This document shows positions 1 through 64,000 of a stretch of DNA of 64,000 bases, one piece after another. The DNA lies in NCBI GenBank assembly GCA_002862805.1, contig PKEA01000029.1, forward strand, positions 1 through 64,000, read 5' to 3'. Within the stretch, counting starts at the first letter, position 1; the number at the start of each line of letters is the position of its first letter. Source of the DNA: Flavobacteriaceae bacterium (lineage in GTDB: Bacteria > Bacteroidota > Bacteroidia > Flavobacteriales > Flavobacteriaceae). The translations under genes and the position numbers were made by a program. The notes beneath the pieces are model-generated. The model ran no database searches and was not told the DNA's origin. It saw only the letters and a list, made by a program, of their open reading frames with translations.

Positions 1-1667
1 AGTTTTTGGAGAATCAAAAACAACAAGATCAAATGATGAAAGAGTTTTCGAAAAACCTTTCTAAAAATTTGGAAGAATTTAAATCTACCGATAAAGAAAA
101 AGAAGAGTTGATTCGTCGTTTAGAAGAAACACAAAAGCAATCTGAAAAGAACGAAAAACTTTTAAAAGAATTAGAAGAGCTTTCTAAAAAATTACAAAAA
201 GACGAGTTGTTTGAAAAGGCTGATAAGTTAAAACAGAATAGTAAAAGTCAATCTAAGAATTTAGAACAATTGGTTGAACTTACGAAGCGCTTTTATGTTG
301 AAAAGAAAGCAGAACAAATTGCAGACAAATTAAACGACTTAGCAAAAAAACAAGATAAACTTTCAGAAGAGAAAGAAAAAAACACATCTGAAAAACAAGC
401 TGAAATTAATAAAGAGTTCAAAGAATTGTCAAAAGAATTAGAAGAATTAAACAAACAAAACGAAGAGTTAAAAAGCCCACTAGAAATTCCTGATACAAAA
501 GCGGAAGAAAAATCAGTTGAAGAAGATTTAAATAAAGCGAAAGAAAAATTAGATAATAAAAATCAAGATGGTGCAAAACCAAAACAGAAATCGGCTGCTA
601 AGAAAATGGAAGAAATGAGTCAGTCTATGACTGCTTCTATGCAAGGTGGTGAAATGGAACAAATGGAAGAAGATGCAAAAGCATTGCGCCAAATTTTAGA
701 TAATTTATTAACTTTTTCATTTGACGAAGAAACCTTAATTTCAACTACTAAAGAAACCCAATCTCGTTCTTTACAGTTCAACCGAATATTAAAAAAGCAA
801 CAAGAACTTAAAAATCAGTTTAAACATATTGACGATAGTTTGTTTGCAGTTTCATTACGTAATCCTATGATAAGTGAAATTGTTCTAAATGAAATTGGAG
901 AAATCCATTATAATTTAGATAAGACTTTAGAAACTTTAGCAGATAATAATATTCCTAAAGGTGCTTCTCACCAACAATATGTTTTGTCTTCTGCGAATAA
1001 ATTGGCTGATTTTCTAAGTAATGTTCAAAATCAAATGCAGATGCAAATGTCAGGTCAAGGTCAAGGTAAGCCTAAAAAAGGAAAAGGAAGTGGAATGCAA
1101 CTTCCAGATATTATTAAAAAGCAAGAAGGTTTAGGTGAGAAAATGAAAGACGGAATGAAACCCGGAGAGAAAGAAGGTCAAGGAAAAAAACCGGGTGAAA
1201 AAGGAAAAGAAGGTGAATCAGGAAAGGGTTCAGAAGAAGGTGAAAATGGTTCAGAAGGTAATGCAGGCAAAGTGCTTGAAATTTTAAAAGAACAACAACA
1301 ACTTCGTGAAGCATTACAAAACGAATTAAATAAGCAAGGAATGTCTGGTGTTGGACAAAGTGCTTTGGATAAAATGAAAGAGATCGAAAAACAATTAATT
1401 AATAAAGGTTTTAAAAACGAAACACTTCAAAAGATGTTGAATTTAAAACACGAATTATTAAAATTAGAGAAAGCAATTCAACAACAAGGAGAAGATACAA
1501 AACGTAAATCTAATTCCAATAAAGATAATTTTAACGGCACTACTACTCCAATTTCTGAAGAGCTAAAAGAATATTTAAATAGTATTGAAATTTTAAACAG
1601 ACAAAGCCTACCTTTGCAACCAAATTTTAATAACAAAGTACAACACTATTTTAAGCACAATGATTAG
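1..1667 (+). CDS. DUF4175 family protein, C-terminal part (5' end outside window)
   Basis: The reading frame is open from the left edge, and the first possible start inside the window is only a TTG at base 6, so this is almost certainly the C-terminal ~555 residues of a longer protein. The visible part is highly charged and rich in Lys, Glu and Gln, with long predicted coiled coil, a Met/Gln-rich stretch and a Gly/Lys/Glu-rich low-complexity region near residues 350-425. This matches the C-terminal half of Bacteroidetes DUF4175 proteins, large N-terminally membrane-anchored proteins of unknown function (family knowledge). The stop overlaps the ybeY start by 8 bases, implying co-transcription and possibly translational coupling. 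The assignment rests on overall resemblance and gene order. No enzymatic motif is visible. Confidence 0.72.
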   Translation, partial: FLENQKQQDQMMKEFSKNLSKNLEEFKSTDKEKEELIRRLEETQKQSEKNEKLLKELEELSKKLQKDELFEKADKLKQNSKSQSKNLEQLVELTKRFYVEKKAEQIADKLNDLAKKQDKLSEEKEKNTSEKQAEINKEFKELSKELEELNKQNEELKSPLEIPDTKAEEKSVEEDLNKAKEKLDNKNQDGAKPKQKSAAKKMEEMSQSMTASMQGGEMEQMEEDAKALRQILDNLLTFSFDEETLISTTKETQSRSLQFNRILKKQQELKNQFKHIDDSLFAVSLRNPMISEIVLNEIGEIHYNLDKTLETLADNNIPKGASHQQYVLSSANKLADFLSNVQNQMQMQMSGQGQGKPKKGKGSGMQLPDIIKKQEGLGEKMKDGMKPGEKEGQGKKPGEKGKEGESGKGSEEGENGSEGNAGKVLEILKEQQQLREALQNELNKQGMSGVGQSALDKMKEIEKQLINKGFKNETLQKMLNLKHELLKLEKAIQQQGEDTKRKSNSNKDNFNGTTTPISEELKEYLNSIEILNRQSLPLQPNFNNKVQHYFKHND

Positions 1668-2079
1668 TTTTAATTACGAAACCGATTTTGAATTAGAGAA
1701 CGAAGAAGCTTTTGAAAATTGGATTATTGATATTGTAGATTCTGAAGCCTCTGCTGTTGGTGAAATAAATTATGTTTTTTGTGATGATGAATACCTACAT
1801 AAAATCAATGTTGAGTATTTAAATCACGATACTTTAACAGACATTATAAGCTTCGATTACACAGTAGGAAATTTAATACAAGGAGATATTTTTATTTCTA
1901 TCGAAAGAGTAATCGATAATGCGAATGATTTTAAGGTTTCTTTTGAAGAAGAATTGAAACGAGTTATGGCGCATGGTGTTTTGCACTATTGTGGATATAA
2001 AGATAAGACGGATTCTGATGCAGAATTAATGCGTAAAAAAGAAGAAGAGAAAATTAAACTGTTCCACGTGGAACAGTAA
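1660..2079 (+). CDS. ybeY: Endoribonuclease YbeY (rRNA maturation factor)
   Basis: A 139-residue protein of the UPF0054/YbeY family, a metal-dependent endoribonuclease that acts in 16S rRNA 3'-end maturation and ribosome quality control. The family signature is visible near residues 107-116 as HGVLHYCGYK, giving two of the usual three zinc-ligand histidines. The third position, normally His after GYD, reads Lys-Asp here; from memory this variation is common in Bacteroidetes. Start at ATG 1660 overlaps the upstream DUF4175 gene by 8 bases. The last codons (LFHVEQ, stop) are written by a perfect 20-bp palindrome that contains a parS site. Gene order DUF4175-ybeY-mnmG supports the call. Confidence 0.93.
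   Translation: MISFNYETDFELENEEAFENWIIDIVDSEASAVGEINYVFCDDEYLHKINVEYLNHDTLTDIISFDYTVGNLIQGDIFISIERVIDNANDFKVSFEEELKRVMAHGVLHYCGYKDKTDSDAELMRKKEEEKIKLFHVEQ
2060..2075. other. parS site 1 (ParB-binding centromere site)
   Basis: TGTTCCACGTGGAACA is a perfect palindrome matching the widely conserved chromosomal parS consensus TGTTNCACGTGNAACA. It is embedded in a longer 20-bp palindrome (2058-2077) that encodes the C-terminus and part of the stop codon of ybeY. ParB binds such sites to organise and segregate the origin region. Confidence 0.85.
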
Positions 2080-2098
2080 TTTTTAAATATTAATCTAA

Positions 2099-2114
2099 TG
2101 TTTCACGTGGAACA
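2099..2114. other. parS site 2 (ParB-binding centromere site)
   Basis: TGTTTCACGTGGAACA matches the parS consensus in every fixed position, with T/G asymmetry only at the degenerate pair. It lies immediately before the mnmG ATG at 2115 and 23 bases from parS site 1. It occupies the ybeY-mnmG gap and the position where a ribosome-binding region would be. Confidence 0.85.
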
Positions 2115-3992
2115 ATGAGTTTATTTCAAAATACATACGATGTAATAGTAGTTGGCGGTGGTCACGCTGGTTCCGAAGCGGCAGCTTCGGCGGCAAATTT
2201 AGGCTGCTCTACCCTATTGGTTACAATGAATATACAAAACATTGCACAAATGTCGTGTAATCCTGCTATGGGAGGAATTGCAAAGGGACAAATTGTAAGA
2301 GAGATTGATGCGCTTGGAGGTTATTCTGGAATTGTTTCGGATGCTTCAGCAATTCAATTCAAAATGTTGAACAAATCAAAAGGTCCTGCAATGTGGTCTC
2401 CACGAGTTCAAAGCGATAGAATGAAGTTTGCTGAAGAATGGAGAATGATGTTGGAAGGAACGCCTAATTTGGATTTTTATCAAGAAATGGTTTCTGGAAT
2501 TTTAACTGAGAACGGAAAAGTTGTGGGTGTAAAAACATCCTTAGGACAAATTATAAAAGCCAAAACAGTCGTTCTTACAAATGGAACTTTCTTAAATGGT
2601 TTAATGCATATTGGCGATAAACAATTTGGAGGTGGTCGTGCTGGTGAAGGTGCTGCTTTCGGAATTACCGAAGATTTGGTTAAGTTAGGTTTTGAATCGG
2701 GTAGAATGAAAACAGGAACACCTCCTCGTGTAGATGGTCGTTCTTTGGATTATTCTAAAATGATAGAACAACCTGGTGATACAATCCCGGAAAAATTCTC
2801 TTATTTAGAAAGTTCTAAAGCTTTAACAGATCAGCGTTCTTGTTGGATGACCTATACCTCTCCAGAAGTTCATGATTTACTTCGTGAAGGATTTGATCGC
2901 AGTCCTATGTTTAATGGTAGAATAAAAAGTATTGGCCCAAGATATTGTCCTTCTATTGAAGATAAAATTAATCGTTTTGCAGATAAAGACAGACATCAAT
3001 TATTTGTGGAGCCAGAAGGATGGAATACATGCGAAATGTATGTAAACGGATTTTCAACTTCTCTACCTGAAGAGGTTCAATTTAAAGCGATGCGTTCTGT
3101 AGCTGGTTTTGAAAATGTGAAATTCTTTAGACCGGGTTATGCAATTGAATACGATTATTTCCCACCTACTCAATTGAAACATACTTTAGAAACTAAGTTA
3201 GTTGAAGGTTTATTTTTTGCTGGACAAATAAATGGAACTACAGGATATGAAGAAGCAGCTTCTCAAGGTTTAATGGCAGGTATAAATGCGGCTTTAAAAG
3301 TGCAAGAAAAAGAACCATTCGTTTTAAAACGTAATGAAGCTTATATAGGTGTTCTGATTGATGATTTAATTACTAAAGGTACAGAAGAACCATATCGAAT
3401 GTTTACTTCTCGTGCCGAATATAGAACTCTATTGCGTCAAGATAATGCTGATTTTAGATTAACACCAAAAGGTCACGCTTTAGGTTTGGCTTCTGAAGAA
3501 CGATTGATTCGTATGGAAAAGAAACTTTCTCAATCAAATGAAATGGTTAACTTTTTTAGAGAAACAAGTATTAAACCAGAAGAGGCAAATCCGGTTTTAG
3601 AAGAAAAAGGATCTTCACCAATGGCTCAACCTGATAAAATGTTTAAAGTACTTTCTCGTCCTCAAATTGATTTAGACGATTTTCTTAAGTTTAAAAAAGT
3701 GGCAGCTTATGTTGCGGAAAGAAATTTAGATAGAGAAGTAATTAAACAAGCGGAAATTCAAGTGAAGTATTCTGGTTATATTGAAAAAGAGAAAAATCAT
3801 GCAGATAAATTGAATCGTTTAGAAGATGCAATTATTCCTGAGAATTTTGATTTCGATAAAATTAAATCTATTTCAATTGAAGCAAAACAAAAGCTAAATA
3901 AAATCAGACCAAAAACAATTGCCCAAGCTTCTCGTATAAGTGGTGTTTCACCAAGTGATATTTCGGTCTTATTAATTCATATGGGACGATAA
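2115..3992 (+). CDS. mnmG: tRNA uridine-5-carboxymethylaminomethyl modification enzyme MnmG (GidA)
   Basis: A 625-residue FAD protein that works with the GTPase MnmE to install cmnm5 modifications at wobble U34 of certain tRNAs. The N-terminal dinucleotide-binding motif GGGHAG is at residues 14-19. The family signatures are present: CNPAMGGIAKG near residues 47-57 and GPRYCPSIEDK near 275-285, which includes the conserved Cys. The length is normal for the family. ATG 2115 follows parS site 2 directly, and the beta-alpha-beta FAD fold begins seven residues later, which supports this start. mnmG is frequently origin-linked and next to par genes in bacteria; here it is flanked by parS sites, though parA and parB are not in the window. 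Confidence 0.97.
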   Translation: MSLFQNTYDVIVVGGGHAGSEAAASAANLGCSTLLVTMNIQNIAQMSCNPAMGGIAKGQIVREIDALGGYSGIVSDASAIQFKMLNKSKGPAMWSPRVQSDRMKFAEEWRMMLEGTPNLDFYQEMVSGILTENGKVVGVKTSLGQIIKAKTVVLTNGTFLNGLMHIGDKQFGGGRAGEGAAFGITEDLVKLGFESGRMKTGTPPRVDGRSLDYSKMIEQPGDTIPEKFSYLESSKALTDQRSCWMTYTSPEVHDLLREGFDRSPMFNGRIKSIGPRYCPSIEDKINRFADKDRHQLFVEPEGWNTCEMYVNGFSTSLPEEVQFKAMRSVAGFENVKFFRPGYAIEYDYFPPTQLKHTLETKLVEGLFFAGQINGTTGYEEAASQGLMAGINAALKVQEKEPFVLKRNEAYIGVLIDDLITKGTEEPYRMFTSRAEYRTLLRQDNADFRLTPKGHALGLASEERLIRMEKKLSQSNEMVNFFRETSIKPEEANPVLEEKGSSPMAQPDKMFKVLSRPQIDLDDFLKFKKVAAYVAERNLDREVIKQAEIQVKYSGYIEKEKNHADKLNRLEDAIIPENFDFDKIKSISIEAKQKLNKIRPKTIAQASRISGVSPSDISVLLIHMGR

Positions 3993-4016
3993 TATAATTT
4001 AAGAATGTTGATTGCC

Positions 4017-4081
4017 GATTTTTGATTTTTGAAGTTTTTTGTATTCTGAAATCAAAAATCGTTAATCTTCAATCAAAAATC
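4017..4081. repeat. Intergenic inverted/direct repeat downstream of mnmG
   Basis: GATTTTTGATTT (4017-4028) is the exact reverse complement of AAATCAAAAATC (4049-4060), and most of the latter is repeated directly at 4071-4081. The stem could act as a weak terminator for mnmG, although no clean U tract follows. Such AATCAAAAATC repeats resemble the low-complexity spacers often seen in flavobacterial genomes. Confidence 0.5.
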
Positions 4082-4084
4082 AAA

Positions 4085-4100
4085 TGTTTCACGTGAAACA
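4085..4100. other. parS site 3 (exact consensus ParB-binding site)
   Basis: TGTTTCACGTGAAACA is a perfect palindrome identical to the canonical bacterial parS. It lies in the gap between mnmG and the methyltransferase gene, about 2.0 kb from sites 1 and 2. Confidence 0.9.
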
Positions 4101-4147
4101 ATTTGGTTAAGCACTACTCTACTTATGTTTTTTAAAAATAATTTAAA

Positions 4148-4996
4148 GTGAACTTTACAAATAGTACTACATATATAAAAGTTTCAGATCATTCGGTTTC
4201 AAAAGAATCGTTTGATTTGCTTTTTAATGAGGAATATGAAATTTTAAAAACAACTCCTCAACCAAGTTTAGAAAAACTTCCTTTTTATTATGAAAGCGAA
4301 GATTATATTTCACACACCGATTCAAAAAGAACCTTGTTTGAAAAAGTTTATCATTTAGTAAAAAGTAATGCTTTAAAAAGCAAAGTGAATTTAATCACGA
4401 AGTTAATTCCGCAAAAAGGAACTATTTTAGATATTGGATCTGGAACAGGCGATTTTTTAATGACAGCCAAAAATAACGGTTGGAATATAAAAGGTTTGGA
4501 ACCAAATTTAAAAGCAAAACAAATTGCTGTTTCTAAAGGAGTTGTTTTTGAAGAGGATTTAGAGAGTATTGCCGACAATTCAATAGATGTAATAACTATG
4601 TGGCATGTTTTAGAACATGTACCCAATTTAGACGAACAGTTTACGCAATTGAAAAGAATTGTAAAACCAAATGGATATATTGTAATTGCGGTTCCAAATT
4701 ATAAATCTTTTGATGCAAAATATTATAAATCATTTTGGGCTGCTTATGATGCGCCAAGACATTTATGGCATTTTTCAAAAACTACCATTCAAAAGTTAGC
4801 AGCAAATTATAATTTAGAATTAGAAAAAGTAAAACCCATGTGGTTTGATAGTTTTTATGTAAGCTTACTTTCTGAAAAATACAAAACTGGAAAAATGAAT
4901 TTCGTGAAAGGGTTTTTAATCGGTTTGACTTCAAATGTTGTTGGAATATTTAAAAATGAGTTTTCTTCACACATTTACATCATAAAAAACAAGTAA
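4148..4996 (+). CDS. Class I SAM-dependent methyltransferase (Methyltransf_23-like)
   Basis: A 282-residue protein with a Rossmann-type methyltransferase core. Motif I, DIGSGTGDF, is at residues 95-103 and binds S-adenosylmethionine. A post-core WHVLEHV motif is near residues 156-162, typical of Methyltransf_11/23 families. The first ~80 residues are an N-terminal extension without a recognised fold. The only plausible start is GTG 4148, because the ATG at 4125 is in another frame and meets a stop. The substrate cannot be deduced; similar proteins act on small molecules or lipid-linked glycans. The parS site lies 48 bases upstream. Confidence 0.82.
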   Translation: MNFTNSTTYIKVSDHSVSKESFDLLFNEEYEILKTTPQPSLEKLPFYYESEDYISHTDSKRTLFEKVYHLVKSNALKSKVNLITKLIPQKGTILDIGSGTGDFLMTAKNNGWNIKGLEPNLKAKQIAVSKGVVFEEDLESIADNSIDVITMWHVLEHVPNLDEQFTQLKRIVKPNGYIVIAVPNYKSFDAKYYKSFWAAYDAPRHLWHFSKTTIQKLAANYNLELEKVKPMWFDSFYVSLLSEKYKTGKMNFVKGFLIGLTSNVVGIFKNEFSSHIYIIKNK

Positions 4997-5211
4997 AAAT
5001 CATTTTAAAGCTGTTTTTTTAGCCTTTCTTTGATTTGAAAATGTAAATTACTGTCAATTTTCAGAAAGTGTCTTAAATCAGCTTTTATTTGATTGAATTT
5101 TTATAACCAAAAACAATTAAAAATTATTTAATCAATAAATTTTATCTATATGTGTAATTTTATTGAAAACTTTATAACTAATTACTATTTTTACCAAAAT
5201 TTAAATTAAAA

Positions 5212-5799
5212 ATGAAAAGAGCCTTATTAATTTTAGGAATTGCATTTGCAATGATTTCTTGTAACAAGAACGAACAAAAAACAGAAAACTTTAAAACTGC
5301 ATATATCGATACTGCCGAATTATTGAAAGAATATGATAAGTATAAAGCCGAAGAAGAAAAATTTAAAGTGAAATCTGAAGAAATGAGTAGGCCATTAGAG
5401 TCAAAATTCAGAGCTTTTGAGAATGAAGCTAAAAGTTTTGAAAGTAATGCAAGAGTAAAAGGTCAAGCTTGGGCGCAACAAAAAGGTGCTGAATTACAAC
5501 AAAGAGAACAACAATTAGGTATTGAACAAAATGCTTTAATTCAACAATTGCAATTAGAAGGAGCTCAATTAAGAGACTCTATCATTAAAGAAGTTAGACA
5601 ATATATTAAAGACTTCGGTAAAAAAGAAGGGTATGATTATATTTATGGTACAGGAGATGCTGCAACTATTTTATATTCAAAAGATTCTTACAATATTACC
5701 AAAGAAGTTTTAGAAAAATTAAATAAAGATTATTCTTCTAAGGCTGCTACTGAGCCAAAAAAATCGGAAGCTACTAAAGAAGAAGAAGAGAAAAAATAA
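5212..5799 (+). CDS. OmpH/Skp-family periplasmic chaperone-like lipoprotein
   Basis: A 195-residue protein starting with a lipoprotein signal peptide whose lipobox ends ISC (Cys17). The middle (about residues 40-130) is a long Glu/Lys/Gln-rich coiled coil, followed by a compact segment with YIYGTGDAATILYSK. This is the arrangement of OmpH/Skp proteins, trimeric periplasmic chaperones for outer-membrane proteins. Unlike E. coli Skp it would be membrane-anchored through lipid, which is usual for several Bacteroidetes paralogues. A Lys/Glu-rich tail closes the protein. It is a single-gene unit closed by a strong terminator at 5819. Confidence 0.85.
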   Translation: MKRALLILGIAFAMISCNKNEQKTENFKTAYIDTAELLKEYDKYKAEEEKFKVKSEEMSRPLESKFRAFENEAKSFESNARVKGQAWAQQKGAELQQREQQLGIEQNALIQQLQLEGAQLRDSIIKEVRQYIKDFGKKEGYDYIYGTGDAATILYSKDSYNITKEVLEKLNKDYSSKAATEPKKSEATKEEEEKK

Positions 5800-5818
5800 T
5801 CTTCATTTTATATAAATT

Positions 5819-5848
5819 AAAATCCAGCAATTGCTGGATTTTTTTTTG
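5819..5848 (+). terminator. Rho-independent terminator of the OmpH-like gene
   Basis: A perfect 20-bp palindrome (AATCCAGCAATTGCTGGATT) runs directly into a T tract, 20 bases after the stop codon at 5799. Confidence 0.88.
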
Positions 5849-5860
5849 AATTCATTTCTC

Positions 5861-5868
5861 TATATTTG
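5861..5868 (+). promoter_or_regulatory. Promoter -7 element of the helicase gene
   Basis: TATATTTG matches the Bacteroidetes -7 consensus TAnnTTTG, 20 bases before the ATG at 5889 and just after the preceding terminator. Confidence 0.55.
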
Positions 5869-5888
5869 TATTATAAACTATACGCCTT

Positions 5889-8162
5889 ATGGAATTTTTA
5901 TCTGCCGAAGCCAATTACACCCTCCGATTTATCAATCAAACCAATAAATCCATCTTTCTAACAGGTAAAGCCGGAACCGGAAAAACCACTTTACTAAAAG
6001 AAATTATTGCTACAACACATAAAAACACTGTTGTTGTTGCTCCTACAGGAATAGCTGCTTTAAATGCAGGTGGCGTTACCATTCATTCTATGTTTCAGCT
6101 TCCTTTTGCATCTTTTATTCCTGATAATAAGCAAGTTGCACAATTTTCAGGAGCTATAAAATTTGAAAATAGAGATACGCTTGGTCGTCATTTTAAAATG
6201 AACGCGACGAAAAGATCTATTATTCGAAACATGGAACTGCTTATTATTGATGAAGTTTCCATGCTTAGAGCCGATGTTTTAGATGCGATTGATTTCATGT
6301 TGAAAAAAGTACGCAGAAACGAACGACCATTTGGCGGAGTTCAAGTTTTATTTATAGGAGATTTACTACAATTACCACCAGTTGTTAAAAATGAAGAATG
6401 GCAAATGTTGCGTAATTATTACAACGGAATGTTCTTTTTTCATTCGCACATTATTCAGCAATATCCACCTTTATATATTGAATTAGATAAGATTTTTCGT
6501 CAAACGGATGCTGAATTTATCGATGTATTAAATAATTTACGTCATAATAAAATAACGCCTTCAGATATTGCAATACTGAACCAATTTGTACAACCTAATT
6601 TCGATTTAAAAAAGAACAAAGGATATATCACTTTAACTACTCACAATGCAAAAGCAGATGCAATAAATGCCCAATCCTTACAAGATTTAAAAGAGAAACA
6701 ATTCACCTATTTACCAGAAGTGGTTGGCGATTTTCCTGATAAAATTTTTCCGCTCGATGAAAAATTGCATTTAAAAGTCGGCGCTCAGGTGATGTTTGTG
6801 AAAAACGATCTTAATTTTGATAAGCAGTTTTACAACGGAAAAATGGGGGTTATAAAATCGCTTTCAAGCAACGAAATTAGGGTTCATTTTCCAGAAGAAA
6901 ATAAAACCATTGAGGTTGAACGTTACGAATGGCAAAACATTAAATACAAACTCAACGAAAATACTAAAGAAGTTGAAGAAGAAGTAATTGGAACTTTTGT
7001 CCACTACCCTATTAAATTGGCTTGGGCAATAACCGTTCATAAAAGTCAAGGTTTAACTTTTGACAAAGCTGCGCTTGATGTTTCGCAAGTTTTTGCGCCT
7101 GGACAAGCATATGTTGCTCTTTCGCGTTTACGTTCCTTAAAAGGGCTTATTTTGCTCTCTCCGTTGAATATGAACGGCGTTTCTAGCGACGAAGATGTGT
7201 TGAGTTATGCTGAAAATAAAGCTTCTGAAGACATTTTGCAAGATGCATTGGTACAAGAAACTAATACGTTCTTGCTTCATACTTTGCTTAAAACGTTTGA
7301 TTTCAAAGAGTTAATACAAGAATGGCGCAACCATCAATTCAGTTATAAGGCTGAAGCACCAAAATCGCCAAAATCAAAACACCTCAATTGGGCCAAATTG
7401 CAATATGAAACCATTGCTAAGATTGAAGCACCTTCGAGTAAATTTATGTCGCAATTGCATAAAATTTTCCACGTGGAAAAATTGGACGCTCCATTTTTAC
7501 AAGAACGATGCGAAGCGGCTTATGATTATTTTTTCAAAACTTTAGATCAGGTTGCCGAAGAATTATTGTTAAAGATTGAAGAAATAAAACGCACCAAAAA
7601 AGTAAAAGCATTTTACGACGAATTAATGATTTTAGAAGAAATGCAAATCAAAGCCATTTTACAATTGAAAAAGGCCAGATTACTGACACAAATCATCACG
7701 GAAGGAAAAGAAATTTCGAAGAAGAATTTGGTTTCAGACGAAATGAACGTGTACAAAATAAACAAATTAGTTGCTGTTGCCGAACGTTTTAGAACCGAAC
7801 ATGCCACATTAATTGACGATGAAGACGATGATGTTTCGTATTATGAAGCTCCAAAAAAGAAAAAAGAACCCAAAAAAGCAACCATTGAAATTACGTTAGA
7901 ACTTTGGATGCAAGGGAATTCTATCTACGATATAGCTAAACAGCGCAAGTTAACGCCATCTACTATTTTTAATCATTTTACCAAATTAATTCAAATGGAA
8001 ACGGTTGAGTTAGCCGACATTTTACCCGAAGATAAAATCGTAGCTCTAGCGGCTGCTTTTAAAGATTTTAAGGGAGAAAGTTTAGGCGAATTGAAAGAAA
8101 AACACGGCGATGCATTTTCCTGGGACGAACTGCGTTTGTTTAAAGCGAGTTTGGGGAGTTAA
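5889..8162 (+). CDS. Pif1/RecD-like superfamily 1 DNA helicase with C-terminal HTH_40 domain
   Basis: A 757-residue ATP-dependent helicase. The Walker A motif GKAGTGKTT is at residues 26-34 and the Walker B motif IIDEVSML near 119-126. Further helicase motifs include a region around GDLLQLPP and, near residue 400, VHKSQGLTFDKA followed by YVALSRLRS, typical of Pif1/RecD/TraA helicases. The last ~100 residues contain ITLELWMQGNSIYDIAKQR followed by LTPSTIFNHF, the helix-turn-helix HTH_40 module also seen at the C-terminus of some RecQ helicases. The protein probably acts in DNA replication or repair, on G-quadruplex or forked DNA by family analogy. It is monocistronic, with its own promoter. 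A degenerate parS-like palindrome lies inside the gene at 7465. Confidence 0.88.
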   Translation: MEFLSAEANYTLRFINQTNKSIFLTGKAGTGKTTLLKEIIATTHKNTVVVAPTGIAALNAGGVTIHSMFQLPFASFIPDNKQVAQFSGAIKFENRDTLGRHFKMNATKRSIIRNMELLIIDEVSMLRADVLDAIDFMLKKVRRNERPFGGVQVLFIGDLLQLPPVVKNEEWQMLRNYYNGMFFFHSHIIQQYPPLYIELDKIFRQTDAEFIDVLNNLRHNKITPSDIAILNQFVQPNFDLKKNKGYITLTTHNAKADAINAQSLQDLKEKQFTYLPEVVGDFPDKIFPLDEKLHLKVGAQVMFVKNDLNFDKQFYNGKMGVIKSLSSNEIRVHFPEENKTIEVERYEWQNIKYKLNENTKEVEEEVIGTFVHYPIKLAWAITVHKSQGLTFDKAALDVSQVFAPGQAYVALSRLRSLKGLILLSPLNMNGVSSDEDVLSYAENKASEDILQDALVQETNTFLLHTLLKTFDFKELIQEWRNHQFSYKAEAPKSPKSKHLNWAKLQYETIAKIEAPSSKFMSQLHKIFHVEKLDAPFLQERCEAAYDYFFKTLDQVAEELLLKIEEIKRTKKVKAFYDELMILEEMQIKAILQLKKARLLTQIITEGKEISKKNLVSDEMNVYKINKLVAVAERFRTEHATLIDDEDDDVSYYEAPKKKKEPKKATIEITLELWMQGNSIYDIAKQRKLTPSTIFNHFTKLIQMETVELADILPEDKIVALAAAFKDFKGESLGELKEKHGDAFSWDELRLFKASLGS
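7465..7480. other. Degenerate parS-like palindrome inside the helicase gene
   Basis: TTTTCCACGTGGAAAA is a perfect 16-bp palindrome with the CACGTG core, but it differs from the parS consensus at positions 2 and 15. It may be a weak ParB site or coincidence. Confidence 0.35.
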
Positions 8163-8176
8163 AATTTTTTGAAGAG

Positions 8177-8310
8177 TTTGTCATTCCGAACTTGTTTGCT
8201 TACGTCAGTTCGCTTCGCTTGGGTCAGAATCAAAATTTTAGAAGCTGAAACAAGTTCAGCTTGACAAAACCACATTTTATTTTCTTTGTCATTCCGAGGA
8301 ACGAGGAATC
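8177..8310. repeat. REP-like palindromic intergenic element
   Basis: A 21-base arm at 8177-8197 and its near reverse complement at 8248-8268 (18 of 21 matching) form a long hairpin. A third copy of the opening TTTGTCATTCCGA begins at 8285 and contains its own small stem, ATTCC/GGAAT. The segment is visibly richer in GC than its surroundings and lies in the convergent gap between the helicase and the membrane-protein gene. It resembles dispersed intergenic repeats common in flavobacterial genomes. The rest of the 8163-8377 gap shows nothing else. Confidence 0.6.
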
Positions 8311-8377
8311 TAATAACATTTTTATGAAAGTAATTTTAGTTTCTTATGAAATTAAAGAACATCTTTTAGAAACTTAT

Positions 8378-9019
8378 TTATCCTTCAAGTTTTATGAAGT
8401 AATCTTCAATATCTTTTTTTAAACTTTCTATGTTACTCAAGACATAACTTATAGTTTTCGTTTTATCTAATTTATTAAATTCTTGATGTATTTTATTAAG
8501 GTCTTCATTATTTCCAATGAATTGTATTGTGCCAGAATCATCAGTATAATGCATTTTACTAAAATCACTTTCTATTTTTACAATACTTTTCATCTTTTCA
8601 AAAGTTTTAAATATCAGAGAAAGTTTTATCTTAATTCTAGAAAGAAAAATAAATTTATTTCTAGAATAATGTTTATAAAAATTATGATAATCCTCAAACC
8701 ATTTTTTTGTTATTCTTTGCATAATTTCTGGTGAAAGTTTTTCATTTGTTATATTTAATGTACTCTCATTAAATTCGGATAATAATTGATAAGATTCACT
8801 CAATATTTTTATCTGCATTTCATTATATCTTGAAAATTTTATTTCTGATTTTTTTAAATCATTTTTAAAAACTTCTATTTTTTTTGAAACCCAAATAGCT
8901 TGTGCAACTTGTATAACTGCAATAATTAAAGTAAAAGCACATAAAATAATTAAGTGATAATTTTTAAAGTCAGAAAAATACTCGTTGAGAATCTGATTAA
9001 TTAATTCACTGTTGCTCAT
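8378..9019 (-). CDS. Hypothetical protein with one N-terminal membrane segment
   Basis: A 213-residue protein of unknown function. One hydrophobic segment lies near residues 22-44 (LIILCAFTLIIAVIQVAQAI), followed by a Lys/Glu-rich, mostly helical cytoplasmic-looking domain with predicted coiled coil. No catalytic motif is recognisable. It lies 48 bases downstream of the doxX-like gene on the same strand, so it could be read through from the holB promoter, but the gap and the adjacent repeat element also fit an inserted accessory gene. Confidence 0.6.
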   Translation of the reverse strand: MSNSELINQILNEYFSDFKNYHLIILCAFTLIIAVIQVAQAIWVSKKIEVFKNDLKKSEIKFSRYNEMQIKILSESYQLLSEFNESTLNITNEKLSPEIMQRITKKWFEDYHNFYKHYSRNKFIFLSRIKIKLSLIFKTFEKMKSIVKIESDFSKMHYTDDSGTIQFIGNNEDLNKIHQEFNKLDKTKTISYVLSNIESLKKDIEDYFIKLEG

Positions 9020-9067
9020 TTTTGCTATTATGTTTATTAATTTGAATATATCTTTAATACACTATAA

Positions 9068-9451
9068 CTAACTCAACATATAGACCGCTAAAACAGCAGG
9101 TATAAAATAAATTACAATAGTACGTGCACCATCGTAATCTTTAGCAATTCGTTGTCCAAATAATAAAAAGATAAGTGTTAAACACGATAAGTTAGCGCCA
9201 TAAAGTGCCATTACTGTAGAATCTTTAGTTACTAAGTTTATAATTCCAGAAATACACAATACTCCAGAAAGTATTTCTAAAACCAATATGATGAATAACG
9301 ACATAGGCACTTGGTTAGCAAAAATAGTTCCTGCAAAATGTTCTTTAAGCCAAGAAACATTTCCTTTCCAGTCTTTTATTTTATCATATCCAGATTGTAA
9401 AAAAGTTACGGCAAGTAACAACAAAATTAAAATTGAAGCTGCGTGTGTCAT
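9068..9451 (-). CDS. DoxX-like small membrane protein
   Basis: A 127-residue integral membrane protein with about four hydrophobic segments. The N-terminal helix is followed by SGYDKIKDWKGN and a short loop with WLKEHF, a pattern typical of DoxX/DoxD family proteins. The family's function is poorly defined; members are linked to quinone-related electron transfer or oxidative stress. It begins 2 bases after the holB stop and is therefore likely co-transcribed with it. Confidence 0.75.
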   Translation of the reverse strand: MTHAASILILLLLAVTFLQSGYDKIKDWKGNVSWLKEHFAGTIFANQVPMSLFIILVLEILSGVLCISGIINLVTKDSTVMALYGANLSCLTLIFLLFGQRIAKDYDGARTIVIYFIPAVLAVYMLS

Positions 9452-9453
9452 AA

Positions 9454-10605
9454 TTATTGTTTTTTATGAATTAATCGGGTTAGTTTTATCGATAAATCGG
9501 TTAAAATAATTTTACTATTTCCATTTCTTTCAATATGGTAAATAGCGGTTTCAAGTTCTTTAAAGATATCATTTATATTGCTTCCATCTACAAAAGGAGC
9601 AAATTTTTCTAAATTAAAATTGGAAACGGTTGGTTCAAAAAACACCAACTCTTTCGCTTGGTAATTCGCCATTAACGCTTGTCTGAAAAAGTAAATGCAA
9701 TAGTTTAAAAACTGTTTTTGCACTTCTCTACCTAAGCCCGCAATGTTTTCGCTCCATTTTATTAGATCTAAAATAGCAGATGCATTTCCTTTGGCTTTAA
9801 ACGCACTTCGTATCCATTCAATAAACCATTCTTCAAAAGGATATTCGTCGGCATCTTTTTTTAAGATGTGCAATGCTTTATTATAATTTCCTTCGCTTTG
9901 GTGTGCAATTTTCAACGCTACATTTTGGTCGCAGTTTTCACGTGAAACCAAATTTTCAGCAATAACACTTTCGCTTATTCCTATAAAATCTAATATTTGG
10001 CAACGCGAAATAATGGTTTGCAATAAATCGTCTAAATGTTCAGTTATTAAAATGAAAACCGTTTTGTTTGGCGGTTCTTCTAATAATTTTAGTAATTTAT
10101 TGGAAGCCGCAGTATTCATTTTATCAGCCATCCAAATGATCATTACTTTGTAACCGCCTTCGTATGCTTTTAAAGAAAGTGCTTTATTAATTTCACTTGC
10201 TTCGTCTACTCCTATTTGACCTTGCTTTTTTTCGACCCCAATTTTCTTATACCAATCAAATAAACTTCCGTACGGATTTTCATGTAAAAATTCCCTCCAC
10301 GAAACCATGAAATTTGCACTTACCGGATGTTTTTTTACATCTTCGTTAGTGGCTACTGGGAAAACAAAATGCAAATCGGGATGCGAAAAATGGTCGAATT
10401 TTAAATTACAAGCTTCGTTTCTATTAGTGTTTTCTTGATCCATGTTTCCACACAAAATATATTGCGCATAAGCAATTGCCATAGATAACGTTCCGCTACC
10501 TTCCGGACCAACAAAGAGTTGCGCATGCGGAATACGTCCAGCAGCGGCACTTTTTGTCAAATGATTTTTTATATGATCTTGTCCTAAAATGTCTTTAAAA
10601 AGCAT
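9454..10605 (-). CDS. holB: DNA polymerase III subunit delta' (clamp-loader subunit)
   Basis: A 383-residue AAA+ clamp-loader protein. The P-loop position reads GPEGSGT (residues 33-39) and lacks the Walker A lysine, as expected for delta', which does not hydrolyse ATP. The motif ISRCQ after the EEPP region (LLKLLEEPPNKTVF) is the conserved SRC sensor that contacts the neighbouring ATPase subunit. Start MLFKDILGQDHIK is typical of Bacteroidetes homologues. The -7 promoter element ends four bases before this ATG, suggesting a leaderless mRNA. A degenerate parS-like site lies inside the gene at 9934. Confidence 0.92.
   Translation of the reverse strand: MLFKDILGQDHIKNHLTKSAAAGRIPHAQLFVGPEGSGTLSMAIAYAQYILCGNMDQENTNRNEACNLKFDHFSHPDLHFVFPVATNEDVKKHPVSANFMVSWREFLHENPYGSLFDWYKKIGVEKKQGQIGVDEASEINKALSLKAYEGGYKVMIIWMADKMNTAASNKLLKLLEEPPNKTVFILITEHLDDLLQTIISRCQILDFIGISESVIAENLVSRENCDQNVALKIAHQSEGNYNKALHILKKDADEYPFEEWFIEWIRSAFKAKGNASAILDLIKWSENIAGLGREVQKQFLNYCIYFFRQALMANYQAKELVFFEPTVSNFNLEKFAPFVDGSNINDIFKELETAIYHIERNGNSKIILTDLSIKLTRLIHKKQ
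9934..9949. other. Degenerate parS-like site inside holB
   Basis: GTTTTCACGTGAAACC matches the parS consensus at 13 of 16 positions around an intact CACGTG core. The outer bases are wrong, so binding would be weak at best. Confidence 0.3.
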
Positions 10606-10609
10606 AGCA

Positions 10610-10617
10610 CAAACCTA
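10610..10617 (-). promoter_or_regulatory. Promoter -7 element of holB (leaderless configuration)
   Basis: On the minus strand the sequence reads TAGGTTTG, then TGCT, then ATG. It matches TAnnTTTG, and the expected transcription start falls at or next to the start codon. Confidence 0.55.
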
Positions 10618-10742
10618 ATTGAAATAATTATTTTTCACTTCATAAAAGTAAAAAAATATTAATTTAAATCGAAACACGTAAGGCAACTTCTACAGAAAAA
10701 GAATTATAACAGTTTTTTATACCAATTTAAAACACAAAATTT

Positions 10743-10750
10743 TATATTTG
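10743..10750 (+). promoter_or_regulatory. Promoter -7 element of pgk
   Basis: TATATTTG matches TAnnTTTG, 25 bases before the pgk ATG. Confidence 0.6.
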
Positions 10751-10775
10751 TCTACTTCAAAACGAAAATCAAATT

Positions 10776-11966
10776 ATGAAAACACTAAACGATTTTAATT
10801 TTAATAATAAAAAAGCAATAATTAGAGTAGATTTTAATGTGCCTTTAGATGAAAACTTTAAAGTAACAGACAATACTAGAATCGAAGCGGCTAAACCAAC
10901 TATTGATAAAATTATTAATGAAGGCGGAAGTGTTATTTTAATGAGTCACCTTGGTAGACCAAAAGGTGTTGAAGAAAAGTATTCTTTAAAACACATTCTT
11001 ACTGAAACTGAAAAAGTTTTAGGAAGAAGTGTAAAATTTGCAAATGATTGTATTGGAAATGAAGCAGTTGAATTAGCTGCAAATTTAAAAGCAGGTGAAG
11101 TTTTATTGCTTGAAAACTTACGTTTTTATGCAGAAGAAGAAAAAGGAGATGTTGCATTTGCTCAAAAATTAGCCAACTTAGGTGATATTTATGTAAACGA
11201 TGCATTTGGTACAGCACATAGAGCACATGCTTCAACAACCATTATTGCGCAATTTTTTCCGGGAAAAAAATGTTTCGGAAATTTATTGACGAAAGAAATT
11301 GAAAGTATTGAAAAAGTACTTAAAAATTCAGAAAAACCGGTAACTGCAATTCTTGGAGGTTCTAAAGTGTCTTCAAAAATTACGGTAATTGAAAATATTT
11401 TAGACAAAGTAAACCACATGATTATTGGTGGCGGAATGACTTTTACCTTTATAAAAGCTTTAGGCGGAAAAATTGGAAATTCTATTTGTGAAGATGACAA
11501 ATTAGAATTAGCCATTGAAATTCTTAAAAAAGCGAAAGAAAAAGGAGTTCAAATTCACTTACCAGTCGATGTAGTCGCTGCTGATGCTTTTTCAAACGAT
11601 GCAAATACACAAGTGGTTGATGTAAAACAAATTCCTGACGGTTGGCAAGGTTTAGATTCTGGACCAAAATCGTTAGAAATTATAAAACGCATTATTTTAG
11701 ATTCAAAAACAATTCTTTGGAACGGTCCATTAGGTGTTTTTGAAATGGAATCTTTTGCAAACGGAACCATTTCATTAGGAAATTATATTGCAGAATCTAC
11801 TCAAAACGGAGCTTTTTCACTTGTTGGCGGAGGAGATAGTGTTGCTGCTGTTAAGCAATTTGGCTTTGAACCAAAAATGAGTTACGTTTCAACGGGCGGT
11901 GGAGCTATGTTAGAAATGTTAGAAGGAAAAACTTTGCCAGGAATAGCGGCAATTTTAAACGATTAA
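10776..11966 (+). CDS. pgk: Phosphoglycerate kinase
   Basis: A 396-residue glycolytic enzyme that transfers phosphate between 1,3-bisphosphoglycerate and ADP. Conserved elements seen in order are RVDFNVPLD (about residues 17-25, substrate-binding Asp and Asn), SHLGRPKG (about 58-65), LLENLRF, the Lys-rich [10 protein letters not shown] hinge-side segment, WNGPLGVFE and the C-terminal nucleotide-binding [10 protein letters not shown]. The length is standard and there is no sign of disruption. It stands alone with its own promoter, divergent from holB and 50 bases upstream of the transglycosylase gene. Confidence 0.98.
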
Positions 11967-12016
11967 ACTATAAAGTACTCTATTCTGTTTAGTGCCCCAA
12001 ACTTAAAAAGAATAAT

Positions 12017-13519
12017 ATGAAAAAAATTAAAATAGTAACACTTGCGCTTTTGTTGGGTTATACAGGTTTTGCTCAAGAAAGCCAACAAAGTGAAGTTTCA
12101 TTAACATTGCCAAAAGTTTCTTATATAGATTCTCTAAAAGCTACTTTTGTTAACCACAGTACAAGTAATTGTATTGATCAACGTTGGTTAGAAGAGCTTT
12201 CAAACGATGATTTATACGAGGAAATGTTTTCAGACATTAATACTGTTGATATTGATTCGGTTGTAGATTATGAATTATCTACTGATTTACTGAAAAGCAG
12301 GTTAAAAAAGTTGAATGCAAAAACGCCTTTTGTAATTGATTATAATCCTGCGTTAGAAAACGTAATCAAATCTTATTTAAAGAATAGAAAAGCAAGCTTT
12401 GAACGTTTAATGGCTATTTCTGAATATTATTTTCCAATGTTTGAAGAGCATTTGTCAAAATACGATGTTCCATTAGAAATAAAATATTTGGCCATTGTAG
12501 AATCGGCATTAAACCCTAAAGCGCGCTCAAGAGTTGGAGCAACAGGTTTGTGGCAATTTATGTATCCAACAGGAAAACAATTTAACCTAGAAGTTACTTC
12601 TTATGTTGACGAACGCTACGATCCGCTTCAAGCGACCGAAGCAGCTTGTCAATATTTATCAAGTTTATACAATATTTTTGGCGACTGGAGTTTGGTTTTA
12701 GCATCATATAATGCCGGACCAGGAAATGTTTCAAAAGCAATTCGCCGTTCGGGCGGAAGCCAAAATTATTGGAACATTAGAAGAAATCTTCCACGTGAAA
12801 CCGCAAATTATGTTCCAGCTTTTTTGGCAACGTTATATATTTACGAATTTCAAAAAGAACACGGTTTACAGCCAAAAAAAGCACCGGTCACCTATTTTGA
12901 AACGGATACAATAAAAGTTAAAAAACAACTTAGTTTTCAGCAGGTTTCAGATTTATTAGATATATCAGTTGAAGAAATTAAATTTTTAAACCCAATTTAT
13001 AAGTTAGATATTATTCCTTATAACGAAGAAAAGCCACGTTTTTTAAGATTACCAAAAAACAAACTAGGTGTTTTCGTTTCTAATGAGGAAAAAATTTACG
13101 CTTATGTAGATTATGTTGATGCTAAGAAAGAACAACCAATAAGTTATGCATCTTCCTCAAAAACATCTTCTAGTAGTTCAAACTCAAGTGTTCAATATCA
13201 TAAAATAAGACGCGGTGAAAGCCTTGGTTTAATTGCTCAAAAATATAATGTATCTATAAGTTCGTTAAGAAGTTGGAATCATATAAGAGGAAATAACATT
13301 CAAGCAGGAAAAACTTTAAAAATTTATTCTTCCTCAAAATCATCAAGCTCTTCATCAAGAAACACTAGTAATAGCGGTACTTACACTGTTAAATCGGGCG
13401 ATTCATTATATACAATTGCGAAGAAATTTCCTGGTGTTTCTGTCGACAACATAAAAAAATGGAACGATATTAGTGGTAATAATATTCAGCCAGGAATGAA
13501 GTTAAAAATTAAAGGATAA
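12017..13519 (+). CDS. Membrane-bound lytic murein transglycosylase (MltD-like) with two LysM domains
   Basis: A 500-residue secreted cell-wall enzyme. An N-terminal signal peptide ends near GFAQ (residue 19). The SLT/GH23 catalytic domain covers about residues 130-290: the catalytic Glu lies in AIVESALNP, followed by GATGLWQFM and ASYNAGPGN. After a Ser-rich linker come two LysM peptidoglycan-binding domains, near residues 394-438 and 454-499 (IRRGESL and VKSGDSL). It cleaves glycan strands to give 1,6-anhydromuropeptides. A second Ser-rich linker separates the LysM domains. DUF4837 follows after 19 bases and may be co-transcribed. Confidence 0.93.
   Translation: MKKIKIVTLALLLGYTGFAQESQQSEVSLTLPKVSYIDSLKATFVNHSTSNCIDQRWLEELSNDDLYEEMFSDINTVDIDSVVDYELSTDLLKSRLKKLNAKTPFVIDYNPALENVIKSYLKNRKASFERLMAISEYYFPMFEEHLSKYDVPLEIKYLAIVESALNPKARSRVGATGLWQFMYPTGKQFNLEVTSYVDERYDPLQATEAACQYLSSLYNIFGDWSLVLASYNAGPGNVSKAIRRSGGSQNYWNIRRNLPRETANYVPAFLATLYIYEFQKEHGLQPKKAPVTYFETDTIKVKKQLSFQQVSDLLDISVEEIKFLNPIYKLDIIPYNEEKPRFLRLPKNKLGVFVSNEEKIYAYVDYVDAKKEQPISYASSSKTSSSSSNSSVQYHKIRRGESLGLIAQKYNVSISSLRSWNHIRGNNIQAGKTLKIYSSSKSSSSSSRNTSNSGTYTVKSGDSLYTIAKKFPGVSVDNIKKWNDISGNNIQPGMKLKIKG
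12789..12804. other. Degenerate parS-like site inside the transglycosylase gene
   Basis: TCTTCCACGTGAAACC matches the parS consensus at 14 of 16 positions with the core intact. It lies in coding sequence (around LPRETAN), so coincidence is possible. Confidence 0.3.
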
Positions 13520-13538
13520 AAAGCTTAAATATCTATAT

Positions 13539-14525
13539 ATGAAAAAGATTATTTTATTAATTGTAAGTGTTGTGTTTTTTGTTTCATGTAAAGACTCTGA
13601 AGCAGATAAAAAAGCGATTTTACCAGAATCAAATGCAAAAATTAATAATGTTTCTATTATTATAGATGAAAGTATGTGGGCTGGTGAACTAGGCGACAGT
13701 ATTCGTAAAAAATTTGCCGCACCAGTTGATGGTTTACCTCAAGAAGAGCCATTATTTACATTAAATCAATATCCTACTAAAATATTTGAAGGTTTTGTTA
13801 GAAAGAGTAGAAATATTGTAATTGTTCAAAAATCTGATAAAACAGGATACAGCCACAAAGTAAATCAGTTTGCAAAACCACAGCAAGTTTTTTATGTTTT
13901 TGGAAAAAACAATGCAGAAATTTTAACTGTTTTAGAACAAAGATCAGCAGAAATTATTTCGAAAATTAAAGCGGGCGATATTATTGAAAATCAAGTTCGA
14001 CTTAAAAAAGCAGCAGTTAGCGATGATAAAGTGCGTGCTAAATTTGGAGTTGGATTAACTCTAGGTTTTGGTTATAAATACGATATGGTTGAAGATGATT
14101 TTCTTTGGATAAGAAAACAATTCAATAATGGCGCTAGTTATAATAGTGTTTTAGTGTATGAAGTTCCATTTGAAACTATTGAAAAAGACAATAATATTGT
14201 AAATAATATTGTTCAAATGCGCGATTCTATTGGTAAAAAATTTATTCACGGAACTTTACCAAATACTTGGATGATTACTGAGCCAGCGTATGCGCCTTAT
14301 TTATTTGAAACTACCGTTGCTGGTAGAAAAACCTATTTAACAAAAGGAACTTGGGACTTGAAAAACGATTTCATGGCCGGACCGTTTGTGAACTATGCCA
14401 TAAAAGACGAAAAAAACAACCGTTATTTAATTTTAGAAGGTTTTACATTTCATCCTTCAAAATCTAAAAGAGATTTAGTGTTTGAATTGGAAGCAATCAT
14501 ACAATCGGTTAAGTTTTTAAAATAA
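13539..14525 (+). CDS. DUF4837 family lipoprotein
   Basis: A 328-residue protein with a lipoprotein signal peptide, FFVSC at residues 13-17. The mature part begins with a variable linker, then a conserved region starting VSIIIDESMWAGELGDSI and continuing through two repeated alpha/beta halves. This is the pattern of DUF4837, a Bacteroidetes-specific family of unknown function usually found next to LysM transglycosylases. Its location 19 bases downstream of the MltD-like gene suggests a periplasmic or envelope role, but no activity can be deduced. Confidence 0.85.
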   Translation: MKKIILLIVSVVFFVSCKDSEADKKAILPESNAKINNVSIIIDESMWAGELGDSIRKKFAAPVDGLPQEEPLFTLNQYPTKIFEGFVRKSRNIVIVQKSDKTGYSHKVNQFAKPQQVFYVFGKNNAEILTVLEQRSAEIISKIKAGDIIENQVRLKKAAVSDDKVRAKFGVGLTLGFGYKYDMVEDDFLWIRKQFNNGASYNSVLVYEVPFETIEKDNNIVNNIVQMRDSIGKKFIHGTLPNTWMITEPAYAPYLFETTVAGRKTYLTKGTWDLKNDFMAGPFVNYAIKDEKNNRYLILEGFTFHPSKSKRDLVFELEAIIQSVKFLK

Positions 14526-14537
14526 TCCAAAGGCGGT

Positions 14538-14981
14538 ATGCTTCAATTCAAAATAAAGCGATTTAACGAACTTTCTACTCAAGAACTATATGAATTGCTT
14601 CAACTGCGCGCTGAGGTGTTTGTGGTGGAGCAAGATTGCGTTTATCAAGATGTTGATGGCAAAGACCAGAAGGCTTTACATGTTTTAGGTTATTACCAAG
14701 GAAATTTAGCCGCTTACACACGTATTTTTGATAAAGGCTACTATTTTGATGAAGCTTCTATTGGTAGAGTGGTTGTGAGTCCGAAATACAGAGATAAAAA
14801 ATTCGGACACGATTTAATGCGTGTTTCAATTGAAGCCGTTAAGGAACACTATAACGAAACAGCAATTACCATTTCGGCACAAGAATATTTAAAAAAGTTT
14901 TACGAAAGCCACGGTTTTGAACAAACCAGCGAAATGTACTTAGAAGACGATATTCCGCACATTCAAATGAAGAGGAAGTAA
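14538..14981 (+). CDS. GNAT family N-acetyltransferase (ElaA-like)
   Basis: A 147-residue acetyltransferase. The N-terminal segment LLQLRAEVFVVEQDCVYQDV followed by a DGKDQKALH stretch is characteristic of the ElaA subgroup. The acetyl-CoA-binding motif A is visible as IGRVVVSPKYRDKKFGHDLM (about residues 76-95), and a Tyr in KKFYESHGF may act as general acid. The acceptor substrate is unknown. The gene starts 12 bases after DUF4837 and faces the minus-strand block that follows. Confidence 0.88.
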   Translation: MLQFKIKRFNELSTQELYELLQLRAEVFVVEQDCVYQDVDGKDQKALHVLGYYQGNLAAYTRIFDKGYYFDEASIGRVVVSPKYRDKKFGHDLMRVSIEAVKEHYNETAITISAQEYLKKFYESHGFEQTSEMYLEDDIPHIQMKRK

Positions 14982-14986
14982 CGGCT

Positions 14987-15608
14987 GTTGGCGGTAGTTT
15001 TTTCTATTTACAATTTTGATTTCAGAAGTTTAATAATTTCATTTAATCCATTTAGAGTTCCATTATAATATTTCCCTTTTTTAAATTCTGGAATAAAATA
15101 ATTTTCGATTATTTCAGAAGTTTCTTTCTCTGTAATTATCTTTTCAATTCCGTTTCCGTGTTCAATTCTTATTCTTCTATAGCCCTTTGATATAGCAATT
15201 AAAATTCCATTGTCTTTATCTTTTTTTCCAATTCGCCAAGTTTGCGCAATGTGAAGTGATAATTTGTCAAAGTTTTCTTTTGAAGTTTTTATTGTATCAA
15301 TAGTTACAATTCCAATTTCAAAAGTCGTTTCTTTTTCAAATTTGGTTATTATGCTGTCAAGTTTAGTTTGTTCAACATCAGAATATAGATTTTCATAATC
15401 GTTTGTATAGCTTACAGGTTTAGGCAAGTTTTCCCAAAATATTTTTCTGAATAACTCAACCGATTTATTTTTGAGACTATCATTTTTAATGACTTCTGTC
15501 TTTTGCGCATTCAAATTAATCGCAAAAAAGAATAGCAAAAAATATTTAGGAATTTGTTTCATCAATTATGTTTGATTTAGTCCTTTCGGTCTCAAAATTA
15601 CCGCCAAC
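14987..15608. repeat. Inverted-repeat-bounded segment carrying the TPM gene
   Basis: GTTGGCGGTA at 14987-14996 is the exact reverse complement of TACCGCCAAC at 15599-15608. The pair brackets one complete gene, in the gap between two converging transcription units. The arrangement looks like a single-gene cassette insertion, but no recombinase is present and ten bases is short. Confidence 0.45.
15008..15565 (-). CDS. TPM domain-containing secreted protein
   Basis: A 185-residue protein with an N-terminal signal peptide ending near LNAQ. The remainder fits one TPM domain (TLP18.3/Psb32/MOLO-1 fold). The conserved features are FEIGIVTIDT, a central WRIGKKDKDNGILIAISK followed by RIRIEHG, and a C-terminal helical region ending YYNGTLNGL. 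TPM proteins are periplasmic or membrane-associated and have been linked to photosystem repair and to weak phosphatase activity; the bacterial role is unclear. There is no C-terminal membrane helix, unlike many bacterial TPM proteins. The gene is bounded by a 10-bp inverted repeat. Confidence 0.78.
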   Translation of the reverse strand: MMKQIPKYFLLFFFAINLNAQKTEVIKNDSLKNKSVELFRKIFWENLPKPVSYTNDYENLYSDVEQTKLDSIITKFEKETTFEIGIVTIDTIKTSKENFDKLSLHIAQTWRIGKKDKDNGILIAISKGYRRIRIEHGNGIEKIITEKETSEIIENYFIPEFKKGKYYNGTLNGLNEIIKLLKSKL

Positions 15609-15631
15609 TATTGTATATACGCTACTTTTCC

Positions 15632-16453
15632 TTAAATCTTAGTTATCACAAGCTCTACTCTACGGTCTAATAAAGGGCCTTTTCCTAGTGGTTGTGTGTT
15701 GCCATAGCCTTTATAAGTCATTCTTTTTTTGTTTATTTTTCTAAAACCTAAGTATTTAAAAACAGCAAGCGCTCTGTTGGTAGACAACTCTCTTTTTCGG
15801 GTTTCTCTATCTATGGCTTCTTTATGATAGGTAGGTGTGCAACACACGTGTCCTTGAATTTCAAATTCAATGTTTTTGTATCGATATAATAGCTTGGCAA
15901 CACGTTCTAATTCTTGTTTTGCTTTATAAGAGAGCTTACTGCTTCCTCTGTCGAACAACAATTTATCAAGATAAATTCTGTCGCCTACAACAGGGTTTTT
16001 AGGCACTGTACTATAAACACCAGGAATTTTTAAATCTTCAATAATAACCGGTTTGTAGTTTACAACAACATCTACCCTTCTATTTTTTGAACGCGCTTCT
16101 GGAATATTGGTTTCTAAATCTTCGTCAATTAAAATTTTCCCTTTTCCTTCAAGGGTAATTATAATTTTACTTTTTATGCCTTTACTTACTAATTTATCTT
16201 TTACTGTATTGGCTCTTTTGGTAGATAAATCAAAATTATAAGCATCTTTACCTCTATCGTCACAATACCCAAAAATTTCAATGGTTTCTACATTGGAAGT
16301 GTCAATTTTTTGTACGAACTTAACTACAGCATCTGCTTGTTCGTCTTTCAAGTTGTATTTGTCAAATTGAAAATAAATTGAGTGTACTTCTTCTTCTTGT
16401 GCAAAAGAAGTTAGGAAGAATAAACTAAATAAAAGGGATAAAAATTTATGCAT
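15632..16453 (-). CDS. OmpA family protein with two tandem OmpA-like domains
   Basis: A 273-residue secreted protein, signal peptide ending at FAQ (about residue 19). It contains two OmpA/MotB peptidoglycan-binding modules. The first covers about residues 23-135, starting IYFQFDKYNLKDEQ and ending EARSKNRRVDVVV. The second covers about residues 160-273, with LLFDRGSSKL and ending LLDRRVELVI. No beta-barrel precedes them. It probably anchors or senses the cell wall from the periplasm. The start lies one base after the S41 protease stop, so the two genes are in one operon. The second module contains a Cys-Cys pair (HVCCTP) near its centre. Confidence 0.88.
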   Translation of the reverse strand: MHKFLSLLFSLFFLTSFAQEEEVHSIYFQFDKYNLKDEQADAVVKFVQKIDTSNVETIEIFGYCDDRGKDAYNFDLSTKRANTVKDKLVSKGIKSKIIITLEGKGKILIDEDLETNIPEARSKNRRVDVVVNYKPVIIEDLKIPGVYSTVPKNPVVGDRIYLDKLLFDRGSSKLSYKAKQELERVAKLLYRYKNIEFEIQGHVCCTPTYHKEAIDRETRKRELSTNRALAVFKYLGFRKINKKRMTYKGYGNTQPLGKGPLLDRRVELVITKI

Positions 16454-16454
16454 G

Positions 16455-18089
16455 CTATTTTTTTAATATGGTTTTATATTCTGTTTCGTTATTTAAAATG
16501 CTTTTCGCTTTATTAATTACGGTGTTGTTTTGTGTGTAATTTAAATATAAACCATCACGATATTGAAAGCGAATTATTAATTCATCATATAGTAAGTTAA
16601 GAATTTCTTTTTTATGAGTAAGAATTTCTTCATTCATACTTTTTTCAATTGCAGTTTGTAAAAGCGCATATTCTTTAGAAATTCCGCTTTCAATTTTTTC
16701 TTTTTTAGCCGTTTCTAAAACCTTTTTTAAAGCTAAACTGGTTTCTGTAGCGAAATTGTACTTGTCGTGCTTTAAAAACTGTTTAAATGCATTAAAATCG
16801 GCTTCACTTAAGTTGTTTGGTAAGCCCGTGTTCTGATAATTGTAATATAATTGCGTTGCAAAATCAAAAATAGCATCGTTTTTAACTAAATCGTCAGTAA
16901 TGGCACTTAATTTTGTTTCTTCAATAATTACATCGGGTAAAATTCCACCGCCATCGTAAACAATTCTTCCACCTTTAGTTTTAAATTCGTTAAAATTTTC
17001 TTGCTTAATTTTTATCGCTTTTCCGTTAGCATCTTTTCTAGTATAATCTAATGCTTGAATGCATCTGCCTGAAGGCGTAAAATATCTTGAAATGGTTACT
17101 TTTACTTGAGTTCCGTAGGCAAGATTTAAAGGGCGTTGAACCAATCCTTTTCCAAAACTTCTATTTCCCACAACAACCGCTCGGTCTAAATCTTGTAAAG
17201 CACCAGCAACAATTTCAGAAGCTGAAGCACTTTTTCCATCGACTAAAATAGTTAACGGAATTTCTAAATCTACCGGTTCGTAATTGGTTTTGTAAGTATT
17301 GTTGTGTTTTACGTTTTTCGACTTTGTTGTTACGATCACTTCGTTTTTAGGCACAAAAAGGTTGCAAATGTTTACCGCTTCATGTAACAAACCACCCGGA
17401 TTTGCTCTTAAGTCTAAAATGATTTTTGTAGCGCCTTTACTTTTTAAGTCTAAAAGAGCCGCTTTGGTTTCTTTGCTTGCCGTTTCGGTAAATTTACTTA
17501 AAACGATATAACCTGTACTAGCATCTATTAATGAAAAATAAGGAACCGCTTTAATATCAACTTCGTCTAAAACAATAGCGATTGCTTGTTTTTTATTTTG
17601 ACGAATAATTTCTAGGTTTACTTTGGTGTTTTTTGCGCCTCTTAAAAGTTGTGAAGCGTCTTCTTTGTATTCTTTTAAATTGATATCGCCAATTTGTACA
17701 ATTTCATCACCTGCTTTTAAACCTGCTTTATCTGCCGGAAATCCTTTGTAAATTTCTTTAATGAAAACTCTACCTTCTTTTCGGGTTACCATCGCACCAA
17801 TTCCTGTGTATTCTCCAGTGGTGTTTATTTTGAATTTTAAAACATCTTGTTCGTTAAAAAAAACAGTGTAAGGATCCAGTTCAATCAGCATGTTTTTAAT
17901 GGCATTATCCATTAGTTCACCAGGATTGGTTTCGTCTACATAGTTTTGATTTACGGTTTTAAACAAATTGGTAAAGATTTCAATTTGTTTAGCGATTTCA
18001 AAAAAATCGTTTTTAAAACTTACCCCAACAAATAAAAAGGCTAAAGCAAATGCGGGAATCAATATTTTTTTTTGAAGAAAAGATTTCAT
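16455..18089 (-). CDS. S41 family C-terminal processing peptidase (CtpA/Prc-like)
   Basis: A 544-residue periplasmic protease with an N-terminal membrane or signal segment (ILIPAFALAFLFVGVSF). A PDZ domain follows at about residues 85-165 (EIYKGFPADKAGLKAGDEI). The catalytic core contains the nucleophile Ser in DGKSASASEIVAGAL and, about 25 residues later, the Lys in GNRSFGKGLVQ, forming the Ser-Lys dyad. The C-terminal ~150 residues are helical and family-specific. Such proteases trim C-termini of envelope proteins or regulate peptidoglycan hydrolases. It sits between rnpA and the OmpA gene on the same strand. Confidence 0.93.
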   Translation of the reverse strand: MKSFLQKKILIPAFALAFLFVGVSFKNDFFEIAKQIEIFTNLFKTVNQNYVDETNPGELMDNAIKNMLIELDPYTVFFNEQDVLKFKINTTGEYTGIGAMVTRKEGRVFIKEIYKGFPADKAGLKAGDEIVQIGDINLKEYKEDASQLLRGAKNTKVNLEIIRQNKKQAIAIVLDEVDIKAVPYFSLIDASTGYIVLSKFTETASKETKAALLDLKSKGATKIILDLRANPGGLLHEAVNICNLFVPKNEVIVTTKSKNVKHNNTYKTNYEPVDLEIPLTILVDGKSASASEIVAGALQDLDRAVVVGNRSFGKGLVQRPLNLAYGTQVKVTISRYFTPSGRCIQALDYTRKDANGKAIKIKQENFNEFKTKGGRIVYDGGGILPDVIIEETKLSAITDDLVKNDAIFDFATQLYYNYQNTGLPNNLSEADFNAFKQFLKHDKYNFATETSLALKKVLETAKKEKIESGISKEYALLQTAIEKSMNEEILTHKKEILNLLYDELIIRFQYRDGLYLNYTQNNTVINKAKSILNNETEYKTILKK

Positions 18090-18154
18090 TCTTTTTAAGA
18101 TAGGTTTAGTTTACGAATTTAATTATAAAACGTCAAAAATTAAACCAAAAAGAA

Positions 18155-18529
18155 TTATTCTTTCATTTTTTCGGCAAATTTTTCAAAAAGGCGAATGGTT
18201 TTCTCATTGATTTCTTGATAAGAAAGCACTTCTTTTGATTGGTAGAAAAACATCATGGCCATAGGTTTATCAATGTTTTCTGAAAGAATATTTTTATTCA
18301 GTCGGTAACATTCTCTAAGTATTCTTTTTAAACGATTCCTATCGACTGCATTTTTAAAATATTTTTTTGAAACTGAGACACCAAATTTAATTAATTCTTC
18401 ATTTTCAAATGAATTTTCTGCGTAAACTAAACGCAATGGATATTTAGAAACAGATTGTCCTTCTGAAAACAGAAGACCAATTGTTTTTTTGCTTTTTAAT
18501 TTTTCGTTTTTAGGATAAGTAAATGCCAT
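18155..18529 (-). CDS. rnpA: Ribonuclease P protein component
   Basis: A 124-residue basic protein that assists the RNase P RNA in 5' maturation of tRNAs. The family signature is visible as KNAVDRNRLKRILRECYR (about residues 54-71), with the RNR Arg-rich helix. The N-terminus (FTYPKNEKLKSKKTIGLLF) agrees with flavobacterial homologues, so the start is reliable. A -7 promoter element ends only four bases before the ATG, implying a leaderless transcript. rpmH and the RNase P RNA gene are not seen in this window. Confidence 0.95.
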   Translation of the reverse strand: MAFTYPKNEKLKSKKTIGLLFSEGQSVSKYPLRLVYAENSFENEELIKFGVSVSKKYFKNAVDRNRLKRILRECYRLNKNILSENIDKPMAMMFFYQSKEVLSYQEINEKTIRLFEKFAEKMKE

Positions 18530-18533
18530 GAGG

Positions 18534-18541
18534 CAAATGTA
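18534..18541 (-). promoter_or_regulatory. Promoter -7 element of rnpA (leaderless configuration)
   Basis: On the minus strand the sequence reads TACATTTG, then CCTC, then ATG. It is a full match to TAnnTTTG with the same four-base spacing as holB and padR. Confidence 0.55.
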
Positions 18542-18626
18542 TAACTATCCTTTATTTTTTTATAATTAATATTTTTTAATTTTGAATAGTTGTCTTTTTA
18601 TAATATTTTTACAATACAAAATTTAT

Positions 18627-20363
18627 ATGATGCTATTTTATATTTTTAACAGTATAAAAATAAAAAGTCTTTTTTTTTACTTCTTTTTCTTATCATTTTC
18701 GTTAAGTGCTCAAAATCAATACGCTTCATTTCAGTCATTAGTTAGAAAAAATCAAAATAATCCTGATAGCCTTTATTTTTATGGTAATAAAATTTTAGAT
18801 TTAGGTAATAAAAATAACGATGCTAATATAATAACCGAAGGTTATTTTGTCCTTTCTCAATCACAACTTTTTCAAGCAAAAAAGGAAAATGCAATTGTTT
18901 ATTTAGATAGCGCATTAATTTATAAAGATGAAATAAACATAAATAATTTTTTTAGACTTCAAAGAACAAAAGCAATTGCTTACACACAAATTAGAGAATT
19001 TGAAAATGCCGAAAACATTTACCAAGATATAATAGATCAATGTAAAAAACTAAATAAAAAGGTAGAGATTGCTCATACCTATAATGGTTTAGGAATGATT
19101 AAAAAACAAAAAAATGAGCATGCAAAAGCCATTGACTATTTTAAAAAGGCACTTGTTTTATGGGATAGCTTAGGAGTTGATCATGCTAAGCCAGGTTTGT
19201 ATTCTAACATAGGAGTTTCCCAAAAATTATTAGGCGATTTAGAAAGCTCTAATGCTAGTTTTCATAAAGGCATTTCATTATCAAAACAAAACAGAAGAGA
19301 TCAAAGGACAATTAATCGACTTTACAATAATTTAGCTACAAATTTTAGTTTTTTAAAAAACACTGATTCAACAAAGTTTTATTTAAATAAGGTTATAAAT
19401 TACTATAAATCTACAAACCAAAAATTTGAATTAAGCTTAGCTTACCTAAACAAAGGACAAAATAAAATTTTTTTAAAAGAGTTAGATAGTGCATTGTGGT
19501 ATTTAAAAGAATCCTTAATAGAATTTAAAAAGAAAAATCACATTCCTTCTAAAATTGAAAATTATAGATTATTAGCAACTACTTTTCTTAAAAAAGAGAA
19601 ATATGAAAAAGCATTAACCTATCTTGATTCAGCACATCAATTATCTGTCGATAAACACATCAATTACGATTTAGAGCATCAGTACGCATTGTATGCTGAG
19701 ATTAATGAGAAAAAAGAAAATTATAAAAAAGCCAATGAGTATTTAAGAGCTAATGATAGCTTAAAAAAGGCCAAATACATAAGTAAAAGCGAAAATGGTT
19801 TTAATCAAGTACTTGTTTTAGAAGATAACAAAGAAAAAAGAAAAAAAATACAAAAATTAGACAAGGAAAATAGCTTTTACAAATCCAATTTATTTTTTTC
19901 ACTACTTATAGTTCTGATTTTGGCAGTAATTGCTTTATTGTTTTTTAAAAGATATAAAAATCAAAAATCAGAAGTAGAGCAATTGCAAAATCAATTAGAT
20001 TCTTTTAACGATAAATTTTCTAAGACCCAAGAAGAAACAAATCTTTCAAGTGCTATTTTAAAATTAAAAAGTAAAGCTGTTTTGAATACTGCTGAAATTT
20101 TATATATAAAATCAGATGGCCATTATGCTGAAATTTCAATAGAAGGAAGAGAAAAACCAGAAATTGAAAGAACATCTTTAACAAGTCTTTTAGAGCTATT
20201 ACCAAAACAAGATTTTGTTCGAATCCATAAATCTTATGTAGTGAACATTCACAAAATTAAAATCATCAATTCTACAGAAGTAATGTTGGAAAATGGAGAA
20301 TGGATAAAATTATCTCGCACTTATAAACAAGAATTGAAAGAGCTTCTCAAAAAAAATAATTAA
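18627..20363 (+). CDS. TPR-repeat membrane regulator with C-terminal LytTR DNA-binding domain
   Basis: About 578 residues from ATG 18627 (an ATG at 18630 is equally possible). The in-frame TTG at 18582 would add 15 residues before the signal sequence and is less likely. A signal peptide ends near SLSAQ. Tetratricopeptide repeats fill about residues 40-390 (for example HTYNGLGMIKKQKNEHAKAI). A transmembrane helix (FFSLLIVLILAVIALLFF) follows near residue 425, then a short coiled coil. The last ~95 residues are a LytTR domain with FVRIHKSYVVNI. The TPR part is outside the inner membrane and the DNA-binding part inside. It probably transmits an envelope signal to nearby promoters; the secreted-protein genes downstream are candidate targets. 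Confidence 0.87.
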   Translation: MMLFYIFNSIKIKSLFFYFFFLSFSLSAQNQYASFQSLVRKNQNNPDSLYFYGNKILDLGNKNNDANIITEGYFVLSQSQLFQAKKENAIVYLDSALIYKDEININNFFRLQRTKAIAYTQIREFENAENIYQDIIDQCKKLNKKVEIAHTYNGLGMIKKQKNEHAKAIDYFKKALVLWDSLGVDHAKPGLYSNIGVSQKLLGDLESSNASFHKGISLSKQNRRDQRTINRLYNNLATNFSFLKNTDSTKFYLNKVINYYKSTNQKFELSLAYLNKGQNKIFLKELDSALWYLKESLIEFKKKNHIPSKIENYRLLATTFLKKEKYEKALTYLDSAHQLSVDKHINYDLEHQYALYAEINEKKENYKKANEYLRANDSLKKAKYISKSENGFNQVLVLEDNKEKRKKIQKLDKENSFYKSNLFFSLLIVLILAVIALLFFKRYKNQKSEVEQLQNQLDSFNDKFSKTQEETNLSSAILKLKSKAVLNTAEILYIKSDGHYAEISIEGREKPEIERTSLTSLLELLPKQDFVRIHKSYVVNIHKIKIINSTEVMLENGEWIKLSRTYKQELKELLKKNN

Positions 20364-20489
20364 TACTTAAAGCCTAAAAAAACTACTTTATTGATGTCAC
20401 TCATGTACAAAAACATGTCAGTGGTGACAAATCTTTGGTTTTCAATAACTATTTGTCCAATTTGGCTTAAAATTAAAAACCAAATAATT

Positions 20490-20873
20490 ATGAAAAAAAG
20501 TATTTTAATTACAGTAGTAATGTTTTTTTTAACAATCAATTTAGCTCAGGCTCAATCGACAGGCTGGAGTAATTGGACTAGCATTGATTGTTTTAAAGGA
20601 GTTCAATTTAGAGTAAAATCACAAAAAACAAGTAGCGGAAAATATGAAGCATATTTAGAATTTAAAAATAATTATAACGAAAATATTCATTTTAATTATG
20701 AAATTTCTGGTGGTTCTTATTCAAGTAGAAATAATAGAGTTTCTGTAAGAGCAGGAAGTACTTACAAAAGTTATGCTGGTACAAGTTTTACATCTAATTA
20801 TTTTAATGTTTATGTTGATAGGTTAAGGTTTGGTAGAGATGGACTTCAGCCATATGCTGATTGTGATAAATAA
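20490..20873 (+). CDS. Small secreted protein of unknown function
   Basis: A 127-residue protein from ATG 20490. An upstream ATG at 20391 would put 33 residues before the signal peptide and is rejected. The signal peptide MKKSILITVVMFFLTINLAQAQ is clear. The mature ~105 residues look beta-rich, with Tyr, Ser and Asn alternation and two Cys (near positions 35 and 125) that could form a disulfide. No family is recognised. It is the first of a run of exported proteins after the LytTR regulator and is followed by its own terminator at 20887. Confidence 0.72.
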   Translation: MKKSILITVVMFFLTINLAQAQSTGWSNWTSIDCFKGVQFRVKSQKTSSGKYEAYLEFKNNYNENIHFNYEISGGSYSSRNNRVSVRAGSTYKSYAGTSFTSNYFNVYVDRLRFGRDGLQPYADCDK

Positions 20874-20886
20874 ATCTTAATTGTTG

Positions 20887-20936
20887 AAAAGACAATAGCG
20901 ATGATAATTAGAGTTTAATTTACTATTGTCTTTTTA
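20887..20936 (+). terminator. Terminator after the first small secreted protein
   Basis: AAAAGACAATAG (20887-20898) pairs exactly with CTATTGTCTTTT (20923-20934), followed by a short T-rich tail. The stem is 12 bp with a 24-base loop. Confidence 0.65.
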
Positions 20937-20990
20937 TATTTTAAGTTAATTAAAGAGCACTTTAGCATTATAAATTTTAAAAAATTAATT

Positions 20991-21368
20991 ATGAAAAAAA
21001 TCAGTACACTATTAGTTATTCTTGCTACAATTTCTTTTGTCAATGCGCAAGAGATTACAGGTTTTAAAACACTAACCTTTAATAATGAATATGGCAACTT
21101 TCGTTTAAAAATCACTCCAAATACTTTTGATGCTTCTAAGTCAAAAATAACTAAGACAAGCGGAGTTTATGGTGTTAGAATTTGCTATACACAAAACGGA
21201 GTTAAAAAAGCTGTACTCCAAGATATGACCTATAAAATTGTAACCAACGAAGAATTTATTTATGGTGGCTGGGGTTCTGGCAAAGGAGTTAGAGTTACCG
21301 ATATTTCTTTTTTCCGTATCGATAAAACATCAAAAGAAAATTGGCCGAAGAAAAGCGATTGTCTATAA
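20991..21368 (+). CDS. Small secreted protein of unknown function
   Basis: A 125-residue protein with a signal peptide ending at VNAQ (residue 19). The mature part is about 105 residues, basic, with a Gly-rich stretch (FIYGGWGSGKGVRVTD) and a Cys near each end of the mature domain. It shares the size, export signal and two-cysteine layout of the preceding gene, but the sequences are not obviously homologous by eye. No family is recognised. Confidence 0.7.
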   Translation: MKKISTLLVILATISFVNAQEITGFKTLTFNNEYGNFRLKITPNTFDASKSKITKTSGVYGVRICYTQNGVKKAVLQDMTYKIVTNEEFIYGGWGSGKGVRVTDISFFRIDKTSKENWPKKSDCL

Positions 21369-21394
21369 ATTATTAACTATTAAATAAAGATATT

Positions 21395-22156
21395 ATGAAA
21401 AGATTTTTATTTGGGATTATAACCCCTATTTTCTTAATCATTATTAGTTGTGATAAAAATGATTCAGAAGTTACAAATGAAGATGGATTAAATGGAGAAA
21501 TTTCAACAGTTGATCAAAATGGTAATACATTTAGTATTGCTTCAATTGGCAATCAAACGTGGATGACAGAAAACTTAAATGTAGATAAGTTTAGAAATGG
21601 AGATGTTATTATGCAAGCAACAAATTTCGCTCAGTGGCAAACAGCAATTTCAAACCAACAACCTGCTTGGTGTTTTTATAATTTTAGTACTTCAAACGGA
21701 GTAATTTATAAAAAAATATACAATTGGTATGCGGTTATAGATTCGAGAGGTTTAGCACCTGAAGGTTGGCATATTCCTAATGATAATGAATGGACAAATT
21801 TAGTTAATTATCTTGGAGGTACAGATTTTGCAGGGAAAAAGATGAAGACTGTCTCAGGTTGGGACGCGTGGTGCACTCCAGGTGCAGGAGGTACTATGGC
21901 TTGTTATGGACCTAATGCCAACACTAATGAGTCAGGTTTTTCTGCCTTGCCAGGGGGATTTTGTTCATATGTTTCAGGATCAAGTCAAGAGTTTCTCAGA
22001 TTAAAAATGAGTGCTCGTTTTTGGAGTCTTGTTCCTAGCATTTCTGCACCTGGAATTGTATCAATTAGCTCTAATTATGATTATTGTCATGATGAATTTA
22101 CATATTGGGCTGATAGAGAACATGAAGGATATTACGTTCGTTGTATTGCAGATTAA
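21395..22156 (+). CDS. FISUMP domain lipoprotein
   Basis: A 253-residue lipoprotein with lipobox IISC (Cys19). After an acidic linker comes the Fibrobacter succinogenes major paralogous (FISUMP) domain: VDQNGNTFSIASIGNQTWM, then ENLNVDKFRNGD, then YNWYAVIDSRGLAPEGWHIP and EWTNLVNYLGG. The domain ends with a Tyr/Cys-rich segment YYVRCIAD. FISUMP proteins are exported and probably surface-exposed, and may act in adhesion or polymer binding; the biochemical function is unknown. It is the third exported protein in this cluster, 26 bases after the previous gene. Confidence 0.87.
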   Translation: MKRFLFGIITPIFLIIISCDKNDSEVTNEDGLNGEISTVDQNGNTFSIASIGNQTWMTENLNVDKFRNGDVIMQATNFAQWQTAISNQQPAWCFYNFSTSNGVIYKKIYNWYAVIDSRGLAPEGWHIPNDNEWTNLVNYLGGTDFAGKKMKTVSGWDAWCTPGAGGTMACYGPNANTNESGFSALPGGFCSYVSGSSQEFLRLKMSARFWSLVPSISAPGIVSISSNYDYCHDEFTYWADREHEGYYVRCIAD

Positions 22157-22180
22157 TATACTTTAAAATTTAAAATATCT

Positions 22181-24337
22181 ATGAAGAAAATATTCTTAGC
22201 AATTACATTAATTTTTAGTATTACATCAAATACAATAGCACAAGAATCTAAAACATACTATGAAAAAATAACAGGTTCTGGGACTGCAAACGGAGGAGAA
22301 TATAATTATGAAGCAACTTTAGAAGCTAAAATATATAATAGCGGACTTGGAGGAATAGCTGTGAAATTTGGTATTGGAGAGTATAAAATTACATCTTTCA
22401 AATATAAAGAAGAATTTTATTACAAAACAGATGAAGGTTTCCCGATCGAAATTAATAACATACAATCGGATTTAATAGATGGCTACCTAAATATTAAAAG
22501 TGCTACATATCATTATTCTGTTGCTGATCAAAAATTCAGTATGTTAGGTATTAGAAAAGGACATTTAGATAATGTTGAATTAAATAATGAAAACATTAAA
22601 TCTATAAAAAACTACAATAATGGTGGTAAAGTGAGTTTTGATGATTTTTATTTAGAATTTTTTGGAAAATTAAAAAACACTTATTTCGAACAGTTAGCTA
22701 AAATTGCTTCTTCTTACGATATTTTAAAACGAAAGGAGAAAAATGATAATTACCTAGCTGAACAAAAAGAAAAAGCCCAAGAAAAATTAAAAGAAATTGA
22801 GATTGCCCAAGAAAGAGATAGAAAAGCTAGAGAAAGAGAAGCTTTAAAGTCAGAAAACTATTATAAAACGTCACCTAATTCTATAAAAACAGGAGGATAT
22901 CCTCTTACAGGTTACCAAAAAGCACAACAAGATATTAATCGTGTTAATGCTAGTTATGATAAGTTTGAAAAAGCAATTAGTGACTTTAAGAATAAATCTT
23001 ATCAAAGGTATAAAGAAAGTCAGAAAGAATATCCAACAATAGAAGAGCAAATTGCTGAACTTGATAAAGTTACTGCTGAAAAAAATAGAAGGATGGAGGA
23101 AACTAGTCTATTTTTTAATCTTCAAAGTTCATTAAGTGATTTAGAGGAAAATATTAGTGATGTATCCCTAGAAAACCTAAAGGGTATTGATACGGGGAAT
23201 ATATACTTGAAAATGGTTCAACTATCAAGAAAAAAAGGTTATCCTACAATTAGTGACTATACAAGAAAAGAAAACTCATATGGATTTAAAACAAATAATC
23301 CGCCAATTTATAATGTTTACCACACCTCTATAGCTGTAATTCCAATTAGCCTAATTAATAATCATCCATATTTGTATAATTTATATCTAAGCGAAATTAG
23401 AGCAAAAAAAAGGACGGATGAATTTTATAATTTTGATGTAAAATTTATAAAATTTAAAGATGTATCTATATTAAATAAGTATTGGAATTTAATTGTTGAA
23501 AATTATGATACCGACCCACTATTGGATTTTAAATTAGATAACACAAAATTTCCAATGCAGTCTTTTGAATCGTATGTTTCAGAAAATATTGATGTAGAAA
23601 GAGATTACTTAAAAAAAGTTGCTGATAAAAAAAAGAGCAACGCAGATAATAAGAAAAAAACAGATGAAATTTTTAAAAACTCAAAGTCATATAAAAAAGT
23701 CTATTTTAATTATAAACCATATTATTTAGTTGAATTTCATGATAAAAAAAATGGGTTAATAGATGAATCTGGAAACTTTTTAATTGATAAAATAGAATAT
23801 TCTATACAACATTTAGGAAATGGTTACTTTGAAATTATTGTAGAAGAAGGCGAAAAGCCTAATGGTGAAAATCTGCCTATTCTTATTAGGAAATCTATTT
23901 TGTATAATTTGAATGAAAAAGACTATTCCGACCCATTATTCATTCTAGATCACCAGACAGAACTTAAATACCTCACTTTACTTGATGATAAAACTAAAAA
24001 AAAGGGCTTTATATACAAAAAAAACTTTAGTGTAGTTTATCCAAAATATGACCAAATTGAAGGCTATGGAACATATGACAATTTATATGTAATGAATAAT
24101 GGTTTACATGGGGTTGTAAATAGTTTAGGAAAAGAAATTGTACCTATTAAATATGCTGCAATTCAAGAAAATCAAATTAAAGAATCATTAGCGTTTGGAA
24201 GTATAGAAGTAACGCACTATTGGTGCCGAACAGTTGAAGATTATAAAATTGCACATAAGTTTGATGAAACAGGTAAATATTTAGGAAGATGGAAATTACA
24301 TAAAAGTTGGAGATATATTAAAAAACTAAAAAATTAA
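22181..24337 (+). CDS. Large secreted coiled-coil protein with WG-like repeats at the C-terminus
   Basis: A 718-residue exported protein; signal peptide ends near TIAQ (residue 21). Residues ~25-165 form an unidentified, probably beta-rich domain. Residues ~165-320 are strongly charged and helical (repeated Lys/Glu/Gln, with KAREREALK), a likely coiled coil. The C-terminal third contains WG-repeat-like units (KKNGLIDESGNFLI, then NNGLHGVVNSLGKEIVPIKY). WG repeats form beta-propeller-like or solenoid structures that bind other proteins, but no function is assigned. It lies 24 bases after the FISUMP gene and is followed by another WG-repeat protein, so the pair may act together. Confidence 0.68.
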   Translation: MKKIFLAITLIFSITSNTIAQESKTYYEKITGSGTANGGEYNYEATLEAKIYNSGLGGIAVKFGIGEYKITSFKYKEEFYYKTDEGFPIEINNIQSDLIDGYLNIKSATYHYSVADQKFSMLGIRKGHLDNVELNNENIKSIKNYNNGGKVSFDDFYLEFFGKLKNTYFEQLAKIASSYDILKRKEKNDNYLAEQKEKAQEKLKEIEIAQERDRKAREREALKSENYYKTSPNSIKTGGYPLTGYQKAQQDINRVNASYDKFEKAISDFKNKSYQRYKESQKEYPTIEEQIAELDKVTAEKNRRMEETSLFFNLQSSLSDLEENISDVSLENLKGIDTGNIYLKMVQLSRKKGYPTISDYTRKENSYGFKTNNPPIYNVYHTSIAVIPISLINNHPYLYNLYLSEIRAKKRTDEFYNFDVKFIKFKDVSILNKYWNLIVENYDTDPLLDFKLDNTKFPMQSFESYVSENIDVERDYLKKVADKKKSNADNKKKTDEIFKNSKSYKKVYFNYKPYYLVEFHDKKNGLIDESGNFLIDKIEYSIQHLGNGYFEIIVEEGEKPNGENLPILIRKSILYNLNEKDYSDPLFILDHQTELKYLTLLDDKTKKKGFIYKKNFSVVYPKYDQIEGYGTYDNLYVMNNGLHGVVNSLGKEIVPIKYAAIQENQIKESLAFGSIEVTHYWCRTVEDYKIAHKFDETGKYLGRWKLHKSWRYIKKLKN

Positions 24338-24403
24338 AAATTAAAGAAACTTCAATTTAAAAAATATTTAAAAGTAGTTAAGAGTTAAAAAAATCTATTT
24401 AAA

Positions 24404-25432
24404 ATGAAAAATTTTAGTTATTTACTATTATCACTAATGTTTTCTAACATCCTAAACGCACAACAAAAAGTCTCAGATAAAGAAATTCTTAAACACTTAA
24501 AAGCAAAAAAAATAGAGTGGATAACTGGTGAGCCTAATTTAGCTAAAGTAAAAATGAAATTCACTAAAAAATGGGGAATTTATTATATTGAAGCTTATAA
24601 AAATTCCGATGAAGAAATTGAGGAACTTCTTTTAGATGATAAGTTTGAAATAAACTTTGAAGAAGTTGTTAAGCCCAAATTTGATTCTATAAGCTGGTTC
24701 AAAGACATGGAGCCACTCATCATTGTTAAAAACAACAAAAAGTATGGTGTTCTAATGAATCCTTACGAGATTCATGACGCTGTAGAAAGAGTCAACTGTG
24801 TTTATGATGATGTAATGGTAAAGGAAGTTGAAGGTAGATTCTATACGCTTGTAAATGAAAATGAAAAGTGGGGATTGGTAGATTGGTTTGAAAATATAAC
24901 CTTGGTTGACCCTTCGTTTGAAAAACCAGAAGATGTTCCACTGGTTTGGATTGAGCCTTGGGCAAAGGATATGTTTGTAGCATCCAAGAAAAAGTTGAAC
25001 GCTGATATTGTAATTTTTGACGAAAGCAACGGTGATGGTGTTTTTAAGGCAAGAAACAAAACCACACAAAAATGGGGAATGTATCAATCCTTAGGAGCAG
25101 ATGATCTAACCACACTTATTCCTGCAAATTATGATAGTATTAATTTTTTTAATTTCAACGGAAAATATACAGCGGTTTATAATGAAGGTAAAGTAGGTGT
25201 GTATTTGTCTTATTGGAGTTTTTACGATAAGGCAAAACAAACAGTGCCTTGTACTTATGAAGATTACAAAAATTTTGATGCAGATGGTGTGCCAAAACTT
25301 GCAGTTAAAAAAGACGGAAAATGGGGTTGGGTAAATTGGTTAACAGGAGAAGAAAAGTCAGAATTTAAATATGAAACAACAAAAGACCTTCCTTATCCAT
25401 ATTTCAATCAAGATATTTGGATTGAGGAATAA
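24404..25432 (+). CDS. Secreted WG-repeat protein
   Basis: A 342-residue protein with a signal peptide ending near LNAQ. Repeated WG units are visible: KKWGIYYIEAY, KKYGVLMNPY, EKWGLVDWF, QKWGMYQSL, GKVGVYLSYW and GKWGWVNWLTGEE, about six copies spaced 35-70 residues apart. The copies alternate with YDxxxxF/Y segments as in WG (KWG) repeat proteins. The function is unknown; repeat proteins of this type often bind ligands in the envelope. It follows the 718-residue protein by 66 bases, and the downstream small membrane protein starts 17 bases after its stop. Confidence 0.82.
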   Translation: MKNFSYLLLSLMFSNILNAQQKVSDKEILKHLKAKKIEWITGEPNLAKVKMKFTKKWGIYYIEAYKNSDEEIEELLLDDKFEINFEEVVKPKFDSISWFKDMEPLIIVKNNKKYGVLMNPYEIHDAVERVNCVYDDVMVKEVEGRFYTLVNENEKWGLVDWFENITLVDPSFEKPEDVPLVWIEPWAKDMFVASKKKLNADIVIFDESNGDGVFKARNKTTQKWGMYQSLGADDLTTLIPANYDSINFFNFNGKYTAVYNEGKVGVYLSYWSFYDKAKQTVPCTYEDYKNFDADGVPKLAVKKDGKWGWVNWLTGEEKSEFKYETTKDLPYPYFNQDIWIEE

Positions 25433-25449
25433 TCTATTTAAAATAAAAT

Positions 25450-25758
25450 ATGAATAAAAAATTAAATGGAATACTCGGTATTGTTGTTTTTGTAATTTTA
25501 TTTGCCTTTGTGGTTTATATGAAAACGGCTCGTAAAATGGGAAGAAGTGGAATTACCAAACCAAATCAAACTGAAGAGAGAAACAGAGTTCTTGAAGCTT
25601 CAAGAAAAAATGAAATGAAAGCTTTTGAAGAAGCCCCAAAAAAAGAGTCTCAACTAAAAGACTCAATTCAGGAGTTACAATTTGAAAGACTAAAGGAAAA
25701 AAGTGAAAAGGCTAAAAAAATTCTTGAATCTTTAAACAAAGACACAGTAAAAAATTAA
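25450..25758 (+). CDS. Small single-pass membrane protein of unknown function
   Basis: A 102-residue protein. Residues ~5-24 are one hydrophobic helix (LNGILGIVVFVILFAFVVYM), and the rest is Lys/Glu-rich and likely helical. The topology looks like a membrane-anchored coiled coil. The sequence matches no family I recognise. It is the last gene of the LytTR-linked cluster on the plus strand and faces the minus-strand membrane gene that follows. Confidence 0.6.
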   Translation: MNKKLNGILGIVVFVILFAFVVYMKTARKMGRSGITKPNQTEERNRVLEASRKNEMKAFEEAPKKESQLKDSIQELQFERLKEKSEKAKKILESLNKDTVKN

Positions 25759-25806
25759 CAATAGTAGTTAATTGTTTTCCTTATTTTTAAGAGAATAGTG
25801 TAAAGA

Positions 25807-26499
25807 TTAACTATAAGAAATATCATTTTCTTTTTCTTCGTTAAAGATCATAAATTTATAAAAAGTAAAATTTGAGACTCCAAATAATAAAATTGTTAGA
25901 CTTCTAAAAATAGGAGCGTTTAAATAATATTTACTTATAAAAAAAACCCCAATTTGAATAACAAAAAGAACGGATGAAATAAGTAACCAAAAATTTTTGT
26001 TTTCATCTTCAAAAAGATAATTGTATAAGGCAATTCCGCCTATTAATGATGTTAAGAACCCGTTTAGTATCCAAGGATAAATGTCAGCATTTAAAAATTC
26101 ATTTATAAGTAAAATAAAATATAAATAAGTAAAGAAAAATGGTATAGAAGCCAAAAATAATGCGAACCAATTTTTATTTTTAATGCTATTATATACAATT
26201 AAAAAGATTAAAAATCGATATATAAGAGATATAATTGAGCCATATAAAGAACGTTCAGGAGTATCTTCCAAAAACATAACATATGCAAAGAAAAACAATA
26301 TTAAAGCACTTAAATAGATTACGTTTTTTTTATGAGAATGTAAGAAGTAAATAATTACCAACAAAGGTATTCTTGATCCTCCAATAATATAATTAAGAAT
26401 TGGAAAATCAGAAAAGTCAAAAAAAGAAAATACAGCAATTACTATGAAGTAAATGATTGTAAGTATTAAAACAGAACTACTACTGCTTAATGTTTTCAT
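25807..26499 (-). CDS. Polytopic membrane protein of unknown function
   Basis: A 230-residue, very hydrophobic protein with about seven or eight predicted membrane helices separated by short Lys/Asn-rich loops. No conserved polar residues that would indicate transport or catalysis are obvious. Its size and layout resemble YhhN/lysoplasmalogenase-type proteins, but this is only a resemblance. A -7 promoter element on the minus strand at 26517 supports independent expression. Confidence 0.62.
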   Translation of the reverse strand: MKTLSSSSSVLILTIIYFIVIAVFSFFDFSDFPILNYIIGGSRIPLLVIIYFLHSHKKNVIYLSALILFFFAYVMFLEDTPERSLYGSIISLIYRFLIFLIVYNSIKNKNWFALFLASIPFFFTYLYFILLINEFLNADIYPWILNGFLTSLIGGIALYNYLFEDENKNFWLLISSVLFVIQIGVFFISKYYLNAPIFRSLTILLFGVSNFTFYKFMIFNEEKENDISYS

Positions 26500-26516
26500 T
26501 TATACTTATTTGATAG

Positions 26517-26524
26517 CAAAAATA
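26517..26524 (-). promoter_or_regulatory. Promoter -7 element of the polytopic membrane protein gene
   Basis: On the minus strand TATTTTTG matches TAnnTTTG, 17 bases before the ATG at 26499. Confidence 0.45.
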
Positions 26525-26536
26525 TGAAGCTAAAAT

Positions 26537-26570
26537 AAAAAAACGAATCATATAATGATTCGTTTTTTTA
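26537..26570. terminator. Terminator of the M1 peptidase gene
   Basis: ACGAATCAT and ATGATTCGT form a stem with a 3-base loop, flanked by A and T tracts on either side, so it can work in both directions. It lies just beyond the minus-strand peptidase stop at 26588. Confidence 0.8.
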
Positions 26571-26587
26571 TTTTATTTTAAGGAAGT

Positions 26588-28465
26588 TTATTTTTTCTCA
26601 AAAACATTGTTTGTTAAGTCAACATCGGCCATTAATCCGCTTGGATCAATTACGATTGCTTTTATCGACGTTTTTGTTTTTTGTATGTCAAAGCTAAATG
26701 TTGGGCTTGACCAATCCCAGCCTTTTAAAACCGTTCTGTTTATTGAATATGAATTTGGTTTTTCCCAACGCATTAAAGTGTTTGGAATGTAAAACAATTC
26801 GTTACTTCCATCTTCATAAACGACAAGTAAGTCAATAGGCATAGGCATTCTTCCTATTCTTTCCAATGTAACTTTTGTGTTTTTATCAGCATCAGCTACT
26901 TCTTTTATTGCATAATCAATTGTGTTGGTAGTTTGTGTCCAATCTACTAAATACCAATCTAAATTGGCTCCAGAAACTTTTTCAGCCGAACGCTTAATGT
27001 CATTTGGAGTAGGGTGCGTTAATTTGTAATCTGCGTAATAACGTCTTAAAGTTTTCATTAGATTTTCAGTACCAATTACATAACCTAATTGTGCTAAAAA
27101 CACTTCACCTTTACTGTATGCGGATATTCCATATGCCATATTAATGTCATATCTATCGGCATGTGTAGAAAGTGGTTGTTCTTTTCCGCTTTTTACTAAA
27201 TAACGATAACCGTTATATGCGCCTTCAAAAGGATTATCTACTTTTTCTTTTCCAGGTAAAACGGTTTCCATTGCTAAATCTGAAATAAATGAAGTAAACC
27301 CTTCGTCCATCCATTCATGTTTAGATTCGTTTGAAGCTAATACAAATTGAAACCAAGAATGTGCAAACTCATGAGCAGTTACTCCAACTAAGCTTCCAAA
27401 GCTTCTGTTTCCTGTAATTAACGTACACATTCCGTATTCCATTCCACCATCTCCACCTTGAATAACTGAATATTGTTTGTATGGATATTCACCCACATTC
27501 TTATTGAAAAAATCTAATAATTCGGCTGTTTTTGGCTGAAGGTTTTTCCAGTTTTCTAAGTTTTCAGCTTTGTTTTTATACAAGAAGTGTAGCTCAACAT
27601 CATTTGGACCTAAAATCATATCATGAATATATTCATTGTCTGCTGCCCAAGTAAAATCATGAACATTTGGCGCCACAAAATGCCATGTTAATGTTTTTGT
27701 TCTTTTTGAATGCTTTACTTCTACACCTTTGTCTTCGTAACCGTGACCAATTTCATTTTTGTTTTGTAAATAACCTGTTCCGCCAACTGTATAATTTTTA
27801 TCAATTGTAAGTTTCACATCGAAATTCCCCCAAACTCCATGAAACTCTCTTCCAATATAAGGGTCAGCATGCCAACCTTCGAAATCATATTCGGCTAATT
27901 TTGGATACCATTGTGTCATTGAAAGCGCTACGCCTTCTTCAGAATTTCTTCCAGACCTTCTAACTTGTAGAGGAACTTGACCTTCAAAATCAAGAGTAAA
28001 AGTGGTTTTTTGTTTAGGAAGTATAGGTTCGTTTAGAGTTACTTCTAGGATTGTTCCAACCACTTTTGTTTTTGCGAAAGTACCATCTTGCTTAAAATTT
28101 TTAATATTTAAAAATCCTATTTCATTAGGTTTTAAAGTACTGATTCTGCTTTCTTTTATTTCTTTCCCGCCTTGTTTAAATGATCTAACCATTCGTTTAT
28201 CTGGATCAGCAATTGTTTGTAATCGCATATCCATTTCACTTCCTGGTTGGAAAGCGTTGTTGTATAGATGGTAGAAAACTTTCTTTAAGGTATCAGAAGA
28301 ATTATTAGTGTAAACTAATTCCTGACTTCCGTTGTATTGATAGTTTTTCACATCCATTTTCACATCCATCTTATAATCAGCATGTTGTTGCCAATAACCC
28401 GGATTAGGATTGTTTTGTGCAAACCCTAAAATGGTAAAAAGAGATAAAATAAAGGTTTTTTTCAT
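26588..28465 (-). CDS. M1 family metallopeptidase (aminopeptidase-like)
   Basis: A 625-residue exported zinc peptidase; signal peptide ends near GFAQ (residue 16). The zinc-binding HEFAH motif occurs in VTAHEFAHSWF (about residue 365), and the third ligand Glu follows in EWMDEGFTSF. The exopeptidase motif usually written GAMEN appears as GGMEYG, with Asn replaced by Tyr, a variation known for several secreted Bacteroidetes members. No C-terminal secretion domain (TIGR04183) is seen. It would act in the periplasm or outside the cell on peptide N-termini. It stands in a tandem minus-strand run with an S8 protease but is separated from it by a terminator. Confidence 0.9.
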   Translation of the reverse strand: MKKTFILSLFTILGFAQNNPNPGYWQQHADYKMDVKMDVKNYQYNGSQELVYTNNSSDTLKKVFYHLYNNAFQPGSEMDMRLQTIADPDKRMVRSFKQGGKEIKESRISTLKPNEIGFLNIKNFKQDGTFAKTKVVGTILEVTLNEPILPKQKTTFTLDFEGQVPLQVRRSGRNSEEGVALSMTQWYPKLAEYDFEGWHADPYIGREFHGVWGNFDVKLTIDKNYTVGGTGYLQNKNEIGHGYEDKGVEVKHSKRTKTLTWHFVAPNVHDFTWAADNEYIHDMILGPNDVELHFLYKNKAENLENWKNLQPKTAELLDFFNKNVGEYPYKQYSVIQGGDGGMEYGMCTLITGNRSFGSLVGVTAHEFAHSWFQFVLASNESKHEWMDEGFTSFISDLAMETVLPGKEKVDNPFEGAYNGYRYLVKSGKEQPLSTHADRYDINMAYGISAYSKGEVFLAQLGYVIGTENLMKTLRRYYADYKLTHPTPNDIKRSAEKVSGANLDWYLVDWTQTTNTIDYAIKEVADADKNTKVTLERIGRMPMPIDLLVVYEDGSNELFYIPNTLMRWEKPNSYSINRTVLKGWDWSSPTFSFDIQKTKTSIKAIVIDPSGLMADVDLTNNVFEKK

Positions 28466-28476
28466 AATTACATGTT

Positions 28477-28520
28477 TAAAAAAACCACAAAGACATTTAA
28501 AAAACGGCTTTGTGGTTTAA
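28477..28520 (-). terminator. Terminator of the S8 protease gene
   Basis: AAACCACAAAG (28482-28492) and CTTTGTGGTTT (28508-28518) form an 11-bp stem. On the minus strand it is followed by a run of T residues. Confidence 0.7.
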
Positions 28521-28542
28521 AATTTAAAATATTAAAATTTTA

Positions 28543-30135
28543 TTATTTCGACATTTTTTCAGCCATTAATAATGCATTATAAGCATTAACAATTTTACCT
28601 GTTTTAGAAGCATCAGCAAAGTTTACTTTGTGTTTGTCTTCTCCTACAGTAACTGTGTTTTTTAAAGGAGTTCCACTTTCCATGATAATTTGTTTCACTT
28701 GTGAAGCACTTAACTTTGGATAGTAAGAACGAATCATTGCAGCAACACCAGCAACGTTTGGCGATGCCATTGAAGTTCCTTGTAAATATTCATACGTTTG
28801 GTCTGGAGTAGTAGCATATATTTGTACTCCAGGAGCATAGATATCTACATTTTTCTTACCATAGTTAGAAAAACTAGCTGCCATTTTAGAACCATATTCT
28901 GGGGCTAATGCACCAATAATTAATACATTGTTAGAAATTTCAGGAGCACCATCATAAGAATCTGAAGGATATTTGTTTTCAACATCTAAATCTTTAGAGT
29001 CATTACCTGCAGCAAAAATAACTAATACATCTTTTTCAGCAGCATATTTTAATGCGTCTTGAACCCATTCTTTATTTGGAGAAAAGTATTTACCGAAAGA
29101 ACCATTAATTACTTTTGCTCCATTATCTACAGCATAACGAATTCCTAAAGCGATATCTTTGTCATACTCATCTCCATTTGGAACAGCTCTAACAGCCATA
29201 ATTTTTACATTAGTCGCAACACCGTCTCCACCTTTACCGTTACCTCTAACTTGAGCAACAATTCCTGCTACGTGAGTTCCGTGTTTAGCGTCTTTCGCAA
29301 CCGGTCCAATTACGTTATTGTTACCATATTTTGTATCGTTAATGTCGTTTGGATTATCTCCAACTATAGAACGGCCGTCAAAATCAACATTTAAGTTATA
29401 GTTTAATTGACCGTAAACATAGTCAACTCCACTTTGAATTCTTTTATCGAAAGCTTCTTTAGATTGTCCAGAAAGAATTTGAGTAAACATTCCTTTATAT
29501 TGAAGAAGTGTTTCATCTGTAGTTTCCATTGCTTTAACATCATCTAAATTAAAGTTGTCTTTTTTAAGATGCGCTTTTATAGCTTTATCAGCATTAACAA
29601 TCATGTCAATTTGCTGTTTAGTTTGCATAATTCCAGCTAATTCTTCGTCTAATTGTGCTTTTGCTTTTTCATAATCAGGTGTTCCTGGTCCTTTTTTAAC
29701 GATACGAGTTAATTCTAACTGTTCATCATTACTATCTCCTAGGAAATTCCAACCATTTATATCATCGATGTAACCGTTGTTGTCATCGTCAATTCCATTT
29801 CCGGCAATTTCTTTAGGGTTCACCCAAATCACCCCTTGTAAGTCTTCATGTCTAATATCTACACCAGAATCTACAATACCAACAATTACAGTTGATCCTT
29901 TTTTCCCTTTTAATAATTCAGCATAAGCTTTATCAACACTCATTCCAGGGACCGTATCTTTCACTAAATCTAAATGACTCCATCTTTTAAGGTCTTTTTC
30001 AGCTAAAGGAGTTATTTTTAAAGGTAAATTGTCAATGTTCTCTACAGGAGTAGAAACCATAGTTTTAGCACCACCACAACTAGCTAAAGCAAAGGCTAAT
30101 GCCGCTGTTAAGTACAAAGGTTTAAAAGTTCTCAT
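28543..30135 (-). CDS. S8 family serine peptidase (subtilisin-like lipoprotein)
   Basis: A 530-residue protease with lipobox ALASC (Cys20), indicating attachment to a membrane. The catalytic triad is visible: Asp89 in VGIVDSGVD, His near residue 286 in KHGTHVAGIV, and Ser near residue 460 in LQGTSMASPNVAG. A ~130-residue helical insertion lies between the Asp and His motifs, rich in charged residues. The region before the Asp is too short for a typical inhibitory propeptide. The substrate is unknown. It is preceded by the MBL-fold gene (77-base gap) and followed by the M1 peptidase, so two proteases lie side by side. Confidence 0.92.
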   Translation of the reverse strand: MRTFKPLYLTAALAFALASCGGAKTMVSTPVENIDNLPLKITPLAEKDLKRWSHLDLVKDTVPGMSVDKAYAELLKGKKGSTVIVGIVDSGVDIRHEDLQGVIWVNPKEIAGNGIDDDNNGYIDDINGWNFLGDSNDEQLELTRIVKKGPGTPDYEKAKAQLDEELAGIMQTKQQIDMIVNADKAIKAHLKKDNFNLDDVKAMETTDETLLQYKGMFTQILSGQSKEAFDKRIQSGVDYVYGQLNYNLNVDFDGRSIVGDNPNDINDTKYGNNNVIGPVAKDAKHGTHVAGIVAQVRGNGKGGDGVATNVKIMAVRAVPNGDEYDKDIALGIRYAVDNGAKVINGSFGKYFSPNKEWVQDALKYAAEKDVLVIFAAGNDSKDLDVENKYPSDSYDGAPEISNNVLIIGALAPEYGSKMAASFSNYGKKNVDIYAPGVQIYATTPDQTYEYLQGTSMASPNVAGVAAMIRSYYPKLSASQVKQIIMESGTPLKNTVTVGEDKHKVNFADASKTGKIVNAYNALLMAEKMSK

Positions 30136-30212
30136 TTGTGTAATTTTTTGGTTATAAATTTTATATATGTCAAAAATCTGCTTAATTTGTTACAAAACAG
30201 ATATACTTAACT

Positions 30213-31073
30213 TTATTTTAAGATTTCATTACAGGTAAAAACATCTTTTAATCTCACCCCTTTTTCGGTATGTTGAACCGTTATTATTTGATTGTGAGAA
30301 TCATGTTCTAACCATAAATAATAATTATTATCAGCAGCAGCTTTTAAAAAAATTTCTTTTTCATCCATCGATAATAAAGGTCTAGTATCATAACCTGTAA
30401 CATAAGGAATTGGAATATGGCCTGCTGTTGGTAACATGTCTGCACAAAAAACAATGGTTTTACCTTTGTAATTAATATGTGGTAACATTTGTTTTTCGGT
30501 GTGACCGTCTGCGTAAAATATGCCAAAGCCTAATTCTTTAGAAAAGCCAAAATTTCCATCAGGTCTTTCAATAAAATTTAATTGTCCGCTTTCCTGCATT
30601 GGAATAATATTTTCACGTAAAAAAGAAGCTTTTTCTCTAGCATTTGGTTTGGTTGCCCATTCCCAATGGTTTTCATTAGTCCAAAACTTAGCGTTTTTAA
30701 AAGCGACTTCATAACCTGTTTTGTCTTTGTTCCAGATCACACTTCCTCCGCAATGGTCAAAATGCAAATGTGTCATAAAAACATCGGTGATGTCGTCTCT
30801 ATGAAATCCTGCATTTTTTAATGATTGGTCTATACTAAAATCACCCCATTGGTAATAATATCCAAAAAACTTATCCGATTGTTTATCCCCCATTCCATTA
30901 TCGATCAAGATCAATCGATTTTCGTCTTCAATTAACAAGCAACGGGCTGCAATATCAATTAAATTATTATTATCAGCCGGATTAGTTCTGTTCCATATAG
31001 TTTTTGGAACCACTCCAAACATGGCGCCTCCGTCTAATTTAAAATTTCCTGCTTCAATAGAATGTATGATCAT
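30213..31073 (-). CDS. Metallo-beta-lactamase-fold hydrolase (lactonase-like)
   Basis: About 286 residues from ATG 31073. A longer frame to 31121 would add 16 residues of unlikely sequence. The dinuclear zinc motif HLHFDHCGG is clear, followed by conserved histidines and aspartates (ADGHTEKQM and FCADMLP, then EHDSH). The protein has no signal peptide and should be cytoplasmic. The N-terminus FKLDGGAMFGVVPKTIW resembles the N-acyl-homoserine lactone lactonase-like branch, in which some Bacteroidetes members quench quorum signals. The lactonase role is inference from this resemblance only. Confidence 0.85.
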   Translation of the reverse strand: MIIHSIEAGNFKLDGGAMFGVVPKTIWNRTNPADNNNLIDIAARCLLIEDENRLILIDNGMGDKQSDKFFGYYYQWGDFSIDQSLKNAGFHRDDITDVFMTHLHFDHCGGSVIWNKDKTGYEVAFKNAKFWTNENHWEWATKPNAREKASFLRENIIPMQESGQLNFIERPDGNFGFSKELGFGIFYADGHTEKQMLPHINYKGKTIVFCADMLPTAGHIPIPYVTGYDTRPLLSMDEKEIFLKAAADNNYYLWLEHDSHNQIITVQHTEKGVRLKDVFTCNEILK

Positions 31074-31175
31074 ATTAGAATTTTGATGCAAATTACAAAA
31101 TTCTAAAGAAATCTTCAGCATAGAATTAAGTATAAAGTAAAACTATCGACCAATAAGTTATAAAAATGTTATTCT

Positions 31176-31208
31176 TTGAGGAAAAAAACATATTATGCCT
31201 TATATTTG
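31176..31208 (+). promoter_or_regulatory. Promoter of the sufA-sufB-sufC-sufD block
   Basis: A TTG at 31176-31178 lies 22 bases before TATATTTG (31201-31208), matching the Bacteroidetes TTG / TAnnTTTG layout. The sufA ATG follows 30 bases later, leaving room for a short leader. Confidence 0.65.
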
Positions 31209-31238
31209 CGGTTAATTTAGACAAAATCAAAATAACAA

Positions 31239-31568
31239 ATGATTAAAGTTTCTGATGATGCAAGTAAAAAAATCGTAGCAATGATGCAAGAAGATGGTTT
31301 TGATGCAACTAAAGATTACGTTAGAGTTGGCGTAAAAAGTGGTGGTTGTTCTGGCTTGTCTTACGATTTAAAGTTTGACAAAGAGTTGGGAGAAAACGAT
31401 AAAGTTTTTGAAGATAATGGAGTTAAAATAGCGGTTGAAAAGAAAAGCTTTCTTTATCTAGCAGGTACAATTCTAGAATTTTCTGGCGGATTAAACGGAA
31501 AAGGTTTTGTATTTAATAACCCTAATGCACAAAGAACTTGTGGTTGTGGGGAAAGTTTTTCACTTTAA
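31239..31568 (+). CDS. sufA: HesB/IscA family iron-sulfur cluster carrier
   Basis: A 109-residue A-type Fe-S carrier that receives clusters from the SufBCD scaffold and delivers them to apoproteins. The three cluster-ligand cysteines are visible, one in GGCSGLSYDL and two in the C-terminal CGCGESF. The N-terminal VSDDASKKI is typical of HesB proteins. It is the first gene of the SUF block and starts 30 bases after the promoter element; sufB follows after 9 bases. Its place in this operon makes SufA the best name, but IscA-like is equally correct by sequence. Confidence 0.93.
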   Translation: MIKVSDDASKKIVAMMQEDGFDATKDYVRVGVKSGGCSGLSYDLKFDKELGENDKVFEDNGVKIAVEKKSFLYLAGTILEFSGGLNGKGFVFNNPNAQRTCGCGESFSL

Positions 31569-31577
31569 AAAAAAATA

Positions 31578-33026
31578 ATGTCAAAATATACCGAAGACGA
31601 CTTAAAAGTCGAATTAGAAAACAAAGAATACGAATACGGATTTTACACCGAATTAGACTCGGAAACATTTCCTATAGGTCTTAATGAGGATATTGTTCGT
31701 GCAATTTCTTTGAAAAAAGAAGAGCCAGAATGGATGACAGAATGGCGCTTAGAAGCTTTTCGAGCATGGAAAGAAATGATAGAGCCAGAATGGGCAAATG
31801 TTCATTATGCAAAACCAGATTTTCAAGCCATTTCGTATTATTCAGCACCAAAGAAAGTTGATCCAAACAAGACTTTAGATGATGTTGATCCTGAATTATT
31901 AGCGATGTATAAAAAGCTAGGAATTTCAGTTGACGAACAAAAGAAAATGAATAATATTGCTATGGATATTGTAGTCGATTCTGTTTCTGTAGCTACAACT
32001 TTTAAAAAGACTTTAGCAGAAAAAGGCATTATTTTCATGAGTATTTCTGAAGCAATAAAAGAGCATCCAGAATTAGTGAGAAAATATTTAGGAACTGTTG
32101 TGCCTCAAAAAGATAATTTTTATGCAGCTTTAAATTCGGCTGTATTCTCAGATGGAAGTTTCTGCTATATTCCAAAAGGAGTTAAATGTCCAATGGAACT
32201 TTCTACCTATTTTAGAATAAACCAAGCCGGAACAGGTCAGTTTGAAAGAACACTTTTAATTGCTGACGAAGGAAGTTATGTTTCATATTTAGAAGGTTGT
32301 ACAGCTCCAAGTCGTGATGAAAATCAATTACACGCAGCCGTTGTTGAGTTAATTGCTTTAGATGATGCAGAAATTAAATATTCAACTGTACAAAACTGGT
32401 TTCCAGGAAATAAAGAAGGAAAAGGTGGTGTTTATAATTTTGTAACGAAAAGAGGTTTGTGTGAGAAAAACGCAAAAATTTCTTGGACACAAGTAGAAAC
32501 TGGTTCAGCCGTAACTTGGAAATATCCTTCTTGTGTGTTAAAAGGAGATAATTCAATTGGTGAATTTTATTCAATTGCTGTAACTAATAATTTCCAACAA
32601 GCAGATACAGGAACAAAAATGATTCACTTAGGAAAAAATACTAAGTCAACCATTATATCAAAAGGTATTTCTGCAGGAAAATCACAAAATAGTTATAGAG
32701 GTTTAGTACAAATTTCTTCAAGAGCTGAAAATGCTCGTAACTTTTCACAATGTGACAGTTTGTTGATGGGAAATAATTGTGGAGCACATACTTTTCCATA
32801 TATAGAAAGTAAAAATACTTCTGCAATAATTGAACACGAAGCTACAACCTCAAAAATTGGTGAAGACCAAGTTTTTTATTGTAATCAACGCGGAATTCCA
32901 ACAGAAAAAGCAATTGCTTTAATTGTAAATGGTTTCAGTAAAGAAGTATTGAATAAGTTACCAATGGAATTTGCTGTTGAAGCACAAAAATTATTGGAAA
33001 TTTCGTTAGAAGGTTCTGTTGGATAG
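31578..33026 (+). CDS. sufB: Fe-S cluster assembly scaffold protein SufB
   Basis: A 482-residue member of the SufB/SufD family. SufB forms the SufBC2D scaffold on which Fe-S clusters are built. Conserved SufB features include [20 protein letters not shown] in the middle and the C-terminal [20 protein letters not shown], plus the cluster-associated Cys/Glu/His region around [19 protein letters not shown]. The length is standard. It lies 9 bases after sufA and 36 bases before sufC, in an operon. Confidence 0.97.
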
Positions 33027-33062
33027 TTAAATAATTAATTAAGAATAAAACACATTCAAAAA

Positions 33063-33812
33063 ATGTTATCAATAAAAAATTTACACGCTTCAATTGAAGA
33101 TAAAGAAATATTAAAAGGAATTAACCTTGAAGTTAAAGCAGGTGAAGTACATGCGATTATGGGACCAAATGGCGCTGGAAAATCTACATTATCTTCTATT
33201 ATTGCTGGAAATGAAAATTACGAAGTTACACAAGGTGAAATTTTCTTAGAAGGAGAAGACTTATCAGAATTAGCACCAGAAGAAAGAGCGCACAAAGGTG
33301 TTTTCTTATCATTTCAATATCCAGTTGAAATCCCAGGTGTTTCGGTAACGAACTTTATTAAAACTGCAATTAACGAAAGCAGAAAAGCAAAAGGTTTAGA
33401 GGACATGCCTGCTAACGAAATGCTAAAGTTGATTCGTGAAAAATCAGAATTATTAGAAATTGATCGTAAGTTTTTATCTCGTTCGTTAAACGAAGGTTTT
33501 TCTGGAGGAGAAAAGAAAAGAAATGAAATTTTTCAAATGGCAATGTTAGAACCTAAAGTGGCTATTTTAGATGAAACCGATTCTGGTTTGGATATCGATG
33601 CACTTAGAATTGTTGCCAATGGTGTTAATAAATTAAAAAGCAAAGACAATGCAGTAGTTGTAATTACGCATTATCAAAGACTTTTAGAATATATTGTTCC
33701 CGATTTTGTTCATGTATTAATGGATGGAAAAATTGTGAAATCAGGAGGAAAAGAATTGGCTTTAGAGTTAGAAGAAAGAGGTTACGATTGGATTAAAGCT
33801 GAATTAGTCTAA
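33063..33812 (+). CDS. sufC: Fe-S cluster assembly ATPase SufC
   Basis: A 249-residue ABC-type ATPase that drives conformational change of the SufB-SufD complex. The Walker A motif GPNGAGKST is at residues 34-42. The ABC signature appears as FSGGEKKRNE (about residue 147), and Walker B as VAILDETDSGLD, where the Asp after Glu-Thr is characteristic of SufC. It has no membrane domain. The gene lies between sufB and sufD; sufD follows after 11 bases. Confidence 0.97.
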   Translation: MLSIKNLHASIEDKEILKGINLEVKAGEVHAIMGPNGAGKSTLSSIIAGNENYEVTQGEIFLEGEDLSELAPEERAHKGVFLSFQYPVEIPGVSVTNFIKTAINESRKAKGLEDMPANEMLKLIREKSELLEIDRKFLSRSLNEGFSGGEKKRNEIFQMAMLEPKVAILDETDSGLDIDALRIVANGVNKLKSKDNAVVVITHYQRLLEYIVPDFVHVLMDGKIVKSGGKELALELEERGYDWIKAELV

Positions 33813-33823
33813 AGACAAAAAAA

Positions 33824-35140
33824 ATGGAATTAAAAGATAAATTAATATCGTCATTTATGGCATTTGAAGAAAAAATTGACACTTCTTCTTCATTACATGA
33901 TGTTCGATCTGCAGCAATAAAAAATTTCGAAAACAAAGGTTTTCCTTCTAAAAAAGAAGAAGCTTGGAAATATACTTCTTTAAATGCAGTTTTAAAGAAT
34001 GATTTTTCGGTTTTCCCAAAAAAGGAAAATGCAGTTGAATTTGCAACTGTAAAAAAATATTTTTTACACGACGTTGATACTTATAAAGTAGTTTTCGTGG
34101 ATGGAATTTTTTCTTCTTTCTTATCTTCAACAACACATGATGGATTAGATGTTTGTTTAATGTCTTCTGCCTTGAACAAACCGAAATACAAGATGGTTAT
34201 TGACGAGTATTTCAATAAAATTGCCAGCAAAGACGAAAGTTTAACAACTTTAAATACCGCATTTGCAAAAGAAGGTGCTTATATAAATGTTCCAAAAAGT
34301 AAAGTAGTAGATAAACCAATTGAAATTATTTACTTTTCAACAGGAAATGAAGCCGCTTTAATGGTTCAACCAAGAAACTTAGTAATTGTAGGAGAAAATG
34401 CTCATGTTCAAATTATTGAGCGTCATCAAAGTTTGAATAGCAATCCTGTTTTAACGAATTCAGTTACCGAAATATTTGCTCAAAAAAGAGCTATTGTAGA
34501 TTATTATAAAATTCAAAACGACGTACAAACAGCCAATTTAATTGACAATACTTACATTGCGCAAAAGCAAGAAAGTAGAGTAGCTGTACATACGTTTTCA
34601 TTTGGAGGAAATATTACACGTAATAATTTAAATTTCTATCATCAAGGTGAAAGAATTGACTCAACCTTAAAAGGAATTACAATTATTGGCGACAAACAAC
34701 ATGTTGATCATTATACTTTAGTGCAACATGCAACACCAAATTGCGAAAGTCACCAAAATTATAAAACTATTTTAAGCGACAGTTCAACAGGAGTTTTTAA
34801 CGGAAAAATTTTCGTAGAAAAAGAAGCGCAAAAAACAAATGCTTTTCAGCAAAACAATAATATTCTTCTAAGTGATAAAGCAACAATTAATGCAAAACCT
34901 CAATTAGAAATCTTTGCTGATGATGTTAAGTGTTCACATGGTTGTACCATTGGTCAATTAGACGAAAGCGCATTATTTTATATGCAACAACGTGGAATTC
35001 CTAAAAAAGAAGCTCGTGCGTTATTAATGTTTGCATTTTCTAATGAAGTAATTGAAAGTATTAAAATACCTGAATTAAAACAACGTATTACAAAAATTAT
35101 CGCAACTAAATTAGGTGTAAACTTAGGTTTCGATTTGTAG
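33824..35140 (+). CDS. sufD: Fe-S cluster assembly protein SufD
   Basis: A 438-residue SufB paralogue that pairs with SufB and binds SufC. The N-terminal segment contains FPSKKEEAWKYTSL, a hallmark of SufD. The C-terminal beta-helix region includes NGKIFVEKEAQKTNAFQ, then DDVKCSHGCTIGQLDE and QQRGIPKKEARALLMFAF, with the conserved Cys/His. The operon transcript ends shortly after this gene at a strong terminator (35158). Confidence 0.97.
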   Translation: MELKDKLISSFMAFEEKIDTSSSLHDVRSAAIKNFENKGFPSKKEEAWKYTSLNAVLKNDFSVFPKKENAVEFATVKKYFLHDVDTYKVVFVDGIFSSFLSSTTHDGLDVCLMSSALNKPKYKMVIDEYFNKIASKDESLTTLNTAFAKEGAYINVPKSKVVDKPIEIIYFSTGNEAALMVQPRNLVIVGENAHVQIIERHQSLNSNPVLTNSVTEIFAQKRAIVDYYKIQNDVQTANLIDNTYIAQKQESRVAVHTFSFGGNITRNNLNFYHQGERIDSTLKGITIIGDKQHVDHYTLVQHATPNCESHQNYKTILSDSSTGVFNGKIFVEKEAQKTNAFQQNNNILLSDKATINAKPQLEIFADDVKCSHGCTIGQLDESALFYMQQRGIPKKEARALLMFAFSNEVIESIKIPELKQRITKIIATKLGVNLGFDL

Positions 35141-35157
35141 TAATTTAGATTCATATT

Positions 35158-35196
35158 AAAACATAAAATCCGTCTTTTTGACGGATTTTATGTTTT
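35158..35196 (+). terminator. Strong Rho-independent terminator after sufD
   Basis: AAAACATAAAATCCGTC is a perfect 17-base match to the reverse complement arm GACGGATTTTATGTTTT, with a 5-T loop and a weak T-rich tail. Confidence 0.87.
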
Positions 35197-35275
35197 AAAT
35201 ATTTTTTAAAAAATACGTCATTTGCCTTATTAATTTTTGTTCCTTAAATATTTAGTTTTACAAAAAACATATATT

Positions 35276-36097
35276 ATGAATAAATTTATTTCTGCTTTTT
35301 TACTTATTGTAAGTATAAATGTAAATTCTCAAGAAAAACAAACTAAAATTTTTGCCCCTTTTAATCCAAAAGCTTTAGTTTATAAATTAGCTGACATAAA
35401 TCCAGATTTATATCAATTTAAAGGCGCAATTAAGACAATTAAGACAAATGGTTATTCAATTGAAGAGTTTGACCAAAAAGGCAGGTTAATACAGTCATTT
35501 TCAATTGATGATGAAGGACGAAAAAAAATCACAAAAAAATATATTTACACAGATGCCTTTACAATTAAAACGACTACATATGTAGATGAAGGCGGCATTA
35601 TAAATGGCGAATACAAACTAGACAAAAGTGGAAATATAATATCATACATTTATGTGGGCGGTGAAAATACACCTGATTATTATGATAAATACAATATTCG
35701 ATATGAATATAATAATGGTCTTTTAACTAAAGAAATTGTAGATGTTTCTGAAAAAGGTTATGAGCATAAAAACGAAATAACAACTTATAAATACGATGAA
35801 AAAGGAAGAGTTGTTGAGTCTCGATTTTGGTATGATGCTAACGAAGATATTGAGTTTTTAAACACTTATGACTATTCATTATTTGAAAAAAGTAAAACAA
35901 TATCGGCATTAATTGGAAATGGATATTACAGTAAAACTTACACCTATAATAACAATCTTACACTTGTAAATCAAACTGTGAAAGAAGGAGATTACTATTC
36001 TTCCGATTTTTTTGAAGGTTATAATTCCCCTATATATGACACATATGGAAATTTTATCTCTGGTTCATCAACAACAATTGTATACACATACTATTAA
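35276..36097 (+). CDS. Secreted YD/RHS-like repeat protein of unknown function
   Basis: About 273 residues from ATG 35276; the in-frame TTG at 35237 is upstream of the signal peptide and unlikely. The signal peptide is MNKFISAFLLIVSINVNSQ. The mature part contains short beta-rich repeats with Tyr and Asp/Gly turns (IEEFDQKGRLIQSF, YKYDEKGRVVESRFWYD), resembling YD/RHS-type repeats. No toxin or catalytic domain follows. It lies between the suf blocks, immediately after the sufD terminator. Confidence 0.72.
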   Translation: MNKFISAFLLIVSINVNSQEKQTKIFAPFNPKALVYKLADINPDLYQFKGAIKTIKTNGYSIEEFDQKGRLIQSFSIDDEGRKKITKKYIYTDAFTIKTTTYVDEGGIINGEYKLDKSGNIISYIYVGGENTPDYYDKYNIRYEYNNGLLTKEIVDVSEKGYEHKNEITTYKYDEKGRVVESRFWYDANEDIEFLNTYDYSLFEKSKTISALIGNGYYSKTYTYNNNLTLVNQTVKEGDYYSSDFFEGYNSPIYDTYGNFISGSSTTIVYTYY

Positions 36098-36144
36098 AAT
36101 AGTATTCTAAATATTAGGTTTAAAAATTTGGAGTATATTTTGGT

Positions 36145-37782
36145 TTAAATTTTAACAAATACGATTTCTTTTACAGAACCATCGCAAGATAATAGCATTA
36201 CAGAAATTTCATTTTTATCATTTCTAGTAAAATGATATAATGTTCTGTCATTATTACCAAATTCATCTTTTTGAACGGTTGATAATGGAATGTTTTCATG
36301 GTTTCTGTAAGACAAATGTAAAACCCCATCTTTTTCGTAAAAGTTGTAGGTTACATCTAACTCATTGGAATAAAACTTTCCAACAAACTCTTTTGTGTTA
36401 ACTGATTCAGAGTCTACAAAAACTGCTCTTTTAAAATAAAAAGGTGTTCCTCCAAAAGTGATAACTAAATCATGCTTTTCGTTTTTAGTAAAATCATATT
36501 TAACACTTTCACTATTTATCCTGTGGAATTTATTTTTTTCAAAACCTTTTAATGCGATTGAATTTTTTGCTCTTGCGCCTTTAGATTTTAATGTGTCATT
36601 TTCAAATAGAATTTCCATTTTCATGTCGCTGTTAATTTCTTTGTATTGCCCAACGAAAAGTTTAAAATCTTTTGATTTTACTTTAAAATTCTTGTTTGTT
36701 GTTTCTTTTTTTACTTCTGTTTTAGGAATAAAAATATCTAGTATGTCGTAAGAAATAGGCGTTGGATTAATAGATTCTAAATTGGTTATTAGTATTACGC
36801 CTAATTTTTTTTCTGGAATTGTTATTAATTGCGATTGACCTCCCCAGCCATAACCGCTATGACTAACAGTTTTTAAACCTTTATAATCATCAACCATTAC
36901 ACCACGAGCATATTTTGCTTTTTCGCCAGACGGAAGTGTTTCTAAAGTAGTTAGAAAGTGTGATAATTCAATAAATTCTGCGTTATCTCCATTTAGCATA
37001 TTAATCCACAATGCCATATCTTTTATGGTTGAGCCCATGCTTCCAGCACCATAACTTATTTGTGTTCTCGGCATTTGTATGTAGCCCTCTTTTGTTTTTT
37101 GATATCCTACAGCCTTATTTTTAATGATGGTGTTGTTCTCTATTCGTACTAAAGTATTGTTCATTCCTAAAGGAATAAACAGTTTTTCTTTAGCAAATTC
37201 ATGTAAGTTTTTATTAGAAATTCGCTCAATAACTAACGTAAGTAAATTGTAAGAAGTGTTACCATAAAGCACTTTTTCGCCAGGAAGATTGGTCATGTTT
37301 TTCTGCTTACATGCAATATCGTAAACCGTTTGATTATCATAATATTCTTTATCATAATCAAAGCCGGCTAAGTACATCGATGAATGATAATCTCTGAAGC
37401 CACTTGTGTGATTTAGTAAGTGTCTAATCTTAATTATGTTTTTCTTCTTTGGTAATTCAGGAAGAAAAGTTCTAATATCATCGTCTAAACTTAGCTTATT
37501 TTCTTTTATCAGTGCCCAAGCACAAGCTGCTGTAAATTGTTTTGCAATTGACGCAATGCTAAACACGGTAGAATCTGAATTTTTTATATTGTATTCCAAA
37601 GTTGCTAGTCCTATGCCTTTCGAATAAATTATTTTGCCATCTTTTATTATCCCAATTCCTAATCCTGGTGCATTTGGTTGCTCGTATTTTTGTAAAATAG
37701 AATCTATTTTCGAATTGATATTTTGCCCAAAAGTTGCTAATGAACTTATAAAAAAAATGCTAATTATAGTTAATCTAATCAT
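36145..37782 (-). CDS. Serine hydrolase of the beta-lactamase/class C penicillin-binding family
   Basis: A 545-residue exported protein; signal peptide ends near FGQ (about residue 20). The active-site Ser-x-x-Lys appears as SIASIAKQF (about residues 74-82), the YxN motif as YGNTSYN near residue 180, and the third motif as HSGYGWGG. These mark the beta-lactamase/D-alanyl-D-alanine carboxypeptidase-like family. A ~190-residue C-terminal beta-rich extension follows. Substrates may be peptidoglycan peptides or esters. Its start overlaps the stop of the 59-residue gene by four bases (ATGA), so translation is probably coupled to the PadR operon. Confidence 0.88.
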   Translation of the reverse strand: MIRLTIISIFFISSLATFGQNINSKIDSILQKYEQPNAPGLGIGIIKDGKIIYSKGIGLATLEYNIKNSDSTVFSIASIAKQFTAACAWALIKENKLSLDDDIRTFLPELPKKKNIIKIRHLLNHTSGFRDYHSSMYLAGFDYDKEYYDNQTVYDIACKQKNMTNLPGEKVLYGNTSYNLLTLVIERISNKNLHEFAKEKLFIPLGMNNTLVRIENNTIIKNKAVGYQKTKEGYIQMPRTQISYGAGSMGSTIKDMALWINMLNGDNAEFIELSHFLTTLETLPSGEKAKYARGVMVDDYKGLKTVSHSGYGWGGQSQLITIPEKKLGVILITNLESINPTPISYDILDIFIPKTEVKKETTNKNFKVKSKDFKLFVGQYKEINSDMKMEILFENDTLKSKGARAKNSIALKGFEKNKFHRINSESVKYDFTKNEKHDLVITFGGTPFYFKRAVFVDSESVNTKEFVGKFYSNELDVTYNFYEKDGVLHLSYRNHENIPLSTVQKDEFGNNDRTLYHFTRNDKNEISVMLLSCDGSVKEIVFVKI

Positions 37783-37958
37783 GCCTTTGTAGTTTTATAT
37801 TTCTGATAAAAGTAAGTTGGTATCAATCCGAAGTTTAAAAGGAGAAAGCCTGCAAACACAATCATTCCTCTGTAAGGCCAATGAAGAAATTCAAACATTG
37901 CACCAATTCCCAATATAAATGTGGTTAAAAAACCTAGTATATAAAATGATTTTGTCAT
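37779..37958 (-). CDS. Small two-helix membrane protein (59 residues) with GldL-like HWP motif
   Basis: A 59-residue frame with ATG at 37958 and TGA at 37781-37779. It begins MTKSFYILGFLTTFILG and contains FEFLHWPYRGMIVFAG, predicting two transmembrane helices with a short loop, and ends with a basic tail. The GxxFxxxHWPxxxxL pattern resembles the N-terminal part of GldL and of other small Bacteroidetes membrane proteins; a related pattern (FKLNKWPYSSLLL) is present in the neighbouring 146-residue protein. The start is 2 bases from the upstream stop, and the stop overlaps the hydrolase ATG in an ATGA, so this gene is almost certainly translated. Confidence 0.78.
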   Translation of the reverse strand: MTKSFYILGFLTTFILGIGAMFEFLHWPYRGMIVFAGFLLLNFGLIPTYFYQKYKTTKA

Positions 37959-37960
37959 GA

Positions 37961-38401
37961 TTATCTATTGGTTAAAATTGTTTTTTGATAAGAGCGCTTG
38001 TATTTGTTATAGAATGCGAATGGAATCGTCACGAAAATTAAAAGCGCAAATCCTGTGGCTAACAATAAACTTGAATAAGGCCATTTGTTTAGTTTGAATA
38101 AAAACCCTAATGCTAAAAGCATTATGTTAAAAGAAGAAACCATGTAAAAAGCTCGTTTTCTTGCTAGAAATGATTGTATTAATTTTTTTTCATCCTTTTC
38201 TTTTTGAATAATTTGCATAGCTGCATATCCGCCAAGTTTTTCAATTGCTTCTTTATAAGCCAATTCAAAAGTTTCGTGAGTTGAATTTTCTATATGTGTA
38301 CAAATATGATCTAACAAATCTTCTTTTAAAATAACATTTGTAATTCCATAAAAAGACAAAGTAGTTTCAATGTATTCTATATTTTTATCCGTAATTATCA
38401 T
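37961..38401 (-). CDS. HAAS-like signalling domain membrane protein
   Basis: A 146-residue protein. The N-terminal ~75 residues are helical and contain LLDHICTHIENSTHETFELA, a pattern found in the HAAS (DUF1700-like) modules that accompany PadR regulators. After a Lys/Glu linker come two membrane helices near residues 88-130, with the motif LGFLFKLNKWPYSSLLLATG. Such proteins are thought to act as partners of PadR-type regulators in envelope signalling. The start codon overlaps the padR stop by four bases (ATGA). Confidence 0.75.
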   Translation of the reverse strand: MIITDKNIEYIETTLSFYGITNVILKEDLLDHICTHIENSTHETFELAYKEAIEKLGGYAAMQIIQKEKDEKKLIQSFLARKRAFYMVSSFNIMLLALGFLFKLNKWPYSSLLLATGFALLIFVTIPFAFYNKYKRSYQKTILTNR

Positions 38402-38736
38402 GATGTAGTGGTTTTAGCATTAAAAATAAGATTCAATGTGTTAATAAAATCATTAAGTTCTGCTGTCATTTCCACAATTGCCAATTTCCCTGAAGCAGTA
38501 ATTTGATAATATTTACGAACACGTTTACCAAAAAATACTTTTTCCGTTTCTAAAATACCATCTGCCTCAAGTTTATGAAGAATAGGATATAGTGCACCTT
38601 CAGAAATGTCTATTTTCCCTTGAGTGAGTTCTTTTACTCTTTGCGTAATTTCATAGCCATACATTTTATCGTTTTCACTGATCAACTTTAAAATAATTGG
38701 CAATAATGTTCCTTTGGTTAGTTCTTTGCTATACAT
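38398..38736 (-). CDS. PadR family transcriptional regulator
   Basis: About 112 residues from ATG 38736. The longer frame to 38781 adds a segment unlike PadR proteins and would run through the promoter. The winged-helix signature is visible: MYSKELTKGTLLPIILKLI, then YGYEITQRV and ISEGALYPILHKLE. The last helix, for dimerisation, is short. PadR proteins usually repress, by binding to inverted repeats, and respond to small ligands. A matching operator candidate overlaps its own promoter, so autoregulation is likely. It heads a coupled operon with the HAAS-like, 59-residue and hydrolase genes. Confidence 0.92.
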   Translation of the reverse strand: MYSKELTKGTLLPIILKLISENDKMYGYEITQRVKELTQGKIDISEGALYPILHKLEADGILETEKVFFGKRVRKYYQITASGKLAIVEMTAELNDFINTLNLIFNAKTTTS

Positions 38737-38772
38737 TTTACAAATATACATTTTATTCCAATGTATTGTAAA
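38737..38772 (-). promoter_or_regulatory. padR promoter and candidate PadR operator
   Basis: ATACAT (38746-38751) and ATGTAT (38761-38766) form an inverted repeat with a 9-base spacer, flanked by TTTACA and TGTAAA. On the minus strand TATATTTG (38748-38741) is a full -7 match inside this repeat and ends four bases before the padR ATG. Repressor binding here would block the promoter. Confidence 0.6.
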
Positions 38773-38850
38773 AAAATGCAAATTATTTTTTTGAGCTAAT
38801 TTTCAGTAGATTTTAACCTTTATTTATTCCAATTTTAAATAATCAAATTG

Positions 38851-38858
38851 TAAATTTG
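38851..38858 (+). promoter_or_regulatory. Promoter -7 element of the sufS block
   Basis: TAAATTTG matches TAnnTTTG and lies 18 bases before the sufS ATG. It gives the second suf block its own promoter. Confidence 0.55.
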
Positions 38859-38876
38859 TACACAAATTGATTTATA

Positions 38877-40091
38877 ATGTTTGATGTTCAAAAAATAAGA
38901 GCCGATTTTCCAATTCTTTCACAAATAGTGAATGGAAAACCGTTGGTTTATTTCGATAATGGAGCAACGGCCCAAAAGCCGCAAGTGGTAATTGATGCTA
39001 TTTCTAAATATTATAGCGAAATAAATGCTAATATTCATCGAGGTGTTCATACATTGAGCCAATTAGCCACAGATGCTTATGAAGCGTCGAGAAACACCAT
39101 TCAAGCTCATTTAAACGCAAAACACAACCACGAAATAATTTTTACTTCAGGAACGACTTTCGGGATTAATTTGGTAGCAAATGGTTTCGCAAGTTTATTA
39201 AATGCTGATGATGAGGTTATGGTTTCGGCATTAGAACACCATAGTAATATTGTTCCTTGGCAGTTTTTATGTGAAAAAACAGGAGCAAAGTTGGTAGTTA
39301 TTCCAATGAATGATGAAGGAGAATTGGTTATGTCTGAATTTGATAAATTACTATCTACTAAAACCAAAGTTGTTGCTGTAAATCACATTTCAAATGCATT
39401 AGGAACGGTTAACCCAATTGAATATATTATTGAAAAAGCACATGGAGTAGGAGCGGCTGTTTTAATTGATGGAGCTCAGTCAACACCTCATTTACGACCA
39501 GATGTCCAAGCTTTAGATTGTGATTTCTATGTTTTTTCTGGACACAAAGTGTGCGGGCCAACTGGTGTAGGAATTCTTTATGGTAAAGAAGCTTGGCTTA
39601 ATAAATTACCACCTTATCTTGGCGGTGGTGAAATGATTAAGGAAGTAACTTTCGAAAAAACTACTTATGCCGACTTACCTCATAAATTTGAAGCCGGAAC
39701 GCCAAATATAGCTGCAGGAATTGTATTAGGAACTGCAATTGACTACATGAATAACATAGGTTTTGATGCTATTGCTAATTATGAACAAGAATTATTGGAC
39801 TACGGAACCAAAAGATTATTAGAAATTGAAGGGTTAAAAATTTACGGAACGAGTAAAAATAAAGCTTCGGTAATTTCTTTTAATATTGAAGGAATTCACC
39901 CTTACGATATTGGCACGATTATAGATAAATTAGGTATAGCGGTTAGAACCGGCCATCATTGTGCACAACCTATTATGAGTTATTATAATATTCCAGGTAC
40001 AATACGAGCAAGTTTCGCTTTTTATAATACCAAAGAAGAAATTGATATCTTTGTAGAAGCGGTTAAAAAAGCACAAATGATGTTATCTTAA
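38877..40091 (+). CDS. sufS: Cysteine desulfurase SufS
   Basis: A 404-residue PLP-dependent enzyme that converts cysteine to alanine and passes persulfide sulfur to SufE. The PLP lysine lies in FSGHKVCGPTGVG (about residue 225). The catalytic Cys is in RTGHHCAQPIM (about residue 362), in the short-loop context of type II (SufS) desulfurases. The N-terminal VYFDNGATAQKPQ is typical. It heads the second suf block, separated from sufD by about 3.7 kb. Confidence 0.97.
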   Translation: MFDVQKIRADFPILSQIVNGKPLVYFDNGATAQKPQVVIDAISKYYSEINANIHRGVHTLSQLATDAYEASRNTIQAHLNAKHNHEIIFTSGTTFGINLVANGFASLLNADDEVMVSALEHHSNIVPWQFLCEKTGAKLVVIPMNDEGELVMSEFDKLLSTKTKVVAVNHISNALGTVNPIEYIIEKAHGVGAAVLIDGAQSTPHLRPDVQALDCDFYVFSGHKVCGPTGVGILYGKEAWLNKLPPYLGGGEMIKEVTFEKTTYADLPHKFEAGTPNIAAGIVLGTAIDYMNNIGFDAIANYEQELLDYGTKRLLEIEGLKIYGTSKNKASVISFNIEGIHPYDIGTIIDKLGIAVRTGHHCAQPIMSYYNIPGTIRASFAFYNTKEEIDIFVEAVKKAQMMLS

Positions 40092-40191
40092 AATTTTAAT
40101 TATGAAATGAGCATGACCGAAAATTGGTCGCAAACACCATTGAAGATATGCGAATTACATATGACCAATAAAAAACAATAAATAGCTACAT

Positions 40192-40677
40192 ATGAAACTA
40201 CTAACATTTTTAATAGCACTTTTCATTACTATTACAAGTTGTAATTGTCAAAAAGCCACAACCAACGAATCTAATTTGCTTGCGGCAAAAGAAAATAATA
40301 CCAATATGAACCAAGAATCAAATGTTCCTGTAATGATTTATGAAGCTAATTCAAGAGGTTACTTTATAAAATTAAAAGTAGAGAATAGAAAAATCTATAT
40401 TTCAAAAGATAGAAACGCAAGTGATTTTAAAACTTCAAATGCAATTTCAGATAAAGATTGGGATGAAATTTCTAAATTGGCTTTAGCAGTCGATTTAAAT
40501 TCCGTTAAAGATTTGAAATGGCCCACTGAAAAAAGATTTTATGATGGTGCAACACACGCAAATATTACGTTCATTAAGAATGAAGTAGAATATCCAGCAA
40601 ATGGATTTGATGGTGGTTTTCCACCTAAAGAAATAGCTACACTAGTAAATAAAATTGTTGAATTAGGAGAAAAATAA
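40192..40677 (+). CDS. Lipoprotein of unknown function inside the suf block
   Basis: A 161-residue lipoprotein with lipobox ITSC (Cys17), followed by a second Cys two residues later. The mature domain contains KIYISKDRNASDF and NGFDGGFPP, and is probably a small alpha/beta fold. No known family is recognised. It lies 100 bases after sufS and 3 bases before sufE, so it should be co-transcribed with Fe-S assembly genes, although it is exported. The gap before it contains nothing recognisable. Confidence 0.75.
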   Translation: MKLLTFLIALFITITSCNCQKATTNESNLLAAKENNTNMNQESNVPVMIYEANSRGYFIKLKVENRKIYISKDRNASDFKTSNAISDKDWDEISKLALAVDLNSVKDLKWPTEKRFYDGATHANITFIKNEVEYPANGFDGGFPPKEIATLVNKIVELGEK

Positions 40678-40680
40678 TAA

Positions 40681-41100
40681 ATGACGATACAACAAATACA
40701 AGAAGAGATAGTAGATGAGTTTTCAATGTTTGATGATTGGATGCAACGATATGAATACATCATTGAACTTGGAAAATCTTTACCTTTAATCAACGAAGAG
40801 TATAAAACAGAAGAAAACATTATCAAAGGCTGTCAATCTAAAGTTTGGGTTCAAGGAGAAGAAAAAGAAGGAAATATTGTTTTCACTGCAGATAGTGATG
40901 CAATTTTAACAAAAGGTATAATCGCTATTTTAATACGTGTTTTTTCTAATCAAACACCACAAGATATTTTAGATGCAAATACCGACTTTATTGATGAAAT
41001 TGGTTTAAAAGAACATTTATCGCCAACTCGTGCAAACGGTTTAGTGTCTATGATAAAAAAGATAAAAATGTATGCTTTAGCTTTTCAGGCAAAGCAATAA
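40681..41100 (+). CDS. sufE: Cysteine desulfuration protein SufE
   Basis: A 139-residue SufE family sulfur acceptor that stimulates SufS. The conserved Cys lies in KGCQSKVWV (about residue 52), with the loop carrying it after YKTEENII. The C-terminal region contains LSPTRANGL, typical of SufE proteins. The gene starts 3 bases after the unknown lipoprotein and 12 bases before sufT. Confidence 0.95.
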   Translation: MTIQQIQEEIVDEFSMFDDWMQRYEYIIELGKSLPLINEEYKTEENIIKGCQSKVWVQGEEKEGNIVFTADSDAILTKGIIAILIRVFSNQTPQDILDANTDFIDEIGLKEHLSPTRANGLVSMIKKIKMYALAFQAKQ

Positions 41101-41112
41101 TTAAATAAAAAA

Positions 41113-41436
41113 ATGGAAGAATTTAACGATACAGTCAATTTAGGAGAAAGCGTAGTAAAGGTTTTAAAGGGAATATACGATCCAGAAATTCCTGTAGATA
41201 TTTACGAATTAGGATTAATTTACGATGTAATGATTAATGAAGACAATGATGTAAAGGTTTTAATGACACTTACTTCGCCAAATTGTCCTGTTGCTGAAAC
41301 ATTACCTATGGAAGTTGAAGAAAAAATTAAATCATTAGATCCTGTAAAATCATGTGAAGTTGAAATTACATTCGATCCACCATGGACCAAAGATTTAATG
41401 AGTGAAGAAGCGAAGCTTGAATTAGGAATGCTGTAA
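41113..41436 (+). CDS. sufT: SufT/DUF59 (MIP18 family) Fe-S maturation factor
   Basis: A 107-residue protein of the DUF59/MIP18 family, accessory to cytosolic Fe-S cluster transfer. The DPEIPVDIYELGLIYDV motif (about residues 18-34) is diagnostic, and TSPNCPVAETLP contains the conserved Cys. The C-terminal DPPWTKDLMSEEA closes the fold. Position directly after sufE supports the SufT name. Confidence 0.94.
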   Translation: MEEFNDTVNLGESVVKVLKGIYDPEIPVDIYELGLIYDVMINEDNDVKVLMTLTSPNCPVAETLPMEVEEKIKSLDPVKSCEVEITFDPPWTKDLMSEEAKLELGML

Positions 41437-41502
41437 ATCATTAAGCAGTATTCCGTTGGCAGTTTACTGAACACGATTTATTGATAACTGAACACTAAAA
41501 AT

Positions 41503-42006
41503 ATGGATGAAATTATAAATAAAGTTGCCAATAGTAAGTTAATGGTTTTCGATTTAGAAGACTATTTTCCAAAGGAACAAGTGTTGAGTTTAGATATTTC
41601 TCAGTTTTTATTTGAGGGATTTATTCTAAAGGAAAAAGAATTTAGAGATCAATTAAAAAATTTTAATTGGAGTCAATTTAAAAATAAATACGTTGCTATT
41701 TATTGTAGTACAGATGCTATTTTACCTGCTTGGGCTTTTGCTTTAGTTTCTACTTATTTAGTTTCTTATTCTATTTTTTCAATTCAAGGTACAGTAAAAG
41801 AAATGATTGTCTCTATTTATGCTAAAAATTTAGAAAAAATAGATTTTTCTATTTATAAAGAAGTTCCAGTTATATTAAAAGGTTGTTCTAAAAAAGAAGT
41901 ACCTCAAGAAATTTATGTTTTGGCTACACAAAAATTAATTCCGTTTGCCAAGAGTATTATGTTTGGCGAAGCGTGTTCTGCTGTTCCCCTTTTTAAAAGT
42001 AAATAA
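41503..42006 (+). CDS. DUF2480 family protein
   Basis: A 167-residue protein matching the Bacteroidetes DUF2480 family, a standard neighbour of the suf genes. It begins MDEIINKVANSKLMVFDLED and contains the family segment PAWAFALVSTYL and the C-terminal FGEACSAVPLFK with one Cys. The fold is probably alpha/beta, with no signal peptide. Its function is unknown, but conserved linkage to suf suggests a role in Fe-S metabolism or sulfur handling. It lies 66 bases after sufT. Confidence 0.88.
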   Translation: MDEIINKVANSKLMVFDLEDYFPKEQVLSLDISQFLFEGFILKEKEFRDQLKNFNWSQFKNKYVAIYCSTDAILPAWAFALVSTYLVSYSIFSIQGTVKEMIVSIYAKNLEKIDFSIYKEVPVILKGCSKKEVPQEIYVLATQKLIPFAKSIMFGEACSAVPLFKSK

Positions 42007-42025
42007 TTTCGTTCTTACACTAATT

Positions 42026-42055
42026 TTGATTTTTTATTGATTTTCAGTACTTTTG
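42026..42055 (+). promoter_or_regulatory. Promoter of the DUF3078 gene
   Basis: A TTG at 42026-42028 is followed 19 bases later by TACTTTTG (42048-42055), an ideal Bacteroidetes promoter geometry. The ATG is at 42081. Confidence 0.7.
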
Positions 42056-42080
42056 CATTTTTAAAATTTAAAACAACAAA

Positions 42081-42968
42081 ATGAAAAAATTAGTACTTGC
42101 ATTTTTATTTGTATCAACAAGTATTTTTGCACAAACTACAGAAGGAGAATTAATTAATGTAACTTCTGGTGCAGAAACTAAAGTAAAGGACACAACTAAC
42201 ATGGGTTGGAAAAGAGGAGGAAATTTTGTTTTTCTTTTCAATCAATCGGCATTTAATAATGAATGGTTAGGTGGAGGAACATCTAATATGGCTGGAAATA
42301 TTGGTGTTAATTATGATTTCAATTATAAAACACCAACCTTAATTTGGGACAATAAAATTATTGTTGCTTATGGTCTTACTAAATTAAAAGGTCAGGAAAC
42401 TACAAAATCTGATGATAGAATTGAGTTTACTTCTTTATTGGGTAAAAAAGCGAAAGGATACTGGTTTTATTCGGCTTTCTTAAACTTTAAAACACAAATG
42501 GATTCTGGTTTTGATGCTGCTACAGGAACAAAAATCTCTCATTTCTTTTCTCCTGCTTATTTACAAGCTGGTCCAGGTATGTTGTGGAAAAAAAGCGACA
42601 ATTTAAAAGTAAATATTGCACCTGCAACTTCACGTTTAATTTTTGTACATGATCATTTTACACAATTTGGTTCTGCATTTGGTGTAGAACAAGGCGAAAC
42701 TACAAGATATGAATTTGGTGCTGCTTTAAATGCGTATTATAAGTTTTCGATTATGGACAATGTAACTATGGAAAACATAGCGAACTTATATTCTAATTAT
42801 TTAGATAACCCAGGAAATGTTGATATTGATTATCAAATGAACTTAGTTATGAAAATTAATAAATATCTTTCTACTAATGTTTCTTTTCAAGCAATTTATG
42901 ATGACAATGCTATTGGAGCATTTCAAATTAGAGAAGTATTTGGTTTAGGTGTAAACGTTACATTTTAA
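42081..42968 (+). CDS. DUF3078 outer-membrane protein
   Basis: A 295-residue exported protein; signal peptide ends near IFAQ (residue 17). The mature domain alternates hydrophobic and polar residues in beta-strand-like stretches and ends in a typical outer-membrane terminal strand (FGLGVNVTF). This fits DUF3078, a Bacteroidetes beta-barrel family of unknown function. Family signatures visible are FNNEWLGGGTSNMAGNIG and LVMKINKYLSTNVS. It has its own promoter and shares a bidirectional terminator with hflX. Confidence 0.88.
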   Translation: MKKLVLAFLFVSTSIFAQTTEGELINVTSGAETKVKDTTNMGWKRGGNFVFLFNQSAFNNEWLGGGTSNMAGNIGVNYDFNYKTPTLIWDNKIIVAYGLTKLKGQETTKSDDRIEFTSLLGKKAKGYWFYSAFLNFKTQMDSGFDAATGTKISHFFSPAYLQAGPGMLWKKSDNLKVNIAPATSRLIFVHDHFTQFGSAFGVEQGETTRYEFGAALNAYYKFSIMDNVTMENIANLYSNYLDNPGNVDIDYQMNLVMKINKYLSTNVSFQAIYDDNAIGAFQIREVFGLGVNVTF

Positions 42969-42990
42969 TCAACAAACACTTACATATTAT

Positions 42991-43020
42991 AAAAAAGACC
43001 TCAAATGAGGTCTTTTTTTT
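42991..43020. terminator. Bidirectional terminator between DUF3078 and hflX
   Basis: AAAAAGACCTC and GAGGTCTTTTT form an 11-bp stem around a 4-base loop, with A and T tracts on either side, located where two genes converge. Confidence 0.88.
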
Positions 43021-43021
43021 G

Positions 43022-44251
43022 TTAATCTTCTGTTTCTTCTACAGTATCTTTATATTCTGGGTATAAGAAATTGTTATAAGGAAAACGTGTAATATGAACA
43101 TCTCTTACAGCATCATATACTTTTTCTCTAAAGACCTCAAAGTTTTCTTTATTGGTTGCAGATATAAACAACGCATTGCTTTCGCCAACATTATGCATCC
43201 AAGTATTTTTCCATTCCTCTAGTGAATAATGTTTGGGTTCTCTTTCTGTCATTAGATCGTCTTCAGCTAAGTATACTGGTTTATAGGCATCAATTTTATT
43301 AAAAACCATTATTATCGGTTTATCATCCGCTTTTATATCTTTTAAAATTGAATTTACCGATGCAATATGATCTTCAAACTCTGGATGAGAAATATCTACT
43401 ACATGCAACAATAAATCAGCCTCTCTAACTTCATCTAAGGTGCTTTTAAACGAGTCAACTAGTTGAGTTGGTAGTTTTCTTATAAAACCAACTGTGTCGC
43501 TTAAAAGAAATGGTAAATTTCGTATTACGGTTTTGCGAACTGTAGTATCTAATGTTGCAAATAATTTATTTTCAACAAATACATCACTTTTCCCAATTGC
43601 ATTCATTAAAGTTGATTTTCCAACATTTGTATAACCCACAAGAGCAACACGAACCATTGCGCCTCGATTTCCACGTTGTGTAGCCATTTGTTTATCAATT
43701 GCTTTAATTTTGTCTTTTAATAGCGAAATTCTATCTCTTACAATACGTCTGTCCGTTTCAATTTCGGTTTCACCAGGACCGCGCATTCCAATTCCTCCTT
43801 TTTGACGTTCAAGATGCGTCCACATTCCTGATAATCTTGGCAGTAAGTATTGGCATTGCGCTAGCTCAACTTGTGTGCGAGCATAAGAAGTTTCTGCACG
43901 TTGGGCAAATATATCTAAGATAAGGTTTGTTCTATCTAATATTTTACAATCGATAATCTTAGAAATATTTTTTTGTTGAGATGGTGTTAACTCATCATCA
44001 AATATAACTGTTGAAATAGCATTATCAATTACATAATGATTTATTTCATCAATTTTCCCTGTACCAACAAAAGTTTTTGGGTTTGGTTTTTCCATTTTTT
44101 GTGAAAAACGCTTAATTACTTCACCACCAGCAGTATAGGTTAAAAACTCAAGTTCATCTAAATATTCTTTTAATTTTTCTTCATCTTGGTTTTGAGTAAC
44201 TATACCTACAATTACAGTCTTTTCAAAATTGTGTTCTATTTTTTCTAACAT
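43022..44251 (-). CDS. hflX: GTPase HflX
   Basis: A 409-residue ribosome-associated GTPase that splits stalled or heat-damaged ribosomes. The N-terminal glycine-rich domain includes KTFVGTGKIDE. The linker motif ERQKGGIGMRGPGETEIETD is diagnostic of HflX. The G-domain motifs are visible as GYTNVGKST (G1), then DTVGFI (G3) and NKID (G4). An acidic C-terminal tail closes the protein. The -7 element TACCTTTG lies 19 bases upstream of the ATG. Confidence 0.96.
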   Translation of the reverse strand: MLEKIEHNFEKTVIVGIVTQNQDEEKLKEYLDELEFLTYTAGGEVIKRFSQKMEKPNPKTFVGTGKIDEINHYVIDNAISTVIFDDELTPSQQKNISKIIDCKILDRTNLILDIFAQRAETSYARTQVELAQCQYLLPRLSGMWTHLERQKGGIGMRGPGETEIETDRRIVRDRISLLKDKIKAIDKQMATQRGNRGAMVRVALVGYTNVGKSTLMNAIGKSDVFVENKLFATLDTTVRKTVIRNLPFLLSDTVGFIRKLPTQLVDSFKSTLDEVREADLLLHVVDISHPEFEDHIASVNSILKDIKADDKPIIMVFNKIDAYKPVYLAEDDLMTEREPKHYSLEEWKNTWMHNVGESNALFISATNKENFEVFREKVYDAVRDVHITRFPYNNFLYPEYKDTVEETED

Positions 44252-44270
44252 GGTCTTTCTTTATCTGTTA

Positions 44271-44278
44271 CAAAGGTA
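44271..44278 (-). promoter_or_regulatory. Promoter -7 element of hflX
   Basis: On the minus strand TACCTTTG is a full match to TAnnTTTG, 19 bases before the hflX ATG at 44251. Confidence 0.55.
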
Positions 44279-44296
44279 GAACTATTTTTGCATAAA

Positions 44297-44325
44297 AAAA
44301 CGTCCTGCATTGCAGGACGTTTTTA
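44297..44325 (-). terminator. Terminator of the surface lipoprotein gene
   Basis: ACGTCCTGCA and TGCAGGACGT form a compact 10-bp stem with A and T tracts on either side, just beyond the minus-strand stop at 44345. Confidence 0.87.
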
Positions 44326-44344
44326 AAATATATAAAATCAATTA

Positions 44345-45628
44345 TTATTGAATTTTTACATTGTCTACTTCCCAAGTACTTGCGGCACTTGCTGTACAAG
44401 TATATTTGAATCCAATATAAACACTTCCACCTGTATATGCAGAAAGGTCTATATTACCTGAATTAGTCCAAATATAACTTCCAGTATTAGTGTCATAAGT
44501 AGCCGTTAAGTTAGTCCATGTAGCAGATGTAGGATTACCTGATCCACTATAGTTTGTAGAAATTTTAGCCTCTAATACATTTCCAGCAAATTTTGATGCA
44601 GTTTGGAATGTTAATGTAGCAGAAGAAACAGAACTTAAGTCAATGCTAGGAGAAATTAACCAATCTTCATTAGCTGTTTGTCCTGAAGAAGCATAACCTG
44701 ACATTTTAGCGCAATTTCCTGGGTTACCATATTGAGTATCTAAAACCCACGCAGGAGTTCCAGAAACACTAAACTTAGTCCAACTTGCATAGTTGTTAGA
44801 GAATGTTTCTTCAAATAAAGGTACAACTCTATTATTTGTTAATTTAACATCGTTTAAAGTTCTAACCATGAATTGGTAATCACTACCGTATTTTGTTAAA
44901 ACACCTCTAATTTTACCATTTTTATTAGGAATTATATTTGTTGCAAAAGAGGCATATTCACTTACTCTAACAATAATTGTATTTCCATCTACATCAGTAA
45001 TAAGGTGATTTGTTGCTCCACCTAAATTATTAACTGTTTCATCAAAATACATTTTACCTGTAGAAGCATCTGAAAACTGTACAGCATCAAATTCAATTAG
45101 CATATTTAAATACTGATTATTTTTTGCTTGTGTAATTGTTAAATGTTTAACGATATCATCTTCATTAACTTTTGTACAAGAACGTGTAATAATACTTTGA
45201 TACTCTACACCAGAAATTCTTCCTACACCACCAGCATAATCAGAACCTATAACAGTGCTATTATTTTGAGTGTTAAAAAATCTATCTTGCATTTTAATAA
45301 ATACTTTTCTTCCTGGTTCGTATTTAGTATATAAATTGTAGTTATCTACAGGTACACTGAAACCAACCATACCATCTATAGATGAAAAAGAAATAGATTT
45401 ATAAAAGTTTCCACCTTGATCACTTGAAGTTACATAAGCCTCAATAATGTCGTCATTAGACCCATAAGATACAGCAGTACTAGTTGCAGCAGAAGCTATA
45501 CTTTGTACAGTTACATTAGCAACCAAGTCAGTACAATTATCAGCTGGAGTTCCATAATCGTCACCGTTTACACAACTAAAAAAAGTTGCAAAAACAGCAG
45601 TTGTTAAAATTAATTTTAAATTTTTCAT
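44345..45628 (-). CDS. DUF5689 and choice-of-anchor J lipoprotein
   Basis: About 427 residues from ATG 45628. The upstream ATG at 45646 would overlap the preceding gene and lengthen the signal peptide. The lipobox is TFFSC. The region after it (about residues 30-245) matches DUF5689, a Bacteroidetes domain with an OB-like fold (VTSSDQGGNFYKSISF is a hallmark). The C-terminal ~160 residues form a choice-of-anchor J/jelly-roll module (EDWLISPSIDLS, then WEVDNVKI). It is probably displayed on the cell surface and may bind polymers. It is co-transcribed with the choice-of-anchor J and TonB genes upstream. Confidence 0.85.
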   Translation of the reverse strand: MKNLKLILTTAVFATFFSCVNGDDYGTPADNCTDLVANVTVQSIASAATSTAVSYGSNDDIIEAYVTSSDQGGNFYKSISFSSIDGMVGFSVPVDNYNLYTKYEPGRKVFIKMQDRFFNTQNNSTVIGSDYAGGVGRISGVEYQSIITRSCTKVNEDDIVKHLTITQAKNNQYLNMLIEFDAVQFSDASTGKMYFDETVNNLGGATNHLITDVDGNTIIVRVSEYASFATNIIPNKNGKIRGVLTKYGSDYQFMVRTLNDVKLTNNRVVPLFEETFSNNYASWTKFSVSGTPAWVLDTQYGNPGNCAKMSGYASSGQTANEDWLISPSIDLSSVSSATLTFQTASKFAGNVLEAKISTNYSGSGNPTSATWTNLTATYDTNTGSYIWTNSGNIDLSAYTGGSVYIGFKYTCTASAASTWEVDNVKIQ

Positions 45629-45635
45629 AGCTTTC

Positions 45636-46268
45636 TTAATTTTCATTAAACAATTTTACATCATCAATTTGAAAAGCACCGTCTAAAGTAGTATTTGTTC
45701 CTGAGCCTTTAAATTTAAATGCAATATATATTTCTCCATCATAAGGAGTTAAATTAACAGTAGACTTTACAAATTCATACCAAGAAACACTTGAAGTAGG
45801 AATGTTAGTGCCACTTAGGGCAGTCCAGGTAGCTGCTAAAACGTTTGTTCCATCATAATCTGTAGAAACGTAAGCAGTTAATGAATTGTCTGGAGAATCT
45901 ACGTCTAAATGGTGTTGTGCAACACTAAATTTAAGTACTGGACTAGATTTACCTGATATATCGATAGCCGGTGTAACTAACCAAACTTCATTTACAGCCG
46001 AACCAGATCCATAAGCACTAAATTCTGCATAGCCATTTGTTACTCCACTACTTGTATATGTTTTTTCTCTCCACAACCACGTGCCTTGTTCAGCAAAGTT
46101 AGTCCATCCTGTCAAATCAAGATCTGTATTTGGAGTGGCAGTTTGAAAATCTTCACTAAAAAATGGATTTCTAATGGTAGGAATTTCAAAATCATCATCA
46201 CTAACACAACTAGTTGTTGTAACTAATGTAATGGTTAATAAAAATAAATTTTTAAATATATTTTTCAT
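45636..46268 (-). CDS. Choice-of-anchor J domain lipoprotein
   Basis: A 210-residue lipoprotein with lipobox TTSC (Cys21) followed by an acidic Ser-Asp-Asp-Asp segment, as often seen for exported surface lipoproteins in Bacteroidetes. The remaining ~180 residues form one choice-of-anchor J jelly-roll module, with VWLVTPAIDISGKSSPVL and FQIDDVKLF. The module is homologous in layout to the C-terminal half of the downstream gene's product. It starts 12 bases after the TonB receptor stop. Confidence 0.82.
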   Translation of the reverse strand: MKNIFKNLFLLTITLVTTTSCVSDDDFEIPTIRNPFFSEDFQTATPNTDLDLTGWTNFAEQGTWLWREKTYTSSGVTNGYAEFSAYGSGSAVNEVWLVTPAIDISGKSSPVLKFSVAQHHLDVDSPDNSLTAYVSTDYDGTNVLAATWTALSGTNIPTSSVSWYEFVKSTVNLTPYDGEIYIAFKFKGSGTNTTLDGAFQIDDVKLFNEN

Positions 46269-46280
46269 AGTTATATTTTT

Positions 46281-49064
46281 TTAGAAATTAATATAGAAGT
46301 TTACAAAATATGTTCTTCCGTATCCGTAGAAATATTTTGGTCCAAATGCAGGAGTTCCATTAGCTTGGTCAGCTACTAAATCTGTATAAGTAGCTTTTCT
46401 TGATTGCTCAAAACCACCCGTTTTATATTCAATATCTAATAAGTTGTTTATAGAAGCAAAGAAACCAAAAGTGTTTCTGTTTTTAGAGCTAATTCTCCAT
46501 GATTTTCCTCCCACTAAATTAAACAACATAAAGTCATCAAACTTCTCTTGTTTTAATAACTCTCTTACAGTTGTTTCATCAGCACCTGGATAAGAAATTC
46601 CTGTTGCAGGGTCGATTGTAAAGTTATCTGTTCTTAAAATACTAGAAACATCTAAATAACTACCAGCTAAGTAATTCGCGTTTGCACTTACCCACCAGTA
46701 ATGAGGATCTCTATATTCTAAACCAAATGAATATGCTTGTTGAGGCATTCCAGGTTGGTGGTAATCTTTTAAGTAAGCTGTTCCAAAATCTTTGATAGGA
46801 TCTAAACCTATCGCAGCTCTACCATCGTCATTTGTTATTAGGTTTGCATTACTAGAATAAATATATTGTCCAAATGAAGCAGCACCCGTTGCTTTTATTG
46901 TAGAAGTAATTTGGTATTCTAATCCTAATTCAGCACCCATAGATTGCTTGTCTAAACCGGTAACAATTTCACTAATAAAAGAATCATCTGCAGCTCCAGT
47001 TGAAGTGTTTACATCACCAATACCTTCTCCATAATAGAATGAAATCTCAGTTGTGTTTTGAATTTTAGTATAGAATCCAGAAAGACGAGCTTTTAATTTT
47101 GGTGTTCTAATGATATAACTGGCATCAGCACTAGTAATTGCTTCACTCTCTAAGCCCGGTGTGTAATTGTTATTTAAACGTGCATTAGAAAAAGAGTTTC
47201 TTAATGTTGGCGCTTGTGTCATATACATTGCATTGAAATCTAATAAATGACGACCAGAAATCTTATATGTTAAACCTCCTTTGAAACCAAAGTTTTCAAA
47301 AATTTTCGAATCACTGTCTCCATAAGAGTTGTTAGCGTAAATTCCGTTTCTGTATAAACCTTCTCTTTTGTATTCTGTTCTAGAGAATGTTTGCGCTAAA
47401 TAGAAATCTACTTTACTGTATGAAAATTTAAATTGAGTAAAACCATCAAAAGTAGTAGCAAATAGGTTGTAATTATAACCATAAGTGTCACCTTCACCAA
47501 CAATTCTATCGGGATTGTTTAAGTCAGATTGAGTTGCATCTCCTGTAAAGAAAGGGTCAATATCTGAAAAATAAGTTCCTCCCATTAAATCCAAAAGATT
47601 TTGATGATTGTGTGATTTTAATCTTTTAAAATTAGCAGAAGCATTTAAAGTAATGTTGTCAGATAAACTTGAATTTATGATAGAGTTTGCACTCCATAAT
47701 TTATCATCAGTTCTATCTTCATATAAAACATAAACACTTTGACCTGGGTTTACGCTGTTTTGGTTTGCAATATACATTGCATTCCAGTCTATTTGTGAAT
47801 TAGATCTAAAAATGTTCGCCACATCATCTAGTTGTGCTTGAGTATATCCACCTAAATTACTGTAGTAACTAGGAAGGTTTCTATAGTATGTAGGATCAGG
47901 GTTATTTGCTGTTTGAAAGTCAATTCTTGAATTACCTATCGTTCCAAATTGATATGCAACATTAGTATTTAAAGTAGTTTTTTCACTTATTTTCCAATAA
48001 TGAGATAACATGTTTACTGGCTCAGCAATATCTTTATCTCTTGAATTTCTTTTTTTACCATCTTGCCAACCCCAGTATGAATTGTACTTGTACCCCATTA
48101 AGTCTGTTACTTCTTGAGTGTTTGGAGAAGATTTTCCTCTACTATTTTCTGCATAAATTGAAGTAAAGTTTAAACTGTGTTTATCGTTGAATTTTTTCTC
48201 AACACTTGCAAACATTGAGTTAGCACTATAATCTGTTCCTTCAAAATGTCCTTCATCTGCCCATCTTCTTGAAGCAGAAACCACAAATGCCCATCCTTTA
48301 TCATCTAAACCAGATACATGAGTTGCCATTGCTCTCCAACTATAGTTTGTGTTTGTTCCAGAGAAAGTAACTCTAGAACCTTTTCTATAGTGAGAAGCTC
48401 TTGTGTTTATTTCTTGTGTACCTAAAGCTCCTCCAAAAGTAAAGTCTGATGGTCCAGAACCCATTGTAAACTCTTGGTTTCTTGTTGCATCATTTAAACC
48501 TCCCCAGTTACTCCATTGTGGTCTTCCATCATAAAGCTTATTCATAGAAATACCATTAATCATAGTTTTTCCGTAAGCATTATCTAAACCTCTAATTCTA
48601 AAACGAGCTTGCCCCCAGTTAAAAGCAGCAGCTTGTTGATAAGTGTCTCTTGAGGCTTGTAATAACCCAGAAGTACTTTCAGAACCTGAGTTATCGTCTC
48701 CTAAATCGTTTTCTGTAATAGTAACTAAACTTAATTGTTGTTCACTAGTTACATCTTCTTCTAGAACAACATTTCCTAGTTCTAAAGTTTCTCCTTTAGT
48801 TAATTCTAAAAGTAAAGTCTGCGTAATGTAACCAGAGTAACGAACATTAAGAATTTGTTCTCCATGAGGTAATTCTTGAAAAACAAAATTTCCTTCTGAG
48901 TTGGTTAATACAGATTGATTTGTACTTTGAATTGTTACTACAACATTTTGTAGTGCATTTTGTGATTTACCATCAATTACTTTTCCTGTTAAAGCTGGGT
49001 TTTCTTGTGCAAAAACAAAAAGAGCTTGCAATACAAATAATGTACTTAAAACAAGTTTTTTCAT
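46281..49064 (-). CDS. TonB-dependent receptor with carboxypeptidase-regulatory-like domain
   Basis: A 927-residue outer-membrane receptor. The signal peptide ends near VFAQ (residue 20). A carboxypeptidase-regulatory-like domain lies at about residues 25-105 (ALTGKVIDGKSQNALQNVVV). The plug domain follows, with FRIRGLDNAYGKTMINGISM, and the rest is a beta-barrel ending in a C-terminal aromatic strand (YGRTYFVNFYINF). It lacks a SusD partner, but two surface lipoproteins follow in the same operon. The substrate is unknown. A divergently transcribed secreted endonuclease/phosphatase-family gene suggests uptake of nucleic-acid or phosphate-ester breakdown products, as inference. Confidence 0.92.
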   Translation of the reverse strand: MKKLVLSTLFVLQALFVFAQENPALTGKVIDGKSQNALQNVVVTIQSTNQSVLTNSEGNFVFQELPHGEQILNVRYSGYITQTLLLELTKGETLELGNVVLEEDVTSEQQLSLVTITENDLGDDNSGSESTSGLLQASRDTYQQAAAFNWGQARFRIRGLDNAYGKTMINGISMNKLYDGRPQWSNWGGLNDATRNQEFTMGSGPSDFTFGGALGTQEINTRASHYRKGSRVTFSGTNTNYSWRAMATHVSGLDDKGWAFVVSASRRWADEGHFEGTDYSANSMFASVEKKFNDKHSLNFTSIYAENSRGKSSPNTQEVTDLMGYKYNSYWGWQDGKKRNSRDKDIAEPVNMLSHYWKISEKTTLNTNVAYQFGTIGNSRIDFQTANNPDPTYYRNLPSYYSNLGGYTQAQLDDVANIFRSNSQIDWNAMYIANQNSVNPGQSVYVLYEDRTDDKLWSANSIINSSLSDNITLNASANFKRLKSHNHQNLLDLMGGTYFSDIDPFFTGDATQSDLNNPDRIVGEGDTYGYNYNLFATTFDGFTQFKFSYSKVDFYLAQTFSRTEYKREGLYRNGIYANNSYGDSDSKIFENFGFKGGLTYKISGRHLLDFNAMYMTQAPTLRNSFSNARLNNNYTPGLESEAITSADASYIIRTPKLKARLSGFYTKIQNTTEISFYYGEGIGDVNTSTGAADDSFISEIVTGLDKQSMGAELGLEYQITSTIKATGAASFGQYIYSSNANLITNDDGRAAIGLDPIKDFGTAYLKDYHQPGMPQQAYSFGLEYRDPHYWWVSANANYLAGSYLDVSSILRTDNFTIDPATGISYPGADETTVRELLKQEKFDDFMLFNLVGGKSWRISSKNRNTFGFFASINNLLDIEYKTGGFEQSRKATYTDLVADQANGTPAFGPKYFYGYGRTYFVNFYINF

Positions 49065-49121
49065 AAACGAAATTAAAATTATTATTAATTTAACATGCTA
49101 AGTATTAAACTTAACAGTGTG

Positions 49122-49129
49122 CAAAGGTA
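49122..49129 (-). promoter_or_regulatory. Promoter -7 element of the TonB receptor operon
   Basis: On the minus strand TACCTTTG matches TAnnTTTG and lies 57 bases before the receptor ATG, implying a leader of about 50 bases. Confidence 0.5.
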
Positions 49130-49149
49130 TAACTTTTAATAATATTATT

Positions 49150-49157
49150 TACCTTTG
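49150..49157 (+). promoter_or_regulatory. Promoter -7 element of the secreted endonuclease gene
   Basis: TACCTTTG on the plus strand has the same sequence as the divergent receptor promoter, 20 bases away. The ATG is at 49213. Confidence 0.5.
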
Positions 49158-49212
49158 GCACCTATTTTGTAATAGAATTGACATTAACATAACATTAACT
49201 AACATATAATTT

Positions 49213-50319
49213 ATGAAAATTAGACAATTATTTGCTGCAGTATTTATTCTTTTTACATTGAGTAATGTTTTTTCTCAAGAGAAAAAGTTTAAAATTCACA
49301 CCGTTGCATTTTATAATTTGGAAAATTTATTTGACACTATAAATGATCCTAAAACGTATGATGAAGAATATACCCCTGTAAATGGATGGACATCTAAAAA
49401 CTACAAAAAGAAGTTGGATAACTTGGCAAGAGTTATAAATGAAATAGGAACAGGCGACAACCCTCTAAACTCTCCGGTTGTTATTGGAGTTTGTGAAATA
49501 GAAAATAGAGGAGTTTTAGAAGACTTGGTTAAACATCCAAAATTAGCAGCAAGAGGTTATAGTATTATACATTTTGATTCTCCTGATAAAAGAGGAATTG
49601 ATGTAGGTTTATTATATCAAGGAAAGTATTTTACACCTACTAGTTATACAAATGTTCCGTTATACATTTATTCAGATGATTCTAAAAATGGAAAGAAACC
49701 TAAAAAAGAGGAAGAAGAGGAAACTGACGACAAAGGTTCTGTAGACTCTAAAACAAAAAGAATTTATACCCGTGACCAATTATTAGTTACTGGTATTTTA
49801 GACGGTGAGGAAGTTAGTTTTATTGTAAATCACTGGCCATCTCGTTCTGGAGGTGAAAAGAAAAGTAGTCCAAATAGAGAAGCAGCTGGAAGGTTAAATA
49901 GAAAAATTATTGATTCTTTATATAAAATTAACCCTAATGCTAAAATTATAACAATGGGAGATTTAAATGACGGTCCTTATAATAAGAGTGTTAAAAAAGA
50001 GGTTGGTGCAAAAGCATCTAAAGAAGAAGTAAAGCAATTTGGAATTTATAATCCAATGGAAAAAATGTCTCAAGACGGAATAGGAACTTTGGCTTATCGT
50101 GATTCTTGGGATTTATTTGACCAAATGTTATTATCAGAGCCTTACATTAGAAAAGATTTTAGTACATGGACATTCTGGAAAGCAGGAGTTTACAACAAAC
50201 CTTTTTTAATTCAAAAAGAGGGTCCTTGGAAAGGTTATCCATTAAGAAACTCAAATGGAGTTCCAGGTTTTAGTGATCACTTCCCAGTTTATTTATATTT
50301 AGCAAAAGAAGTAAAATAA
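49213..50319 (+). CDS. Secreted endonuclease/exonuclease/phosphatase family protein
   Basis: A 368-residue exported hydrolase with signal peptide ending at VFSQ (residue 22). Motifs of the EEP superfamily are visible: FYNLENLFDT (metal-binding Asn and Glu region), GVCEIENRG (catalytic Glu), NHWPSRSGGE, TMGDLNDGP and the C-terminal FSDHFPVYLYL (catalytic Asp-His). An acidic/basic Lys/Glu-rich insertion lies near residues 160-180. Such enzymes cleave nucleic acids or phosphodiesters, here outside the inner membrane. Divergent arrangement with the TonB receptor suggests a common scavenging role. A terminator follows. Confidence 0.92.
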   Translation: MKIRQLFAAVFILFTLSNVFSQEKKFKIHTVAFYNLENLFDTINDPKTYDEEYTPVNGWTSKNYKKKLDNLARVINEIGTGDNPLNSPVVIGVCEIENRGVLEDLVKHPKLAARGYSIIHFDSPDKRGIDVGLLYQGKYFTPTSYTNVPLYIYSDDSKNGKKPKKEEEEETDDKGSVDSKTKRIYTRDQLLVTGILDGEEVSFIVNHWPSRSGGEKKSSPNREAAGRLNRKIIDSLYKINPNAKIITMGDLNDGPYNKSVKKEVGAKASKEEVKQFGIYNPMEKMSQDGIGTLAYRDSWDLFDQMLLSEPYIRKDFSTWTFWKAGVYNKPFLIQKEGPWKGYPLRNSNGVPGFSDHFPVYLYLAKEVK

Positions 50320-50337
50320 AAAAAACATAAAATCTTT

Positions 50338-50376
50338 AAAAGGTTAGTTGTGAATTATCATAGCTAACCTTTTTTA
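50338..50376 (+). terminator. Terminator of the secreted endonuclease gene
   Basis: AAAAGGTTAG and CTAACCTTTT form a 10-bp stem with a 16-base loop, followed by further T residues, shortly after the stop at 50319. Confidence 0.75.
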
Positions 50377-50409
50377 TTTTTAGTAACTTTACTTTTTATT
50401 TATTAGAAT

Positions 50410-50952
50410 ATGGAAATAGCAAAACCGTTTAATTTAACTAAGTGGATTGAAGACAATAGACACCTTCTAAAACCACCAGTGGGTAACAAAAATTTATATA
50501 TAAACTCTGGAGATTATATTGTTATGATTGTTGCAGGACCAAATGCAAGAAAAGATTATCATTATAATGAAACGGAAGAACTGTTTTACCAATTAGAAGG
50601 TAATATAACGGTTTATGTACAAGAAAACGGTGAGAAAAAAGCAATGCGTTTAGGTGCTGGCGATATGTTTTTATTACCTGCTAAAGTGCCACATTCACCT
50701 GTTAGAGAAGAAAATTCAATTGGGTTAGTAGTTGAAAGAAAACGTGAAGGACAAGAAATCCCTGATGGTTTGCTTTGGTTTTGTGATAATTGTAATGAAA
50801 AATTACATGAGGTTTATTTCGAGTTAAATGATATCGAAAAAGATTTTCTGTCTCATTTCAAGCATTTTTACGGCTCTAAAGAGTTAAGAACCTGTAAAAA
50901 GTGTGGAACAACTATGGAAACTGACGAAAGATTTGTTTCTAAAGAATCTTAG
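50410..50952 (+). CDS. nbaC: 3-hydroxyanthranilate 3,4-dioxygenase
   Basis: A 180-residue cupin dioxygenase that opens the ring of 3-hydroxyanthranilate in the kynurenine pathway. Iron ligands are visible as His and Glu in DYHYNETEELFYQLEG (about residues 48-63) and His in PAKVPHSP (about residue 97). The C-terminus carries a second metal site typical of bacterial enzymes, made from CDNC and CKKC pairs. No signal peptide is present, so it is cytoplasmic. It precedes the ALDH7 gene on the same strand. Other kynurenine genes are not visible nearby. Confidence 0.95.
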   Translation: MEIAKPFNLTKWIEDNRHLLKPPVGNKNLYINSGDYIVMIVAGPNARKDYHYNETEELFYQLEGNITVYVQENGEKKAMRLGAGDMFLLPAKVPHSPVREENSIGLVVERKREGQEIPDGLLWFCDNCNEKLHEVYFELNDIEKDFLSHFKHFYGSKELRTCKKCGTTMETDERFVSKES

Positions 50953-50988
50953 GTTTAGCCCACTTTTTTTAATCTCATTAATATTCAA

Positions 50989-50996
50989 TATATTTG
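50989..50996 (+). promoter_or_regulatory. Promoter -7 element of the aldehyde dehydrogenase gene
   Basis: TATATTTG is a full match to TAnnTTTG, 35 bases before the ATG at 51032. Confidence 0.6.
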
Positions 50997-51031
50997 CACA
51001 AATATAACAAAAACAAGAAAAAAAGTTAAAT

Positions 51032-52585
51032 ATGTCAACAATAGCACAACAATTTGGAATGCAAGAAGCTTTAGCGCAATTAGGTGTAAAAGCAATAAAT
51101 GAAGGAACTTCTACAGGAAGCGAGTGGTTTTCTAACGGAGAATTAATAGAAAGTTATTCACCAGTTGATGGTCAATTAATAGGAAAAGTAAAAGCGACTA
51201 CTGCTGCAGATTATGAAAGAGTAATGCAGAGTGCAACAGCTGCATTTAAAACTTTTAGAGCAATGCCAGCTCCGCAAAGAGGAGAAATTGTTCGTCAATT
51301 TGGAAACAAATTAAGAGAATTAAAAGAACCTCTTGGAAAATTAGTTTCTTATGAAATGGGAAAATCTTTACAAGAAGGTTATGGAGAAGTTCAAGAAATG
51401 ATTGACATCTGTGATTTTGCAGTAGGTTTATCTCGTCAATTAAACGGACAAACGATTCCTTCTGAGCGTCCTGGTCACGTAATGAGAGAACAATGGCATT
51501 CAATAGGAGTTGTTGGAATTATTTCAGCGTTTAACTTTCCAGTTGCTGTTTGGGCTTGGAATACTGCTTTAGCATGGATTTGTGGAGATGTTTGTGTATG
51601 GAAAGCTTCAGAAAAAGCACCTTTATGTTCAGTTGCATGTCAAAATATTATTGCAGATATTTTAAAAGCAAATAATTTACCTGAAGGTATTTCTTGTATT
51701 ATAAACGGAGATTATAAAGTAGGTGAAATGATGACTACTGATACACGTATTCCATTAATTTCTGCTACAGGTTCTACTAGAATGGGAAGAATTGTTGGTA
51801 AAACAGTTGCTGAGCGTTTTGGTAAATCGTTATTAGAATTAGGAGGAAACAATGCAATTATCATTACTCCAACTGCCGACTTAAAAGTAGTTGTTCCTGG
51901 TGCAGTATTTGGCGCTGTAGGAACTGCAGGACAAAGATGTACTTCTACAAGAAGATTAATCATTCACGAATCGGTTTACGATAAAGTAAGAGATGCAATC
52001 GTTGGTGCTTATGGGCAATTGACTATTGGAAATCCATTAGATCAAAAAAATCATATTGGACCGCTTATCGATAAAGATTCTGTAAATACTTATTTAGCGG
52101 CAATTGAAGCAGCTAAAGCAGAAGGTGGAAAAGTATTAGTTGAAGGAGGCGTTCTTTCTGGAGAAGGATACGAATCGGGTTGTTATGTAAAACCAGCTAT
52201 TATTGAAGCTGAAAACCATTTCAAAATTGTACAACATGAAACCTTTGCTCCTGTTTTATACTTAATGAAGTATTCTGGAGATGTAGAGAACGCAATTGAA
52301 ATTCAAAACGGAGTAGCACAAGGTTTATCTTCGGCTATTATGACAAACGAAATGAAAGAAGCAGAGAAATTCTTATCATTTGCAGGTTCAGATTGTGGAA
52401 TTGCTAACGTAAACATCGGAACTTCTGGTGCTGAAATTGGTGGAGCATTTGGTGGTGAAAAAGAAACTGGTGGTGGACGTGAGTCTGGCTCTGATGCTTG
52501 GAAAGTATACATGAGAAGACAAACCAATACCGTTAACTATTCTGATCAATTACCTTTAGCACAAGGAATTAAGTTTGATTTGTAA
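51032..52585 (+). CDS. ALDH7-family aldehyde dehydrogenase (alpha-aminoadipic semialdehyde dehydrogenase-like)
   Basis: A 517-residue NAD(P)-dependent aldehyde dehydrogenase. The catalytic Cys lies in GTAGQRCTSTRR (about residue 307), and the general-base Glu in LLELGGNNAI. ALDH7 (antiquitin/AASADH) features are strong: the N-terminal VDICDFAVGLSRQL-type segment, IISAFNFPVAVWAWN, and the C-terminal GGGRESGSDAWKVYMRRQT. Family members oxidise alpha-aminoadipic semialdehyde in lysine catabolism. It is not of the ALDH8 type that follows 3-hydroxyanthranilate dioxygenase in the kynurenine pathway. It has its own promoter and a strong terminator. Confidence 0.92.
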   Translation: MSTIAQQFGMQEALAQLGVKAINEGTSTGSEWFSNGELIESYSPVDGQLIGKVKATTAADYERVMQSATAAFKTFRAMPAPQRGEIVRQFGNKLRELKEPLGKLVSYEMGKSLQEGYGEVQEMIDICDFAVGLSRQLNGQTIPSERPGHVMREQWHSIGVVGIISAFNFPVAVWAWNTALAWICGDVCVWKASEKAPLCSVACQNIIADILKANNLPEGISCIINGDYKVGEMMTTDTRIPLISATGSTRMGRIVGKTVAERFGKSLLELGGNNAIIITPTADLKVVVPGAVFGAVGTAGQRCTSTRRLIIHESVYDKVRDAIVGAYGQLTIGNPLDQKNHIGPLIDKDSVNTYLAAIEAAKAEGGKVLVEGGVLSGEGYESGCYVKPAIIEAENHFKIVQHETFAPVLYLMKYSGDVENAIEIQNGVAQGLSSAIMTNEMKEAEKFLSFAGSDCGIANVNIGTSGAEIGGAFGGEKETGGGRESGSDAWKVYMRRQTNTVNYSDQLPLAQGIKFDL

Positions 52586-52605
52586 TTTTCAAACGAAATA
52601 ATAAT

Positions 52606-52640
52606 AAAAAGCCTGCTATTTTAATTTAGCAGGCTTTTTA
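52606..52640. terminator. Bidirectional terminator between ALDH7 and PhnA genes
   Basis: AAAAAGCCTGCTA and TAGCAGGCTTTTT form a 13-bp stem with an 8-base loop and A/T tracts at both ends, in a convergent gap. Confidence 0.9.
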
Positions 52641-52663
52641 TTTAGTGTAATGTTATTGTTTAG

Positions 52664-53242
52664 TTACTTCGTTTTCTTCACGTATTGCGTTAAAATTACT
52701 ATATGTTGGTTTTCTACACGACCTTCAATATGTTCAGCATTATCCCAAACTAATTTGATGTTGTGAACTGCAGCACCGCGTTTTGCTGTAAATCCTGCAC
52801 CTTTTACGTCTAAGTCTTTAATTAGCACTACAGAATCTCCATCTTGCAAGACAACACCATTACTGTCTTTGTGTATTATTTTATTTTCATCTTCTTCTTC
52901 ACCTTCTCCAGTAGCTTTTGCCCACTCTAAAGCTTCTTCATCTAAATACATCATGTCTAGTAAATCGTTCTTTTTTAAACGCGCAAGCATTCGCCAAGAA
53001 ACAATTTGAACTGGTAAATTTTCATTCCACATACTGTCATTTAAACAATGCCAATGTGTTGCATCCATATTTTCAGGATTCTCAATTTGGTCCACACATG
53101 TTTTACAAGCTAAGATAGAATGGTCTACACTTGCCGTTTCATGTGGCGCAACATTAAATAAAACTAAATCGTGCTCATTACCACATAATTCACATTTAGA
53201 ATTGCTTCTGTCTTTTAATCTTTTTTCAACAACTACACTCAT
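52664..53242 (-). CDS. PhnA domain-containing zinc-ribbon protein
   Basis: A 192-residue protein. The N-terminal ~55 residues hold a zinc ribbon with Cys pairs in CELCGNEHDL and LACKTC. The C-terminal ~70 residues form the PhnA domain (KDSNGVVLQDGDSVVLIKDL, then AKRGAAVHNIKLV and IEGRVENQHIVILT), an SH3-like fold. A helical segment of about 60 residues containing two Trp-rich turns lies between them. Despite the name, the family's link to alkylphosphonate use is uncertain. It begins 3 bases after the beta-barrel gene stop on the same strand, so both may be one transcript. Confidence 0.87.
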   Translation of the reverse strand: MSVVVEKRLKDRSNSKCELCGNEHDLVLFNVAPHETASVDHSILACKTCVDQIENPENMDATHWHCLNDSMWNENLPVQIVSWRMLARLKKNDLLDMMYLDEEALEWAKATGEGEEEDENKIIHKDSNGVVLQDGDSVVLIKDLDVKGAGFTAKRGAAVHNIKLVWDNAEHIEGRVENQHIVILTQYVKKTK

Positions 53243-53245
53243 GGC

Positions 53246-53737
53246 TTATAAATTAAAACTTGCTCCAATAGACAAGTTAAATTGGTTATTATATTTTTCA
53301 AACCCTTCAACGCGTGGTTTATATTGTGCTATTGGAAACTGAATTTCAGAATAAACTCCAAAGCCATCAGTAAAATAATAACGCGCTCCCATATGTGCCC
53401 CGAAGTTTTTAAGACCAATATTTAAACCTGGGTAAACATCAAATTTATCTTCTATACCAAAAACATCAGCAATATTTGCATTGAAACGAGCTCTTAAATC
53501 AAAACGTTCATCAACATTTGGTTTGTCTCCTGCGATATCTCTAACTCCTAATAAATAGATTGAAGAAAACCCAACCGACATATTTGCTCCAATTCCATAA
53601 TCTAAAGACCCAGTAACCCCAGATCCTTGATCTTGTATATTAGCACCTAAATGAAGTTTTAAATCTCCTTTACCAGTGAAAACCTGTGCGTTTGCTATAC
53701 TTGTAAACAAAACAACTAATAGTAATATTTTTTTCAT
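53246..53737 (-). CDS. Small outer-membrane beta-barrel protein (DUF6646-like)
   Basis: A 163-residue exported protein with signal peptide ending near ANAQ (residue 17). The mature part is made of alternating strands with short turns and a terminal aromatic strand (FNLSIGASFNL), as expected for a small 8-strand barrel. It resembles uncharacterised flavobacterial outer-membrane proteins. The function is unknown. A -7 element lies 22 bases upstream. Confidence 0.75.
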   Translation of the reverse strand: MKKILLLVVLFTSIANAQVFTGKGDLKLHLGANIQDQGSGVTGSLDYGIGANMSVGFSSIYLLGVRDIAGDKPNVDERFDLRARFNANIADVFGIEDKFDVYPGLNIGLKNFGAHMGARYYFTDGFGVYSEIQFPIAQYKPRVEGFEKYNNQFNLSIGASFNL

Positions 53738-53759
53738 TTTTTAAATATTTTTGTTAATG

Positions 53760-53767
53760 CAAATATA
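53760..53767 (-). promoter_or_regulatory. Promoter -7 element of the small beta-barrel gene
   Basis: On the minus strand TATATTTG matches TAnnTTTG, 22 bases before the ATG at 53737. Confidence 0.5.
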
Positions 53768-53778
53768 AAACTTCCTAT

Positions 53779-54504
53779 TTAATTACGCCCCATTTCATTA
53801 GGATATAAAACGTTTAAAGGTGCACTTTGCCAATATTCTTTTGTCTCAACATTTAAAATAGTTAATGGTCCTTTAAAAGCAGCTCCAGTATCAATGTTCC
53901 AAACACAAGCTTTGTTTATAGGTGTTGTTTCGTTAATTCGAGTAACGGGAGTGTGACCAATGTATATTTCTTTATAGAGTTTAAATCTATCTGGATATAA
54001 ATCATCTTCAAAAGATAAATTTGTATTTAAAGAAAGTGCCGTTTCCCAAAGCGTCCTGTCCCAATAAAAAAGAGGTTTAAAAAATTCAAATTCTACCCCT
54101 TTTAAATTAGTAAAACCAGCGTGTATAAATAGACGATTCTCTTCATCTATATAATAATCTTTTAGATTTTCTAAAAATGATATATGATGTTTTATTTTTT
54201 GAGCATCTATTTTTTTGTATGCATTAATAGTAGATTCTCCTCCATGTTTAAACCATTCATCATTGTAGGTTTTATTTTTTAAGTAGTTTAAAAGTAGATC
54301 ATCATGATTTCCTTTTATAAAAACACAGTTTTGTTTTTTTTGAAGTTCTATTAAAAAATCTAACACTTCTGGAGATTCGCTCCAACCATCTACATAATCG
54401 CCTAAAAATATTAATCGATCAGTGGAGGTTAGGTTTATTTCATTAATAACTTCTTTTAAAGCTTTAAAACCACCGTGTATATCTCCTATTACAAACTTCC
54501 TCAT
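53779..54504 (-). CDS. Calcineurin-like metallophosphoesterase (Ser/Thr phosphatase type)
   Basis: A 241-residue metallophosphoesterase. Metal-binding motifs are clear: GDIHGGFKAL (residues 7-16), GDYVDGWSES, GNHDDLLL and later IHAGF and IGHTPV. The order matches the bacterial PrpA/diadenosine tetraphosphatase-like phosphatase class. No signal peptide is present. It might dephosphorylate proteins or hydrolyse dinucleotides; the sequence does not decide. A -7 element lies 20 bases upstream. Confidence 0.9.
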   Translation of the reverse strand: MRKFVIGDIHGGFKALKEVINEINLTSTDRLIFLGDYVDGWSESPEVLDFLIELQKKQNCVFIKGNHDDLLLNYLKNKTYNDEWFKHGGESTINAYKKIDAQKIKHHISFLENLKDYYIDEENRLFIHAGFTNLKGVEFEFFKPLFYWDRTLWETALSLNTNLSFEDDLYPDRFKLYKEIYIGHTPVTRINETTPINKACVWNIDTGAAFKGPLTILNVETKEYWQSAPLNVLYPNEMGRN

Positions 54505-54524
54505 ATTGTTTTCTTAATGTAATT

Positions 54525-54532
54525 CAAAAATA
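54525..54532 (-). promoter_or_regulatory. Promoter -7 element of the metallophosphoesterase gene
   Basis: On the minus strand TATTTTTG matches TAnnTTTG, 20 bases before the ATG at 54504. Confidence 0.45.
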
Positions 54533-54600
54533 CATAAAAAACCATGTGTATCAAGGCTAAAGTTTAACAAAATAGGCAGAAAACCTGTAAAATGAATCTT

Positions 54601-54644
54601 TTATAACACCTTATTTTTGGAGTATCAAAAATAAGGTGTTATAA
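54601..54644. repeat. Perfect 19-bp inverted repeat upstream of the small lipoprotein gene
   Basis: TTATAACACCTTATTTTTG at 54601-54619 is the exact reverse complement of the arm at 54626-54644, with a 6-base loop. No T tract follows, so it is not a standard terminator. The left arm contains TATTTTTG on the plus strand, and the symmetry places the same element on the minus strand. An operator or mRNA structural role is possible. Confidence 0.7.
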
Positions 54645-54716
54645 GTCCAAATTTATTATACCAAAACAAATAACAATGAAATTAGTAATTAAAAATAACC
54701 TTTAAATCTTTAAATC

Positions 54717-54944
54717 ATGAAAAAAGCAATTTTATTTTTTGGAATCGTATTCGTTACATCTTCTTTAGTTTCTTGTACTACAGATGATTTAGATCAAAAT
54801 TATAATGAATCAAGCGTTCAGTTTGAAGAAGAAATGAATGAAGGTTTGTTTCAAAAAGCTGGAGATACAATAGTAGCACCTGGAGTAACTCCTATGACTA
54901 CTTCAGTTGCGGGTGACCCAATCTATAAACCAAAACAAGGGTAA
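54717..54944 (+). CDS. Small lipoprotein (75 residues) next to a two-component system
   Basis: A 75-residue protein with lipobox LVSC (Cys20), directly followed by TTDDLDQ. The mature part is about 55 residues, acidic first and Pro/Thr-rich at the end (APGVTPMTTS), with no predicted fold. It is not in a recognised family. It lies 52 bases before the sensor kinase, on the same strand, and downstream of the 19-bp inverted repeat. It could be a ligand, accessory or target of the kinase, which is inference from location. Confidence 0.65.
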   Translation: MKKAILFFGIVFVTSSLVSCTTDDLDQNYNESSVQFEEEMNEGLFQKAGDTIVAPGVTPMTTSVAGDPIYKPKQG

Positions 54945-54961
54945 TTAAAAAGTAAAATCTA

Positions 54962-54969
54962 TATATTTG
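54962..54969 (+). promoter_or_regulatory. Promoter -7 element of the sensor kinase gene
   Basis: TATATTTG fully matches TAnnTTTG between the lipoprotein stop and the kinase start (27 bases before TTG 54997). The kinase can therefore be expressed independently. Confidence 0.5.
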
Positions 54970-54996
54970 TTTTAAATTTTTTTTAAAACATAAATA

Positions 54997-57003
54997 TTGG
55001 ATAAACTACTCTATATTTTTATAATTCTATTGTTTCTTGGGTGTTCTAATAAGAAGAATACCCAAGATAATGATTTTGAAGAGATAGATAAGTTAATTGC
55101 TTTGTCGCAAAATGACAACTTCAATAAGCCTCAAAAAGTTTTGTTTACTGATTCTGTTTATAGAAAACTGTTGGAGAAAAAAAACGACTCTTTGTTGAGA
55201 ACAAAACTTTTTAGTGTAGCAAATAATTATTTTAATCTTTATGAATTAGAAAAATACAAAAAAACTTCTCAAGTATTGCTTGAGTATAGTGATATAGATA
55301 GTGATACTTTAAATATTGCAAAAGCTCAATTATATATTGGAGATTATTATTTTGAGAAAACTCAAAATGATAGCGCATTTATTTTTTATAAAAATGCAGA
55401 AGAACTTTTTTTAAGAATAAATGATAAAAAAAACTTAGCTAAAGTTATTCTTTATAAAGCGTATATTTTATTATATGAAAAAGATTTTTTGGGTAGCGAG
55501 GCGGCGACAATTAAAGCGTTAAGTTTGTCTGAAAACGATGAGGTTTTTAAATATGAGTGTTATGTTAATTTAGGAAGTTCATTATCAGGACTTGAAAATT
55601 ATGAAAAAGCTCTAGAGTATCATCAAAAAGCTTTGTTTCAATGTGAGGAATTGAAAAAAGAATCCTTTTATGAAATTTTAAAAGCTCAGTCTTATAATAA
55701 TATAGGTCTTGTTTATTTAAAGCAAAATAAATATAAAGAGGCAGAAATTAACTTTAGAAAAGGGTTAGATATTAAAGATATTGATAAAAAGTATTCATTA
55801 GTTTATGCTTCTTTATTAGATAACTTAGCTTACTCTAAGTTTAAGTTAAAAGATGCCGCCGCATTCATATATTTTACACAGGCTCTAAACGTTAGAGACA
55901 GTCTAGAAAATGCTTCAGGAATTATAAAAAGTAAAATACATTTAGCAGAATATTATTTAGCAAATAAAAATAAAACAAAAGCACTCGAATTAAATAAGGA
56001 AGCATATTTTTTAGCTAAAAAATCAAAATTCCATGAAGATGTATTACAGTCTCTTGATTTATTTAATAAAATTGAACCAGAAAAAGGTTTAGTCTATTCA
56101 AAAGAATATATAGCTCTTAGTGATAGTCTATATAAAGTAGAAAGAGAGACAAGAAATAAACTTGCTCGAATTGAATTTGAAACAGACGAAATTATTCTTG
56201 AAAAACAAATTTTAACAAAACAGCGTGCATTAATTATTTGTAGTTCATTAATTATTATATCTTTTGGTGTTTTATTGTATATTATTCTTTATCAAAGAAG
56301 TAAGCAAAAAGAACTTATCTTTGTACAAGAACAACAAGCTGTAAATGAAGAAATTTACAAGCTTATGATCAATCAGCAACTTAAGGTTGATGAAGTTAGA
56401 AATACAGAAAAAAATAGAATTGCAAAAGAACTTCATGATGGAATAATGAATAAACTTACCAGTACAAGGTTAAATTTATTTGTACTTACCAAAAGGAGAG
56501 ATGAAGAAACAATTAAAAGTTGTATAGGTTACATTAATGACATTCAAAATATTGAAAAAGAAGTTCGTTCTATTGCACATGAATTAAATAATGATAAGTT
56601 TAGTGAAAAAAATAGTTTTAAAAGTATTTTTAAAGAGTTAATTGAAGATCAAAACAAACTATTTTCTGCAAAAACTGAATTTGATTTAGATAAAAACCTA
56701 AAATGGGATGTTATTGATGCTTCAATAAAAATGAATATTTTTAGAATTACCCAAGAAGCTCTAAACAATTGTAATAAATATGCAAAAGCTACTAATATAT
56801 ATGTAAAAATATATAAGAATGATTTTGAAAAAATTGTTCTTTCAGTTAAAGATAATGGAGTAGGGTTTAACCCAAACAAGAAGAAAAGCGGAATTGGATT
56901 AAAAAACATGAAAGAGAGAGCTGAATCTATGGGTGGCTTTTTTAAAATCTATTCTACAAAAAACGAAGGCACAACAATAATAATTGAATTCCCCCTAATC
57001 TAA
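54997..57003 (+). CDS. TPR-containing sensor histidine kinase (HisKA_3 type)
   Basis: A 668-residue kinase. The start is TTG 54997: the in-frame codon six bases upstream is a stop, and the next ATG would lose the signal. From TTG, the lipobox FLGC (Cys16) is well placed. TPR repeats cover about residues 60-390 (LGSSLSGLENYEKALEYHQK, for example). A transmembrane helix lies near residues 407-427 (LIICSSLIIISFGVLLYIIL). The HisKA_3 dimerisation region has IAKELHDGIMNKL (phosphorylated His near residue 477), and the HATPase has TQEALNNCNKYAKA and DNGVGF. It signals to the adjacent regulator. Confidence 0.93.
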   Translation: MDKLLYIFIILLFLGCSNKKNTQDNDFEEIDKLIALSQNDNFNKPQKVLFTDSVYRKLLEKKNDSLLRTKLFSVANNYFNLYELEKYKKTSQVLLEYSDIDSDTLNIAKAQLYIGDYYFEKTQNDSAFIFYKNAEELFLRINDKKNLAKVILYKAYILLYEKDFLGSEAATIKALSLSENDEVFKYECYVNLGSSLSGLENYEKALEYHQKALFQCEELKKESFYEILKAQSYNNIGLVYLKQNKYKEAEINFRKGLDIKDIDKKYSLVYASLLDNLAYSKFKLKDAAAFIYFTQALNVRDSLENASGIIKSKIHLAEYYLANKNKTKALELNKEAYFLAKKSKFHEDVLQSLDLFNKIEPEKGLVYSKEYIALSDSLYKVERETRNKLARIEFETDEIILEKQILTKQRALIICSSLIIISFGVLLYIILYQRSKQKELIFVQEQQAVNEEIYKLMINQQLKVDEVRNTEKNRIAKELHDGIMNKLTSTRLNLFVLTKRRDEETIKSCIGYINDIQNIEKEVRSIAHELNNDKFSEKNSFKSIFKELIEDQNKLFSAKTEFDLDKNLKWDVIDASIKMNIFRITQEALNNCNKYAKATNIYVKIYKNDFEKIVLSVKDNGVGFNPNKKKSGIGLKNMKERAESMGGFFKIYSTKNEGTTIIIEFPLI

Positions 57004-57013
57004 AATTATTATC

Positions 57014-57682
57014 ATGAAAAAAAAGGTTTCTATTTTTATGGTGGATGATCATCCATCAATGATTGAAGGATACAAAAGTATCCTGTCTTATAATGATTTA
57101 GGTTGCGAAATAGAAGTGTTTCCGGCCTATGATTGTGAATCTGCCTATAAAAAAATGGCAGAGTCTGAAGACATTTATGAGTTTGATATGATTTTTCTTG
57201 ACTTAAGCCTTCCTCCTTATGAAGAAAAAGAGATTTACTCAGGAGAAGATTTAGCAGTATTTGCTAAAAAGAAATTTCCATTATCAAAAATAGTTATTTT
57301 AACTTCTCATGCAGAAGCCTTCATTTTATATAAACTTCAAAAGAAAGTTGCTCCACATGGTCTATTAGTAAAAAGCGATTTTACAGCAGAAGAATTCTTA
57401 AAGGCATTTGAAATGTTGTTAAATGATGATGTTTATATAAGTAAAACAGTTAATGAAAGTATTCAAGAATTACTTTCTAACGATATGTTTTTAGATGATT
57501 TTAACAGGCAAATAATTACTTTATTAGCAAGCGGAATTCAGTCTAAAAACCTTCCTAATCACATAAATTTATCTATGAGTGCCATAGACAAAAGAAAAGC
57601 ACAAATAAAGGACTTCTTTTGTGTTCAAAAAGGAACAGATGAAGATATAATAAGAGAGGCTAAAAAGCATGGTTTTGTGTAA
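57014..57682 (+). CDS. Response regulator with degenerate LuxR-type HTH
   Basis: A 222-residue protein. The receiver domain has the acidic pair in VDDHPSM (about residues 10-16), the phosphorylated Asp in IFLDLSLP (about residue 58), Thr/Ser in ILTSHAEA and Lys in LLVKSDF. The C-terminal ~65 residues resemble a LuxR/NarL helix-turn-helix (FNRQIITLLASGIQSKNLPN, then SAIDKRKAQIKDFF) but lack several typical residues. It starts 10 bases after the kinase, so the two form an operon. Phosphorylation by the HisKA_3 kinase is expected; targets are unknown. Confidence 0.92.
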   Translation: MKKKVSIFMVDDHPSMIEGYKSILSYNDLGCEIEVFPAYDCESAYKKMAESEDIYEFDMIFLDLSLPPYEEKEIYSGEDLAVFAKKKFPLSKIVILTSHAEAFILYKLQKKVAPHGLLVKSDFTAEEFLKAFEMLLNDDVYISKTVNESIQELLSNDMFLDDFNRQIITLLASGIQSKNLPNHINLSMSAIDKRKAQIKDFFCVQKGTDEDIIREAKKHGFV

Positions 57683-57743
57683 ATTCATAAATATTTAACA
57701 AAATATATAGATTTATTGCAACTAAAATATTGTTTTTATATAT

Positions 57744-57788
57744 AATTTCATATTTACAAAAAAGATAAAATTTTGTAAATATGAAATT
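57744..57788 (+). promoter_or_regulatory. 18-bp inverted repeat spanning a start codon
   Basis: AATTTCATATTTACAAAA (57744-57761) and TTTTGTAAATATGAAATT (57771-57788) are perfect reverse complements separated by 9 bases. The right arm contains the ATG of the 73-residue gene (57781-57783). In mRNA it could fold into a stem hiding the start codon; in DNA it could be an operator. Confidence 0.7.
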
Positions 57789-58002
57789 GTATTCAAAAAT
57801 AGTTATTTCATTACTTGTGTTAAGTTTAATTTGGCTTTACCTAATATTAAACTTAGCATACTATACTTTTTTTCAAGAAGTTTATTTTTTTATGCCTAAA
57901 ATAAATATAACTCTTCAGTTTAATATTGTTTATATACTTGGAATTATTATAAGTTTAGGTTATTTAAGCTTAATTTTTTTATATTCTAAATATAATAATT
58001 AG
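57781..58002 (+). CDS. Small membrane protein (73 residues) with two membrane helices
   Basis: A 73-residue hydrophobic protein with two predicted membrane helices (about residues 8-30 and 46-68) and a short loop. It matches no family I recognise. The start codon lies inside an 18-bp inverted repeat. The stop overlaps the stop of the convergent AlbA_2-type gene by three bases. It lies 98 bases after the response regulator, so the phosphorelay could control it. Because it is short, it is possible but not certain that it is translated. Confidence 0.55.
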   Translation: MKLYSKIVISLLVLSLIWLYLILNLAYYTFFQEVYFFMPKINITLQFNIVYILGIIISLGYLSLIFLYSKYNN

Positions 58003-59138
58003 TTGTTATATTTCATTTTTCTAATAACCCGCATTACTTCTTTAAAAGAATTGTATGAGTTATTGTTAAACTTTTTTAAATAAGGCTTTGATTCTATTAA
58101 TAAATCTTTTGCCTCTTCAAAACCATTTAAAAAACAAATCATAAAAATAGAAGGTAGGTTTTCCAAGTCTTTAAGCTCATTAAGACTTAATGCATTTCCT
58201 TTTTTTAACTTTTTTAATATAGATAAGTTGGAGTTATAAATATGATGTAACATTTTTCTATTAAATTGTGGAGGCTTAAATAACAATTCGGTGTTTATTT
58301 TATAATAGCCATTGTCAAAAAATGTAATTGTAACTTTTTCTAATGGATAGTAACTCGTTTTGTCGTTTATGCCTAAAGCAACATATTCAGTAATCGTAAA
58401 AGAATCATTATCAAAACTAATGTTTACATCATCTTGTGCAGAGTAAAAAAGCTTTACCTGTTCATTTATAAGTTCTATATCAACTCTAGAGTAAAATACT
58501 TGGTCTCTTACTTTTTTCTTTACTCCGCTCCAGCAAACCACAAATAACTCTTTAAAAACATTATATTCTGAATGTAAATCTTTGTGTTTTACATTTACAA
58601 ATTCTAGAACGCTATCAAGGGTGTTTTTAATACTATTTCTAGAATTGTTTTCAATACTAATAACAGTTTCAGCATTCATTTTTGAAAATGGAATTTTTTC
58701 TTCCGTAGGCATTGAGTTACTTCCCTTTCTAATAAAAACCGTATTTGCGGGTATTGTATGAATTCCTTTTTTAAAGAAAGAAACCGTATTTTTAGGTTTA
58801 ATAGTAACTAAACCTAATACTTTTTCTTTACTTAATAATGGAAAAGGAACATTTTCATATTGAATTTTTGGTGGATTTTCTAAAAAAGCATTTACTAAAT
58901 TTTGAATTCTACTATCATCATAAAAATCAACGCCAGTAATTTCATTCGCTTCATCTTCAACACCTACAACTATATAAGAATTATTTACAGGATTAGAATT
59001 AGAAAGGGCACAAATATGTTTTAAAAATTTTGACTTACCTTCACGAGTATGAAGATTTAGCTGTCTTTTTTTATCATAGAAACTATTCTCATCATTGTGA
59101 GTAAGCAAATTTTTTATCAATAAGCGTTTGTTGATCAT
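57999..59138 (-). CDS. Schlafen AlbA_2-type putative DNA/ATP-binding protein
   Basis: A 379-residue protein. The N-terminal ~150 residues match the AlbA_2 (Schlafen/divergent AAA-4) domain: REGKSKFLKHICALSNSNP, then YIVVGVEDEANEITGVDFYD and later VFIRKGSNSMPTEEE-type residues. The rest is an unidentified, probably alpha/beta domain rich in Lys and Asn. AlbA_2 proteins are often regulators or defence-related. No Walker motif for a full AAA+ ATPase is visible. It is monocistronic and convergent with the small membrane gene. Confidence 0.8.
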   Translation of the reverse strand: MINKRLLIKNLLTHNDENSFYDKKRQLNLHTREGKSKFLKHICALSNSNPVNNSYIVVGVEDEANEITGVDFYDDSRIQNLVNAFLENPPKIQYENVPFPLLSKEKVLGLVTIKPKNTVSFFKKGIHTIPANTVFIRKGSNSMPTEEKIPFSKMNAETVISIENNSRNSIKNTLDSVLEFVNVKHKDLHSEYNVFKELFVVCWSGVKKKVRDQVFYSRVDIELINEQVKLFYSAQDDVNISFDNDSFTITEYVALGINDKTSYYPLEKVTITFFDNGYYKINTELLFKPPQFNRKMLHHIYNSNLSILKKLKKGNALSLNELKDLENLPSIFMICFLNGFEEAKDLLIESKPYLKKFNNNSYNSFKEVMRVIRKMKYNN

Positions 59139-59299
59139 TAAAAACAGATTATTTCTTAAAAATATAAAACAAAATCATAAAACACTCCTAAATTAAGCAA
59201 TTGTTTGTTTTTTTTAACGGTATATTAACAATGAAGTAGCAAATAAATTTTCAATTTTGAAATGTTAATTTTTTTTACAAAATTTGACCCCTAAATTTA

Positions 59300-60310
59300 A
59301 TGAAAATGGAAGAAAATACTGCTGCAATTGATATTCGTGCGATAAATGAAAAGATAGAAAGAGAAAGCGCATTTGTTGATTTATTAACCATGGAAATGAA
59401 TAAAGTAATTGTAGGTCAAAAATACATGATCGAAAGATTACTCATTGGACTTTTAGGACAAGGACATATTTTACTAGAAGGTGTTCCTGGTTTAGCAAAA
59501 ACGTTGGCAATTAATACTTTGTCACAAGCTGTGCAAGGTTCTTTCAGTAGAGTTCAATTTACACCAGATTTATTACCTGCTGATGTTGTAGGAACGATGA
59601 TTTATAGTGTAAAAGACAATGATTTTACTATTAAAAAAGGTCCAATTTTTGCAAACTTTGTTTTAGCTGATGAAATTAATCGTGCTCCTGCAAAAGTACA
59701 ATCGGCACTTTTAGAAGCCATGCAAGAAAAACAAGTAACTATTGGAGACACTTCATTTAAGTTAGATAAACCGTTTTTAGTAATGGCAACACAAAACCCT
59801 GTTGAGCAAGAAGGAACTTATCCTTTGCCTGAAGCTCAAATGGACCGTTTTATGTTGAAAACAGTTATAGATTATCCAAAAATGGAAGACGAGCGATTAG
59901 TTATTCGTCAAAATTTAAGTGGCGAGTATACTAAAGTAAACCCGGTTGTTTCTGTAGAACAAATTCTTAGAGCGCAACAAGCGGTTCGTGAAGTGTACAT
60001 GGATGAAAAAATTGAAAAATATATTTTAGATATCATTTTCGCTACTCGTTATCCAGAAAAATACAATTTAGAAAGTTTAAAACCATTAATTAGTTTTGGT
60101 TCTTCACCTCGTGGAAGTATTAATTTAGCGATTGCGGCTAAATGTTATGCATTTATTAAAAGAAGAGGTTATGTTATTCCAGAAGATGTACGTGCTGTTG
60201 TCCACGATGTTTTACGTCACAGAATTGGAATTACCTATGAAGCTGAAGCTGAAAACGTAACTTCGGTTGATATTATTAATAAGATTGTAAACGAAATTGA
60301 AGTACCTTAA
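59300..60310 (+). CDS. MoxR-family AAA+ ATPase
   Basis: A 336-residue AAA+ ATPase. Walker A is visible as GVPGLAKT (about residues 60-67) and Walker B as VLADEINRAP (about residue 123). Arginine-finger and sensor regions include ATQNPVEQEGTYPLPEAQMD and FGSSPRGSIN. MoxR ATPases work with VWA proteins to assemble or activate membrane or metal-containing complexes. This gene begins a Bat (Bacteroides aerotolerance) operon: DUF58, BatD/DUF4381-like, BatA follow on the same strand. ATG 59300 is the first of two near starts (59306 is the other). Confidence 0.95.
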   Translation: MKMEENTAAIDIRAINEKIERESAFVDLLTMEMNKVIVGQKYMIERLLIGLLGQGHILLEGVPGLAKTLAINTLSQAVQGSFSRVQFTPDLLPADVVGTMIYSVKDNDFTIKKGPIFANFVLADEINRAPAKVQSALLEAMQEKQVTIGDTSFKLDKPFLVMATQNPVEQEGTYPLPEAQMDRFMLKTVIDYPKMEDERLVIRQNLSGEYTKVNPVVSVEQILRAQQAVREVYMDEKIEKYILDIIFATRYPEKYNLESLKPLISFGSSPRGSINLAIAAKCYAFIKRRGYVIPEDVRAVVHDVLRHRIGITYEAEAENVTSVDIINKIVNEIEVP

Positions 60311-60353
60311 TAAGTGACAAGGTAAAAGGTAAAAGGGATTAGTGAAACATCTA

Positions 60354-60381
60354 TTGCCTATAGCCTATTGCCTAATGCCTC
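60354..60381. repeat. Short direct repeats between moxR and the DUF58 gene
   Basis: Three imperfect copies of a TATTGCCTA-like unit (TATTGCCTA, TATTGCCTA, TAATGCCT, with a TATAGCC variant between) fill 60352-60380. They lie just before the DUF58 ATG. Low-complexity spacers of this type are common between flavobacterial genes and have no known function. Confidence 0.45.
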
Positions 60382-60387
60382 AAAAAA

Positions 60388-61254
60388 ATGGATACTAAAG
60401 AAATTCTTAAAAAAGTTCGAAAAATAGAAATCAAAACCCGAAGATTGAGCGATCATATCTTTTCGGGACAATATCATACGTCTTTTAAAGGACGAGGAAT
60501 GACTTTTTCTGAAGTTAGACAATATCAATATGGCGATGATGTAAAATCAATTGACTGGAATGTTACTGCTAGAACAAACGAGCCTTATGTAAAAGTTTTT
60601 GAAGAAGAACGAGAATTAACCATGATGTTGATGGTAGATTGTAGTGGTTCGGAAATTTTTGGAACTAAAAACCAATTTAAAAGCGAAATCATTACCGAAA
60701 TTGCAGCAACTTTGGCTTTTTCATCAACAAATAACAATGATAAAGTAGGTTTAATTTTATTTTCAGATCAAATAGAATTGTTTATTCCGCCTAAAAAAGG
60801 AAAATCTCACGTCTTACGCATCATTAGAGAATTAATTGAATTTCAACCTAAAAGCAGAAAGACCGATTTAGCGCAAGCTTTGAAGTTTTTATCGAGCGTA
60901 ATGAAAAAGAAAGCGATTGTGTTTTTAATTTCAGATTTCATGGTTAATAATTATGAAAAAACTTTAAAAATTGCTGCTAAAAAACACGATTTAACAGGAA
61001 TTAGGGTTTATGATGAACGCGAAAAGTCAATTCCAAATTTAGGAATTGTAAACATGCTTGATGCCGAATCTGGAGAAATTATGTTAGTTGATACAAACTC
61101 TAAAAGTGTTCGTTTGGCTTATGAAAAAGAATATGCAGATAATGTAAAATATTTTTCAGAAATGTTCTCAAAATCAGGAGCAGGTGTTTTAAGTTCAAGA
61201 GTAGATGAAAGTTATGTAACCAAATTATTGGGTTATTTTAAAGCAAGAAATTGA
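60388..61254 (+). CDS. DUF58 domain-containing protein of the Bat operon
   Basis: A 288-residue cytoplasmic protein of the DUF58 family, which has a VWA-like fold. The diagnostic segment RGMTFSEVRQYQYGDDVKS and DWNVTARTNEPYVK (about residues 32-66) is present, followed by the MIDAS-like VDCSGSE. DUF58 proteins are partners of MoxR ATPases. It follows moxR after 77 bases and lies 32 bases before the next bat gene. Confidence 0.95.
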   Translation: MDTKEILKKVRKIEIKTRRLSDHIFSGQYHTSFKGRGMTFSEVRQYQYGDDVKSIDWNVTARTNEPYVKVFEEERELTMMLMVDCSGSEIFGTKNQFKSEIITEIAATLAFSSTNNNDKVGLILFSDQIELFIPPKKGKSHVLRIIRELIEFQPKSRKTDLAQALKFLSSVMKKKAIVFLISDFMVNNYEKTLKIAAKKHDLTGIRVYDEREKSIPNLGIVNMLDAESGEIMLVDTNSKSVRLAYEKEYADNVKYFSEMFSKSGAGVLSSRVDESYVTKLLGYFKARN

Positions 61255-61286
61255 GAGTTTAGAGAAAAGAGAAAAGAAGAAAGATA

Positions 61287-62966
61287 ATGAAACCAAATAA
61301 AGATTTCAAAAGTATTACTTTAATTAAAATGATTTTGTCACATCGCCCGAAGTCGAGATGTCTCATGTTTTTATTTTTCTTAATAAACACAATTTCATTC
61401 TCTCAATCAATCACTTCTTCTGTAGATTCTACTCAAATAAAAATAGGATCTCAGTTCAATTTAACTATTAAAGCCAATGTTTCTAAAACAGATAAAGTTG
61501 TTTTTCCTGATGGAAAACTTTTCGGCGTTTTAGAAGTCTTAGAATCGTATCCAATAGACTCAATAAAATCAAATGATAAATTAGAATTAATAAAAAAATA
61601 CGGATTAACTCAATTTGATTCTGGAAGATACGTACTCCCTAAATTAGCAGTAATAATAAACAATAAAACCTTTAGAACAGACTCTTTCGCAATTGTTGTA
61701 AATGATGTTGTCGTAGACACAATTAAACAACAAATGTTTGATATTAAACCAATTATTAAAGTAGAAAAACCGACTAGTTATTGGTGGTTATATACTATTT
61801 TAATCTTAATTGGTTTGGTATTAATTGGTTATGGAGCTTATTATTTTATTAAGAAAAGACAAAATAAAAAGAATGAAGCAGAAGCTGTTTTGTTTGCTTC
61901 TCCAATCGAAAAAGCAATAGCAGAATTAGAGGTTTTAGAAAAAAAATCGCTTTGGCAAAAAGGAGAAACAAAAGCGTATTATTCTGAACTTACAGATATA
62001 ACTCGAAACTATATAGAAGAAGTAATTGAAATTCCAGCTATGGAAAGTACTTCAAATGAATTGTTTGATGCTTTGAAAGTTTCAGTTCGTCAAAAAAACA
62101 TAAAAATAAGTGCTGATACTTTAGCTAAATTTAAAAGAGTAATGGAAACATCCGATTTGGTAAAATTTGCTAAATCAAAACCATTAGATTTTGAAATAGA
62201 AAATGATAAAAACACGATTAATACCTTTTTAATTTCGTTAGATAAAGCCATTCCAAGAACAGAAGAAGAAACAGAAAACTTGTTTGCAGAAGAATTAAAA
62301 CGCAAAAAAGAACGTTCACAAAAACTACAACGTATTTTTATTCCTTTAACTTTAGTTGGAATTATTTTATCTATAATTCTTGTCTTTTTAGGAGTTACAA
62401 AAGGAATGGATTTCTTAAGAGATAATATTATTGGTCACAGTACAAAATCGATGTTAGAAGATGAATGGGTAACATCAGATTATGGAGATCCAGCAATAAT
62501 TATATCAACACCAAAAGCATTAACAAGAAATACAGATGCTCGTATTTTAAATAATCTACCAGAAAATGTAAAGTCAACTAGTACTTTCTTTTACGGAAGT
62601 ATATTAGATAACTTTTCAGTTGTTTTAAGTACTACTTCTTTTAAAGACTCGGTTCAAGGTTCATTAGATATGGTTTTAGAACAAGATTTAAAACAATTAG
62701 AATCTTTTGGAGCTAAAAATATAGTTGTAAACACTGGAGATTATGAAGATCCAAAAGGGTTAACGGGTAAAAAATCGGAAGGAACATTTACCGTTTTAGA
62801 TCCAATTTCTAAAGAAGATATTAAAATGTACTATTCCATTTTAGCGTTTTCTCAAGGAACAGGAATTCAAGAGTTAATATTGGTTCACAAACTTGAAGAT
62901 GAAAATGCAGCTGAAATAATGAAACGAATTGTTGAATCGATTGAGTTAAGAAAAGCAATACAATAA
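61287..62966 (+). CDS. BatD/DUF4381-like membrane protein of the Bat operon
   Basis: A 559-residue membrane protein. An unusually long 26-residue basic region precedes the export helix LFFLINTISFS. Residues ~40-150 are a beta-rich periplasmic domain resembling BatD. The first membrane helix WWLYTILILIGLVLIGYGAY is near residue 170, followed by a cytoplasmic DUF4381-like helical domain. A second membrane helix lies near residues 350-370, then a C-terminal extension of ~180 residues. It shares a junction with batA (its stop overlaps the batA start by one base). The N-terminal part is altered by a GC-rich repeat-like insert at 61337. Confidence 0.8.
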   Translation: MKPNKDFKSITLIKMILSHRPKSRCLMFLFFLINTISFSQSITSSVDSTQIKIGSQFNLTIKANVSKTDKVVFPDGKLFGVLEVLESYPIDSIKSNDKLELIKKYGLTQFDSGRYVLPKLAVIINNKTFRTDSFAIVVNDVVVDTIKQQMFDIKPIIKVEKPTSYWWLYTILILIGLVLIGYGAYYFIKKRQNKKNEAEAVLFASPIEKAIAELEVLEKKSLWQKGETKAYYSELTDITRNYIEEVIEIPAMESTSNELFDALKVSVRQKNIKISADTLAKFKRVMETSDLVKFAKSKPLDFEIENDKNTINTFLISLDKAIPRTEEETENLFAEELKRKKERSQKLQRIFIPLTLVGIILSIILVFLGVTKGMDFLRDNIIGHSTKSMLEDEWVTSDYGDPAIIISTPKALTRNTDARILNNLPENVKSTSTFFYGSILDNFSVVLSTTSFKDSVQGSLDMVLEQDLKQLESFGAKNIVVNTGDYEDPKGLTGKKSEGTFTVLDPISKEDIKMYYSILAFSQGTGIQELILVHKLEDENAAEIMKRIVESIELRKAIQ

Positions 62967-63970
62967 TGAAGAACATCACATTTTTACATCCCGAATTTTT
63001 TTGGTTGTTTTTGGCTCTTCCAATTGCAATTGCATGGTATTGGTTTACAAACAAAAAACAACGAGCAACACTTAAAATAAGTTCAACAAAATCATTCAAA
63101 GGCAGCGCAACTCTAATTGCTAAGCTACAACCATTATTGTTCGTTTTACGAATGTTGGCCTTAAGTGCAATTATTGTAGCCATAGCAAGACCAAGAAGTG
63201 TAGATGTTTCTTCAAAATCTAGAACCACAAAAGGAATTGATATTGTCATGGCAATTGATGTTTCGGGAAGTATGTTGGCAAAAGATTTAAAACCAAATCG
63301 TTTAGAAGCTTTAAAAAGAGTTGCTGCAGAATTTGTTGAAGACAGAATAAATGATAGAATTGGATTGGTAGTTTATGCTGGAGAAAGTTATACAAGAACT
63401 CCAGTTACATCTGATAAAACAGTAATTCTTCAGTCGTTAAAAACAGTAGAATATGACGATTCAATTATCGCTGATGGAACCGGAATTGGTGTTGGATTAG
63501 CAACAGCAATTAATCGAATTAAAGACAGTAAAGCAAAAAGCAGAATTATTATTTTATTGACTGATGGAGTAAATAATTCGGGAACTATTGATCCAAGAAT
63601 GGCTGCTGATATTGCAAAAGAATACGGAATTAAAGTGTATACTATTGGAATTGGAACAAATGGAATGGCTCCTTTTCCATACGCAAAAGCTCCAAATGGT
63701 AAGTTCTTGTACCAAAACATGAAAGTAGAAATTGACGAAAAGTTAATGAAGGAAATTGCCAAAACTACTGACGGGAAATATTTTAGAGCAACAAGTAATG
63801 CTAAATTAAAAGAAATTTATACCGAAATTAATAAACTAGAAAAAACAGAAGTAGAAGAAAAAAAATACTTTAATTACGATGAGAAATACCAACCATTCGT
63901 TTGGCTTGCATTATTCTTATTATTTATTGAAGTGCTTTTAAAGAACACTATTTTCAAAGGTTTAGTTTAA
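62966..63970 (+). CDS. batA: VWA domain membrane protein BatA
   Basis: A 334-residue membrane protein. The N-terminal segment FLHPEFFWLFLALPIAIAWY and a second helix near residues 55-75 anchor it, and a C-terminal helix near 310-328 closes it. The von Willebrand A domain between them has the MIDAS motif in MAIDVSGSMLAKDLKPNR (about residues 92-109), followed by Thr and Asp in LLTDGVNNSG. BatA is part of the Bat aerotolerance system known in Bacteroidetes. The ATG at 62966 overlaps the preceding stop. Confidence 0.95.
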   Translation: MKNITFLHPEFFWLFLALPIAIAWYWFTNKKQRATLKISSTKSFKGSATLIAKLQPLLFVLRMLALSAIIVAIARPRSVDVSSKSRTTKGIDIVMAIDVSGSMLAKDLKPNRLEALKRVAAEFVEDRINDRIGLVVYAGESYTRTPVTSDKTVILQSLKTVEYDDSIIADGTGIGVGLATAINRIKDSKAKSRIIILLTDGVNNSGTIDPRMAADIAKEYGIKVYTIGIGTNGMAPFPYAKAPNGKFLYQNMKVEIDEKLMKEIAKTTDGKYFRATSNAKLKEIYTEINKLEKTEVEEKKYFNYDEKYQPFVWLALFLLFIEVLLKNTIFKGLV

Positions 63971-63986
63971 ATTAGAAATTGAAACG

Positions 63987-64000
63987 ATGTATCATCAATT
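63987..64000 (+). CDS. Start of the next bat gene, probably batB (truncated by window end)
   Basis: ATG at 63987 opens a frame MYHQ that runs off the window, 16 bases after the batA stop. In Bacteroidetes Bat operons the next gene is normally a second VWA protein, BatB, so this is the expected start. Only four complete codons are visible, so the call rests on operon order. Confidence 0.4.

Follow-up and report, generated by a model that had tools for sequence, protein, structure and literature searches.

Gene organisation and the padR promoter

The window analysed here, a 64,000-nucleotide stretch of a Flavobacteriaceae genome, carries an operon of four open reading frames on the minus strand, in the order padR, a HAAS-like membrane protein gene, a 59-residue frame and a serine hydrolase gene. 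The first, padR (38398..38736, minus strand), encodes a 112-residue PadR-family regulator beginning MYSKEL and shares 4 bases, an ATGA overlap, with the gene for a 146-residue HAAS-like membrane protein (37961..38401, minus strand), which consists of an N-domain and a GldL-type hairpin. A gap of 2 bases leads to the 59-residue frame (37779..37958, minus strand), whose product is a stand-alone two-helix membrane hairpin of the GldL type without the N-domain; this frame shares 4 bases, again an ATGA overlap, with the gene for a 545-residue serine hydrolase (36145..37782, minus strand). An earlier note on this DNA had described the same tight packing, overlaps and gap included, and the coordinates bear it out. 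The operon lies between genes identified by eye as sufD and sufS in the window and in several Flavobacterium relatives; a Suf link, or a role in Fe-S assembly, was dropped because suf flanking was not seen by eye in L007, L008 and L060-L066.

The padR product matches Pfam PadR (PF03551) at E 2.4e-22, with 79.1 bits against a cut-off of 27, and has a PadR winged-helix domain. A PadR homologue adjoins the membrane protein gene in 23/23 short loci and 30/31 class-level loci (the window not counted), a HAAS-type neighbourhood in which the gene stands beside a stand-alone PadR gene. Upstream lies a putative PadR operator, the palindrome ATACAT-N9-ATGTAT (38746..38766, minus strand; -30 to -10 of padR), and the best palindrome centre is at -20 of padR in 24 short and 14 class-level loci. 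Exact matches to the palindrome occur only twice in the genome, both times preceding padR genes, the second of which was named by eye. A putative -7 promoter element, TATATTTG (TAnnTTTG; 38741..38748, minus strand), overlaps the putative operator and is found at -12 to -5 in 18/24 and 12/14 loci; with the position of the -7 box relative to the transcription start taken from PMC9723704, the predicted transcription start therefore coincides with the padR ATG or adjoins it, and longer padR starts upstream of MYSKEL would precede that point. A consensus sigma-70 scan was uninformative, its 20 sites lying close to the 17.7 expected, and no terminators were seen. The palindrome in the padR promoter suggests autoregulation by PadR.

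The 59-residue gene and the serine hydrolase

By its sequence record the 59-codon frame is a real gene and not a chance open reading frame, because it is intact, with conserved position and start, in 20 of 26 comparable loci (absent in five and interrupted in L069) and because its dN/dS lies at 0.034-0.143 wherever dS was computable, in 15 sequence pairs out of 28; in all 13 pairs where both values could be computed, it is below that of the HAAS-like gene. The earlier note had proposed such an overlooked gene and had staked it on conservation and freedom from stops in homologous loci; intact frames in those 20 loci, together with strong purifying selection, uphold it. That the frame is untranslated might be argued from the lack of any curated family match above threshold for its 59-residue product, but with this pattern of selection and a conserved position and start the idea is hardly credible.

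The hydrolase belongs to the beta-lactamase/D-aminopeptidase superfamily (PF00144, E 2.2e-53; PDB 2qmi, 8.5e-38) and carries the catalytic motifs SxxK, YxN and HxG as S78-x-x-K81, Y173-x-N175 and H308-x-G310; given a signal peptide judged by eye, it is probably exported. It is the next gene downstream in 13 of 26 loci, and its inclusion in the unit by the earlier note holds for that half of the loci and not for the other. The ATGA overlap invites the reading that the 59-residue protein serves the hydrolase, as a coupling leader, secretion helper or inhibitor, and has no part in PadR signalling. This is improbable: in nine loci (L008, L012 and L060-L066) the small gene is present but the stretch examined shows no hydrolase downstream of it (L060 has a weaker hydrolase homologue upstream of padR), L072 presents the reverse, a hydrolase with the small gene absent, and relatives of the 59-residue protein are fused to the PadR-linked N-domain.

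GldL-type hairpins and the N-domain

Homology marks both the 59-residue product and the C-terminal part of the HAAS-like protein as two-helix hairpins of the GldL type. From an FxxxHWPY motif of the 59-residue protein (FEFLHWPY) that recurs in the 146-residue protein (FKLNKWPY) the earlier note had guessed at a common fold or partner, and the homology of the hairpins supports the common fold: a single BLASTP comparison gave 20/55 identities (36% over 55 residues, E 5e-12), and when the genome from which the window comes was searched in six frames with the 59-residue protein, the HAAS-like C-terminus was the second hit (E 6.7e-9). The GldL motor type of the hairpin had escaped that note. The small-gene profile (A2) matches canonical GldL with a probability of 96.1% (E 3e-9 over 27 columns). 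At E<=1, GldL_N matches 8/14 members of the 59-residue family (best 3.5e-5) and 14/15 short HAAS-like members (best 2e-6); on the 59-residue protein itself it scores E 0.012, below cut-off. By sequence the small protein is homologous to GldL, yet by Pfam's threshold it is no member. Among the 20 segments of an unrelated-membrane control, one scored 42.5 bits and is, judged by eye, a true hairpin (locus L102). Compared with a GldL structure, the 146-residue hairpin gave a Foldseek probability of 0.85 (E 4.2) and a VIA Z of 6.9 (rmsd 4.2, 64 aligned), in a comparison where unrelated helical chains score up to 7.9; a structure search with the 59-residue model had no GldL structure among the matches listed.

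Ahead of its hairpin the 146-residue protein has a helical N-domain of ~75 residues with a D-H-x-C motif (alignments A1 and A3), presumably cytoplasmic. The AlphaFold2 model (mean pLDDT 85) has helices at 5-17, 23-39 and 45-55, a break at 56-57 and then a long helix; the third helix of HAAS is kinked at GxP, a motif absent from this protein. The HAAS-like label given in the earlier note was not borne out by comparison, neither the Pfam HAAS model nor a profile from its Bacteroidia hits matching the N-domain: no PF22564 or DUF1700 match was found at E<=1 among 15 short members, and the N-domain profile scored a probability of 0.6% against 19 Bacteroidia PF22564 hits. The matches listed in the structure search included no HAAS structure, and a PDB search with the N-domain profile returned nothing (best E 0.29). 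Two relatives have weak perm_prefix_1 matches, below cut-off (E 0.0013 and 0.0032). With the HAAS model and the profile comparison both negative, the N-domain is no proven HAAS domain.

Fused relatives and a probable internal start

Many other Bacteroidia have, next after PadR, a single protein that joins the same N-domain to two GldL hairpins and often to a GldM-like periplasmic domain, a fused unit that the earlier note had passed over, together with the conserved internal methionine it holds at the start position of the small gene. At E<=0.001, GldL_N is found in 24/26 fused relatives and GldM_1st in 13/26 (best 8.9e-20), and against the PDB the fused profile recovers GldM (7sau_A, 2.7e-11) and GldL (7sau_C, 5e-4) in the right order. 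The window's genome has its only GldM_1st match at E<=0.001 on contig C6, so no gldM lies at the padR locus.

Given their homology to GldL and, in the fused relatives, also to GldM, the hairpins might be read as a GldLM-like device, either a small motor driven by protons or an ion channel. GldL needs its glutamate E49, as reported in PMC8986121, and an acidic residue in TM2 occurs in 5/5 GldL but in 0/24 (2 of 26 unparsed), 1/26, 0/15 and 0/14 hairpins, the last two counts being the short HAAS-like and the small proteins. This reading, very improbable in our judgement, was dropped because the TM2 glutamate is missing from nearly all hairpins; in the fused relatives, moreover, a single polypeptide contains both the hairpins and the GldM-like part, so that free rotation should be impossible.

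The fused-protein profile (A4) matches the small-gene profile over all 59 residues (probability 98.9%, E 1.2e-17), and residue 1 of the small protein aligns to the internal Met. That Met is present in 26/26 aligned fused proteins and, by script, in 31/32 and 34/34 parsed genes (65/66 in total, a set to which a profile that includes the Met column contributed 40 fresh genes), 21 residues before the motif, the same spacing as in the small protein; the fused protein of L074 lacks it. Over the 8 codons before the internal Met, 56 non-redundant fused genes use 21 G-ending codons against 82.1 expected (z -8.6, a score inflated, like the other codon z-scores, because the sequences are related), and windows +32 to +55 toward hairpin 2, where the computed range ends, are flat (z -0.05 to -1.0). 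Just behind the annotated N-domain start the codon test showed nothing (z -1.2; 30/56 genes with start found), and it is therefore no general marker of starts here. Folding energy over 50 nt is -1.1 kcal/mol at -15 of the internal Met, less structured than synonymous shuffles (z +4.4), a positive sign peculiar to this site, other windows ranging from -0.7 to -5.6. A stands at -3, -12 and -13 in 59, 75 and 95%; PMC6847099 reports these as positive determinants in F. johnsoniae. At -6, where a fourth determinant has been published, A stands in only 18%.

Alternatively, the internal Met could be left over from a gene fusion, or be needed by the membrane helix, with no second product made; the 59-residue gene would then encode just another accessory protein of the membrane. 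Had a separate hairpin gene been joined on by fusion, its Met would have stayed at this position; codon usage just ahead of a membrane helix may be peculiar in itself, and the split set can do without a Met at the internal position. A relic, however, should in time be replaced by Leu or Ile, and the Met is kept almost throughout; the signals in synonymous positions and RNA folding centre on its codon; and the split lineage, of the same topology, shows neither signature at the corresponding site (z +1.3 for codons, +0.5 for folding). We consider the relic reading possible but doubtful. Because the internal Met sits at the start position of the 59-residue protein and is flanked by translation-start signatures, we favour two membrane products in the fused lineage: other Bacteroidia appear to make the bare membrane piece from a hidden second start inside the larger sensor gene, so that two versions of it, one bearing the PadR-partner domain and one not, seem to be supplied, either by a single gene with a second, internal start or, as here, by two genes. 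L072 and L073, two of the five loci without the small gene, have no Met at exactly -21 and both have one at -24 (a post hoc observation by eye); L008, with its own small gene, also has a nearby Met, at -23.

A tree of 86 hairpins does not pair short HAAS-like hairpins with hairpin 1 and small proteins with hairpin 2, and simple fission of a two-hairpin protein was rejected. In this tree, which is of low resolution, 12/15 short HAAS-like hairpins cluster with hairpin 2 at support 0.85; the small proteins are placed with hairpins of L009 (internal Met) and L007 (no internal Met) at support 0.88. A better guess than fission is that a hairpin with an internal start was duplicated and then lost its Met.

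A proposed envelope sensor and its relation to known systems

From the genes, the hairpin homology, the conservation and selection of the small gene, the palindrome, the internal Met with its start signatures and the loss of the motor glutamate, all read from sequence, we hypothesize that in this lineage a self-repressing PadR operon encodes a small envelope sensor of GldL-type hairpins in two forms together with a hydrolase effector, a model we hold to be fairly probable. PadR would bind the palindrome in its own promoter; the 146-residue form would be a hairpin whose cytoplasmic N-domain talks to PadR, and the 59-residue form a bare hairpin lacking that domain. Both forms would assemble together in the inner membrane, where an envelope signal would alter the assembly, so that PadR is let go or bound by the N-domain and the state of the operon changes; the bare hairpin would set the number of N-domains per assembly, and the exported serine hydrolase would be one regulated effector. 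In the fused relatives examined, both forms would come from one gene, from the full-length start and the conserved internal start. A broader proposal, which we regard as evenly balanced, is that across the class Bacteroidia a module derived from GldL-GldM is a non-rotary envelope receptor with exchangeable cytoplasmic output (the PadR-partner N-domain or a SpoIIE phosphatase), and that its PadR-linked versions give two products (by internal start if fused, by a separate 59-residue gene in Flavobacterium and relatives) whose ratio sets receptor stoichiometry or gain.

A PadR regulator with a membrane sensor is already a known kind of system; the two-product design is the interesting part. HAAS-PadR dyads, proposed as an alternative to two-component signalling in envelope stress (PMC11237479), likewise place a PadR gene beside a membrane protein with a small helical N-domain, but the protein here lacks the Pfam HAAS match, the Bacteroidia-profile match and GxP; 'Gld' and 'gliding' are absent from the main text of that paper, which beside named fusions lists only uncharacterised 2TM, 4TM and 6TM ones. 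In the similar Listeria LltR-Lmo0600-Lmo0601 system a PadR protein represses the operon that encodes it along with a DUF1700 protein of the membrane and a predicted exoprotein, and the authors assume a response to envelope-active compounds; unlike here, its membrane part is of another kind, and the account in PMC6624303 describes no bare second copy. The GldL-GldM motor of type IX secretion and gliding (PMC8986121) has the hairpin motif in common with these proteins and, with the fused relatives, also the GldM first periplasmic domain in the same order, whereas the hairpins here lack the TM2 glutamate and in relatives are part of one polypeptide linked to PadR or SpoIIE; NCBIfam GldL and GldM scores lie far under their cut-offs. 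PorX-PorL resembles our proposal in that a regulator contacts a GldL homologue, PorL, from the cytoplasm; PorX, however, is a CheY-like regulator on a real motor, and the available text of PMC5005315 mentions no PadR or small hairpin gene. A search of openly available journal papers found no published description of a PadR-linked GldL-type two-product design.

The findings provide a candidate PadR operator, a reason to annotate the 59-residue gene and the internal starts, and a testable rule: a bare membrane subunit is supplied either through an internal start or through a gene of its own. If this is true, a regulator family spread over Bacteroidia would contain a hidden second protein, and parts of a rotary motor would have been reused as a sensor without the proton-carrying residue.

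The padR operon and its small gene

The operon lies on the minus strand of the window (36145-38736) and comprises padR (38736-38398), a HAAS-like gene of 146 codons (38401-37961), a 59-codon gene (37958-37779) and a serine hydrolase gene (37782-36145); the coordinates and overlaps given for these genes in the earlier note proved correct when the sequence was re-checked. The padR product is a clear member of the PadR family (PF03551, 2.4e-22), and the last gene does encode the proposed serine hydrolase, of the beta-lactamase superfamily (PF00144, 2.2e-53). No curated family matched the 59- or 146-residue protein above threshold, and GldL_N matched both weakly (E 0.012 and 0.0076, respectively). 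The likeness suspected between the two membrane proteins is borne out, as they are homologous (36% over 55 residues, E 5e-12). Within the helical N-domain that opens the HAAS-like protein, D31-H32-x-C34 (window 38300-38311) is invariant in all 31 aligned sequences.

The operon is flanked by open frames on the opposite strand, judged by eye to be sufD and sufS (window 33824-40091); this neighbourhood is found at the same place in several Flavobacterium relatives, and other loci carry the operon elsewhere. The sufD-like gene and the operon are separated by a frame of 286 residues (window 35237-36097) that matches nothing in Pfam at E<=1 and shows a faint resemblance to YD repeats (E 0.25).

Conservation of the small frame was examined in 26 loci, the window and 25 others, where a short (138-148 residues) one-hairpin HAAS-like protein comes after PadR; among them L058/L059, L065/L066 and L069/L070 are close relatives. 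An intact hairpin frame of 56-62 residues is present in 20 loci (the window, L006-L008, L012, L055-L066, L068, L070 and L071), beginning -4 to +126 bases from the HAAS-like stop; in L069 it is interrupted near its start, and it was not found in L009, L072, L073, L109 or L117. The dN/dS of the small gene, computable for 15 of the 28 pairs among eight sequences, ranges from 0.034 to 0.143, the least saturated pairs giving 0.068 (dS 0.22), 0.034 (dS 0.65) and 0.052 (dS 0.72). The small protein is better conserved than its HAAS-like neighbour, with 81% identity in two other genomes (G009 and G011) where the latter has 45% and 56%. On these comparisons, the small gene is real.

Kinship of the hairpin with GldL

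A profile of 14 small proteins matched canonical GldL N-termini (96.1%, E 3e-9, 27 columns). HMM cross-scores among five hairpin groups averaged 20-64 bits, compared with at most 14.2 bits for shuffles (n=430) and means of 0.5-2.2 bits for 20 hydrophobic control segments, one of which, from L102, scored 42.5 bits and is by eye a hairpin of the family. Unlike GldL (5/5), neither the small proteins (0/14) nor the short HAAS-like hairpins (0/15) have an acidic residue in the second helix; in Flavobacterium johnsoniae GldL this residue, E49, is reported to be needed for SprB secretion (PMC8986121).

Two kinds of additional hairpin were noticed. At one fused locus (L102, 2220-3209) an extra member of the family is encoded in an open frame divergent from padR. 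Stand-alone GldL-like hairpins of 59-60 residues, by eye not beside padR, occur at L034 (1486-1665), L035 (1474-1656) and L039 (1480-1662); they retain the second-helix glutamate, and are possibly mini-GldL proteins.

Fused relatives in Bacteroidia

The N-domain profile (E<=0.01) matched 104 of 396 Bacteroidia genomes and 40 of 299 Flavobacteriaceae genomes, the latter count taking in more distant proteins of 200-250 residues and both including the window's own genome. By eye, 26 of the 29 class-level loci (L094-L122) encode a protein of 355-431 residues in which the N-domain is joined to two hairpins, two encode single-hairpin proteins, and one combines the N-domain with an M23 peptidase; in this last, L121 (1501-2262), the DH-x-C N-domain follows PadR and the peptidase domain stands in place of the hairpins. 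Pfam searches (E<=0.001) of 26 fused proteins (25 class-level ones and L010, with L114 left out) found GldL_N in 24 and GldM_1st in 13 (best 8.9e-20), and a PDB profile search matched GldM (7sau_A, 2.7e-11) and GldL (7sau_C, 5e-4), the GldL part coming first along the chain. A PadR homologue adjoins all 23 short loci and 30 of the 31 class-level loci tested (the 29 together with L010 and L011), L112 being the exception.

The fused profile itself matched 89 of 396 Bacteroidia genomes (E<=1e-30). Forty-five matches, in 44 genomes, span positions 1-3 to 403 or beyond, and 17 begin at 75-96 and run to the end, hence lacking the N-domain. Three of four such matches examined carry a SpoIIE phosphatase behind the GldM-like domain, forming single chains with GldL-like hairpins and GldM_1st (L150, 408-2684; L151, 1246-3399; L152, 1388-3457), which suggests that the outputs of the membrane module are exchangeable. 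L150 adjoins a SiaC gene, and proteins of this type resemble a motor-derived sensor serving a Sia-type pathway.

A probable internal start in the fused genes

A methionine precedes the first hairpin in 26 of 26 aligned fused sequences; residue 1 of the small protein aligns with this column in a profile alignment, and the distance to the F of the motif (FEFLHWPY in the window's small protein) is 21 residues in both. A first set comprised 33 genes (single-hairpin L009, L109 and L117 included; L105 unparsed); by script, a methionine falls within a six-residue window at this place in 31 of the 32 that could be parsed, L074 being the only one without. A fresh set of 40, picked with the fused profile, which contains the methionine column, gave 34 of 34 parsed (L175, L179, L182, L183, L188 and L193 unparsed). 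Restricted to the exact position, the script found 26/32 and 27/34; the residue is genuinely absent from L074 and from the split locus L012, and in the other 11 of the 13 failing genes the script had hit an earlier motif look-alike and the methionine is visible by eye. At the exact position, none of the 21 parsed genes of the Flavobacteriaceae short set has methionine (L007 with a wrong motif, L062 unparsed); 3 of 23 have one in the looser window, by eye at -23 in L008 and at -24 in L072 and L073, the set's two members without the small gene. The positions in L072 and L073 fit, post hoc, a rule of internal methionine or small gene. In L109, which has a single hairpin and no small gene, the predicted product from the internal methionine is 59 residues long.

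Start signatures were sought in 56 fused genes, kept of 65 after dropping those at >=85% identity, their synonymous codons being measured against usage in the remainder of each gene set. In the eight codons before the methionine, 21 G-ending codons were observed against 82.1 expected (z -8.6; flanking windows -4.2 and -4.7, ten others -2.5 to +0.7), relatedness of the sequences inflating both these and the folding statistics. Mean folding energy over 50 nt was -1.13 at -15 and -2.41 at 0, all other offsets giving -3.4 to -11.3, and synonymous shuffles gave -2.23 and -3.26 (z +4.4 and +3.8; elsewhere +1.5 at +15 and -0.7 to -5.6 in ten windows). At the same place in the split set, both the codon effect (z +1.3, 22 genes) and the folding effect (z +0.5 and -0.2, 23 genes) are absent. 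The codon test is no general start detector, because after the annotated N-domain start it gave z -1.2 (30 of the 56 genes). Adenine at -3, -6, -12 and -13, positive determinants reported in F. johnsoniae (PMC6847099), occurs at 59, 18, 75 and 95% of internal methionines and 63, 47, 89 and 63% of small-gene starts (n=19). There is thus strong sequence evidence, though not proof, that the fused genes initiate translation at the internal methionine.

The padR promoter and a putative operator

In 24 short loci (the window included), and equally in the 14 class-level loci with a PadR start matching the search pattern, the palindrome upstream of padR is best centred at -20; there 0.85 of six pairs are complementary, against medians across centres of 0.37 and 0.32. 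The inner positions most often pair T-A in one set and A-T in the other, and symmetry is therefore preserved despite the base change; L057 and L122, out of the 38 loci, depart from this register. In 18/24 short and 12/14 class-level loci the right arm is overlapped by a TAnnTTTG box. By analogy with F. psychrophilum, where this box is reported to occupy positions -12 to -5 relative to the start of transcription (PMC9723704), transcription would begin at the A of the padR ATG or next to it, making the message near-leaderless, a class reported as rare in that species (5.5%; PMC9723704).

The palindrome occurs twice in exact form in the window's genome, each time ahead of a padR gene (the second named by eye); with about 1.4 copies expected by chance (an estimate), the evidence lies in their position, not number. 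A second PadR-like operon was seen by eye in this genome (L124, G000:C50, 1501-2511), where the exact palindrome is followed by a PadR-like gene and a protein of 208 residues, unmatched in Pfam, that carries a related DH motif.

Proposed mechanism

The Listeria PadR repressors LstR and LltR are reported mainly to control the operons in which they lie and which also code for membrane proteins; the authors presume envelope-active compounds to be the signals (PMC6624303). The hydrolase lies directly downstream in 13 of 26 loci and not in the other 13 (a weaker homologue is found upstream of padR in L060, and a distant one in L009 further downstream), and is likely a target gene, though not universally. 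By analogy with LstR and LltR, the membrane assembly would report the state of the envelope and the N-domain would connect it to PadR. With two products that differ by the N-domain, the assembly may be a mixed one whose bare hairpin chains would dilute those that bind the regulator.
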